Below, piece after piece: positions 1-64,000 of a stretch of 64,000 nucleotides of DNA. Position 1 is the stretch's first letter; every line of letters starts with the position of its first letter. The stretch comes from Pagrus major (taxonomy: Eukaryota; Chordata; Actinopteri; Spariformes; Sparidae), in the NCBI RefSeq assembly GCF_040436345.1, contig NC_133230.1, positions 21,648,197 through 21,712,196 of the forward strand, read 5' to 3'. The notes below the pieces were generated by a model, which did no database searches, was not told the origin of the DNA, and worked only from the letters and a program-made list of their open reading frames with translations. The translations under genes were made by a program, and so were the position numbers.

Positions 1-3000
1 TTTACCTTTTTATTATTTTCTTTTAAACAAAATATGTCCTCCCAACGTTACTACATGTTTGGTTTGTAATCAGTGTTGAGACCTCAGAGATGCAACATTA
101 GCTTTATTTACATTTGTTTTGAATGTGACAGCTAGCTATACATCCTCTCTATAGTACACCAGTGGTGGTGTACTGTTTGGGTGTAATGTGGTGTGTGTTG
201 GCAGTGCCATGGCAGTGCCCATGTAAGCACTGCTGGTGAGTGGTTTACGGTTTCTGATGAAATATTCAGGGTTTAGTGAAGGTGTCGGTTTGAATTTCCC
301 TTTCAATTTTCTGGTTTGGTAATAATTTATGGTGTAGTTTTATTTGGGAAGTAATCATCTAACTTAACTTTATACAGCTTTTAGACTTATGTGGAAAGTT
401 TTCAGTAGTCTAGTTTAAAATGACAAGAATACAACAATAGTGACCCCCACCCCCTCAGGGGTTTAATGTCACACATTAGCAAAGTGTTACCATTTTCTGT
501 CAGTGGCTACTAGAATTGCCTGCATCAGAACCTTGTTTGCTAACCAAGCATCATTTGGACGTCTATTTACTCAAACAAAACCAGTGAAAGTGATGCAACA
601 TCTGGCAGGGTGCAGATCAACAGCTGGAAAATGTTCAATGGACTTTTGGAATGGATTATTATGGCAATATTGCAATAAAGTATCAAATATATTTAAGTTC
701 AACAGTTAAGTAAGTATCACAGCTGAAATTGTTTTCATACTTATTAGTCTTTAAAATGTATAACTTGTTTAAAAATAACATGATATGCCTATAAAAAGTT
801 ACCAGACCAACAAGCAATAACCCAGAATACTCCTGTCATAATCCTTTTACACACAGATATAACCAATAAATTAGGACCATACATGAAGTTGTTACAAGCT
901 AAATGAGTTTAATGATTAACCGATTGTCACAGATGAGATTTATTTATTTTGTCTGACCAATAACTGAGTTATTTGCATCATATATACTAGTTGTTATTAA
1001 TTAAAACTATAAATCAAGTCTGGCAAAGATTTTATTGAGTGCAATGTGTAGCTTAAGTTCCTGGTATTTCTTTACAAGTCAGAGGGAAGCACATAATTAG
1101 TATGGACTGTAAAATGGACGATTTACCTGCGCACTCCCAGACTCTGCATCCAGTAGATTACTGATCTGGGCCTTTCTGTCATTGACAGACGTACTAGATA
1201 TGCAGACAGGTGAATAACTTATAGTCAGACCTCTTGTGCACAACTTTTGTCACATAACAGTCTTATTTCCCGTTCCAAATATGGTCCTGAGATTAAAAGA
1301 AAAATGAAATTGATAAAAGTGCATTACATTACAACATTAACTGGTAGTCAGCAGCGTAAACGGGAGACTTTGAGATTGATCTTTCAGCTGAGGGCAAAAT
1401 GGCATCGACAAAATTCTTCCACAGAGGAAAATAATAGAAAGCTTCACTGTGGAGTATACAGTCAGTCTGGTGTAAAAGAGTCTTAATGGCTCATGAGAAA
1501 TCTGCATAGCTTGTACAGAGGATGTACTTTGTACTAAGGTTTTCCTGTACATCTGAACTGATTTGCATTTGAAAATTAATACATAATAGCATTGGAAGGT
1601 CCCCTAAAAGTTAGCCCATGTAATAACAGCTATATAATAATGTCTTTGAAACATCGCTAACTCATCTCTGCTGCTATTTGTTCATAAAGATTCAATTATT
1701 TATCATCCTGTTGTTAAGATCTTGTTGTGGCTGTTGTTGGTGGCAGTTACTTTTGCCAAAATTGTTGAGTGGCATTGATTAACTTGGTAGACTAGGTAAA
1801 TAGTTAGCCTATAGTTCTCATCTTTTCCTTTTAAGCATTTGCCCCAGTTACAATGTGTTGTTATAGGCTTTACTCAGTCTCTGCCAACATGAAATTTGGC
1901 ACTTTGTATAAGCCTAGGTAGAGGGTTAACATCCTGTTAAGATTCAATAGATTTGTGGTCATTGTGATCTCAGAAAAAGAGCAAGATATGCAGTCTAGTT
2001 TGATGCAGTTTTGTCTGGTCCCTGTGGGGTGCTTTGATATTATTTTTGTCTCATCTCTTAATCACTAGGGCTTGACGTCAATAGGAGTGGTCAAATGTGT
2101 GTCGCAATCCCCTGCCTGGCAATTTGCAGGTTGCCCTAAGACATTCAAGTACAATTGCTACTTGTGTGTGGGCTAGTTTGAACTTGAAGAATAAATTGGG
2201 CTACATGCTGGTAGAGGGCATAGTTTTGTTTGTTTACACATTTTTCTTGTTTCATGTTTTGTAATGGGGCACAAAAACAGAATGTACACTGCGGGCTTGC
2301 TTTTATCAGACTCCTAAATCACTGCCTTTTGTGGATGGCTATTGCCTCTGATCAAATAAGAATCTTACTGCTTTTGGCAGTAAAATGCATACGTATTTTA
2401 AGGAAAACAAGCAATTTAGGCTTTGAATGCTGTAATTGTGAGGGCTTGTTGATTATGAAGGAAGCTTGTTTTTCACTGGAAGGTACGATCTCTAAAGTAA
2501 ACCATATCAGAGAGCAGTTTCTAGGGTTTTGTTGTCCTGCAAGATTTCAAATCTCACATTTATCTATGTAATAAAGCATCTTTTTACACCATCTTCATTA
2601 ATAAATACAGAACTGACGTAATGGCTATCACCACCATCCTGAAAAACATTTTTAAATGTCCCGAAGTGAATGTAAACCATCCTAAAATAAAATCATGTTT
2701 CTTCACTTCATATCTTCTATAGTTGTGAATTAAAACTGTTAGCATTCAAAGTATTTTTACCTCCGAACTGTACTTGGCTGAAGTACTGTAAATTTCATTT
2801 GTTGTCACATTAAACTGCAGATCACTGTTTAATGCTTCATGTTCCTCTTTGCAGAAAAACTCCTGCAGTGCGTTTAGCTGTTAGCTGCATTAGCTCTGTT
2901 TGCGGTATTGGCTCCCTTAGCCAAACACACCTCAGTATCAGCCACAAAAAGCTAACTAGTTCTCCTGCATATTTCACCAACGTTTGTGTGAAGTGTAATA

Positions 3001-6000
3001 TCTACGCAAAAAAAACCCCACCCTTATCATTGTAACATTTAACTGGAAAACAAACTGAAAGCTTTTTTGGCTGCAGTATACTGATTCCCTGTAAAATAGC
3101 ATCTGTAGTCAAAGCCAGAAGAGTGTTCAGCTTTTATCAATGTCTGCTGTTTTAGTGAACCCTTTAGTAGTGTCATTCAAAGTATAGTTCACACCCACAG
3201 AAAGTCAAAGGAAGTAAAGTGCTTGATCCGCTGGAGATGGATTTGTGCAATCTATATCGGGTGAGGCAAACAAGACCAACTCCCTATTGAGATGCTCTTC
3301 TTTTCTTTCTTTCTTTCTTAAAAAAAAATAAAAAATTAAGTGCACAAGTTAGACGTGGTGGATGTTCATGGGCCATATGTAATCAGCTGAAGTAGGCTTT
3401 CTCGGGAGTGTAGTACAGGAGGAGGTAAGTTAAATTGTATCAGTTAGATGAATGATTTATAATGTTGGTCATTTTAAGTATGTTTGCTAGGACCTTCCAG
3501 TGGAGAGGAACAGGCCAGAGTCCCTATTTGAAGTACCAAATTATAAATGCCCTTAAACTGTGAATTTAAGAATCCCGTAAGCCTTCAGTCTTTCAGATGC
3601 AACAATGGGTTTTTTTTTTTCAAAATTGTGTTTGAGTATAAACGAAAATGGATTTTGCTTCATACATATTTAAATCAGGAATCTCATGCAGTGTTTCATG
3701 TGACAGGCTCCAGTTACTTCCCACACTGCAGAAATAGCTTTACAACTGATAATTATTACTACTACATATACTTTTTTCTTTAAGGCTTCATTCTCCTCCC
3801 TCCAAAAAAGAAAAAAAATGCATTTTTTGTTGCATGACAAAATAGTATTGACTCAGGGTGCAATTACTTGCCTTTTCAGAGCTTTAAACTACCTCTCATG
3901 AGTGGGATCCTTTGACAAAAGTTTGTACAGTTTACATAATTTAAACAGAGTGGAACAAAAACTACATACAGTTTCCACCAAGGAAATGGAATAACCAATG
4001 TATTGTTCCTGAACACAAGGAATATCTGACGTCGGTGTCACTGAGGCGTCGTAAATTTAGGGGAGATCCCTACTATGCTGCTTCCAAAAACGGTATTGCA
4101 TGTAGCTGCATATTATGCCAAGGGTTCAGAGTTCTGTGAAAGGGCTTTATTTTCAGTCTTGCTTTGCTTTTCTCCCCATATTGGGTAGAGGTTTTAGTTG
4201 TGGTGTTTCCCTGAAATGGATTATATAATAGATAAGACAGTGTTTACTGTTAGACTAAACAGGACTGACTGATAGTGAGAACATTTCTCTTGTAAAATAG
4301 GTCAGCTCTTAGTAACAAAATACACAAGCAACTCTCGTAAAGCGCGATTTTTTATTGTTCACTGGTTTGTTTCTCCTTTAATCTCCAATCCTCTTGTTTA
4401 GATCTGTGAACAATTCAAATAATTTTTGCTCACATAATCGCACTTGCTCTTATTAGGCACCAAAACATGTCCAGTTCAAGCCAGTGAAAGTGCAAATGTG
4501 ATTTGTGTTGGCAGTGGAGCATGACAGGCAGTGGACTGCTGGGGATTCATGACCATGTGCATTAATAGTGTTATGTAACGGTGGCCTCTCTGTTCGCCTT
4601 TGTTTTAACATCAAGGGACCTTTTTTGTTTTCATTGCATGATTCAAGTCAAAGAATGAAAGCAGTTTTCTTCTCCTTCTGTCGGTTTGAAAAATGGTGGA
4701 GGTGGGTCATAGAAAAGCTGCAGTTTTACTTTTTATAATTAGGTATGGAAGGAACAGAATAGGACTGAAAAAAGCTGTCAACGCAATCTGTTGTCTTTTA
4801 TGATCTGTATGTTTAGATAAGTTGACTATCTCTTATGACTCTTATATCACAGGACAGCTATTTATAGATTCGATATTAGAGTAGTACACAGTGGCTCATA
4901 CATCTTATACTTACTGTTTGTCCTGTGTCATCCATTGTTCCATCCCTCTGTGTTCAGCGGATGTGTACTATAGTGGAATATTACAGCTAAACTTCATTTG
5001 GATAGGATTTGCATGAAGGCATGTGATACAATGGGGGGTGAAGCCACTACAGTGGGAACAATTTGTATACAGTTTGCTACTAATCAATCATCTATAGTCC
5101 CAGTGGGAACACGGTGTATAGCAATGGTTATCTGACATTAGATCATTGTAAGCTTAGCCAGTAGCTTAGCGAGATTACTGTCCCAGTGTGTTCCCAATGT
5201 GATCATTTCACACTGTGTTGATGGTTCACCCTTTTTACATGAATGTAGCTTGGTGGTGATTGTTGTGTTACAGGAGCCAAAGGAAATGTACTGATAGAAT
5301 GCAGAACCGGTTGCATAATAATGCTGCAACCAGATCTTCTGGCTGTGTCTGGTGGGGTTGACATAAGATATTGTAAATATTTGTTAATGCTATTGACAAA
5401 TGTGCCGACATGTGGATGAGTGTAAATGCCTGTAGCTTGCAGCTGTAATTACAGCCTGGGATGAAACCTGTTTATATTACAGTATGTATAAACATCTTTG
5501 AGAGGAGGAGGATTATTGGTGTACACACCACCATGTACCTCAGTTACACATAATTTGTATCAGATCCATCAAAGAGGGATAAGGAAAACAAGATCAGTGT
5601 CCAGTAGATGTGTAGTGCCATGGGGCCATGATCCAATGTGGGTGTTGGGTAGATTGGATTTTTGTTTTTGTGTTAACTGTCTGACGATGTTTTTCTCAGG
5701 CTTGGGTCAGTGTCATGTTCGGGGCTTTTTGAGAGACAAAGGTCATGTGAGACTTCTTACCCGAAGACTAAATTTGTCATTTGTACTTGGTGGAAAATTT
5801 TGGTCTAAAATCTAAATAATTCCCTAACCTAGTCTATAAAAAAATCAGTCTCCAACCCTGACATGTCATTTGGTACACAGTAGGCTAATTCTAGTTAAGC
5901 GGTCCATTCTCTTGTTAGAGAGCCAGAAATAACGATATGGCCTCGGTCAATGCTGTAAATGCATAACAGATCAATTTCAATTAGGTATACCTTTCAAAGC

Positions 6001-6890
6001 CGAGGGCTTTTGAACTGCCTTCCATTCAGTTGCGACGCTGCTCCAGTGTCATCAGAATGACAACCCTAACCCTTGTCTTTCAGATGACACTGTGGTTAGC
6101 GGTAAGTACACATTATCATTTTGGTTATTTTTTTCACCCTAAAGTCTAGTTTTTATTTTCATTTCAGTTAAAACGTTTTTTTTTTTCTTCACACAAGTGA
6201 CTTGCAAGTCATTGTGCCCTTTTAAATCTGCTGTACTTTGTTATTTTAAAATAATGCCAGGTTTTAAGATCTTGTTTACAGTGTAGTGAGTGCCCATTAG
6301 CCAGATCTTGGACAGCTGCTTGCATAAATGCTTAAAATGGAGCTTGTATGAACAGTAAGCAGTTATGATGAATGCTAATGTAGAATAATAGAAAATACGA
6401 CTGAATTGTTTAACTTGACAGTTGAAGATGTCACTCACTTCGTGTTTGTGTGCTCTCTCTGCGTCAGTGTCAGTATTATCGTTCCCCTCCCTTGTAGATC
6501 TGTTGAGCCAGGCTCGTAAATGTCACAATGATTGGTGCTGCACTATAGCTTGGCTGTGCACCAAGAGACAGACAGACAGACAGGAGAGTCCATGCCCGGC
6601 CTCCCAGCCAATCTCTCTAAGGGGGTGGACTCCATGTCTTTTGGTCAGCAGCCAATAAGACGATGGCAGATAGCCATGTATGTAAATGAGTCTGACGGGG
6701 GCCCAGACGGCAGCTTGGCCGTGAGCTCACGTGTTGCGGACTCCAGCTACTGCAGTCTCCCCAGTGACGGGCCAGTGGCTGACCAGATTCTGTACACAGA
6801 AGGAGGGATGTCAGCTCTTGTAGTGTGCATAGTGGGTTCAAAACCAGTTTGTGGCCAGGCTGCGACTGACCCTCCACCTGTCTCCCGCAG
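1..6890. other. Non-coding stretch upstream of the hif1a bHLH exon
   Basis: I see no supported coding exon here. The open frames are short and show no recognisable protein. The stretch is AT-rich with a few simple tracts (a TTTC/A-rich tract near 3300-3340 and a short AGAC run near 6567-6582). Because the first hif1a exon seen (6891) begins inside a codon and lacks a start, this is most likely hif1a intron 1, with the promoter and the tiny first coding exon left of the window or unrecognised in it. Confidence 0.5.
6608..6733 (+). promoter_or_regulatory. Possible alternative hif1a promoter segment
   Basis: Two CCAAT boxes lie at 6608-6612 and 6652-6656 and a CACGTG E-box (containing the ACGTG core of a hypoxia response element) at 6728-6733, in a locally GC-richer stretch just upstream of the hif1a bHLH exon. 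The reading frame of that exon stays open upstream to about 6532, with in-frame ATG codons. This could be a promoter and first exon within intron 1, or chance; no transcription evidence is available. Confidence 0.25.
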
Positions 6891-9800
6891 GGTGAGCTCG
6901 GAGCGGAGGAAGGAGAAGTCAAGGGATGCGGCGCGATGCCGGCGTGGGAAGGAGTCAGAGGTGTTCTACGAGCTGGCCCAGGAGCTCCCCCTGCCCCACA
7001 GTGTCAGCTCCAGCCTGGACAAGGCCTCAATAATGAGACTCACCATCAGCTACCTGCGCATGAGGAAACTGCTCAGTCCCGGTCAGTAACTGCAGGTGTT
7101 TTATCTGTCACTGGAGAGTTTATCTTGGGGCACATTTTCATTTTAAATTTCGTTCTGGACTCCTACTTATAATTAAATTGTGTCACAATTTTCATTATTA
7201 TCTCAGAGGCTCGAGAACGTATTGTTTTGATGAAGATGCCCCTTTCTTCAGAAATCTTCATAAGTTTTCTTTCACTGTGGTTAGCCACAAGTGAAATGAA
7301 TGAATTAAATGATGCAGAGAAAAACTGAAGAAAACACTGATAGATGGTTAAACTCTGAGTCAGCTGCTCAAGAAAATCGACTCAGACATGCACAGATATA
7401 GATCCTTTTGCAGATAAACCTGTGTGCTGTCTCTGTGCAGCAGTCTCAGCCATCCAAACATGTTTTTCAGACAGAAGAGATATCCTGTGCCTCATTTCTT
7501 CTTGCTTTTCTTTTCTACCTTCCTTTATCTCTCCCATCTTTCCTCTATTATCTTTCTCTAGCTGAGCCAATGGCAGAGGAGGAAACAGAACTTGATATAC
7601 AGCTAAACAGCTCCTACCTAAAAGCTCTGGACGGCTTTCTCATGGTGCTCTCCGAAGACGGAGATATGATCTATCTCTCTGAGAACATCAACAAGTGCCT
7701 CGGGCTGGCACAGGTATGTCTGATGAGTTGACGTGTGTCTGCATTGAAGAGAACAGTGTTGTTTGTTTAGGTTAAGCTTAGAAGTCACCACACAATGTCT
7801 ACCATGAACATCTCTAACTACACAACTCTTTCTGCTGCAGTTTGACCTGACCGGACACAGTGTGTTTGACTTCATCCATCCCTGTGACCAGGAGGAGCTG
7901 AGGGAGATGCTGGTCCACAGAACAGGTGAGGGAGGGAGTCACATTATAAGACCTCACTAATGGACAGAGACGGGCACACACAGGCACTCTGTCAGGTCTG
8001 CCAGTGCTCCAATCAGCAGGGAGTCCAATTCACTCTGAGCTGGCAGATTCAGACTGGGAGGCTGTCAGAACAAGTTATCATTTTCCCACTTCAAGCCTGA
8101 GGTCAAAGTGATTAGAGTTGGCTACTGTCTGTACTTGAGTGACCTTTCACGCAGCATAAATGGAACAGGACGCTGCATCACTGGCACATTTACTGTTGTG
8201 CTTATACAACTGAATTCAGTTTTGTTGTCGAGTTCAGTCAGTGGATTGAATTAGTCTACTTTTTTGCATAACTCCCACTCCTCGGTAGTGTTTTTAAGTG
8301 AAATTAATTAAGCTAAAACTTTCCAGTGCTTCATAGCATAATTTGTTAACAATGCATGTTTGTTTGAGGAACGTTGGTACACACTGATGTTATCATAGCC
8401 ACAACGGCTGGCGACTCCACTTCCTTAATTATTTTGCAGTAGCTGACCCCAACGCAAAACCACTGTAGCTCTACGTCCTCTCTGAATGCAAATGTGAACT
8501 GCTGGCAGGCAAAAGTGAAATAAAAAATAATAAAATGGAGGCAGTTGTGAATGCTTACAGTTTTGAAATGATAACACAAGATGCTGGTTTTCTCTGAAAC
8601 CGTCTCCCTACCTGCTCATGTGATTTCAGGCTCCAAAAAGGCCAAGGAGCCAAACACAGAGCGCAGCTTCTTCCTCCGAATGAAGTGCACTCTCACAAGC
8701 CGGGGCCGCACCGTCAATGTCAAATCAGCTACATGGAAGGTAAGCCGTGGTGGAATCACTGAGGAAATGTTTTCTCATGTATGTTTAGAAATTAGCTGAT
8801 CATAATGTTGTAAGTAAAGAGTTAGAAAACTTTGGAGATTACATGCACAAACTATAAAGATACAGAGTGCAGTAAATGATGTCTACACCAGCAGTAATCT
8901 AATAAGCTAATGTGAAGAGGAAATGGACCATCATACTAATCGGGATACAAATGAAACATTAAGTGCCTGTGTTTAGCATATAAACACATAAAAAACCTAC
9001 ATTAGATGTAGCCATTATTTGAATCAAGTTTAGTAAGTATAAAGGAAATCTCCAACCAATTGGATAGGGAAAGGCTAATTGACCAACCAATTATAATGCA
9101 CCTACAACATCATTTTATAAATTCAAACATCATTTATTTGTACTTTAACTCCTGTTACTTTTGAAATTATATATACTTTTGGCACATTTCCCCTTGTGTG
9201 TAGGTACGTTTCATTATCATATCATAAATGAGGACATTTCACAGGCACCTGAATTTTTGTCCCCTAGTGGACAAGAGGAGATGAAGATTTACATCAAAAT
9301 AATAATGGAGAAAGAATACAAATCTTTGTCTTAAAATAATCTCATGAAACCATCTAAAGTATGCAGTTATTCCTGCAACCTTTAGCTAGCAGCTGTTGTC
9401 AAAGTCTCACATCAGCAACCCACATAACCCAAAACACTGATGTTATTTATTTACAAATGTCTGATCATTATCTGTCTGCTGCAATAATAATGATAGACTT
9501 TATTTATATAGTGCTTTTCAAAACACAGTTACAAAGATGAAATAAAAGTTGACAAATGATGATTAAAAATAAAAAAAACAATTAAAAAGCAGTTTTGAGG
9601 TTATACAACATTCAGCAAAAACAGCTAAATATAACACAAAGTAAAATTAAATCAAATAATATAAGAGTTAAGGGAAAGCTTTTGTATAAAAATAGGTTTC
9701 AAGAAGTGACTTGATGAATAAAAGTGAAATTTTGAACCCAAATCCTGTAAAAGCACATAAGAATATGTTTTTAAGAGGGATTTAAAAGGAGAAACTGCTC

Positions 9801-12800
9801 GGTCACCCTTTGTCGTCAGCCTAGAGCCTAGATAGTGTAATGGCTAGGAAAGCCTTGGCTGAAGACCTCATATTGAGACTGAGCACTTAAGGTGTGAAAA
9901 GATCTGAGACGTGCCTCTGTGCAAGTCCAGAGAAGGCCCTAAATGCTATTAACAATATCTTAAAATCGTATTCTAAATTTTACTTGCATTAGGAAACCTC
10001 TTACTCTCCTTGTGGGTCTGTAAATCATAATAACAGTGTTGTGACCCTATTAATGTCTCTCCAGGTCCTCCACTGCTCAGGTCATGTCCATGTATATGAA
10101 AGCCACACTGAGGAGACTCCAAATGGGCAAAAGGAGCCACCGGTCCCCTACCTGGTTCTGATCTGTGACCCCATCCCACACCCCTCCAACATTGAGGTCC
10201 CTTTGGACACCAAGACCTTTCTCAGCCGCCACACGATGGACATGAAGTTCACATATTGTGATGAGAGGTCAGTTTCCCAGTCTTGGAGAATTATTATTTG
10301 CGTAAGAAGCTTAACACGGCTTGCCTCTTAAGCCACCTGTGGCTATACCTGTGTCAATGGATATTATTGCCAAAGCTCTAGTCACACAGAGCCACCTAGT
10401 GTTCAGTGTAGGTACTGCAAATGTCCTCTCAGCATGGAAATATGGAAGAAATAATAAAAAAATGTCTTTTCCAGGATCACTGAGCTCATGGGTTATGATC
10501 CAGAGGACCTGTTGAATCGTTCTGTGTATGAGTATTATCATGCTCAGGACTCGGACCATCTCACCAAGACTCACCACAACCGTAAGCATGAATACCAAGC
10601 GAAATACCCACACATTCCAGCTGTGTTATTTCTGCCTTCAACCAAATGTCTTATTCTAATTTTTCCTTCTCGTTTCTCTGTGCTTTTAGTGTTTGCAAAG
10701 GGCCAGGTCTGCACAGGACAGTACCGGATGTTGGCCAAGAGAGGAGGCTTTGTGTGGGTGGAAACACAAGCCACTGTCATCTACAACAACAAGAACTCCC
10801 AGCCGCAGTGTGTCGTCTGTGTCAACTTTGTGCTCAGGTACTTTAAAGGCTCTTTGAAGATTCAGTATTTTCAGGAGAGATTGTAATATATTACCATGTA
10901 CAAAATAGATTACAGACTGTTTTTGTGCAAAATCCTTACTAAACTCAATCTTACGGCTGCATGGCTCTGTTACAGCGGCATCCAGGAGGAGAAACTGATC
11001 TTGTCTCTGGAGCAGACCGAGGATGTGAAGCCAGTAAAGGAAGAGCTGCAGCAGGAGGAAGAGCTGCAGCAGGAGGAAGAGGGGGAAGTAGTCGAGAGCA
11101 GCCAGCCCGAGTTGTCTTCAACCTTGCTGAAGAAGGAGGTGGAGGAGAAGTTGCCAGAGGTGGATGTGATCAAACTGTTCACTCAAGCGACAGAGGCCCA
11201 GTCGCTGGCTAGCCTGTACGACCAACTGAAGGAGGAGCCCGAGGCCCTCACCCTGCTGGCTCCTGCTGCTGGAGACACTATCATCTCCCTGGACTTCAGT
11301 TGTCCTGGTTTGTGGCCCCAGACACACACACTTAAAGGTCCCATATTGGAGAAAATTAGATTTCAGATGAGATGAGATTAAAGCATGTAAAAATGTGAAA
11401 ATAAGCCCAATATGGGACCATTAAACTGCATGACTCAGAGTTTAAATCCTGAGTGCAACCGTTCTGACCTCCCTCTGTCTTTTGGTACAGATTCAGAGAT
11501 CCAGCTGCTGCAGGATGTTCCTCTCTACAATGATGTAATGCTTCCATCAACCAGTGACAAGCTGGTACTGCCTCTTTCCCCTCTGCCGCCCAGCGAGCCT
11601 CTCCACGTCACCACCACCACATCTGAGGATGCAAAAACTGAGCACTATGCTCCAGCCACATCCACTTCACTGGTTGGCTCCTCAGAGGTAGGACAGAGGG
11701 AATTACTGTCATTTTGCAGTGTAGGCAATAAACCTTTTGGTGACCCTTGACTTCTCTTCTCTTTAGGTTGACAGTCCGCTGGACTTCTGTTTCCCCATGG
11801 ACTCAGACATGAGCTCAGATTTCAAACTTGACTTGGTGGAGAAGCTGTTTGCCATCGATACAGAACCCAAGACCCCCCCCATACAGGTAATAATGCCAGG
11901 AGATACTGTTGATTATTCTTAATTTTAATAAAGTTTCTGGTTGATCTAATATAGTGAAAAGTTCTCTGTATTCTGATTCAGTAGACCTTTTTTCTCCCCT
12001 TCAGGCAATGGAAGATCTGGAGATGCTGGCTCCCTACATCCCCATGGATGATGACTTCCAGCTTCGCAGTCTGACCCCAGATGAGCCTCTAACTTGTGGA
12101 CCAGTCAAATCCCTTCTGAGTTCTCCAGTCTGTGTCAAACAGGACATCCCCAGCTATCCCAGCTCCCCATTCAGCTCACCAGGCAGTCGCACAGCTTCCC
12201 CAGCACCACCTGAGCCAGTGAAAGCCCCTCATCTTGCCACCATCCTTGCTAAGAGGTAAAGTCATCCAGGTGCACCATTTTAAGGGTTTATCATATCAGT
12301 TTTTTTGGGTTAACTAACCGTATTGCTGTGCTGCAGAACCACACAGCTGGGGACGCTCGGGACCCTGGCTGCTCAGCTCACACAGCGCAAAAGAAAACTG
12401 GGTGACATAAAAGAGATGATTGGACAGGTAAGTCCTCAACATCCAAACATGATTTATAGATCACTTTATATTTACAGATGAAGAGTTTGAGTGTCTGTAT
12501 TTCATGATTTCTCGCAGGGGACTCTGCACCAGGGGCAACAGGAGCAGGGCAAAAAGCTGAAGCCCTCAGAGTCGGGAACAACCAGGACCATACTTGTGCT
12601 GCCTTCAGGTGAACAAACTAGATCTGTGTTCAATAGTTTAGATCAGTGGTTCTTTGGGAACCCAAGTGTGGGTCAGGACCTCTAGTTCTGGTTTTTGTCA
12701 CGCGAATCAAAACACCAGCACAATCATAACTCTTTTGTCTTGTTCTCATTTAGATCTGGCGAGTCGTCTTCTTGGCAGCACGTCAGAGGGCACCAGCTCC

Positions 12801-12917
12801 CTCTTCACCCTGCCTCAGCTCACACGCGACGACTGCGAGGTCAACGCCCCCTTACAGGGTCGTCAGTACCTGCTGCAGGGGGAGGAGCTGCTGCGTGCTC
12901 TGGACCACATCAACTGA
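6891..12917 (+). CDS. hif1a: Hypoxia-inducible factor 1 alpha, missing only its first small exon
   Basis: Oxygen-labile bHLH-PAS subunit that pairs with ARNT in the nucleus and activates hypoxia genes. Coding exons: 6891-7081, 7562-7713, 7841-7925, 8630-8739, 10065-10267, 10475-10581, 10690-10837, 10976-11307, 11491-11687, 11767-11886, 12005-12255, 12337-12427, 12518-12608, 12754-12917 (stop TGA). Phases agree throughout and give about 746 residues plus the missing start exon. Exon 6891 encodes the basic helix ([17 protein letters not shown]) and HLH; the next exons encode PAS-A and PAS-B. Both oxygen-degradation sites are present: [10 protein letters not shown] (exon at 10976) and [16 protein letters not shown], whose target proline codon is 12032-12034. 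The C-terminal activation domain keeps the FIH asparagine (CEVNAP, codon 12843-12845) and ends LLRALDHIN. Both hydroxyproline degrons plus the CAD identify HIF1A rather than HIF3A; I cannot tell which teleost duplicate it is. The first exon should supply about 11 residues and two bases of an Arg codon. Confidence 0.96.
9480..9990. repeat. Dispersed repeat remnant in a hif1a intron
   Basis: The stretch starts with a motif common in fish interspersed repeats (CTTTATTTATATAGTGC followed by TTTTCAAAACA) and ends with GTCCAGAGAAGGCCCTAAATG and AATATCTTAAAATCGTATTC, which I recall from abundant fish repeats. No open frame or clear ends are visible, so the class is not assigned. It explains much of the longest hif1a intron (8740-10064). 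Confidence 0.45.
12645..12690. repeat. Fragment resembling a hAT-type repeat end
   Basis: The sequence around GATCAGTGGTTCTTTGGGAA resembles the CAGTGGTTCTCAAAC terminus of widespread hAT-derived repeats. It lies in the last hif1a intron and is only a short relic; family assignment is from memory. Confidence 0.3.
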
Positions 12918-13995
12918 GTCAATGCTTAGCCTGCTCACTGCTGAACTAGACTGGACACTACAATTTCTCCCTCTCTAAGAGCCCCCACCCACCCTACCCC
13001 ACCCTTACTGCCCCCTTATTTATGTATCCATATGAGTTTGACTATAGTTTGGCTGCCGTTTGCGCACATCATGTGATATCTGCATCATTCCGCCGTGACA
13101 AACGCCATAGCAGCGCCTGGTTTTTTGGTGCAAGGGATTCAGGCATCATGAGATGTCCAATTGTTGTTTTCTTTTTTTCCGTTTTGTTTTTTCTCTCTTT
13201 TTTCCGGGGAGTCTCTCAGCACACAGCGCCTCGACAGATGACCCTTTTCCAGCAGGTCACCACAGAAACCTGGCGCTACTGCCAGCAGTGTATTGTAAGC
13301 TTCAGTCGCACAATTTATATTTTCTTAAAAAGAAAAATATTACCAGCAATATATATTAAGCCTTTTTAAAGTCGTTTTAATGGGATTTGAACAATTTTAT
13401 TTTTCCTCCCATACTTGTATGTTGTAGTACTCGTACCTAACAAGATGTCTTTAGTCCAGAAGTATGAACATGTTGTTTAAACCTTAGGTGGTTTGAATGT
13501 TATCTCCATTTAATAGCTGTCAGTCTTTGAGGTAAATGCATTTAATTGTGTAGCAGGTCCAGTACATGTCACTTTATTACTTTACTGTAAGTGTGTGTTA
13601 CTGTACATATACCAGGGAAATTTTAATTTACTCATTATGGCTCCACTGCTTTGACTCCCAAAATGAAATGAGTCTTCACTTTCTTTGTTTGCTTCTCATC
13701 GTGGAGGATTGGCATTTTCTCTTTAAACATGAAGCAAATTCATGTTTTTGGTTTTTACTTTGCGTGACATACTCAGAAGAGTCTGTTTTAAAATAAGTGG
13801 GATCTCAACAATTCATAATTTACCTGTGTGATCATCATCATCATAGTAGCCTTCGTGAGTTGTCAAACTTGTTTGCTCAGTTAATGGTAGTCAGTTTAAT
13901 ACCATTGATCCATGCCATATTGTTGGGTCTCTCATGCTTCTTGTTGCTGTCTAACATTAAATGGCTTTAATAAAGTACATTGTTTCGGGTTTCAT
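12918..13995 (+). other. hif1a: hif1a 3' untranslated region with poly(A) signal
   Basis: Non-coding AT-rich sequence follows the hif1a stop. An AATAAA at 13969-13974 is the likely poly(A) signal, giving a 3' UTR of roughly 1.05 kb. The end is inferred from the signal alone. Confidence 0.65.
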
Positions 13996-14091
13996 TAACT
14001 TACAGTCTACAAACATGATTCATTACATAACTAGTTTTGCTACTTCGCCAAGTAAGAAGAAACAGAGCATTGAGGTAGAAAACACATTTTG

Positions 14092-14097
14092 TTTATT
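14092..14097 (-). other. htra2: Probable htra2 poly(A) signal
   Basis: AATAAA on the minus strand (TTTATT on the plus strand), about 690 bp downstream of the htra2 stop codon. It lies only about 120 bp from the hif1a poly(A) signal on the other strand, so the two genes meet tail to tail. Confidence 0.55.
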
Positions 14098-14784
14098 GTA
14101 CTCCCTGTGAATAAAAACTTTAAGTCTTGAGTGCTGACAGGTTAATATGGAAGCCCATTTTTGCCAGTTAAAGAAAAAAAAGATAACCTGGCCTTGATTT
14201 TTAAAAGAAATATTCCTGTTAAGTCAATTTGATGATATATTTATCTCAAAGTTTAGACTCTCATAATCATGACTTATCTTAATTATGACTTTATGTCTCA
14301 TAATATCAATTATAATTCATAATTATGACTTACCATGGGAGTATTTTTTTTTATCAAGCTTTGTTTTCATCTTATTATTTACTTAACCAGTAGAAATGGG
14401 CTTCTATAGGTTAATGACAATTCAAATAGTTTGAATTAGACAAATTACATTGAAATTCATTGTAGTTGACAGCCATCTCTCTCTATATATATATATTTAA
14501 ACTTGACAAGTTTAAATATAGACAATACTTGGACTGATAAATATGGCTACAAAACACCCTTTTTTTTAAGATGACACTGCAGGCTTTTCTTTGTATTTAC
14601 TGAACATATATACGCTGGAACCCCCCCGCGCTTGATTGTTTGTGACACTACAAACACATGTTCATCCGACCACGCACACCATCACATTGCACAGTTTGTT
14701 TTTTTTTCTTCTCTTGAACTAATCATGTGGCCGTCTGTCCATTAGCTTAACGTAAAGTTAAGAAATGAGGTTGTGTGGTTGGTG

Positions 14785-17700
14785 TCACTCTGTGTACTCT
14801 GGAGTCATTTGCAGTCGCAGCAACTCGTCTCCTCTCTGTACCACCATGGTGATTTTGTCACTGTTGCGGACTGCCTGGTAGATCTCCTCGGAGGTGTGCA
14901 CCTTCACACCGTTTATCTCCACCACAATGTCTCCTGGTAGCATGCCAGCTCTGGAACAGGTATAACAGCATTGTGTGTTAGTGTTCCTTATGTAATTCAT
15001 CAACAATGTCCACAATGAAAAAAAAAAAAAAGATAAGATTTTCCAGACTTAGGTAAGTTAATGTGCATTTTAATTAGTGCACTACCTGGCTAACTTGGAA
15101 CCAGATTTTACTTAATGTTTTCTTGATGATTCAAGATGATGCCTGTTAGGTTCCATTTCAAGGTTTTTAATTAATATGGGAATGCTCTTTTCTGTACTAA
15201 TTGCAAATATAGCCAACCAAAACCCAATTCCACCCTCTGACATGTCTTCTCACCAAACATTACCTGCAATATCTAGAAATCCTATCTACCCAGTACAAAC
15301 ATGAGATATAAATATTCACTGGCTTAAGGGAAACACACTCTCTCTAACATTCATCATCAGCATCAAAGTTCAGGAGCAAGGAGGATCCTTTACCATTCCT
15401 TATCATCCACTGCTGCTTGGTCGGCTTACCTGCTGGCCGGGGAACCCAAGATCACTCTGTGAATCAGGATGCCGTGTGTCACGTGTGGGAAGGACGGGTC
15501 TCTCAACTTGAGTTCTGCAATGATGCTGAAGCAAACAAGAACACGACTGGTTTTAGATGCAGTGGTGTGAGCTCTGCTGTAACTACACTTCACTAAGTTT
15601 TACTGGAGGAATTTTTGATCATGAAGTGTTTTACCTCTGCGTCAGCGTCAGCATCATCACACCAATGTACCGCCGCTTCGTCTCCGACTCACCAAACCAA
15701 GAACCTTGAGGAAGATGAACAAAAACAAGGATGTGAGGATAATTTCTTTAATAAGAGAGAACAGTTGGATGCAGAAAAAAGGGTGTAATGTACATCTTAT
15801 CCCTTCTTACTCTTCTTTTTTGCTGCCTGATCAAGAAAAACTCTCAGGCGGTCAGATGGAATAGCAAAGGAGATTCCTGCAGTGACCTTCATGGTGTTTA
15901 TACCGATGACTTCACCATCCTGATTGGAGAAGATAAGACATTCAGATAAGGCCTTGTGCATCATTATGTTATTATGTTTGGCTGCCAAAGTCCAGTAATG
16001 TCTGAATAAATAAACTGCAGTTTTATTGATAGTGATAGTTGTGTCAGTTGCTAGGAGGCAACCTTTAAACACACAAAACTACATTTTAAATGTTAAACTT
16101 AACACACATCTAGAGCTGAAACGATTCATTGATTTGCTTTCAACTATCTAATTAATTGTGATTTATTTTGATAACTGTTTTAGTGAGCATCAGAGATTAA
16201 TCGACATTGAAGATGATCATTAGTTGCAGCCCAACACACATCATTCCCCACCTCAAAAAATCAGTTTACATATATCTTGTGACAACAGACAAAAAGCTGC
16301 CTGCTGCAACAATCTGTCTACAAACTTTCTGTCTGCTCAAACTTGACACAGCACAACAGTCAGAGCAAGTCCGCTGACATTTAAATGTGATGATTGTGGT
16401 GACATTTAAACAGGACTGGTGACTCACCAAGTTAATCAGGGGACCTCCAGAATTTCCAAACTGCAAAACAAATCAGTCACATCTGACATCAGGAAGCATC
16501 ATATGAGACATTTCTGAGTCACAGTAAATCTTCTCCCCACTGGCTTATTTTTTCCTGATCCATTTAATGCTACTGTTCCTAACAATCAGGGATATTTTCA
16601 GGACTTAAAACAGGTCACTTGTGAACTAAAAAAGGGGCATAAAACATTTTCCCTTACTGGTTCTCACAGTGTTCTTCCCTTATCTACATAAACTGATCAT
16701 GTGGCCATATACACCCGGTAAAACGAATTATTGCAGAATACTCACATCAATTGCTGCATCAGTCTGGATGTAGTCCATGTTTGAGTTAGACAGACCCAGC
16801 TCCTTACTGCCTCTCTGCACTGAGCTGATGATTCCTGACGTGATTGTATTCTTCAAAGCAAACGGGCTTCCCATGGCGACCACAAACTCTCCTTGTCGAA
16901 CATCAGACGACAGACCGAGGGCGAGCGTGGGTAAAGGGTTCTATGTGTCACGGTAGAGACAGAGCAGGTCAACATTACATCCTCACTCCTCAGGTCATTT
17001 TCTTTTTATCTCTAGAGGAGCTTACTATTTTATCTACAGCCTGTTTTCTTCCTGCAATGACCCCATCATGTAAGTGTCCCGCTTTCTTATAAAGACGTTG
17101 GATCAGCCTTTAGTGCGTCTATCACTGTGCTGCTTTTAGATGGTGAAACAGAAGACTATTCATGAGTTTTGGTCTTTCAGCGTATGTATGAATCACAACC
17201 TTGTTATTCTCTAGAGGAAACAATACAGGCAAAACATACAATACAGTCATTCTATACAGGAAGCTATTTAAAAGAGGTTGTCTGATGTAAGTGAGGACCT
17301 TGACTTTGAGACTTTTTCATACACTGCATACTGTTTAAGAGAACTTGAACTCATGCACTCTGAACATGCCCTCTTGGGGAGACATATTTGTAAAACGTGC
17401 ATCCAGTAAGATAAAAAATTAAACAGATATTATTTAATTTGCTTCTCACCCTCGCAGTGATTTTGATGGTGGCGATGTCTGCAACTGGATCAACATCTTG
17501 CACAGTCGCATTGTACACGTCTCCGTTGGTGAGCTTCACACGGACGCCCCTCTTGTTGGCCACAACGTGCGCATTGGTCACGATGAGGCCATCACTGCTG
17601 ATAATGAAACCAGAGCCATTTGACACCGGGACTTCTCTTCCTGAAAATGGGTGCCTGTGAAACAGCAAATGCAAATCATACTCAGCCCGGAAGCAAAATG

Positions 17701-18710
17701 TATTATTTGAGTTAATCCACACAGAAACTCAGATTCTGAGAAGTGAAACCGGGGCTTTTGGGGCCCTTGAAGGTCATGACAAAGGACTATCTAGTTCTCG
17801 CTGCAACACAGTGCATAATGTCAAAACTGTTATTTCTTCACATTCTCATGCCATTTTTTTTTTTTTATGTTTACAATTTAAATTCTTACATATTGCACTT
17901 TTACTACATTAAAGAAGTTGACAAGACAGATGTTACACTACATTCTGTGACCTGAGGGCATTTCATCTGTGTTGCCTCCTCAAATGTTTTATTATACTTT
18001 ATCACATTCTTTACTTTGATAAATGTGTCCCCATAATATTTAGATACATACTTGTATGCAACACACTCCAAATACTGTGGCTGTGACTACAATCAAAATA
18101 ACATCTGTAATGTGAAGCATGATAAACAAACATCTGCAGCAGCAACATCGCTGAAATTCCTACTCGGGTCTCATAAGTGGGTGTAACTCATGCTACGAAT
18201 TCATTTCCATTCCACTTATTCCATGTGGCGTCTTTTTCAGTCAACTCACCTGCCAATGATTTCGATGTACACGACAGCTGGAGTCGACTTTTCGACCACA
18301 TCTGCAATAAAGTTGTATTTATACCGGGGGCTGTCAGGTTTATAGGGAGAGGCACACTGAGCTGATGGCAGGATGAGGTCAAGATACCGTCCGGTTATCG
18401 AGACTCTTCTGTCCTTGGCTTTATCGTCTTTTTCACTGTCCAGAAGCGCCGCACCACACAGTCCCAAACCCAGCGAGACAGACCTGAGCAGAGGACAGCT
18501 GCTGCTGTCCTGACCACCTTGTCTGTCCCACCCCACTGGCGGTCCTCTGTCCAGGCTTGTGTGTCCCTCTGCTCCTCTGTGGTTACATATTACTACAGAG
18601 GACACCGGGCTGACTGTCCTGTCTGCCACACAGGTGAGTCCCCGGCTCGGACAGCGAGTATGTCTCCTCAGTGCTGAGAGAAAACACCTACTGAGAGGAG
18701 TTGCTGCCAT
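14785..18710 (-). CDS. htra2: HtrA2/Omi mitochondrial serine protease
   Basis: Trimeric protease of the mitochondrial intermembrane space, acting in protein quality control and, when released, in apoptosis. Exons on the minus strand: 18710-18250, 17654-17450, 16940-16746, 16460-16428, 15919-15811, 15704-15635, 15525-15430, 14950-14785; phases agree and give 444 residues (human 458). Residues 1-110 are an Arg-rich targeting region with a hydrophobic segment near 77-90. The trypsin-like domain starts at [17 protein letters not shown]. The catalytic triad is intact: His183 (TNAHVV), Asp213 (PVADIAT) and Ser291 (GNSGGP, in an 11-codon exon). A C-terminal PDZ domain ([18 protein letters not shown]) ends at PEYTE. 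The tetrapeptide ASPY at 120-123 sits where mature human HtrA2 starts with AVPS. The start Met was chosen because it opens the targeting sequence. Other HtrA paralogues lack this N-terminal arrangement. Confidence 0.95.
16106..16240. repeat. Degenerate MITE-like repeat in htra2 intron 4
   Basis: The stretch begins AGAGCTGAAACGATTCATTG and ends CATTAGTTGCAGCCC, with imperfect ATTAAT/TTATTTTGATAA motifs between them. This resembles a common fish inverted-repeat element (ends like GAGCTGCAACGATTA). Arms are badly decayed; no target duplication can be read. Confidence 0.4.
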
Positions 18711-18925
18711 GTTGCATCACTTCTGTCACACCGGTTCAGGAGTTTTTGGACAGCAACAACACTTTATATCCAAATATATTTACAGTGACAACGCTCCTTT
18801 TTGTGTCACTTATAACAGCGGCACTGTTCATGTAAACAAAAACAATACAGTACAAACACTTCCTTTGAATTTAACTTATCTTCGCGAAACAGAGACAGCC
18901 ACAGCAAAGAAAGCGACAACCTTAC

Positions 18926-18934
18926 ACCGGAAGT
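18926..18934 (+). promoter_or_regulatory. ETS (GABPA-type) motif in the htra2 promoter
   Basis: ACCGGAAGT, a strong ETS-family site, lies about 220 bp upstream of the htra2 start codon. GABPA/NRF-2 sites are common in promoters of nuclear genes for mitochondrial proteins, so a role for htra2 is plausible but inferred. Confidence 0.4.
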
Positions 18935-19359
18935 TTAAGTCTATTGCGAGACTGCGCTGTACGCCCCTTCTTCTTCTAGGGTTTTTGCAATTAAGGCCCT
19001 ACTGCCATCTACAGGATACAAATCACAAAACATTAAAAAGTAAAAATATTTAATGATGAAGTAAAAATGCATTTAGTGAACAGTTGAGTGTACGTCACAT
19101 TTGAGTGTTTAACTGCTTTTATGTTTGCATGTATTGTTGAGTTTCTTAAATTGCTATTATGAATGTGGAATTTAGCCACAGTTCTTATCAAGTTAGTAAT
19201 ATAATAGTAATGTTAGTAATATAATAATTGTTGAACAGACATGGATGATGTTGTAGGCTATATGTATGTTTGCAAGTTTTAGAAATAATAGGATTAAATA
19301 GTATTAGTGTAAAATAGTAAATGGTAATGATTTAATAAACCAATTAAAAAATAATGTTT

Positions 19360-19399
19360 TTCTTCCTGCCTATAGTGCCTATGCCACGGGCCGGCCCTG
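19360..19399. repeat. Terminal fragment of a hAT-like element
   Basis: TATAGTGCCTATGCCACGGG followed by CCGGCCCTG is the reverse complement of a CAGGGCCGGCCCGTGGCATA-type terminus that I recall from fish hAT repeats. No matching second end was found, so this is a truncated copy. The surrounding 18950-19900 is otherwise AT-rich with no gene. Confidence 0.35.
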
Positions 19400-19940
19400 A
19401 GGGTGGATGACCAGAGAGAAAATATGAAACTATGTTGAATGAATCTGATTTATGTAGACAAAAACAACAATTTAGTGTTTGCTGATGCTGACTTTCATTC
19501 AACTAAAATTCTACTTCCTTAATAAATAGTTCCCCTATCCAGTTTAATTATTGCTAAAGATTCAATAGTCTGTTGGATTGAGGCTGTACACCTCTTTTTT
19601 GGGCTTCAGGGTGTAGGATGCTATTTCATCAAGATGGTCATTCTTATTTATTTATCTCATTTATCAAAGTGTTGTGGAAATAAACTGTATCTTTAGCCAC
19701 TGTACTCAACTCACATCACTTAGGTTACACATGCACAGAATAAACAGTATGTGCAGGAAAAGAGGAACCCTGAGGCACTTTGAGTTTAAAAAAATAAAGT
19801 TAGCCATTATTATATATAATTTTTTAAAAAAAGTATTCAGTTAAAAGTTTCGCACTGACACATGCTATTCCTTTATTAGCCTATTATCTGCTGTGGCCAA
19901 GTGTTAAAAACCTGTTTACGAGCGACCATGAATGCATCAC

Positions 19941-19954
19941 GTCACCATGGTAAC
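19941..19954 (+). promoter_or_regulatory. RFX X-box in the ttc12 promoter
   Basis: GTCACCATGGTAAC has two half-sites with a 2-bp spacer and matches the RFX X-box consensus (GTNRCC, 0-3 bases, RGYAAC) exactly. It lies 116 bp upstream of the ttc12 start codon. RFX factors switch on genes for motile cilia, and TTC12 is needed to build ciliary dynein arms, so the location makes functional sense. Confidence 0.8.
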
Positions 19955-20069
19955 ACAACACTGAGACGTCAGAAAAGTGAGAGTAAAGTAAACTCAGTGT
20001 GGCTAAAAGCTAACACAGAGCTATCTAGCTTATCAATTAACCAACGCAGGCTATAAAGGACACGGCACG

Positions 20070-23000
20070 ATGGACAAACTTGAAGGCTTGGAGAGTTTTT
20101 TGAAGAATGTTGACAAAATAAGTGAGTAATATAAGTGTAAACCTTATTAACACTAACACAAGGTAATAGCTTGTTAGCGAATGGCTAACTTGTGTTCGTG
20201 CTGAGGGAAGCAAAACTTGCTAAAGTCATTAGTTAGCAAACTAAACAGACAGATGAAGTATTGTTTGTTTAACCTACCACAAAAGTAAATGGCATTATAA
20301 CATTGACAAAGACATTATTTCCTAAAATCGGCTCAGATAAGTTTCACCAGATAACTGCTAGCTAGTATAGTAAGCTTACATAGCTTATGTGATTATTATT
20401 GATATTGAACATGTCCGTCAAGGCTTACAATAACATTTATCATTACTCTTTTTCAGGTGAGCTAGTGAAGGATATGAAGTCTTCTGATGCCGAAGTCCAG
20501 CAAAAAGCAATGGAGGAAGCTGACCGCTACATTTCTGCTTTGGATGAACCCTGCACAACAAAAGTCAACAAGACTACAATCAACACAAACCCACCGCTCC
20601 AGCCTTCCATAGTAAAGACATGCACACAAAGTCTCTCCAAGATGGAGAACAACTCCTTCTGTTGTTCTCCATCTGTCTCAGTCATTCTCACTCTGTCTGT
20701 ATGTCTTTCTGCTATATAAAAACGAGTCCATTTAACTTTTACATATGCACAACACAAATTTTCTTGTTGTGTTTTTTTCTACCATATCCCTTTTTTAATG
20801 CAAGGATGGGCATGGTATATGGATACGGAAGCCCTAAAGGGCCATGCATTCATACATTTTATTTCCTCCGTTTTCCCGTGATAACAAGTTAATTTCATTT
20901 GTTTTCTCGAGATCTTGAGTTATTATCTCGAAATAACAACTGCCATTTTCCCAAGATAATGGGATAATTTTCTCGAGATCTCAAGATAATGAAACTTTGT
21001 TTTCCCGAGATAACAATAGTGTAGTATATTAACTCATTGCAGGAAACATCATTCAGTGTAGCAATGTCAGAGGAGCAGGAGCATATCGATCACCGCGTCA
21101 CATATCTATTCATTCAAGGCCTGACACAAGCTGAAATAGCATTATGCCTTGCTATTACAGATAATATACACATTAGTGTGGTAATCTAAAAGGGCTTCAG
21201 CTATATCGGCGGCGCAATCTAAGCGAGCCTGATTTCGTCGTTAACTACATAGCTGACCAGTTACGAGGTCCCGGGCGTCTCCATAATCTCAGGCCTATCA
21301 TATCACAGTCATTATCCGAGATCTCGAATTAATTATATCGTTATCTCTGGAAAACAAAGTTTCGTTATCTCGAGATCTCGAGAAAATTATCCTGTTATCT
21401 CAGGAAAACGGCAGTTGTTATTTCGAGATAATAACTGAGTGCATGGCCCTTTAGGGCTTCCGTACTAAAAGGCGAGATCTTGAGAAAACAAAACGATAGT
21501 GTAGTATAAGTCATTGCAGGAAACATCATTCAGTGTAGCAATGTCAGAGGAGCAGGAGCATAGTCGATCACCGCGTCACATATCTTTTCAATCAAGGCCT
21601 GACACAGGCTGAAATAGTTTCGTTATCTCGAGATCTCGAGAAAATGATCCCGTTATCTCGGGAATACGGCAGTTATTATTTCGAGATAATAACTCGAGAT
21701 CTCAAGAAAACAAATGAAATTAACTTGTTATCGCGGGAAAACGGAGGAAATGAAATGTATGAATGCATGGCCCTTTAGGGCTTCCGTACTTTAGGGATTC
21801 CGTAAATGGATATACTTGTAATCGTTATTTTTCTGTTTTACAGAGTCTTCAGAATGAAAGTCCAGGTGAGTGGGTTATTTGGTTGTCCCTTGCAATGAAT
21901 TGCAACAGACTTACTGTATATGTGTGAAAGAAAAGTTTCTCAGAGTCACACAAAACAAACAGAATACAGCAGCAAACATACTCTTGTATCAAGAACAATG
22001 TAGAATTAAAAAAAAAAAAATGTAATCAGTAAAAATGTAACTGTTCGTGGTGAAAATTTGTTGCTCAATGATACTTTACTTCAGTGCTCTGTATATTTTC
22101 CAAGAAAGTAGCCTGCCTGAACAAACACAGCTGAAAAAGATGCACTTCACTTAGTGTTAGATCAGCCACATCCTCGACTATGATGCAACCAAAGTCTCAG
22201 CTTATGTCGATCAACAATATAAAATATGTTCTCCAAAAGACAGATACTGTCTGTGTGAGAACATTTTTTGTATTAACAATCTCACAGAGTAAGAAACCTG
22301 TGGGATTTCTATTGTTACCAAAGATGCCTTTTCGAAGCCTAGTTTAAAACCTGTATTTCAGTGTTAGGTGAAAGGACATACAGAACCCTGTTGTTTTGTT
22401 CTGACCTCAATTTTAATTAATTTAAATGTGTGACAACACTCTGACAAGGGATACCTTAAAGTGTAAATTTTTATACAATGCATTTGTGGCACTCGCGCTC
22501 AAGAGTTTTTTCTCTTTTTGACCAGAGAATTTCATGAAGATTATGGAAAAAGACGCTGAAGACAGGAGAGTGAGGAGGATTGCAAAAGAGAAAAAGGCAA
22601 CTGGTGTGTGATTCTCTGTTCCTCAAAGATGTCGTTGGAAGTGAACGGTTTTCTGTAAAGGCTAACAGTGCATCCATTTATGTGTTGTATGTTGTGTCAC
22701 TGCAGCACTCAAAGACAAGGGGAATGAAGCTTACGCTCAAGAAGACTATGAAACTGCTGTGAAGTATTACAGTGATGGCCTGGCTGAACTACGGGACATG
22801 CAGCCTCTGTACACCAACCGAGCACAAGTGAATATTTTCAGCCCTTTTTTCGTGTGTGTTTTACAATGAAAACACAGATTTTGTTTTGTAGGAAAAGGGT
22901 TGGAATTTAATCCAATGAGTTGATCCCAGATTTAAGAGAAAAGTGACAATTGTTGTCCTTCAGAAGAAATCAAAGCAGGTCGGCATTTGTGTGCTGATTA

Positions 23001-26000
23001 CTGTGCATGAAGGAACTTTTGGTTTCAAGGCAACCTTATTACAATCAAAAAGTTCCTTTCCAGAGATCCTGCATCGTGATAGCTGTCTCTGTTGTATATT
23101 CATAACCAAACAGTGCTATGCCAGTAGTCATATTATGATTATTTTATTTGTGAAGCCATTTTTGTCTGTTTATCTGTTCAATGTTTAAATCTACTTAGGC
23201 TTACATCAAGCTTGGAAAGTACAAGGAGGCCATCAGTGACTGTGAATGGGCCCTGAAGGTGAGGCCTGGCTGGGAGCTGGGGTCAGTCAGTTGCTGCTCT
23301 AAAGAGAACACTGTGTTTGAAAAAGTTGACAAAGATGAATGATGTTATGAGTTCCTCCTAATTAGGTAGTTAATTTCTTTAGGTTCCCCAAACCCAAAGC
23401 ATGTTTACAATGAAAAAGGCTAGCTTTAGTTTTCGATGACGGATGTGCTCTATAAAGCAAATTATTTTCTTCCGAGTTCAGATTGAGCATTTCTGTCTTA
23501 CTGTGCTGGTATGATCAATGCAGAAACATTACATCACCATTATGTAGATTTGTGACACACTCTCTTGATCATTTTGTCTCTATCAGTGTAATGAGAGGTG
23601 CATAAAGGCTTACCTGCACATGGGGAAAGCATATCTGGCATTGAAGAAATATAATGAGGTGAGTATAATTACCTCTCATTACATGTAATCAAGCCTGTTT
23701 TTTTTCCCCACATTGCTCTTGTATATACAGATAGCTACATTTGGCGTTTCATCTAATTGTAGCAGTAACTTAGCTATATTTATGAAGGTTGTGTGCCTGT
23801 AATAGAGAAGGGTATAAGCATGAAGCAGTCCTAATCTCTCAGTAGTCTTCCGTAAATTCGGTTTTATAGGTATTTAGGTCCATTTATTGGAGAATGGGTT
23901 TGTATTAAACATTGATAGCTGGTAAAAGTTTTTATTTAGTACAGTGATTGCAAGGTGCATTATAGTTTTCTATACACCACACTCTTGTGCTGAGATACTA
24001 GGCTGTCAAAGTTGCCAGAATCATATTGATTTCCATGTCTCTTAAAGAGACCAGTGAAGCACATCATACAACCAGTGATGAACTTAATCCTTCTCTTTTC
24101 AGTCCAAAAACTGCTTCCAAAAGATATTGGAGATTGAACCTGCGAGGGAGAAGATGATGAAAGGTAGTGACGTTTTTTTTGTTTTTTTTCAGAGGTCATG
24201 TTATGAAAACGTTTCTGTATTCAAGTCCTTTTGTGATAATTGCCCTTGCAGGTTATTTTCCCCATTAATCCTTTAAATGACTATTTTTTGTCAAACCAAC
24301 AGTCAGACTCTTCATATGCGAGAATACATTTAAAAGAAAAGCAGAAAATCCTTAGACACTGGAAAATATGACAAAGTGACTTTACTTTTTCAGGACACAG
24401 ATTACCTCAAAATTGCCAAGTAAAGTAGACAAATAATTTTAAGTTGTTCAGACTTTTTAGCTTGACAATAGTTGACTTTACTTGGCAAGTCTGAGGTACA
24501 TGGCTTCCTGACTTTTTAAAGTAAAGTCAACTTTTAAAATTTACAGTGCATTTAAGAAGGCTGGAAGCAGCAAATGTTTTGTTGCAGTTCTCAAACATAA
24601 TGGGCTAAATGTTTGGTTAGAGCTTGTGGCTGTCGTGCAGTTTTACAGTCTATTTGCAATTTTCATATGTTGGTGTAGCATTACATTTGTAATACAAGGG
24701 CAGTGAATGTTTAATAGGTAGTGGCTTGGTTATCTGAGGAGACTTTCAGTTCACTCTTTTCTGTAACAGGGTAACTACAGTTACTTCTATGGAATAACTT
24801 TCAGTCCGATCACAGTCTGCTTTCTCTTCTTCCCTCTTTTTATCTCTTTATTTTTCTTCACGCAGAATACCTGATGCAGGTGGATTCGGAGGCAGAGAAG
24901 GAGAGTCAAGAGATGAAAGCAATGCAAGAGTTTGACAAGCGAGATGGGAATGCCAAAATAGTGCCCGAGCTGCTGGAGAAGCTGTCGAGGCCTGGCCAGG
25001 CTTCCTTCTACTACTGTGGGGGATGTGAGATTCTGTCACAAGCAGTAACTGACTGTGAGTGATTGTTCTTTTTGGTAGAAGCTTGTCACAATTATCTTTC
25101 TCCTTCAATCTCTTTGTGCCCACTCTTACCTCAATAGTCTGCTTCACTGGTCCACCTCTTTACCATTTCTATCTACTCACAGAGAACATCTTCGGCCATC
25201 AGATGAGGCAGGGCTACAAAAATAAATAATTTCCTGTCTTGCTCTGTGACAATGGAAGAAAGGGGGGAAAAGTAAAGTCTACCTACTTTACTTTTCCCCC
25301 CTTTCTTCCATTGTGAATAGTGGTGGACAGGGGCCCCGGAACATGCAAGAGATTATTACTGTTGTATATATTTCAGGGCAAGAGAAAGCTGTTGTCAGAA
25401 GACCCAGAATTTCTTGCAGCATTTCTGACCAAGAAAAAGCAACTCATAAAACTTCATTGACAAAAGAGCATTGGTCCAATCAGGTACCACTCAAAAGAAG
25501 AGGCAACAACAACATGCATCTTGTTGCTGCTCTCATACAGGCCTTGTATAACTTCAGGTTCTTCTACCACACAGCCAAGGCTGATGATATTGATGGTGTG
25601 AAGCTTGACGCTCAGCATACCATTAGCAATAAAAAAAATGTAATTTTAATTTAATTTAAATTGTAGTACACCATATTCCTTTGCACTGGCTGTCGACTGC
25701 AGAATGGTAAGCATTTATATCCTTTTTACAAGGTAAATTAAATGTCCTCATTCAGATGAATAAAAGTGCACAGTCAAATTATATAATGCCTGTCTCAGTG
25801 TCATTCAACTGAAAAGGGCAAAACTTCAATAACTCTCACCTGAAAGCTGAAAACCATTCCTCACTGTACCTTACTCTCTCAACATATTTTATTTATTCTT
25901 TCCTCTAGTGCCCTTGACTGCAAACCCATGAACAATACAAGCTAAACTGAAACAGGAGACACCTTTGTGTTTCTCTAAAACCTTGAGGTTACTTGGTGAT

Positions 26001-29000
26001 GATATATAGCTTTCTGTCTTCTTACACAATCAACTCTTTTCTTCTAACAGGCACAGGCCAGACCCTCTTTAGACTCAACAATGGCTTCAGTATCATCAGC
26101 AGCAATGAAGTGGTGAAGAGGTAAGGTCAGAGACCAGAGGGAGAGGTCAGATGGACCCAGAGACACAGAAACAGAGATAATGATGTCTCAACTTCTTCAT
26201 TAATCAGTTACAATGATAGTAGAGTGCTTTTGGTACCCTAAAAACCAAGACCTTGCAGCTGTAGCTTGATTGCTTAATATCCATATGTAATGGAATGGCA
26301 TCTTGCTTTTGTGAGTTGAATTGCTTCCTGCATCCAGTTTTACTAACAATATTTGACTATAAAGGTAATATTGGGCATTTTTGCCTGTGTTCCATTCTGT
26401 TTTTGTAGTTTCAAGTATGTTTTCCATCCTTTGTTGTGTTATATACATTTTTATTGTCATACTTTCATGATTTGATAGTAATATTTAAATCTGATTTGTA
26501 ATATGTCGATAAGAAGAGAACCCAGCTAAGGTCACTGAGTTTATTTTCTCCACAGTTGCCTCTTGCAAAAAACAAAGGATCGAGACAGCCAGGAGCTGTG
26601 TGCGTCTGTTCTGAGATTATGGAGGGTTATTTGTTGTGGAAATGGTATGTAGATAATTGAATTACACTTCATTTGTCATTTCATCTGTCTTTATCCATTT
26701 ATGACAGCAATGGAAATGGAAATAGAGGGAAAATTAAAAGATTGCAATACTGATATTTTCTATTGTGGCATTGTGCCATTACCACACAGCTTTCCAATGT
26801 GATAACGAAGCCTTCTATTTTATCAAACCTTTATTTGTCTTTGAATCACACAAGCTATGTTGGCTTCAGCACAACTGTAATAATTTGTTGACATGGATAT
26901 TCACGATGTGGGTATGTTTTTACCATATGACAAAGCAAGCATAGTGTCAGTATCAACTTCATGAACTTCATGTTATTGTGTTTACACACTGGTTTATATA
27001 CTGTGTGACACATTACTGTGTCCAGTGAAGTCATTCTTTACATATACTCTATTTTTCTTTTGCTTTCAGATGAAAACCTGAAGATGCTGATGTCGTGCCC
27101 AGTCAGCAGACAGTCCATTGTTGACTTGCTAACATCAGAGGATGGTGCAGTACAGAAAGAATGCATAGCATTACTATTATTGTACTCACAGACGCCATAT
27201 GGAAGATGTTTGGCCATTGACAACTTGAATGTACACAAGTAAGACATTTCTTGATGTTGTTATCAGATGCAACTTGTGAGCAATAACATTGCTGGTGTAA
27301 AAATGTACTAGTATATAAACAAATTATTTATAATACTTTTTCCATGTGCCTCTTCCCATCCTGATTAGAATCAGTGGAGGCTCTGAGCCATATGTTTATG
27401 ATTGTCAGTCCAATTGCCACCTCCCAGTTCCCAACCACCGGGTCGAGGACTGGCACTGGCTCTTGGGTTGTTCAGTACCAGGCTGTGAATGTCATTTTGC
27501 AAAATGTTTTATTATATTTTCTCTGTATTCCTCTCTCTCTTTTTCTTCTATTTCCCTCTTGCCGTACGTTGCTCCACCCTTGATCTGGTTTCTAAAGGCT
27601 AGTGAGGAACCTCATGGTGTGCACCACAACGCAGCAACAGGAGAAGACAGTGGTCAACATCCTGGAGAACTTTGCAGCAGAAGACAAGTATTACTGTTAC
27701 ACAGTCCAAAAAAAACAACAACAGAGTTATTGTCCTCACACCCTAGAAATGTATATTTTGTTTTGGACAAAAAAATACAGAGTATCTGCAGAGTTCAGAA
27801 CATGAGCCACAAGACAGTCTATTAATTTCCCATACATCATATCCATATATATATAAGAAGTACTAAAATCTGTTGTCACATCGTGTCGGGAAGTGCTAAT
27901 GCCACTTGAAGGCAAAAAGCTGCTCTCAACCTGCTTCTCTCTTTGTAGTAGAGTAGGAGTAAACTTGACTTTTACTCACTGCGTCCTCAAGTGAACATTA
28001 TGTTCACTGTACCACAACAACGCATGTGATGTTTTATAGGTGCTACTTCTGTTCAACAGTGTCCAGCCATCAAACATTGTGCATATTAATACAAATATAC
28101 CCCCATACATAATATGTTTTGCTTAATGCAGTTTTTTTATTTATATCCTTTTTTTCTTTTTTTTTTTACAGATTTTGCGTTCAGTTAAGGGAAGGGTTTA
28201 CAGACTTTGTCATCGTGCCATTTACAATAATACTGGTAAGATATGAAGATAAAAAGACGACGTTTCATATGGATAAATGTTTATGCACTGAATATGTACA
28301 GCTGTGTTTATGTGTGTGTGTGTGTGTGTGTGTGTCTGAGTAAATATGGATTTTTGTCTGTGTGTTTCACTTTACAGAGAAATATCGACAAGTTCAGCCA
28401 GCATGTTCTATCCCTGATATCGGCTGTTGGCCGTCTGGCTCAAGATGAAGTCCTCCGTCACGATTTTGCTCATAATCCAGAATGTTGGAAGGCATTTCTG
28501 ATCGCCATTGTTAGTATCATTACAGACTGGTCTCTTTGCATAGAAAAGTGCAAATGACGTGTTCAATTAGCTGAAATCAGATGCTACAATACAAATATAC
28601 AACAATATTAGACCTTAGTATAGTCTGTGTGACACAATTAGACATAATAGAGAGGTGAGTCCGTGCCCTTACGGTGGACCACCGTCTGAAATAAGGTCCC
28701 ATGGGGCACACTGGAATGGACAGGACCTCACCTCTTTAATTACAGTTTGTCTTGAATGTTATGAAAATGCTTAGCTGGTTTTGCATTTTATGCAGTGTAG
28801 AATGTGTTGGCTATCATTGCAGAGGCTGTGCAGTGCATGTGAATACAGAGAGATCCTCTACGCTCTGCTTGGTTTGATCATCAACCTTTCAGCTATCACC
28901 TCTCCAGTCATTCAGGTAAGATATGATTTAATCTCATCTCTACTCTTAGTAGTCTACACACTGTACTAGTTGATGATATGATGATCTTAAAGTTGAGCTG

Positions 29001-31995
29001 AACTATCAGTCAATATAGAACCTGGAAAGAATTTTATGTTTTGACTGAAAATTCATTCCACACCACTGAAATCCAATAGTTTAGAGTGCAGCTGATATAT
29101 TAAAAGCCACTGGACAAGGGAAGCAGTGGGAGCATCTGTGTGAACTGTGATGTGTGACCTAATCAGTCACCTAATCAGAGGTGAAATATATGTAAAATTG
29201 ATTTAGCCACTTGTCCATCTCATTTTTGCAGGAGCATGCTGTTTCCCTCTGTAACTGCAGCCTAGGCCTGCTGAGGGATACTGATGGAGGCATCATAACT
29301 GTGAGAGAACCTCACTTAAGCACTACACAGTACTACTCAGGAGTGTTGAAAAAATATAGTTCATAGTTGGCAAAGGAAATTGACACCAACACATAATTTT
29401 ATACAAAACACATTGTATACACAATACGGTTCAGCTTTCTCGAGAGTTGGAGTAAGGAGCATGCATATATGAGCCAAGGTGTGTTGGAAACTACCCAGTT
29501 TCTACATGCCATTTACTTCCACTGTGCTCACTTTGCTCCAAACATTAGAGAAATGTCACTTGTAAAACATTATTTTAAGAGTTTTAAAGCACCATTATTC
29601 AATATCTGGCCACAAAACACGCTGAAAGACACATACTGACATTCTGTACAATAATATGGCCTTACAGACATTAAGCAACATTACAATCTGATTGGAGCTG
29701 TGTAACTCCAGTATTTGGTGGCCTTAAGGTAACTCTGTCTGTTTTTCATATGGCACTGGGGTGGCAGCATGCAGTGGGTTAATCAGAGCTTATTTTGTGA
29801 AAACAGCTGCCTACTGCTGTGATAAATGTGGTTGATTATAGCATTGATTGATACTCGTAAAAAATTGAAGTTTATCCTTTATTGGAAACTCAAGATGCAT
29901 GCGTTTCTTACAAATTATTCACTCAAATAACTTCTTTGTGCCCTTGACCTACAAATAATTCTCTCAAATGACTAATTTGTACACTAACTACTTATTTTGT
30001 CGCCTTCTTTGAGTAATTCATAACCTCAAAGTTCACATTCTTCCAGTTCTTACACTTGTTTTTCTCTTTCTTTTCTTTTTATTATCTTGTCCTTGAAAGT
30101 GTCACATTTTATTTCCCCTCAAACATGTCTTCAAGCAACTCTCTGACCGTCTTTACAATAGACGTTCTGTACTTTATTATTGCTGCAAACAAACATACTC
30201 CATAACCCCTACTGATTTCACATCTTTCTCTTTTCAAATTCTCCACCCCCACATTCACTTTGTCTGTTGTTGTAGTAGTAGTGGCAGTTTTCTCTTGACC
30301 CTCTGCTATCTAGCCCATTTCTCCGCTCTTGCTTTCAATCTATTATTCTTCTTCTATCTTTCTCCATCTTCTGTTATCTCATTTTCTAATGCCAAAATTC
30401 TTCTTTGTCCTACAGAGAGCCACAGGCGTGCTGTGTTATGTCCTCCCTCAGTCCTCGGAGGCTGTTCAGCATGCTATTCAGGGGGATGTGGTCCGAACCA
30501 TGCGTCGACTGCTGAAGGTACATAACTGTACATACAGCCCAGTTTCTGTAAATACACCAACACATATTTGTATCTCACTTGTGTAATTGGATTTATTACT
30601 CTTAAAATAATTACATGATTGAAGATGACTTTCATGTCATTTCTAATGCATAATACTTGAATAAGTATCTATGTAATACTTTCTTTTTTAGGGCCTGACA
30701 ACTTGAGTGTGCTTAAGTGATCACTGATAAGCAGTATTCACAAGCAATGTTGCAACGAAATCAACAAACAAATACAAAAATCTAATCTAATCCAGATGCT
30801 CTGATTTTCTGACTGCTGAGCTCATGTTTACATAACCCCTTAAACATTCACCAACATCGTGATCTGAAGACATGATGATAGTACATAAAAGATGTGTCCA
30901 AATCCACCACAGGTCTGTATGGCAGTATGGCATTTTTTGTGTGACCTCTAAGTGTTGTTACAGTTTAGAAACATACGTTCTACATGGTTAATCGTGTTGT
31001 TATTTGTGTGTCTGCCTACCCAGGGAACAGGGCAGACTGCCACTAAGTATGCCATTAAGACTCTGACTGTGTGCATTGCTGCCAGTCAGTTGGCACGGGA
31101 GGAGCTGCTGAAGTCTGATAAAAGTGAGAAATGATTGACATGTTGTCATTATATTTACAGGCTCTTTCGTTACGCCACAAATTATATTTTTGGGTTTGAC
31201 CTAATATGCAAACAGAACATGTGTCTATGTGTGGATACACGTGTGACAGCAGTGTGCAGTATGTCGGTAGAATTTCATATCATGTGTTTTAATATATTTT
31301 AAAGTGCTATTGCTATTTGCTATTCATTTATCGTTCCACACAGAACTTTCCATTTTACGTCGTTTGCTGGGTTCCAGCTGTGATGAGATGGTGTCAGGAA
31401 ATGCGGCCCTGTGCTTGGCCCATTGCCTTGAGTTAGAGGGAACTGCCAGCAACCTGCTGGGCACTGATATTGTGCTGGTGCTACTGCGCCACGCTGCAGG
31501 GGACGCTAAGAGGACAAGTGTGCAGCAAAATGCAGCGCTTGCTCTTGGGAAGCTGTGCCGGTCTGAGCCCAGGTACCCTTTCACCTCATGCACCTAGTAA
31601 CACACCTGAAGGAGCATCGATAGAAAAGATGAAATGTCACTCTGTTAAGCTAATGCAACAGTATGGCTCTGGATAAAGAAGTTGGTCACACATGAGACTA
31701 ATTTATGGCTTCTGCTTCAGTCTGACCTGAAATATTTGTTTATTATTATTTTCTATGTACATCTCAAAGTCACATGTAAAGTCAGCATGTAGTCTACGGA
31801 GTTCCGCTTTTGAGGATGTCTTGAACTTTTTAGTTCACAAATTCACACAAGTGTAGTTTCAGTTGAATGCCAACCCTCTGAATGCACAGTGTACTCTTTT
31901 GATGAACGTATTTCTCCATTTCCAGACATATGAACAGACTTCGGGAACTACATGGCCTTGAGATCCTGCACTCAACAATGCAACATGTGTTATAA
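20070..31995 (+). CDS. ttc12: Tetratricopeptide repeat protein 12
   Basis: Cytoplasmic factor for assembly of ciliary dynein arms; human mutations cause primary ciliary dyskinesia. Exons: 20070-20121, 20457-20611, 21844-21865, 22526-22603, 22706-22827, 23199-23258, 23587-23658, 24103-24163, 24866-25054, 26051-26120, 26556-26644, 27070-27238, 27598-27687, 28172-28235, 28378-28509, 28823-28915, 29232-29300, 30416-30517, 31024-31123, 31344-31572, 31926-31995. All phases agree, giving 695 residues (human 705). Recognisable blocks: N-terminal [16 protein letters not shown], three TPRs at about 103-205 ([56 protein letters not shown]), then armadillo-like helices to the end (EQTLFR-type motif as [41 protein letters not shown]). 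The third exon is a 22-nt microexon. The stretch 27369-27480 looks exon-like but breaks the frame and is skipped here. Confidence 0.93.
20824..21804 (+). mobile_element. Non-autonomous IS3EU-like palindromic DNA transposon, copy 1, with a partial tandem unit
   Basis: Ends are inverted repeats starting TACGGAAGCCCTAAAGGGCC. Within the arms, motifs such as TTATCTCGAGATCTCGAGAA recur many times in both directions, making the element strongly self-complementary. A first unit ends at 21464, followed directly by a shortened second unit that ends in another right terminus at 21804. Flanks carry a near-match 6-bp duplication (TATGGA at 20818-20823, AATGGA at 21805-21810). From 21064 it encodes [16 protein letters not shown] and about 25 more residues before a stop, a remnant of an integrase-like transposase. 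6-bp duplications and TAY termini fit the IS3EU superfamily as I recall it. It sits in ttc12 intron 2, ending 39 bp before the 22-nt microexon. Confidence 0.75.
24357..24548. mobile_element. Small MITE with inverted-repeat arms in a ttc12 intron
   Basis: Left arm (CACTGG..., TGACTTTACTTTTTCAGG, ATTACCTCAAAATTGCC, AAGTAAAGTAGAC) pairs imperfectly with the right arm (GTTGACTTTACTTGGCAAG, TCTGAGGTAC, CCTGACTTTTTAAAGTAAAG, ...CAGTG). Length is about 190 bp with CACTG/CAGTG ends. No open frame. The target duplication is unclear. Confidence 0.6.
25249..25314. repeat. Perfect 30-bp inverted repeat with 6-nt loop
   Basis: Left arm 25249-25278 and right arm 25285-25314 are exact reverse complements, separated by CTACCT. 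The arms contain GGGGGG/CCCCCC and AGTAAAGT/ACTTTACT. It lies in ttc12 intron 9 and would form a long hairpin in DNA or RNA. It matches no element I recognise. Confidence 0.9.
28311..28335. repeat. (TG)n microsatellite
   Basis: Twelve and a half TG units lie in ttc12 intron 14, about 40 bp upstream of an exon. Confidence 0.95.
29301..30415. other. Longer ttc12 intron without recognisable content
   Basis: No exon, RNA gene or clear repeat was seen. It ends in a long pyrimidine-rich run (about 30040-30415) before the next acceptor. Confidence 0.6.
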
Positions 31996-32156
31996 TATAC
32001 TTGCTTGTCATCAGTTTTGTTGTGTCCTCTGTGCTCTGTTCCAACCAGTGGGCGTAATTTTAAAATAATCTCTTTTTGAACTCATCATTAATAATATGAA
32101 TTGTTTTTAAAGAAACTAAGGCTGTTGTGAGAATAATCTCAGATTGGTTTCATTTG

Positions 32157-32162
32157 AATAAA
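32157..32162 (+). other. ttc12: ttc12 poly(A) signal
   Basis: AATAAA 162 bp after the ttc12 stop codon. The second palindromic transposon starts only 75 bp downstream. Confidence 0.65.
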
Positions 32163-32236
32163 ATTCTGCTCTTATTCTGTATAAATTAAACTCCCAATTT
32201 TCTCCAATGAAGTTTGTTTACCACGTATCACTATAA

Positions 32237-32930
32237 TACGGAAGCCCTAAAGGGCCATGCATTCATACATTTTATTTCCTCCGTTTTCCCGTGATAACGA
32301 GTTAATTTCATTTGTTTTCTTGAGATCTCGAGTTATTATCTCGAAATAACAACTGCCGTTTTCCCGAGGTAACGATATAATTAATTCGAGATCTGGAGAT
32401 AATGACTGTGATATGATAGGCCTGAGATTATGGAGACGCCCGGGACCTCGTAGCTGGTCAGCTATGTAGTTAATGACGACATCAGGCTCACTTAGATTGC
32501 GCCGCCGATATAGCTGAAGCCTTGCTAACCGTCTTTTTAGATTACGCACACTAATGTGTAAATTATCTGTAATAGCAAGGCATAATGCTATTTCAGCCTG
32601 TGTCAGGCCTTGATTGAAAAGATATGTGACGCGATGATCGATATGCTCCTGCTCCTCTGACATTGCTACACTGAATGATGTTTCCTGCAATGATTTAATA
32701 TACGACACTATCGTTTTGTTTTCTCAAGATCTCAAATTAATTATGTCGTTATCTCGGGAAAACAAAGTTTTGTTATCTCGAGAAAATTATCCTGTTATCT
32801 CGGGAAAACGGCAGTTGTTATTTCGAGATAATAACTGGAGATCTCGAGAAAACAAATGAAATTAACTCGTTATCACGGGAAAATGGAGGAAATAAAATGT
32901 ATGAATGCATGGCCCTTTAGGGCTTCCGTA
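32237..32930 (-). mobile_element. Non-autonomous IS3EU-like palindromic DNA transposon, copy 2
   Basis: This 694-bp element begins TACGGAAGCCCTAAAGGGCC and ends with its exact reverse complement. It is flanked by a perfect 6-bp target duplication CTATAA (32231-32236 and 32931-32936). The inverted arms stay similar for about 170 bp and contain repeated TCTCGAGATCTCGAGA-like palindromes and CGTTTTCCCG blocks. The middle holds a minus-strand transposase fragment. It is inverted relative to the copy at 20824. The exact duplication and intact arms suggest a younger insertion than copy 1. IS3EU assignment rests on the 6-bp duplication, TAC termini and an integrase-type protein. Confidence 0.85.
32247..32663 (-). 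pseudogene. N-terminal remnant of an integrase-type transposase
   Basis: From ATG at 32663 the frame reads [18 protein letters not shown], then a helix-turn-helix-like stretch ([15 protein letters not shown]), a basic segment (NLKRRLARLQLYRRR) and [18 protein letters not shown] recall this as the start of fish proteins carrying a putative integrase core domain. After RLH the frame runs into the element's right arm, so the catalytic part is absent. It could bind element ends at most, and is probably inactive. Confidence 0.65.
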
Positions 32931-33229
32931 CTATAATGACCATATCACACCTTTCTCTTGAAGTTAAATGGATTGGGAAAATAAAAACAGTATACAAAAA
33001 TAATACAATGACAGTAAAGACAGATCAAGTGTAAGTGAAACAAATATGAAAATACAAAATTATATAAATATTAAAAAATAAATAGATGAATAGAAAACAG
33101 AAGTAGGCTTACACATACATTTATTAAACTGAGAGATTTGATAAGCGAATTCATTTCTAGATGAAAGGTGAAAACAGATTTATCACATTTCTGTTTATGA
33201 AAAAAAAAACGGAAATAGTTAAATTATGT

Positions 33230-33264
33230 GCGGAAGTGACGTATTTGTTTTGGCTGTACGTCAC
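33230..33264 (+). promoter_or_regulatory. ETS-CRE composite and second CRE in the mis18bp1 promoter
   Basis: GCGGAAGTGACGT at 33230-33242 combines an ETS site (CGGAAGT) with a CRE half-site (TGACGT). TACGTCAC at 33257-33264 is a second CRE-like site. They lie 115-150 bp upstream of the mis18bp1 start codon, as expected for a TATA-less housekeeping or cell-cycle promoter. Function is inferred from motif and position. Confidence 0.5.
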
Positions 33265-33377
33265 AGGTTTCTAGCCAAAGGCGGCAGTGATGAAAAATTT
33301 GAAATTTACGGGCTAGCGAGCTAGCCGCTAGCATACGTGTCGGATGTAAAACAATAACTTTTCGTTTTCCCCAAACT

Positions 33378-36300
33378 ATGGCGTCCTATCGCCATTTATC
33401 ACAACACACAAAACCGCGGTTTGAATCTCCTGCCAAGGTGTTTGCGAAGCTAAAATCCAGGGTGCAGCGAGAGGCGATGTGCGCGAACGAGGGGGTTTTT
33501 ACAGGCAAGGATCCGCTGTGTAATGTTAGAGACAAACACGGAGCGGAGTTTAAGTCGCCACGGAAGAGAGCAGAGAGCACCTGGATCACCGATGAGCTCA
33601 AGGAGAATCACAGGTTTGGATCGTATCGCAATGAAGTGCACGCTATGACCATCTCACCCATATCGAGTCCTCAGAAAACCTTCAGCTACTCGCTCTCAAA
33701 CATTGGCCACAAGCCTGCGGAGGAAATATCTCTGACTGAAAGAGGACATGGATGCACACCAAGACAGAGAGCCTTCCTGGAGTCAACAGCTGTGTCTCAG
33801 CCCCACTTTTTGGTCAGGCAGCAGATCCACACAGAACCACCTCAGATCAGAGACTTGGGTGGTTTCAGTGTGACCAGCAGGACTCCAGTAAAAATGCAGC
33901 CAGTCGAAAATTCCTGTGTCTTTGAGGAGGAATGTGCTCCCCTAATGTCCCCAGTCCATATGTTTTCCCCCATGAGGTTGAGGAAAAGAAAATGGGAGCC
34001 ATTGGGGTGTAACAACAGTACCAGGGAGGTCAGCAGTGAAGTCATAAGTCAGCCAAGAGGAAGGAAACCCTCCAGAGTTTACAGTGAGGATGACACCTAT
34101 AACAACACCTGCATGGAGGATCTGGGTCATGTCAGACGGCTCTCTGTTGACCAACCAGAGATGAATCAGGTCACTTGTGAACCCGTGTTCAAACCACCAA
34201 GATCCATCGCAAAGAAACGTAAGATTTTATTGCTGATTTGTTTCCAAGTGAAACTCATTAAGGGGAAGAAACTGACTGATGGCTCCTTGTTGTTTTGAAC
34301 AGGTTGCCATGATTTAAGTGAAAAAGGTCCTCTGATGTCTCCAGCCAAGATGTTTGCTTACATGAAGGAGAGAGAACGTCAAAAAGAGCAGCAGGAAGTT
34401 TATAACATCAGCAGCAGCACGCAGGATCTCTTTGGGGGTACGTTTGTCATAATTTGGCAAAGCAAAACATTTATTTTAAGCTGCGTATGCGTGTAGGCAT
34501 ATTTCTTGTTTTGGTTTTTCTATGTTGCATGCTCATGTTATCACTTACATGCTTTTTTGTAGGAGATTTCCATCAGTCCAGAGACCCACCTCCGTCCACA
34601 GCTCATAATGTTGGCCAGATGGAGGACATAACCTTTAGAGGTGTACCAGAAAGTGTGGTCTCTGCTGACTGGTCCAGAGTAGAGTCACCTGGCAGCCAAT
34701 CAGACATAGATCCCTCTGAGGATGCCTTGCCCCCCGCATTGCCATCACAACCTTGCTTGTTTGAAGACCCGCTAGTACTCAATACGCCGAGGATCTCCAT
34801 CCGGAGGAATAACGAGGCCACGTTCAAACGCACAAAATTCCCAAGTGTGAGTAGGAATTTGTATTATTGTTGTACATATATTTTTTTATTGCATTCATTT
34901 TAGGTCAAGTGGGAATCAGAATCATCTATATTTTGTCTTGATGATGTCAGTTTATGGTTCCTCATTGGGTTTGGTTTTCCTCTTTGGCAGGAGAGTGTAG
35001 TTTATCTCAAAAGGTGGTTCCTGAGGAGGAATCATAAAGGCCTGTTTGTTGATGGAATCCACAGGTAAGTGTTTCTTCAGACATGATTTAGACATTGTGA
35101 GCAGAAAATCATGGGTTCTTAGGATCTCTTAAGACTTATGTGTGGTTCAAAATAAACACTGGGATTTTTTACTCGTCTTTCCACCCAGGGAGGAAAACAT
35201 ACCATGGAACAGTAACATCATCGTGGACAGGGTTTCTAATTATGTGCTGAAAACCGTCTCCGGCAAGGTTTATATCTTGGTTGGCAAGATGAACTTGGAT
35301 GTTGACGCCGGTAGGTCAAATTCTCAGGCAAGTCTTGAAAGTTTTGAAAATTAATTATTGCGTGGATTAATATTCTGTTTTCTTTTATCTTAGCAGGGTT
35401 TCCCAAGTGGCTTTTGAAGAAGTTTGTTAACGGTTTTCCTCCAAACTGGAAGGCACTTTATGAGAAGTTTCTGTCAGAGTCACGACAGTAAGAATATTTA
35501 TTTCACTCAAAGGCAACCAACAATGAAGTCCATCCATGCTCTTCCAGATACAAAAATGTTTTGTTTTTGCTGGGGATGTTGAATAATTTAAGCATGAGAT
35601 TAAATGACCACTGAGTGTAGCTGTTAAAATGTAGTTCTTAGTAGAGCTGAATTTTGTTTTTCTGTATTGACCCCAGCAGAGAAACAGGCAGAGACATCGC
35701 CGCGAAGACAAAGTCTGAAGCCTCCTCCATCAACCTTTCTGTGAAGCAGCACAGGCAGAAGCCTCTGAAGACACGTAAGTACAATAGAAAAGTATTTTAA
35801 GGGGGTTTGATTATAAACGAAACAGGATTTTCCAAAGTCAGTGAGATCATCAAAGTGAATGAAGGGTAACTCCACCAATTTTACACATTACTGTGTTTAC
35901 AGGTCTTGAGGAGTACTACTGCATCTGTGAAAAAAGTAGTACAAAGCCTTCTGAGGCTCAAGAGGAAGCTGAATGTAATATGATACATTGCCTCCAGTGA
36001 TGTCACTTTGGCGAAATTGCATTGTGGGTAATGTAGGCCACAGGTTTTGAAAAGCAGCCCACTGGTCTAGCATTGCACTCGTGTAACAGTTTAGAAACAA
36101 ATAAACATAATTGATGCAGCAGAACCAGAGACCTTTTTTATTCCACACATTCTTCTTATTTTTCAAAACCTGGTGCCTACATTACCCATAATAGAATTAG
36201 CCACTGAGTGACGTCACTGGAGACAATTTATCAGATGACACACAGCTTCCTCTAGAGCTACAAAAGGCTTTATATTACTTTTTTCACATATGCGGTAGTA

Positions 36301-39286
36301 CTCTCCCAGACCTGTAAACACACGTTATTGTGTAAAATTGGTGGCTTTAAGATTCATCCTCTAGGTGACATGAATGTTTAAATAGATAGAGATATTTCAG
36401 TGTAGACCAAATTGATGGACTTACAGATCGACATCATAGTCCCCAGTGTTTCAGATCATGATTTTTATCCCCACAGCAAACAATCTGTGATAGTGCGTTC
36501 AGTAACCTGTGTATCCGTATCTAAAGGACTTTATTGTGACCATTTACATTTATTCTCTCCTCTTCTCCAGCTGCTTCTTGTCCTCCTGCCCCCTCGTCTT
36601 CTACACAAGTGTCTCGAAGTGGACGAGTCATCAAACCGCCTCTGGAGTATTGGAAAGGCGGGAGAGTCATTCTGGACGCACACATGAACGTTACCATCCA
36701 TGAATGTTATGAAACATCCATCTGCATCCCCGTAAGTTCAGCTCAGATGAGTAAAGCCAGACTATTTATTTTTTTTATCCTTGAGAGCAAACAACTGATA
36801 TTTCTAATCAACATGACTATGTTTCTATCTCACAGGAGGTCACAACAGAAGTGTCTGAGAGGGTGTCACAGAAACCTGCCCGTGTGTTCCTGCCTTGCAG
36901 TGAAGGTAAAGATGACTGAGGAGCTGTACTTTTAGCATTATGAGATAAGTTATGAGTTGCATGCAGACAAACTGTCCTATGTGTTTCCAGGCCGTAAGCA
37001 ATGTCAATCAGCCAGCATCAACGAGGCACCTGTACTGCTGAGAAAGGTCAAGGCTCCAGTCCGCAAACGTGACAGAGCGATGGTTAAGCCCACTAATTCA
37101 CCTGAATCTCCTGTGGAGACAATTGGCAGCCCAAAGGAGCAGTCTGGCAGAAGGACAAGGTCCAGCCAAAGGCATCAAGCTGCAGAGAGAACGTCGCATG
37201 TGGACACTGTCCCTCAAAAACAAACCAAACCAGAAAAGACTTCAACACGAAGGTCCAAAAAACAGACGCCTAACAGCACAAGTCCTTTAGTGAGAGTGTT
37301 GAGGAGAAGACCTGCAGTTCAGTCATCTCCAGAATCTCCTGCTGTTGCTGATAAAACATCACCAAATCAGTCATCAATTGATGACTCTTCCATCAGCAGA
37401 AAGAAGCCGAAAGCAGCGCACAGAAAGAGAGGTGAGAAGTCACAGCCAAGCCCGTCAAGTGAGTCAGAGGGGAGTGGGAAGGAACTGAGGAAAAGAACCA
37501 GAGTGACAAAAAATAGAAATGCTGCACAAACACAAACAAAACATGAACAGAGCAAATGCACCAAGACATCACAACCTGAAAAGCCATTGGCTGGCAAGTC
37601 AACACAATCTAGCAAGAAACAGAAAGCACACAAAGGAAACTTGTGGATTCCACATGAGCAAGATGAAGAAGAGTGGACCGAGGCAGAGCTCATGCGGCTA
37701 AAAGAGTAAGTTGTTTAACCTGACAGAATGAGGCAGTAGCATAAGAGTAACACATTTCTGTATAATAACCCCATATATGTGTGTGTTTTCCAGGGCCGTG
37801 ACCTTCTATCCTAAGCACGTGGCAGGTTACTGGGCAAAGGTGGCGAGGATCGTTGGGACACGTTCTGCAGAGGAGTGCCACAACCAGCACCCGTCCCAGG
37901 GAACCTCCCAGACTCCAGCCAAGAAACCCAAAAAGAAAAAAGGGGAAGCACCAAAACATCCAGGTAAAGAAGGCCTTTTATCTTTAGTCTTAATCGTTCG
38001 TTTTTAATTCAGTTTTTAAAAAATTCCCATTTCTTACAATGCATAATTTAATGAAGCCTAAGGTGATCCTCAAATAAATTGTTTTGCCCCACAAACAGTC
38101 CGAAACCAAAAGATAACAAGTTTACTATCACGATAAAATGAATCAAAGAAAGACATTTAATTTGCATTTAGTTGCTGCAACCATCTAATTGGCATTCTTA
38201 CTCAGAAAATGACTTAGACGATTAACCGATAATAAATAATTGGATAAAGTGAGAAGGTGTGAAACTGCAAAGATCTGACAAACTATCATCTCCGTTTAGT
38301 TACAGATCATCCTGTGATATCTGCCCGAGTGGGAACCTTAAAGAGAAAGCAGCAGGTCCGTCAGTTCCTGGAGGCGATGCCCAAAGAAGACGTCGATGAC
38401 GTTTTCAGCTCCGCATTCATGCAGACTAAACGCTTTGAGGTTTGTTTCTTTCTGCATTTGTACTTGGCAAAGATCCCTTTCCTGTGATTATGAGACTATC
38501 TTACTACCTTGTGTCTGTCCTGATACACAGATCCCCTCCATGTGTCCGAGTGAAGATAATGATTTCACATTGGCAGACCTGGAGCCCACGACCCCCATGT
38601 CAACAGGTTTCCCTGAAGTTAAGACTCCTCAGTGTCTACATATCACTCCCGGGATGATGGGCTCACCCAACAGGTGAACTGTGTTTACATCTGCATTCTG
38701 GCTCAGTAGAGTTGTTTGCAGTGCAATAACTAACTCACCTTTTGCTCAATTTTAAAGGAGTAATGACGACAAGTACGTCTTTCAACTCCAGAAGAGGATG
38801 AAAAAACGTCAGTTTAATGTCTGCAAACAGGCTCCGGCTGCAAAGGTACTAATGATGGGATTCTTGTTACTTTGAAGCGCATCAGTTGTTCTTTTTTATT
38901 GTAAAAATAATTTCCTCGTCTGTTTGTTTCAGAACTTCACACCCACACCATCAGTTAAAAGAGCGATGAGAAGATGTGGTACCACAGGTAGATTTCCTGA
39001 CAAATGTGCTCATTGCGAGTTTCCACTTGTGTTGTGGAGGGGAGGGACAATACAAAACGATACCTCAGAAGTTAAATGCCTGTATTTCTAAAGCTGTAAT
39101 TGAAGACGTAAAGTTGTTGCTACGTTTTATTTGTAATGCGAGTCTTGTTGCTTAACCCAATCTGTTTCTTTTCTTTTTTCACTAGAAAACGACACCTTTG
39201 TTGTTTGGGAGATGTTCCCAGGAAATGATGGAGGGCTGTGTGAAAGCGGAGAGGAAGAGGATTTTTACTTCTCAGACAATGACTGA
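33378..39286 (+). CDS. mis18bp1: Mis18-binding protein 1 (M18BP1/KNL2)
   Basis: Recruits the Mis18 complex and HJURP to centromeres so new CENP-A can be loaded. Exons: 33378-34218, 34303-34437, 34563-34846, 34991-35064, 35189-35310, 35397-35487, 35677-35774, 36571-36731, 36836-36905, 36991-37705, 37794-37963, 38300-38439, 38531-38673, 38758-38845, 38933-38987, 39186-39286. Phases agree, giving about 1095 residues (human 1132). Features in order: SPxxxF motifs at 17-22, 191-196 and 293-298; a SANTA domain at about 421-515 (VYLKRWFLRRN, VLKTVSGKVYILVGKMN, FVNGFPPNWKALYEKF); a CENP-C-like motif at about 563-580 (SRSGRVIKPPLEYWKGGR); a Lys/Arg/Ser-rich disordered stretch; and a SANT/Myb domain at about 852-905 (EEWTEAELMRL, YWAKVARIVGTRSAEEC). 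The tail is acidic (SGEEEDFYFSDND). Two acceptors (near 35391 and 35675) are NAGNAG type, so some residues at those joints may vary. Confidence 0.93.
35872..36344. mobile_element. Long-palindrome MITE in mis18bp1 intron 7
   Basis: About 473 bp with arms pairing over most of the length: CCACCAATTTTACACATTA at left and TGTAAAATTGGTGG at right; GTTTACAGGTCT and AGACCTGTAAAC; CATTGTGGGTAATGTAGGC and GCCTACATTACCCATAAT; CTCCAGTGATGTCAC and GTGACGTCACTGGAG. No open frame of note. This looks like a fish MITE family with long inverted arms; target duplication is not clear. Confidence 0.75.
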
Positions 39287-39399
39287 GTCTATGGATCATA
39301 AATGTCATATCATTTTTAAAAAGAGTCTTGTTCTTAATAGCAAATAATGTCAATGAAACAGAGGAGAGATGTCACGTGTTTAATTCATACAATGTGAAC

Positions 39400-39405
39400 A
39401 ATAAA
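39400..39405 (+). other. mis18bp1: mis18bp1 poly(A) signal
   Basis: AATAAA 114 bp downstream of the mis18bp1 stop codon; a very short 3' UTR. Confidence 0.7.
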
Positions 39406-40930
39406 ACTGCTGTTCTGCTCCCCCGTAAGATTTCTTTTAATGTGTTAATGCAGGCGAATGATTGATTTGAAGCCTCTAAACATAACTTGGAATTGAATGT
39501 ATAAAAATGATACACATTTTTGTTTTTTTGACATGTTGTCAAAAACAGACTTGTGCTGCTGTCTTCCAGTGAATATGTTCCTGTAAATTTATTTTAGTTC
39601 AAAGTTCCAAGAGTGAGTTGTAACTATTCTTTTAATAAACAAACTTTAAATCTTGGTCATGGTTTATTTCTATATATTAGGGACAAAATCATGCCGACAA
39701 ACTCAAGGATACGTGTTCCTTTTTGTGTCAAGAAAAATGGTGTGGTTCTCACAGGACAGCAGACATATGTTGATCTCATGTTTTACTCAAACTAAGGGAA
39801 ACCAGGTTGAATAAATATGTATGTACTTGAAATAACAAACAAACGTTCTCTGATGCAATTATCCTGACCTTTATTTAGCTAAAATTCAACTTGGATTGTT
39901 TTTATTAGTTAGCTCCTCAAATGTTATGAATGATTGTGGGTTGGAGGCATGAACTTTTGGGTTTTTTTGAGGGGGGTCATACCAAAAAAGTTTGAGAACC
40001 ACTTTTATAGAATAGACAAACATCATATATAATAGTAAAACTTGACAGGGACCGTCACTGCAGAATGACTTCTTTTACTTTTGATACATGTCACTCATAA
40101 TACGTTATTTTCTGATGTTTTGAATGCAGGACTCTGACATGTAGTATATTTACACAGCGTGGTTGCAGTACTTTTACTAAATTAAAGGATGTTAATACTT
40201 CTTCCACCACTCCATAGATAGGATTTTATTTTTCTCTCAGTTCCTACATTCATCTGCTAAAAAGTATCCCTGCTTTAAGTGTGTTTTTACACCAACTTTA
40301 CACCAGCAGGTATGCAGTTGCATTATGAGGCTATTCATTTGGCATGGAAGGGGATGATGACACTTCCTTATATACGGGTCATGGCTGCATCTTGTGCCTT
40401 TCTTTTAGAGCACATTTATCGTTTGTTCTGGTTCAAGTCAGCACAGGTGGATTTGGGGGAAAAAAGGGTGAAATAAAGCATGAATGTCCTGGATTTCAAT
40501 CTGAAACACAGCACCATATACACGAGTCACGAATCTGACCATGAATATATGATTTATATATGGATAACTCACCTTACAGTTCAATATATTTATGCTTATG
40601 CACCTGCAGTTTATTCATTTTTTGTGCTGGGTTGCCTGTATTTTGTATTTTCTGTTTCTTGTGCGCCTTAATGTGAAGCCCTTTTTAATTCGTTGTACAT
40701 TGTATAATGACAATAAACTCTCTAAACTAAACTATATTATAGCTTATATAGTATGATTTTACTATAAATGTATGGATCTGACCCAGCTTACACATACCTG
40801 CCAGATTAAGCCAAAATGAGATGGCTGCTACTGACTTTATATTTTCCATAAAAATGTTAAATATAAAAAAATAAACATCATTAAATGCGCCCAATGCACT
40901 GACACAGGAGCGGTGAACTCATTTTTGAAT
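39406..40930. other. Intergenic region between mis18bp1 and tpp1
   Basis: No gene was seen. Around 39955-40010 there is a repeat fragment ending AAAAGTTTGAGAACCACTTT, the reverse complement of the hAT-like end CAGTGGTTCTCAAAC. Around 40660-40730 the stretch TTCGTTGTACATTGTATAAT followed by GACAATAAACTC resembles the tail of a fish retroposon. Both are weak relics. Confidence 0.4.
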
Positions 40931-40936
40931 AACACA

Positions 40937-40961
40937 GTCACGTGAAGCCATGTCACGTGAC
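40937..40961 (+). promoter_or_regulatory. Two CLEAR/TFEB sites in the tpp1 promoter
   Basis: GTCACGTGA at 40937-40945 and GTCACGTGAC at 40952-40961; the second is the full 10-bp palindromic CLEAR consensus. They lie 66-90 bp upstream of the tpp1 start codon. TFEB-family factors bind CLEAR elements to coordinate lysosomal genes, and TPP1 is a known member of that network. Confidence 0.85.
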
Positions 40962-41026
40962 TGCTGCGTCTATAACACCAGTCCACCGGACACAGCAGCT
41001 GAGTTCAGACAGCAGCAGAGGACACG

Positions 41027-44000
41027 ATGAACGCGCTGTGAGTTCACTATATAAGTTCATAAATGTGTGTTTTTAGAGAGAGAAACGGGAAAGAAGGCGG
41101 TCGCATGACGCTAACTCTTTCTTCTACGTGACTTGTTCTGCATGGCAGCCTGTGCTTTTTGTTTCTGTTTGGGTCTGAGGTGACCCAGATAGATAGCTGC
41201 CAGCTAACACGGCAGGTTGAAGTCTTCACGTAGCGTTCAAGAAGGCGACTGTTAATAACAAGCTGCGTTTCTTATTTAAAAGTGTTGTGTTAGCGAACTG
41301 CTTTATGCGTGTGTAACTGAGAAACGCGTTTCATTTCACATACTACAAGTCACATCGAGACTTTGTTTTGTTGTGAGATAACACTGAATTAGGAAGTGTT
41401 GTCAACATGTGCCAGCTATATTTATGAGGGTGTGCATTTATTCCATTATGTTTTGTGTCTCCTTCCACCAGACTGACCTTCTCCATCCCCTTGTTGTTCA
41501 GCTCGTTGGTCTGGAGTGGATATCTGGAATATAACCAAGATGTCCTGTGAGCAAATCCACTTTAAGATCCATTCTCATTCATTATTATACATCTTGAAAG
41601 TCGAGCCTTATAGACTTTTTTCATCGGTACAGACAAGTCTTGTCAGCCTAAATATGACCTTTTATAAAAGAGGAACTCCCTACAATATTCTCAAATAAGG
41701 AACGACTAACTACTCTGGTTGCACTGGTGCACTTAACCTTTTCATTTAGGTGCACCCATTCACACATTTTGATTTAATTTCTTAAACACATTGATGATTG
41801 TAAACAGCGTCGTATTGCACATGCAAACACATGCAGACATCCATGCCACATGTGCAAGATGTACATAAAATCCTGCTGACGAAGAAATCTACAGAAAAAT
41901 TGTTTATAGGCTAATATTTGTTCAAAGCCCACTGTCTGCACACCCAGTTGGTGTTTGTTAAAAATAATTTTAACCTGTGCAACCATTCAAAATGTTTAGC
42001 TGCACTTAACAGAAGCAACAGAAACACCCTGGAGCCCTGCATGTGTTTTGAAGGAACTGTCCTCTTGGGGCTTTTGTTTCCAGGCGTGGCTCCATATTCA
42101 AGCCAAAAATCAGGTGGTGTGGATATGGATTTTACCATGCTGAGCAGTTTGGTTTGCAGGACCTGTGATGTCTGAAGAAGAGGATCTCATGAACGGCAGC
42201 ACAGATGGATACAAAATTTGGCAAATTAATTAACCAGGGTTTGATCAAAAATTGTCAAATTAGTGTGATGTATCCAAAAGCTTGCACTAAAGTTCAGTTA
42301 AAGGCAGAATCACAACATAGTAAAGATTACAGTTATTCTATTTAGGTCATGTGAATCTTAAGTTTCTCCTCTTTCCTCAGTATACCAGAGGACTGGACTC
42401 ATGTGGGCCGGGTTGACCCCACAGAGGAGCTGGAGCTGACTTTTGCCCTGAAGCAGCGAAACATCGACCTGCTCGAGGAGACACTCAGACGGGTGTCGGA
42501 CCCTGACTCAGCACAATATGGTATGGCTCTGTCTGATAATTGCAGGTTGTCCTGAAGTAACCTTAATAGTCTAGGATCTGGCCTGCTCTGAATTTAAAAC
42601 TAGCTTTAAGTGATCATGTCTCAACCTTGCCTCAATACTTAAAGTGACAGAGGCCTGTCTTGTCCTCCACAGGTAAACACCTCACCCTGGAGGAGGTGTC
42701 CTCCCTCGTTCGTCCATCTGACCTGACCCAGAAGGTGGTGCGTCGCTGGCTGCAGAGTCATGGGATTACAAACTGCCTCACTGTTCGCACTCAGGACTTT
42801 TTACAGTGCACCATGACTGCAGAGTAAGCATATCTTTTTCAGCAACACATGTTCTGCTTACTCCGCAGTTATTTTTTACTTGCTCTTGACACAGTTAGGA
42901 GACACAAAAGTACCTTGTCTGCTTAAGTTCCCTCTATGTGTAATACATGCAAAGATCATGCACTTATCTTGTGAGATGGTTCCTCTTTCTGTGGTTATTG
43001 GTTGAAATCAAACTAATCTCAGGCTGAAGGCTGTTGCAATTCAAAAATCAAGGCCAAGGTTGCTTCCTGGTAATGGTTATGCAACTGCACTCATGGAATA
43101 AATGTAACTTAATTGGTGTTATAGAATTTTCACACACAAGCCAAATGGTTTCTTAAGTACTTATGCTGGAATTGAATATGTTTTTCATGTGAATTTTTAT
43201 ACATATATGCTATAGTTGTTTTTGTTTTGTGTATTAAGGGTTGCAGAGACGCTGCTCCCAGGCAGCAAGTTCCGACGTTACACCAGAGACAGCCAGTCTG
43301 TAGTGAGGTCTTCAGCTCCGTACTCAGTACATGATGATGTTCACCAGCACCTGGACTTTGGTGAGAACAATATCTGTAGCTGTGAAATGTTCAGCTGTCA
43401 TCTGTAATTGCTGGATGAATATTTTTATTTTTGTGATTCCACAGTTGGGGGGCTTCACCGCCTTCCTCCTAAAGGGCAGCAGGACCTCAGTAAAGCCTCC
43501 TCCAACAGGAGGCAACAGCAGTCTAAAGCAGGGGTGCACCTGGGAGTGACTCCTGCCATCTTGAGGGCCCGCTATAACCTGTCAGCAACTGATGTGGGAA
43601 CAGCTCAGAACAACAGCCAGGCTGTAGCTCAGGTGTGACCATCTCAGAAGAAGTCCAAACTAATAAGTTGTTGCTGTCAGACATGTGCACATGAGCTCAG
43701 TACTTAAAGACACTGTTTTCTCTTTTTAGTTCTTGGAGCAGTACTACAGCCCCGCAGACCTGGCTGAGTTCATGAGCATGTTTGGCAGGAGCTTCCAGCA
43801 TCACTCTCAGGTGGACCGAGTTGTGGGCACTCAGGGAGCAGGAAAGGCTGGTATGGAGGCCAGTCTGGATGTGGAGTACATCATGAGCACGGGGGCAAAC
43901 ATCTCCACATGGGTCTTCACCAATCCAGGTCTGTATGAGTGAGCGAGGCTTCAATCATGTGTGAGTGTGGAGAACTGAAACTCTGTACACATTACAAGGA

Positions 44001-47000
44001 TTGTATTGAAATGCTTGCCTTCAGACTTTCTTCTCAGTTAAGCTAATGGCTAAACTAGAGACACTAAATTCAATCATATTGTAAGTATGGCCAAGCAGAC
44101 CCATGTTTTTGCTCAGCCTCTCTGAAAGCACAACACTTCTCATAGGACTAGGAGGCTACCTTGCTTGCACATTAGCTAATGTATGAGGTAACTGAATTAT
44201 AATTCCTTAACTGATGATCTATTTAAGTGTGTACCTGCTATGATTTAGGTATAGCATTTTTGGCTCAAAAAATCACACACTCTCATTTCCTCATTGTCCT
44301 TCAGGTCGTCACGAGACCCAGGAGCCTTTCCTCCAGTGGATGGTTTTGCTCAGCAACATGTCTGACCTCCCCTGGGTTCACACCATAAGCTACGGAGATG
44401 ATGAAGATAGCCTGTCTACTGCGTACATGATGCGCATCAACACAGAGTTCATGAAGGCTGGCGTCAGGGGAATCTCTTTGCTCTTTGCTTCTGGTTAGTG
44501 AGGAGGAAATATGCAGACTCCGCATGCCTTAAAGCACACAGGCCAAAGTACAACTAACATATATTATGTACAGTACTTGCTTCTTGTTGAGTCTATTTAG
44601 TAAAAGAACCCAAATTCATGTTTTTTAAAACACAAGATGTAATGTGAAACAGTCTGAGAGAGAGCTGATGTTGCAACAATAGCAAGAAACAGTCTGAGAG
44701 AGAGCTGATGTTGCAACAATAGCAAGACAGCCTTGGTTTCTTTGGCAACTTGTCAAACTACTGTGGCATGGCTCCAGTCTTACTGACACATCATTGTGTC
44801 ACTTGGAACATGATAACAGCGGGAATGTTTTAAACAAACACTCCTGATCTGGAAAAACATGTTTGCACGTTACCTGTTGGCATGTAGCTTTTTCCGTAAC
44901 CAACAACAATACTCGCAGAGCCTGCCAGGCAGAAAGTTGTGCTGCATGATGACCTGGCTCATCATCTGCAATCAATCTGAGCTTGTTTAATGAGTAAATT
45001 TGTTACATCATTCTGTATCTCTGTGGTCTTGTTTCATGAATAGGTGACAGCGGTGCAGGCTGCAAACATTTGGGTAAAGAACAAAACTCCTTCAGGCCAA
45101 GTTTTCCTGCCTCAAGGTAAAGCATTTGTACATTTCTGAAAGTAGACCTGTTTTTGCACTCATACTAGCATGGGACTGGTCCATCCAGCCTTCCTCTTGT
45201 ATGTGCTGTAGCCTTCTGGTGTAAATCACAAAAATGAATCCAAAGATAATGGTCCTAATCTCAAAAGGTTTAGGAGAATCACTAAACATCTAACGCCCTC
45301 TATTTCCTGTGTCTTTTTCATTCCAGCCCCTATGTGACTACAGTTGGAGGAACCGCATTCAAGAACCCATATAAGGTCACGTATGAAATAACAGATTACA
45401 TCAGTGGAGGAGGCTTCAGCAACGTCTTCAAGATGCCCGACTACCAGGTAATAACACAGAGTCATCAGCTCTTTAAAAGCTCAATTATTGCATATGGTGT
45501 CATCGATGTGTGTATCTGTGTCCCTTTAGGCCAGTGCAGTGGATGCGTATCTGAAGATGGTAGCAGCGAGCCTTCCTCCTCAGTCATATTACAATACCAG
45601 CGGCAGAGCCTATCCGGACATGGCTGCCCTGTCTGATAACTACTGGGTGGTCATCAACAGAGTACCCGTCCCCTGGGTTTCCGGGACCTCGGTAAAATAC
45701 TTTACACTTGACGATCTTTAATTGACAGTGTGTCAGAACAGATAGATACAGCCATACAAGTAAAAACTAAGGATTAAAAAAACAAACATAAATGATGAAA
45801 TCAAAGCACTGATTACAAAAATAGTATGGATTTGGTGAGTCTGTGGTTTTCCGGCAGGTTGTTCCAGGATCTCTTCCTGTTGCTTTTACTTTTCAAACTA
45901 GACTTTGGACTAATCAATTTGGCAGTGAGGCTCCATTTAAATGTATTCAATTGTATGAACATTGATTTGTTGATGAGGGCTGTGTTGTACGTACTTGAGT
46001 ATACTTACCTCTGCGCTATGCACTTTACGTCTGTTACTGCACCGTATTGTATGTATATACTGTATATTTATGTGGCAGCCTTTGTATGGCAGAGTAAATG
46101 CTACAAACAAAATGTGAAAATTTGTCCCTAACTAATGTGTAAGGTCTTCAGCAATGATCTTTTTGGGGGTTGAAATGATGTGTTTTGTTTTTTTTTGGCC
46201 ATTTATATATTTCTACATTTATTTGGTTTTTGGCAGATTTAGTCCTCCATAGTCATGCAGTGTGCCAGCTAGGCTGAAACCCTTTTTTCTCAACTTCGGT
46301 GCTTCTCATGTCCTTTTGTAGGGCAGTATTGTGAGAAAAGAAAAAACATACAGGATAAAGTACACCTACTTTATGCATACATTGTTTATCATGTAGTATT
46401 GATTGCTCTGATTGCTCACCTAATTGCATATTATCACATCTCATTGATTGATTGATCTCTCTTCCAGGCGTCGACCCCTGTGGTCGGAGGCATGCTGTCT
46501 CTCATCAATGACCAGCGGCTGCTGAAGGGCCTGCCTGCCCTCGGCTTCCTCAACCCTCGCCTCTACAAGCTCAAAGGACAGGCTCTGTTTGATGTAAGTC
46601 CAGTTATAACCAGCTCATTTTAAAACTTGATTTTATGTAGCAATCTCATATTATTTTGTTACCAACATTTTTGGGGAGTGGTGTTCTTTTTTTGCTTCTC
46701 TGCAAAGATATGTTCTCACTCTTTTGCCACTTTGTTACACCTGATTGCAATTCAGTACAACAACACTGCCATAAATCAAATCATAAACGTAGTGTTCTGT
46801 GTTTTTTTTTTTTACATTTTCGGACATGTCCAAATTACATGTTGTATATCAAAGATGCTTCATGTTTTTGCCCCTATTTATATTCATGAGGGGAAGAATA
46901 TAGCATACAACTCAATAACATGCAGACTATAATAATGACAGCGCCATTAATTATTACCTTTTTAATAGCGAACATATGATTGAATTGGCACCTGTATGAC

Positions 47001-47487
47001 GGTGACATGACAAAAGGTGAGAGGCTTCATAAAAGACAGAACAGTTCTGGATTTCATTAGATTGTACTGGTGTGGCCGTGGATTGCATTTGTAAAGCTTT
47101 TCCACCTGTGCTTCAAAGTTGCTGTACAAGTGAAGATTCACCCAAGGACTCAAATTGTCAAACTTTGATTACTTCTCGAGGCTCCTAGATAACCACAATT
47201 GCATTATTGTGTCACATTTTGTATGAAAAACCCAAGACAATTATTTTTTTTTTTGCTTTCTTTGCCACTTGGTAAGGCATTACTACATGTTAGAAGGAAA
47301 CCCTTCTCCAACTCTTGTCCTAAATGCTTTGCATCCTTGTCTTCAGGTGACTGAAGGCTGTCACCTGAGCTGTCTGGACGAAACGGTTCAGGGAAAAGGT
47401 TTCTGTGCTGCACCATCATGGGACCCTGTTACAGGCTGGGGGACACCAAACTACCCCGAACTACTGGCTGCCCTGCTAGCTGAGTGA
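41027..47487 (+). CDS. tpp1: Tripeptidyl-peptidase 1 (CLN2 lysosomal protease)
   Basis: Lysosomal sedolisin (family S53) that removes tripeptides from protein N-termini; its loss in humans causes CLN2 Batten disease. Exons: 41027-41037, 41472-41546, 42381-42520, 42673-42823, 43239-43360, 43445-43632, 43730-43928, 44305-44493, 45044-45116, 45327-45447, 45530-45691, 46468-46593, 47347-47487. Phases agree and give 565 residues (human 563). A signal peptide ([17 protein letters not shown]) is split by the first intron. The propeptide follows ([20 protein letters not shown]) up to about 196, where the mature enzyme starts near [16 protein letters not shown]. Catalytic Glu272 and Asp276 (EASLDVEY), Asp360 (SGDSGAGC) and Ser477 (SGTSASTP) are all intact, matching human numbering for the first three. 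The calcium-site region near the C-terminus ([17 protein letters not shown]) is present. It should be an active enzyme. Confidence 0.97.
44647..44726. repeat. Perfect tandem duplication of a 40-bp unit
   Basis: Two identical 40-bp units (44647-44686 and 44687-44726), starting AAACAGTCTGAGAGAGAGCT, lie in tpp1 intron 8. Identity suggests a recent event or a variable-number tandem repeat. Confidence 0.95.
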
Positions 47488-48864
47488 ACAATACAAACAT
47501 TATACAAACATCCAAACTATTGACCAGGTGCCTGATACCAAAGGCAGGATGGTGAAATGGAGGGGAAATGATGCCTACGCTTTAGATTTATGCCTCTCCT
47601 GTTTTATTCAGCCTTCAGGAATGTTTTTATCTGCCATCATCACTTCTATCCAGTTAAGGGTTTGCTCAACTCCTTTTTTTTTTTTCTTTTTTTTTTATTA
47701 GTGTAATTTGATTTTATCCAAAGGCTTTAAACTGTTTCTTGAGATATTTTTAGGTCAGGGATAGTGGTGGATCGGGAATTTTAACGCTACACTGCAGTTG
47801 CCTGTTTCTGCTGTTCACTGCATTTTAACTGATCCAGATTTCTCTGAATTTCTTACACAAACTTGCAGGTAGATTAACGCCACCAGATTTATACCAACGA
47901 AAAGTGTGGGTAAACTGGTTGCTATGCATAAAGAAAACATACTTGAGGTACACATGGCAATCACCTCTTACATGTGCACATAGGCCTATGTTTATAATAT
48001 TAAGTGTCTAATAAATCTGTATATCGGATGCAATCATTTCATCAGATCAAGACATTTTAGCATGTAATTGGATAAAAGTTTGATTTGTTCTAAGACCGTC
48101 TGTTCTGCCATACTAACTAACCTTCAGGGATGAGCTAGGTACGTCACCATTTCATTTAATAACATATCTGCATGCAATCCACAAAATGTTGCTAATGTGT
48201 TTGTAATAAAATGGGATCATTCAGTATGTGGCTTAGGATTAAACTTTAAAAACTTTGGTTTGTTGCCGTCTGCTCTGCGGCTATGAACTAACTAAATGCA
48301 CTGTAATATGTGGGTTAAAAGTGATTCAGCAACTCTACCCACCAGCATCGTTGCACTTGTTTTTGCCTTTTAACCATGTAAATCCTCGAATCAGATGTAT
48401 TTAATGTCAGAAAGACTGCCTGTGCTGTTTGTGAGTTTATTAAAGCTGGACTTCTACTTTGAAATGTCGATTGAAATTGAAATGTTGATTGTTCAGGATT
48501 ATCCTGATTTTAGGTGGTGTCAGATGTTAAAGGAGTGAAGTGTTGTACAACAGGAACTGCAACTCTGACTCATTTCCCTTTTTAAAGAAACACTGCCAAA
48601 CATATCCTAGTTCCTGCTTCTACATTGAGATTTGATTTTAATTGAACTTTAATCTTTCGCTGTTGCGACTGGCAAAGTGACTATCTTTAAAAATATATCA
48701 GAATGAAACCTTTGAATTTCCAATGCTTATTTTGATGCTCCCTTTGGTCTGTGTGTATTGTCTTTGGTCAGACTCACAGAATTAACCAGCTGTTGGATGT
48801 CACCTTAAAGCTAAGTTTTGTGACTACAGTTGTCAATTGTGTATATGCAGAACTCTGAAATAAA
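47488..48864 (+). other. tpp1: tpp1 3' untranslated region
   Basis: No further coding sequence. Two candidate poly(A) signals are present, AATAAA at 48205-48210 and at 48859-48864, which would give 3' UTRs of about 0.7 or 1.4 kb. A poly(T) run lies near 47675-47698. Confidence 0.5.
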
Positions 48865-49145
48865 AACCACCAGAATTTGTGTCACTTCCTTCTTTTGATT
48901 TTACCAAAATTATATATAATTAAGATCTTTATCAACCATTAAACTGTGGAAGCAACCTCAAATCCTTGTGACCAAGTGATTTAACAAAACAGCTGAATAG
49001 TCATGGTTGACATGGCTTGAAAAATAAAAACATTTTCACAAAGCTGAAAAATAATATAAACATAAATGTGAATTACAGGTTGAGTTTTCATTGTGAGAGG
49101 ACAAAATGACACTTTTTGTATTGGTAGTGCAAGGGGGGGGAACAG

Positions 49146-49151
49146 TTTATT
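49146..49151 (-). other. yy1: Probable yy1 poly(A) signal
   Basis: TTTATT on the plus strand (AATAAA on the minus strand), about 650 bp past the yy1 stop and about 280 bp from the farther tpp1 signal. The two genes are convergent. Confidence 0.5.
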
Positions 49152-49803
49152 CAGTGATCACTACTGAAAATCACATGGCTATTATCTACATTTTTCTGAT
49201 ATTGCCTTGTACAAAATGAAAATATGCAAAGACCCCCCAATCTCCCCTGGAAACACACACACATGAAGGGGAAGGTAAAACAAACTGTGAAACCTCTTCC
49301 ATGAAGAGCTACAGGGACAATCTGACTACATACATTACCACAGAGCTTATGTCAAACAGTGTACAATATGCACACTTAAAGGGGGATAAGTACAAAATTG
49401 AAAAGGTGTCACTGCTGAGGATTGATTCAAATTTGTCTATTGCAAAAAGTTTAACTGGCTGTGTTCAGGTATAAATAAGTTTTTAGGTGCAGATCCATGA
49501 ATTAACATCTTCACAAGAAGAAACCGTAAATCGTTCCATCCAGGTAGCGTCAAAGTAGGGTAGGATGCCTGAGGGGGTCTGGGTTCTCACGAGTTCCTTG
49601 TTCAAACCTCCGTATGTATATCAAAAAGTTTGAGAAAGTTTCATTTCTCTGTTTAAACCTTTTATCTAGAGATGATACAAAGGGGACTTCTTCTCTCACA
49701 ACAAAGCAGGCCACGGGACATTAGTTTGTCAGGGAGCGGAGATACATGTTGAGTCCTCCAGTGTATGCTCACGTTGTCGTCATTATCCGGGTTCAGGTCT
49801 AAT

Positions 49804-52794
<2,991 letters not shown>

Positions 52795-53148
52795 TTATTT
52801 AACACTCTCGCTTTCCCTCCTGTCTACACTCAGCCTTCCCCCTCCCTCTCTAACAACAACTCTACACTAGTGTACTCTCGTCGCCACAATGCTCCAGTTT
52901 TGAAGTCTCGCGTGATTTGGACCAACAAGTCTTCTTAAAAATGTTACTAAGCCTATAAAAAGTGCCAATAAAGTTACTGATTTAAATGTAAAAGTGTTTG
53001 CATTTTTCAGTTATTATCATGGGACACAATTTCTAACGTTCATATTAATCACAACATGTATTAATGCCTCTAAATAATGCCTGACAACTCAATCAACTGT
53101 ATGTAAATGACCAGCATTTTAGCTTCCCTATTTTTACCATTTCATGTG

Positions 53149-54054
53149 CATTGTTGTCAAAAGTACCTAAAAGTCATACTTAAGTAAAACTAAAGATATA
53201 ATGGTAAATATGAATCAAGTAAAAGTGAAAGTCACCCATATGAAAAGTACATTGCTTGAGTAAAAGTCTAAAAGTATCAGATTGTAAATGTAATTAAATA
53301 TCTAAAGTAATAATCTGGCAATAAATGTTCTTCAGTACTAAAAGTACTGGTAAAAGTAAAATTATGCATATATTTACATGTATGTATATACTGTATACTA
53401 TGGTTCTATCGATTATCAGCCTGGCCAGTTATTAATTTTTGATATCCTGCATCAGTGTTGTTTTTTTTTGCAATTAGTGATCAAATAAATTAAATATGTG
53501 CTACTTTGGCCCAGGTTGCAGCATGCAATCTGCAAAGTAACTAGTAACTAAAGTTATCCCAAAAAAAATGTAGTGGAGTACAAGTACTATTTGCCTCTAA
53601 AAATAGTGCCGACTAAGTATAAAGTAGCAGAAAAATGGAAATACCCAAGGAAAGTGCAAGTGTCCAGTCCAATAAATCCATTGCTTCACAGCTGAGTCAA
53701 ACTTAGGCGGCCGCAAAACGTTCAGTATGTCATAAGGTTTTGTAATGAAAAATTCCCTTCTTTTACGAAACTGGGAGTGTACAGTCTTAAATGACCTCAG
53801 TCACCCAGAGCAAAAGGCATGTGACTGTCACCATCATATACAAGGTGATTTCAGTTTTGCTTGAAAATCTCACTGAGGGTTACGACCTCTTCTTTCAGTG
53901 TAAACCTATCTTCCTCTGGTCATCTATTTCCTTGACTTGTGAGACAATAAAAGCGTATTGATAGCAGAAAAATGGAAATACTCAAGGAAAGTGCCTCAAA
54001 AATGTACGTAAGTACAGCACTTTAGTAAATGTACTGAGTTACATTCGATCACTG
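53149..54054. mobile_element. Non-autonomous hAT-type element
   Basis: The left end starts CATTGTTGTCAAAAGTACCT and the right end finishes TGAGTTACATTCGATCACTG, with AAGTAAAAGT-rich arms typical of an abundant fish hAT family. Flanking 8-bp stretches TTCATGTG (53141-53148) and TTAATATG (54055-54062) match at six of eight positions, fitting an old 8-bp target duplication. It encodes no protein. Its middle is interrupted by a copied piece of degs2 intron 1. It lies between yy1 and degs2. Confidence 0.65.
53679..53967 (+). repeat. Copied segment of degs2 intron 1 inside the hAT element
   Basis: This 289-bp stretch is about 90% similar, by eye, to 55275-55560 in the same orientation, starting CATTGCTTCACAGCTGAGTC and ending TATTGATAGCAG. 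On both sides the host element carries AGCAGAAAAATGGAAATAC (53626 onward and 53963 onward), so the insertion is bracketed by a roughly 30-bp duplication. Confidence 0.85.
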
Positions 54055-54780
54055 TTAATATGTAATTGCAAATTGAGGTTGCATACGTTATTTTCATTGC
54101 TGAACAATAACGCAGTTATTTGTTTTTGATTATTTCATTTACTGCTTGGTCTATAAAATGTGACAAAATAGTGCATATTTAGAAAACAAAAATCCAAGGT
54201 AACACATTCAGATTGCGTGTTTTGTCTGAGAAACAGTCCAAAACCAAAATATGTTCAATTTATAATCATATGAAATAGAAAAAAGCAACACATTCTTACA
54301 TTTCAGAAGCTGGAACCAACAGATGCCTGGCATTTTTAATTGAAAAATGACTGAAGCGAATAATAGATGGTCTAAATTGATGTGTATCAACACATTTATA
54401 TATAAACATATATCATGTGAATTAGGAAAACCTCTTTCATATGGTTTATCTCTGCTATGGCATTACTTATATGCTAATTCCACTGATATGTAAAAGATTC
54501 ATGATTTCTCTAGTTTAAAAAAATGCAATAGAAAAACCAGTCAGCAGTCACAATAAACCTTTACATTAAAAGTAAGAATGTAAAGATGCTGCAGGGTTGC
54601 GCACACTTGTGCAGGTGCACAGCCAGTTTGGTCCTTCCCTCCGGATGGGGGAGGAGCTTGTGATCACACCTGGCACCTTCAGCCTACAACCTGCGTGTGT
54701 GGGTGTGCCCCGATACTGTGTTTGATGACACATAACGCCACAAAGCCGCTTGCCTCTCTCTCACACACAGAGTGAGAATC

Positions 54781-57700
54781 ATGGGGAAGACAGGTGGAAG
54801 AGACGACTTTGAATGGGTCTACAATGACCAGCCGCACACTTCAAGAAGAAAAGAAATCCTGGGTGAGAAACGAAAAAAAAAAAGATAAAACTTTGAGGAA
54901 ATCTGATGAGCTGAACTTCGGGTTAGTTTGTGTAGTAAGGTGAAGCGTGGGCTTTTCTCTGACCGCAGCCTGCTTATAAAATCGTAGCCGGTTTAACCTG
55001 TTTACTAGATGTTGCTTAACGAGCTATAGTCAACAGTCTGTGCAGGAGAAATGCAGAAAGTGACATGTCTAGAAAGCTGAACACAATTTTAAATAAGGAA
55101 GTTTGATGGAAGTTACACAGTCCTTTTGTAGAAGTACAGGTAGAGATGTCCTTTGACACTCCCTTTTAAACTGCAGATTTTTAAGGTAAGTATATATTAT
55201 TTTGTAATTTAATGCACATGGATGTGAAACATATGGTATAATATTTATAAAGCGTACTACATTACTGTTTCTGACATTGCTTCACAGCTGAGTCAAACTT
55301 AGGCGGCTGCAAAACTTCAAGTATTTCATGACGTTTTGTAATAAAATGTCCCTTTTTTTAAGAAACTGGGAGTGTACAGTCTAATGAGCTCAGTCACCCA
55401 GAGCAAAAGGCATGTGACTGTCACTATCAAATACAAGGTGATTTCAGTTTTGCTTGAAAGTCTCACTGAGGGTGACAACCTGTTCTTTCAGTGTAAACCT
55501 ATCTTCCTCTGGTCATCTTTTTCCTTTGCTTGTGAGACAATAAGAGCATATTGATAGCAGGTGCGGCTGACAATGCACCAGGGGCTTGCCAGGTAACAAG
55601 ACACATTCCATGCTCATGACAAAACACAGTGAGAAGAAAGAAGACTTTGGTAGAGTCAGGGGGGTCAGGAAGGATTTATCAGGAATCACCAAAACTGCCT
55701 TAAACCACATCTGTTGTCATCAGTTTATTAATGCAAGAGAATACTGTATATAAGATCCCCTTGTTTTTGTACTCTTTCATGGATATCAAATATGTATCAA
55801 GAACAGTCGTCTTTTGTAATCTGATGTATCATGTAGTTCCTTTACAACCATTAGATTGACAAGATCTAAACCTGTTGATACATATTTGATCCTGGCTTTG
55901 TCCGGCAGTCGCATGCTTGCAGGTGATGGGTTGTTTGATACCACAGACTCTTGAATTATTAAAAAGTGTTTTGTTTTTTAATTTAACCTGCACTCTGTGT
56001 GAGTGTCAGAGGTGGCTCAGCCTCACATCCTTTTACATTGTCATGTGAGATAGTTTGATTGTCAGTGAGTTGATCATTCCCGTTACGCTGTGCACATGAT
56101 GTTTACAATATGAGAGGGGATACCATAACTTCTAAGGATCTTCTGGATCACCATGAATGCTGTCAAAAGCGTTAAGGAGAGTTGATTAAGTTTTTTCATT
56201 GCCTTTCACTACACGGCTCAGTGATGTTCCTGAGAGTGAAGATCTGGTTAATTCACCCTCTGCCTTGTTCCTCACTGAGGATTTCCTCTACACCTGATGT
56301 CATTTGGTGTACAATGATCGTGCAGAATATCATGTGATGACTCCTATTTTCCAGTCTGATTGCACCTTCCTCCCCACCCAGATGTAAAAAAAAGTGGGAG
56401 GAGGATATTGGCAAGTGGTTTCATGAGGTGAATGGCTAGTTCTTTGACATGACTGCAGCCTGAAGGTTTTGGCTCGACTTACACATCATAAACTTGATAT
56501 TACTGTACCCTGTAAATTCACAGGACATCAATGCCTGACTTTTTAAGTAGCTTGTGAGGTCACATGAATGATTGCAACAGTGCCTTATTATTGATCATTT
56601 TTAGCAGCTCTGGAAAATTGTAGCTCTGACCAATACATGATTTAATTTTTTGTTTTTTTACTCATAGCCTGCTTGTTGATTATGAAATATTAAGTTGAAA
56701 CTTGAGGCTGAACTCTTAAATGGGTGTGACCGCAAGTTTGATGAAATGACTTTCTGTCTCTCTGACAAGGTGAAGGTGAAATCCACTGATGGTTTTACAG
56801 CATGTTCTGCACATCGGCTTGATGCAGTTTAAACAGATTATTTTATGATGTCTGGTTATTGATTCAACTTTACAACCTGTGAGTGGGCAACATTGCGGAC
56901 ACCTTAAGATGTACAACCCAATAACATGGCTGTAAATAACATGAGCAAATGACACATTAGATATGAAAATATGAACTAAATATTGTGTTGGAGCTGTATC
57001 TGGATAAATTGATGTTTTAAAATGAGTGACTGTAGGGGAGCAGTAGGGAATTCCTCTTGGCTAAACATTAACAGAAAAAAAGGGTTTGGTTAGTAAAGTG
57101 GAGACCTACATGCAGCAGAAACGCTGTTGAAAGGCTCCAGGCTCTGGTGATTTTAACCTTTATGTTACCAAGGCGAGCCGCGTTTGCATACAGTCATTAC
57201 ACAAGTGAGCTGAAGGCATACGAACACACAAGATTTGCATGAGCTATCAGTATCACACAATGGCACATGACTTTCAACTGGAACAAAGCATGTTAGGGTC
57301 AGCTTCTGAACCCCTGTGATCCTGAATTTTAGATGGATAGGAAAAACAACAACTGACTTATTTGCTTCAAATCTCTTAGTTAGTTAGTGTGCTGTAAGGT
57401 ATGGCAGCCGGAACAAACTAGACTCCATATGGTGTGATACGTAGATTAAGTTGTAAATCTCTTATGAACTAAACTAAACCCTCCCTGAGTTTCACGTCCC
57501 TCAGCAAAGCAACACCTCTGCCAATTAAAAAATGACTTGTCAGCAGGCTCATCCCAGGAGAAAGGCTGCTACCATGACACGCATTATTGTCTATTTACAC
57601 AGTGATTAGTTGAGACCAAGCTTTTGTAAACATCAAGGAGAAAGAGTCCTGATAAACAGCTGGATTCATGACAGATAGTTTACTTTCTTTACAATGTATA

Positions 57701-59516
57701 TAATTATTCAAAAAATGAAATGAATGTTTTTTTTCTCCCTCTTCAATACCTCCTGTCCATCTTTAACCCTCCTCTGCTCTTGCTGCTTCCTTTCTTTCCT
57801 TTCCATCCCCCTTTCTGTCTCCTTCTCACCTCAGCCAAATATCCAGAGATCAAGTCTCTGATGGGTCCGGACCCCCAGCTGAAGTGGGTGGTATCCGGCA
57901 TGGTCCTAACCCAGCTCCTGGCCTGCTACCTGGTCCACGACCTCTCCTGGAAGTGGATCTTCTTCTGGGCCTATGCTTTCGGGGGATGCATCAACCACTC
58001 CCTGACTCTGGCTATCCATGACATCTCTCACAATGTTGCCTTTGGCAACAAGCTGGCCAAGTGGAACCGCTGGTTTGCTATGTGGGCAAACCTGCCCATT
58101 GGGTTGCCTTACTCGGCCTCCTTTAAGAAGTATCACGTCGACCACCACCGGTATCTGGGTGGCGACCAGCTGGATGTTGACATCCCCACAGACATTGAGG
58201 GATGGTTCTTCTGCACTCCTGCCAGGAAGGTCGTCTGGCTCTTCCTCCAGCCCTTCTTCTACGCCCTTCGCCCTCTGGTGGTCAACCCTAAGCCAGTGGG
58301 TCAGCTGGAGATCCAGAACGCAGTTGTTCAGCTCACAGTAGACTTAATTATCTACTATCTCTGGGGAATAAAGCCCATTGTTTACCTCATTGCAGGTTCT
58401 GTCCTGTGTATGGGACTGCATCCTATCTCTGGACATTTTATAGCCGAACATTACATGTTCCTGAAGGGACACGAGACGTATTCTTACTATGGACCTCTGA
58501 ACTTAATCACCTTCAACGTCGGGTATCACATGGAGCACCATGACTTCCCGAGCATACCTGGCAGTAAACTACCTCAGGTGAGACTGTGTTACTGTGATAA
58601 ATCACTACCACATTTCCAATAAGTAAACTAATTTTTTCCCCGAGACTATTATTGGTTGAGCAGTGGAGAACGCTTGCATCACCACCAGGTGTGGTCAGAT
58701 AAGATGGGGCCTCTTCCGTCTTTCAGACAAAACAGTACAGACAAATGCTGCTTGATATTTTTTTCTATCAATGGCAAATATTTATCAGATGAAAGGCTGG
58801 GCTTTGTAACTGATTAACTGCTGGCTCTTTAGAACCATTAGAAGAATGAAGAGATTCAGAGAGTGATACGTTTCAGGATTAAAAAAAAAAAATTCACTCT
58901 GTAATAGAAACAGACTGTTCTCAAATTTGTGCCAGGAGGTATTTTTCCATAGAAAGTATAAGGCTTTTGAAGGAGACATATTATGCTGATTTTCAGGCTC
59001 ATCATTTTATTATTATTCGAACAGGTTAACATGCTTTATTGCTCAAAAAACACATCAGTTTTATCAAACTGTCCAGTGCTGCAGCTCTGTATTCCCCCTG
59101 TCTGAAACGCTCGATTTTTAGCTGTGACAAAATGAATGATGAACTGAACTGAACTGAACTGTGCATTGTAATGTCTTTGTTGAACAGAGCAGTGAATTTT
59201 CTCCTTCTATCAGCCTTTTTTGTCCCTGCAGGCGCCTCTTTTTTTGTTCTTTTTTTGTTCTTTTTTTTGTTTTACTTTTCTGCAATTTAGATGTCATGTA
59301 TATATGTACTTCATGTAGTTTACAGACTTATGTTTCTTTTTCTCACTCCTGATATTTTCTTTTCATTGGCAGGTCAAGCAAATCGCAGCAGAGTATTACG
59401 ACTCCCTGCCTCAGCACACTTCCTGGACCCGGGTATTATGGGACTTTGTGTTTGACGACAGCATCGGCCCCTATGCCAGAATCAAACGGACGTACAAGAT
59501 AAGCAAGAAGGAGTAG
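54781..59516 (+). CDS. degs2: Sphingolipid delta-4 desaturase / C4-hydroxylase DEGS2
   Basis: Endoplasmic-reticulum membrane enzyme that converts dihydroceramide to ceramide or phytoceramide. Three exons: 54781-54862, 57835-58577, 59373-59516; 322 residues (human DEGS2 323). The N-terminal lipid-desaturase motif [18 protein letters not shown] precedes hydrophobic segments near 45-62 and 66-80. The three iron-binding histidine boxes are intact: HDISH (89-93), HVDHH (128-132) and HMEHH (259-263). A further membrane pair lies near 195-222. The C-terminal [19 protein letters not shown] and the Met in the third box (human DEGS1 has Asn) favour DEGS2 over DEGS1, as does its position next to yy1 and evl. 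The ATG opens MGKTGGRDD, which carries the Gly2 expected for N-myristoylation in this family. Confidence 0.95.
54863..57834. other. Large degs2 intron 1
   Basis: No second gene was seen. It holds the source segment 55275-55560, which is duplicated in the upstream hAT element. A pyrimidine-rich run precedes the exon 2 acceptor at 57834. The rest is AT-rich and unremarkable. Confidence 0.6.
55275..55560 (+). repeat. Second copy (likely source) of the 289-bp duplicated segment
   Basis: Direct-orientation partner of 53679-53967, within degs2 intron 1. Here the sequence runs on without a break into GTGCGGCTGACAATG, with no flanking duplication, which suggests this is the original location. Confidence 0.8.
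59141..59160. repeat. (GAACT)4 microsatellite
   Basis: Four exact GAACT units in degs2 intron 2. Confidence 0.95.
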
Positions 59517-62500
59517 ATCTGTGACTGATTACGTTTCCCTTAAACAGGAATGTGAATTACAGTTGTTAAAAATCTATGGACATCTATGAAATATCATCTA
59601 TTTGATATGTGTTGTTTTTTTGGCCATGTATTGTGTGGTTGTCACTGTAAAGTCAAATTTCTACCATCTTAAATCAGTCAGGAAAGCTAATTCAGAATCC
59701 CCGTGACACAGTGATGACACTGCCATGTATCCAGAAGGCAAAATTATGATGAAAAGATAATCTCCTTCCCTGCAGTCGGAGACAACAAATAATAGTATTC
59801 AACAGATAAAAACTCCTTATTATAGGATTATGGTCGCATACATTTTCATGAAGTCACTGGCTCTGTGTTCTCCTTTTCCTGCCTATAAGCATGGCGTCAG
59901 GCTGATTAAGAGTTTGAAATGTGGCGATCGACGCGCACAAAGCCTCTCAGATTAATTACAATTTCACAGCTATCATGCAGAACAGTGCTGAGGTGGAAAA
60001 TGAGCATTGAAACTTACCTTTCAGTAAGAAGAGCTTTTTCTTCAGTGACGCCACATTCTGCTTGTTCACTGCTCCATTTGTGCTGTGAACTGTTTGATTA
60101 CATCTACAGGGAGTGGACAAAACAACAGAAACACCTTACAGTGCAAAATAGTCCTTCTTTAGAAAATGCCATGAAGTCTTATTATGTTGGGTGCCTTTTT
60201 TTTTTTTTTTAACTTAACTCTGAGGTCATTTCATCCTCCTCAACCAACACTCCATTATGTCTCTTAGCCGCTTTTCCACCCCAAGTATCTGAAACTTTTA
60301 GTCTCAAGAACATTCAGTCCCAGGAGCTTATTTTTAAGGCTCCTCCAGCATGTTGTTGTCTGCATTTTCTCCAAAGTCAGTTTCCGAAGCACAAATGTGA
60401 GAAAAATTCATTTTTTTATGTTGGGAGTGTCCACGGCAAACCAAGAAACTGTAAAAAAATAGGCCAAATATTCACAGCCTGAAATGCTGGTGCATCAAAC
60501 ACAAAATCCAAGATAATAGGTACTGAGGTGAGGAAAAGGAAAACATGTTGATGTCGGCCAAACAACAGAAAACGGCATCAGGAAAGAGGAGCAGTCCCTG
60601 ACCTTCACTCATTGAAAGTCTTTTGACACCACAAAATACAGGACATCAACACTTGTGAATAAAAACGTTTGAAGCTTTATCAATTTGGAATTTACGGCAG
60701 AGCTATTTTATTGTACTGTGTTTTTGTTATTTTGTCCACCCACTTAACTTTATCCATTTTTTGTGATTGATCAGCTTGATCTTTATTATATTTAAATGAC
60801 TGCAATATATATATATAAAAAACAGTTAAAGAGCTTTATATAAGAAAAAACTATAAATGAGTTATAAAAATAAAAATGAGTTTGTACCTGGTTTTTCATT
60901 TCCTGTCTGTTTTGTCGTGCCTTTTTATGACCTACATATGCAAAGGAGGCCATCAGCAAGAAGAATGGCTATTTCTTTATAGTTATTATTGTTATTCTCT
61001 TATTGCCTGGAGGATTCTGACAGGTTTGATAAGTCATAAAATTAAAAACATTTTTTTATGGCGGATTGCTGAAGATGAACTGAGGAGTCTCACAGCCGGA
61101 TGAAAGAAACTGCTCTAAAAGCAACTTACTTTGTTTCACCATCGTCATCTTTTGTCCACGGGGGCCGCCTGAATTGACAAAAAATACACTTATCTTTAAG
61201 GTGAAAACTATTTAAACTTTTCACATGTACCAAAACGTAAAGGAACACACACACACTCACACACAGGATATTGCGCAGATGGTTGACACAGCCTCATGTT
61301 TTGTTTGAATGAATTTACTTCCAGCTTTTAAATCAGAACGTAGTTGAGAGCGGACAGAGTGGATAGAATGCAACAACCGATATTCAACCAAATCCTTCCT
61401 GCAAAGACACATTTAGCTACCATCACATAGGCCTACCATTCACTTTCTGCACATTCTTGTCTAGGTAAGATTTGCATATTGCCAGAGCAACCCCCGTCAT
61501 TATTAATTTTCACATTGCTACCATCATCAAGTTCAACATCTCATATATAGAAAAGGGGAATCTTCATGGAAACAAACCACTATAATAAATGTACCACCAT
61601 TTGTATTTTTTTTTTTCAAACCAAATAAAAAAAAACAACTAATTCATAGAGATGAGGGGTTTCATGCATACTTGGAAGGTTCACAAAGCATAGGATGACT
61701 AATAGAGAGTACTACATTGTTATATCTAGGTAAAACCAGGTGGCACATTTACAGTTATCGGCCTGTTTGGTGAATGATCCCCAAGTTTTAAATGATCTCA
61801 CACATCTGAACAGGTGGAGAGAAACGTGTACCTCGGTCACACTGGAGTTGTAGAGCAGACTGTTATTGTGTAATTCAATTAATTGCCCAAAAAAGGAAAA
61901 TCGATCGCTCATTTTTAATGTCCTTGTGGAGAAAAGAGGTCATTAAGTGGCTAATTGTGGCTCAAACATTAACATGTTTTCCAGCGTCTCTGGAGAGAAA
62001 AGGTTAGACACACAACACCAGTATGAATAAGGTCATAAAAAGCCTGTTTTTTTTTTTTTTTGTGTTTTCTTTTTTTTTTTAAATATTCCAGTCGAGGGCA
62101 CGTGAGTCTGCAGCACCGTTGTACCCATATTGTGCTTGTTATCGTCGAATAGTCAGGGCTAAACTAAACAAAAAATCATAATAGAAAATATAAAAGGCTG
62201 ACATAAATGGTGTGCAAGATTCCTTTTTCCTTCTATAATATCAATAAAATACTCATTGTCATCAACAGCATCATCATTATCACCACAGTTTTTAAATAAT
62301 AAAACAGTAAAAACTTAGAAAACAAAAATATTTTCTTCTTAAGACTTGGACTGAACAGAGAACAAAGAGTTGCAACACCGGGCTGACTGAGTCTATAGGT
62401 GCACAGAGAGGACCACAACACCAAACTCAGCACGAATGTCCGTCCATCCATCGCTTGAATCATCTTTTACAATATTCTCCATCCTCTCTTTTAGAGTTCA

Positions 62501-62747
62501 TCAGTCCCTTTAGACTTTCTTTATCCATCCCTCTGCTCCTCCCTCTCTTCTTCTCTGTTTCTTTCTTCCGTTTTCGCTGTCCAGCAGACTCAAATGTTGG
62601 CACAACATCTCTGCAACTTGCATCGTGGCGTGGCGAGGTCACAGAAACATTGAGAGAACATTCCCTGGTCCTCGTGTCTGTGCATCTGCATGTCCATCCT
62701 CCTCCAGCTCCTCCTCTCGCTCTCCTCCTACTGTTGCTCGGATGAGA
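59517..62747. other. Region holding the degs2 and evl 3' untranslated regions
   Basis: No coding exon was found. A plus-strand AATAAA at 60658-60663 may end degs2. The evl 3' UTR must come in from the right; minus-strand AATAAA equivalents occur but I cannot choose one. Poly(T) runs lie near 60197-60212, 61609-61618 and 62047-62082. Confidence 0.45.
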
Positions 62748-63921
62748 TTAGGATGTACTGATTCTGCCGATTTCTTGTCTGATGGCTGCAGGAGAAGGAC
62801 GCAGGACTTTAGAGAATTTCTGGAACTCATTGATAAAATCTGTGTGTGTGTGTGGGGGGGGGAGTACTACTTTTATTTTTATGTTAGGATTTGAATAGTA
62901 AAATTTTACTGCCAGCGAGTTGTAAAAGCTACTGTGTGCAAAAGATTAAAGATTAAACATGCTTTGTGCTCTCGCATAATGCAGTGAACTTTGCTTACCA
63001 TTAATGATTTCATCTTTCACCTTATGCAACTCGCGTACAACTTCATCCAAAATTTCCTGCAAAACAAGGCGCTCATGAGTTCACGGGAGGGGTACATTGG
63101 TAGAAAATCCCTTCTGTAATAGAGCACTTTATACCAACCTGTTTCATCCTGTCAAACTCTGTGTCTGATTCACTAGTGCTGCCGATGGGTCTCACTCTGC
63201 AACACAAACAGATAATATAAAAGCAGCCAAGCCTTTTTTCAACGGATGAGTATTGTACCACACATTTAAGGATTATGTGTCATTAAAAGGGCTTTTTGCC
63301 ACACGTAACCACAACATTTCTGTGCTTGAAGATGAGACTCATCCTGAAATCTCTGCAGTTAATGAGGTTTGCTTGTTATTATTCAGACAACACTTCCGTC
63401 ACTCCTCCTCTTATCTACAGACCTGGACACCAGTGAGGACTTGTCCGCAGAGTTGGATCGTTCCCATGGCTTCTTCACAGCATCTGGAGAGGGGGAGAGA
63501 ATAGATTGCATCAAATAAAACAACCCTGAAACAGGAGGCTGTAATGCAAAGCAGAAGATTTGCATGTTTTGAAGCTGTGTTATATAATAATCTGATGAGT
63601 AGGCTGTTCGGTACCTGTTGAGTTCTGCTGACCTCGACCACTAGAGTCGTCCTGCAGGAGAGGAAGAAATTAATTATCACTACACAATCAGCTCTACCGT
63701 TTTTTTGTTAATATCACAAGTTTAAAACATCTTGTACAGCTCCTAGTCTTTGTGCTAAGCTAAGCTAACGGGCTTCCAGCTCCAGCTTCATATTTCACAA
63801 ACAGACATGGGAGTGGTATCAATCTTCTGATCTAACATTAACTATTTTTTTTTTTTACAAATGTCCATTTTTTTCTGTAAAACACAAACTTACTTCATCG
63901 GGTTTCTCTGAAGCTTTCCGT
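62748..63921 (-). CDS. evl: Ena/VASP-like protein EVL, C-terminal exons (partial)
   Basis: Actin-regulating Ena/VASP protein; this part carries the end of the EVH2 region. Exons on the minus strand: 63921-63894, 63651-63615, 63483-63423, 63196-63139, 63056-62999, 62785-62748 (stop TAA). Phases agree. The translation includes RKASEKPDE, DDSSGRGQQNST, DAVKKPWERSNSADKSSLVS, RVRPIGSTSESDTEFDRMKQ and the tetramerising coiled coil EILDEVVRELHKVKDEIIN, finishing AIRQEIGRISTS. KPWERSNS and the coiled coil identify EVL rather than VASP or ENAH. The EVH1 domain and proline-rich core lie beyond the right edge. Its place beside degs2 and yy1 matches the human 14q32 order. Confidence 0.92.
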
Positions 63922-64000
63922 CTATGAAAGAAATGAGTACATGAGCAAACAGTGAGGTGCACATAGAAAAATGTTGGTATAATATGTTATATAATGTATA

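Follow-up and report, generated by a model that had tools for sequence, protein, structure and literature searches.

A short IS3EU-like transposon with palindromic arms in the genome of Pagrus major

Positions 32237-32930 of the 64-kb stretch of Pagrus major DNA analyzed here (hereafter, the window) hold a 694-bp element with TACGG..CCGTA ends and long inverted arms that contain multiple short palindromes. The locus raises two questions, namely, to which superfamily of transposons the element belongs and what role, if any, the palindromes play. The original prediction assigned the element to the IS3EU superfamily, and this assignment is supported by the 6-bp target duplication, the ends and the existence of a relative with an integrase core. 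We conclude that the element is very probably a non-autonomous (MITE-like) DNA transposon of the IS3EU/GingerRoot superfamily, which is ordinary as a transposon, with an end architecture that lends itself to testing.

The element, its family and its relatives

The element, oriented on the minus strand by its transposase remnant, is flanked by the target-site duplication CTATAA, the left (32231-32236) and right (32931-32936) copies of which match exactly. The left terminal 23 bp, TACGGAAGCCCTAAAGGGCCATG (32237-32259, plus strand), open the left arm (32237-32402, plus strand), with palindromic motifs at 32284, 32315, 32336, 32359 and 32389; the right arm (32719-32930, minus strand) contains such motifs at 32719, 32749, 32773, 32795, 32818, 32839 and 32870. 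Between the arms lie a helix-turn-helix-like remnant of a transposase N-terminus, 78 codons in length (32430-32663, minus strand) and homologous to integrase-type transposases, and the junction of a 59-bp internal deletion (32429-32430), defined relative to the sister copies L078, L081 and L082. The inverted repeat (32228-32392 and 32775-32939) extends over 165 nt, including 9 flanking bases on each side, with 93% complementarity and 382 nt between the two halves; thus, the inverted arms of about 170 bp, the exact CTATAA duplication and the TAC termini, all proposed from the sequence alone, are borne out. No Rfam matches were detected in the 64-kb window at gathering thresholds. Elsewhere in the window, at 20824-21804, the same family is represented by a second copy, which is rearranged and has an internal right end at 21442-21464; its outer tip is apparently repeated, and its flanks, TATGGA and AATGGA, are alike in 5 of the 6 positions.

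The family is abundant and fairly young. When up to 3 mismatches are allowed, the 46-bp terminus has 1,277 matches across the 786-Mb genome (25 contigs), 634 of them forward and 643 reverse, compared with no matches for the reversed pattern used as a control, and a DNA search of the genome with the whole element yielded 873 first-look candidates, 40 of which were scored. The sample of 56 loci drawn for comparison was not random; it combined the 31 best-matching loci with 17 intact end pairs from contigs 1-4 and another 8 copies that are longer or variant. Every end pair listed reads TA..TA, and most read TACGG..CCGTA. Outside CpG sites, the copies diverge from the consensus by 1.2% on average and from each other by twice as much, the pattern of a star-like burst (53 aligned rows, in which the window copy appears both as the query and as L001, and L006 and L008 form a duplicate pair).

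Target duplications were counted in 51 copies, after five of the 56 loci, each without one recognizable end (L019, L059, L063, L081 and L082), were left out. The 6-bp duplication is exact in 37 of the 51 copies and has a single mismatch in another 7, compared with 5 of the 2,550 control pairings of left and right flanks from different loci, so that the duplication is as consistent as anticipated; the remaining 7 copies, with 3-5 mismatches, lack a recognizable duplication. Flanks identical at other lengths were observed for 4 bp in 2 copies, 5 bp in 1, 7 bp in none and 8 bp in 1. Among 36 targets (L008, the duplicate of L006, was omitted), S occupies position 1 in 26 and position 6 in 24, and W occupies position 4 in 35 (raw counts), that is, the targets favor G/C in the outermost positions and A/T inside. 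The apparent flip of the core of L006 relative to L008 against the same flank was considered as a case of core inversion between the arms and rejected because a single 3,702-bp stretch aligns in reverse with 99.9% identity, indicating that the two loci represent one insertion in a segmental duplicate.

Empty sites were compared for copy L060, which has the duplication CTTTGA and is inserted within an unrelated repeat. The joined flanks, used as a query, produced 40 scored matches out of 812 candidates, one of these being the filled locus. In each of the best 8 paralogous empty sites, all of which were aligned, the target is present once, without gaps, as CTTTGA in one site and CTTTTA in the other 7, in agreement with duplication of the target upon insertion.

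The original prediction also anticipated a longer relative with a DDE core. We identified one such relative, the 7.8-kb L067 (C1:38256058-38263824), which has TACGGAGCCCC ends (TACGG..CCGTA), an exact 6-bp target duplication, CAATGA, and an integrase core (Pfam rva_4, E=1.8e-20). The tips of L067 read TACGGAGCCCCTAAAGGGACATG on both sides, with 4 mismatches to the terminus of the window element over the first 24 positions. The transposase of L067 begins just within one end, and in both L067 and L064, the N-terminus homologous to the window remnant runs on into the rva_4 integrase core. Hence L067 is linked to the window element by the ends, the length of the duplication and N-terminal homology. 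A second copy, at C1:39827808-39835607, has identical flanking bases and shows 99.9% identity across the 3.6 kb that were compared; judging from the sequence, it is a segmental duplicate of L067. On one side, L067 is flanked by a piece of a DDE_Tnp_4 (Harbinger-type) gene (L090:1-528, E=1.6e-25) and, on the side of L067:2680-3241, by a frame that by eye resembles a coiled coil; L067 may itself be inserted in a Harbinger element.

An autonomous copy bearing exactly TACGGAAGCCCTAAAGGGCC ends was not found in the 19 loci and two extended loci scanned for the ends, the matches to the terminus being listed for the first 100 places. The genome was also searched for rva_4, with the best 150 of the 294 candidates scored. 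The best rva_4 loci, L049-L058, were rejected as the partner; they do not match the remnant significantly (lowest E 0.21), and none of the four palindromes tested was present in these stretches. L064-L066 and L068 encode homologous N-termini (weakly in L066, E 0.009) but have no ends within the stretches scanned; similarly, C12:1990519 and C7:33094755, which are among the closest N-terminal relatives, have no ends within 10.7 and 11.7 kb, respectively.

A scan of 23 loci for TA..TA ends with similar tips and an exact 6-bp duplication revealed three further families, L077 (CTCCTG), L076 (AACTAT) and L085 (GCCAAC), whereas in L091, both tips are present without a duplication (3 of the 6 positions differ). 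L076, L077, L085 and L091, the last of which overlaps L075, are short, IS3EU-like families, each retaining an N-terminal transposase remnant. From these sequences, remnant-bearing short forms seem to arise repeatedly.

The palindromes

The motif TTWTCTCGAGAWAA, with up to 3 mismatches, occurs 45 times in the 64-kb window, compared with a shuffle mean of 12.5 (largest value, 21); by manual count, 12 of these matches are in the window element, 19 in the copy at 20824-21804 and 14 elsewhere. Perfect palindromes of at least 8 bp show no enrichment in the window copy (6, against a shuffle mean of 3.6 and a largest value of 10) and are enriched in the longer copy L060 (40, against a mean of 8.8 and a largest value of 19). 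When 110 arms of the window family are aligned, their consensus contains 9 CGAGA half-sites. Within the terminal 170 bp of the two ends, CGAGA is found 3 and 6 times in the window element, 6 and 8 times in L067, 4 and 7 times in L077, 4 and 2 times in L091, and twice at each end of L076. In 1,000 dinucleotide shuffles, the means were 0.1-0.9 and the observed count was reached in at most 9 of the 1,000 (at most 35 of 1,000 with mononucleotide shuffles), which demonstrates concentration of CGAGA, not independent origin, given that shuffles ignore tandem copying. Dense palindromes, described in the original prediction as unusual, are thus present in the arms but are not peculiar to the window element because CGAGA arms are also found in L067 and in three short families. 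Given this recurrence in relatives, the palindromes look like a feature common to several families, and they are probably binding sites for the transposase.

In L067, 3-4 palindromes of the type TTTTGCGAGATCTCGCAAAA are located inside both ends, spaced 21-22 bp (about two helical turns) except for a single interval of 32; the one nearest the tip is centered 78-80 bp from it. More generally, the distance between the tip and the center of the first perfect palindrome is 78-81 bp for the two ends of L067 and the left ends of L076, L077 and L091; for the right ends, it is 76 bp in L076 and ~57 bp in L077. L085 contains no CGAGA and has palindromes of its own, GTGGCCAC and TGTGCGCACA, yet its remnant is closer to L067 (51% over 47 aa) than the window remnant is (34%), so the type of palindrome does not simply track the N-terminal domain.

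Under the mechanism that we propose, the transposase, probably in dimeric form, would recognize the outer ~23 bp along with the CGAGA half-site palindromes arrayed further in, bring the two ends together and join them, with a 6-bp stagger, to an S-WWWW-S target. On balance, we lean toward this role of the palindromes as putative docking sites. The piggyBac transposons offer a likeness in mechanism only: they target TTAA, and their transposase is unrelated to the integrase-type one considered here. As piggyBac ends are described in the pertinent part of PMC11707139, an outer recognition sequence and 19-bp palindromes at both ends are bound by two domains of the transposase dimer, which would be a parallel to dimer binding at the outer site and the end palindromes.

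A possible but unlikely alternative is that the palindromes are a by-product of repeat expansion, whereby a 54-bp repeat with internal symmetry spread by slippage and arm-to-arm copying. Some of the longer copies indeed differ chiefly by a 54-bp tandem repeat in the right arm; one arm of L060 contains 11.8 copies of this repeat (95% matches; L060:1876-2514), and one arm of L059 contains 10.4 copies (91% matches; L059:1821-2372). The 35-bp core of the 54-bp unit is represented 3 to 13 times over 52 loci (3 or 4 times in 41 of the 52; a loose count that includes look-alikes within ordinary arms), some loci have extra arms, and tandem copying is precisely what the shuffle controls disregard. Against expansion stand the palindromes of the same half-site that are found at either end in families whose arm sequences otherwise differ, and the similar distance from the tip to the first perfect palindrome for the L067 ends and the left ends of L076, L077 and L091. 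As a separate observation, L007, L017 and L044 contain extra right arms or tandem duplications of the element plus flank; in L017, the tip occurs twice with the same short stretch and a further arm behind it.

The predicted DNA hairpin of the element is strong (-213.9 kcal/mol, compared with a mean of -69.2 for 20 shuffles), as would befit a hairpin (fold-back) substrate that spreads via a single-stranded intermediate instead of by double-strand transposition. Such a route is nevertheless highly improbable given the 6-bp duplications, the discrete TA..TA ends and the clean empty sites, all of which are expected from an integrase-type transposase, and given that the full-length relative L067 has the same kind of ends. 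With the palindromes as docking sites, the hairpin potential would itself be a side effect, one that predisposes the arm to slippage and local duplication. Angel and other teleost fold-back MITEs are short, hairpin-forming and present in high copy numbers; the window family resembles them in size, hairpin and copy number, a likeness by description rather than by sequence comparison.

The transposase remnant

On its own, the reverse-strand frame has no Pfam match. A tblastn search with the remnant over a few given loci detected L072 (E=2e-12), L083 and L079 (5e-12 each), L065 and L068 (2e-10 each), L064 (5e-9) and L067 (1e-8), and this homology to genomic transposases that possess an integrase core confirms the integrase-type transposase N-terminus surmised from the sequence. 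The remnant is 33-34% identical to the N-terminus of L067. A single-sequence structure model of the remnant contains 4 helices (mean pLDDT 69.8) and is consistent with a helix-turn-helix, no more.

The remnant evolves neutrally, with dN/dS of ~0.96 for all changes, 1.25 for private and 0.89 for shared ones (in the same 53 rows, with the redundancies noted above). It is accordingly very doubtful that the short frame functions as a gene maintained by selection, such as one for a DNA-binding repressor or helper. A stop-free 99-aa frame is present in 134 of the 150 listed matches (the best 150 of 983 candidates by protein similarity), but many open frames are expected because the family is young. 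Nonsense changes are fewer than expected (3 observed against 11.5 in the 53 rows); a single CpG site contributes ~4.6 of the 11.5 expected stops, and without that site, the comparison is 3 against ~7. With dN/dS near 1 and a repeat arm that is open in several frames at once, we rejected the open frame as a gene. The longer open frames of L059-L061 (238-314 aa) were likewise discarded, since they represent read-through of the 54-bp array, in which more than one frame is open.

Three of the 56 copies, L078, L081 and L082, retain 59 bp extra where the window lineage was cut and, as their sequences suggest, are an intermediate step from a longer element. The family would descend from an autonomous IS3EU element that underwent an internal deletion, with the later 59-bp deletion giving rise to the window lineage, and would have spread in trans, by the transposase of an autonomous element.

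Superfamily placement and implications

The IS3EU superfamily has been sparsely described, with 45 Repbase families in 2022, of which 17 were autonomous; in the same part of this account, its members have TA..TA termini and usually 6-bp duplications (PMC10045372). The fungal IS3EU families have TAYGG..CCRTA ends, TIRs over 30 bp and 6-bp duplications, according to the description of their ends in PMC12730594. The window family and L067 share the TA..TA termini, the 6-bp duplication is the prevalent one in the sampled copies, and L067 encodes an integrase-type DDE transposase, of which the window copy holds the N-terminus only. No HHCC zinc-binding domain was detected upstream of the core among the Pfam matches at E<=1 in L067 and L064, a result at the domain level only; L067 gave only sub-threshold Clr5/Myb-like matches. 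Compared with the published descriptions of superfamilies by ends, duplication and core, IS3EU appears to be the best home for the element. That it belongs instead to Ginger1, Ginger2 or PIF/Harbinger-ISL2EU (PHIS), which are related integrase-type or TIR-bearing superfamilies, and merely resembles IS3EU is hardly credible, given the TA..TA ends and the duplication length (6 bp in 37 of 51 copies, against 4 bp in 2 and 5 bp in 1), whereas the lengths given in PMC10045372 are 4 bp for Ginger1, 4 or 5 bp for Ginger2, and none or 1-4 bp for PHIS.

The IS3EU/GingerRoot elements (Kojima 2023, PMC10045372) have the same TA..TA termini, 6-bp duplications and integrase-type DDE transposase (here, in the relative); the window copy differs in being non-autonomous, and CGAGA palindromic arrays receive no mention in the passages of that paper that deal with these elements. 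As far as can be told from descriptions, rather than from comparison with Repbase or Dfam names, the window family is apparently a new IS3EU family.

Apart from the transposase, L067 contains a second, convergent set of frames (L090:2700-3125 and L069:2-3203; C1:38257257-38260902) whose end corresponds to the C-terminal portion of a HECT domain (PF00632, E=5.5e-8). HECT-like pieces are also located convergent to the transposase of L066 (62% over 63 aa; Pfam E=0.069, below the cut-off), upstream of the L064 transposase on the same strand (38% over 47 aa, no Pfam match) and convergent to the transposase at C7:33094755 (28-35%, E=5e-17 and 2e-17); no HECT piece was found in the 10.7-kb stretch at C12:1990519. 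Neither the L064 transposase nor the HECT piece matched any PDB sequence at E<=1, and a literature search joining IS3EU and HECT found no publication. The fungal TET-positive IS3EU elements (Kojima 2025, PMC12730594) have the same type of ends, 6-bp duplications and a second gene oriented opposite to the transposase, which encodes an alpha-kinase or TET/JBP, in contrast to the HECT domain in L067. A HECT companion gene would parallel these alpha-kinase and TET genes.

Taken more broadly, the IS3EU elements of this genome might combine a two-part end, consisting of a ~23-bp terminus and a palindrome array (with CGAGA in several families), with a dimeric transposase, a number of docking sites that grows by 54-bp expansion, and, in autonomous members, the regular presence of a convergent HECT ubiquitin-ligase-like gene; we offer this combination tentatively, as plausible but short of probable. 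A single genome brings together a young short family with more than 1,000 termini, paralogous empty sites, intermediate deletion copies and a full-length relative, and because these co-occur, end recognition in IS3EU becomes testable, in particular, which part of the end is bound by the transposase and whether additional palindrome repeats are a help or a hindrance.
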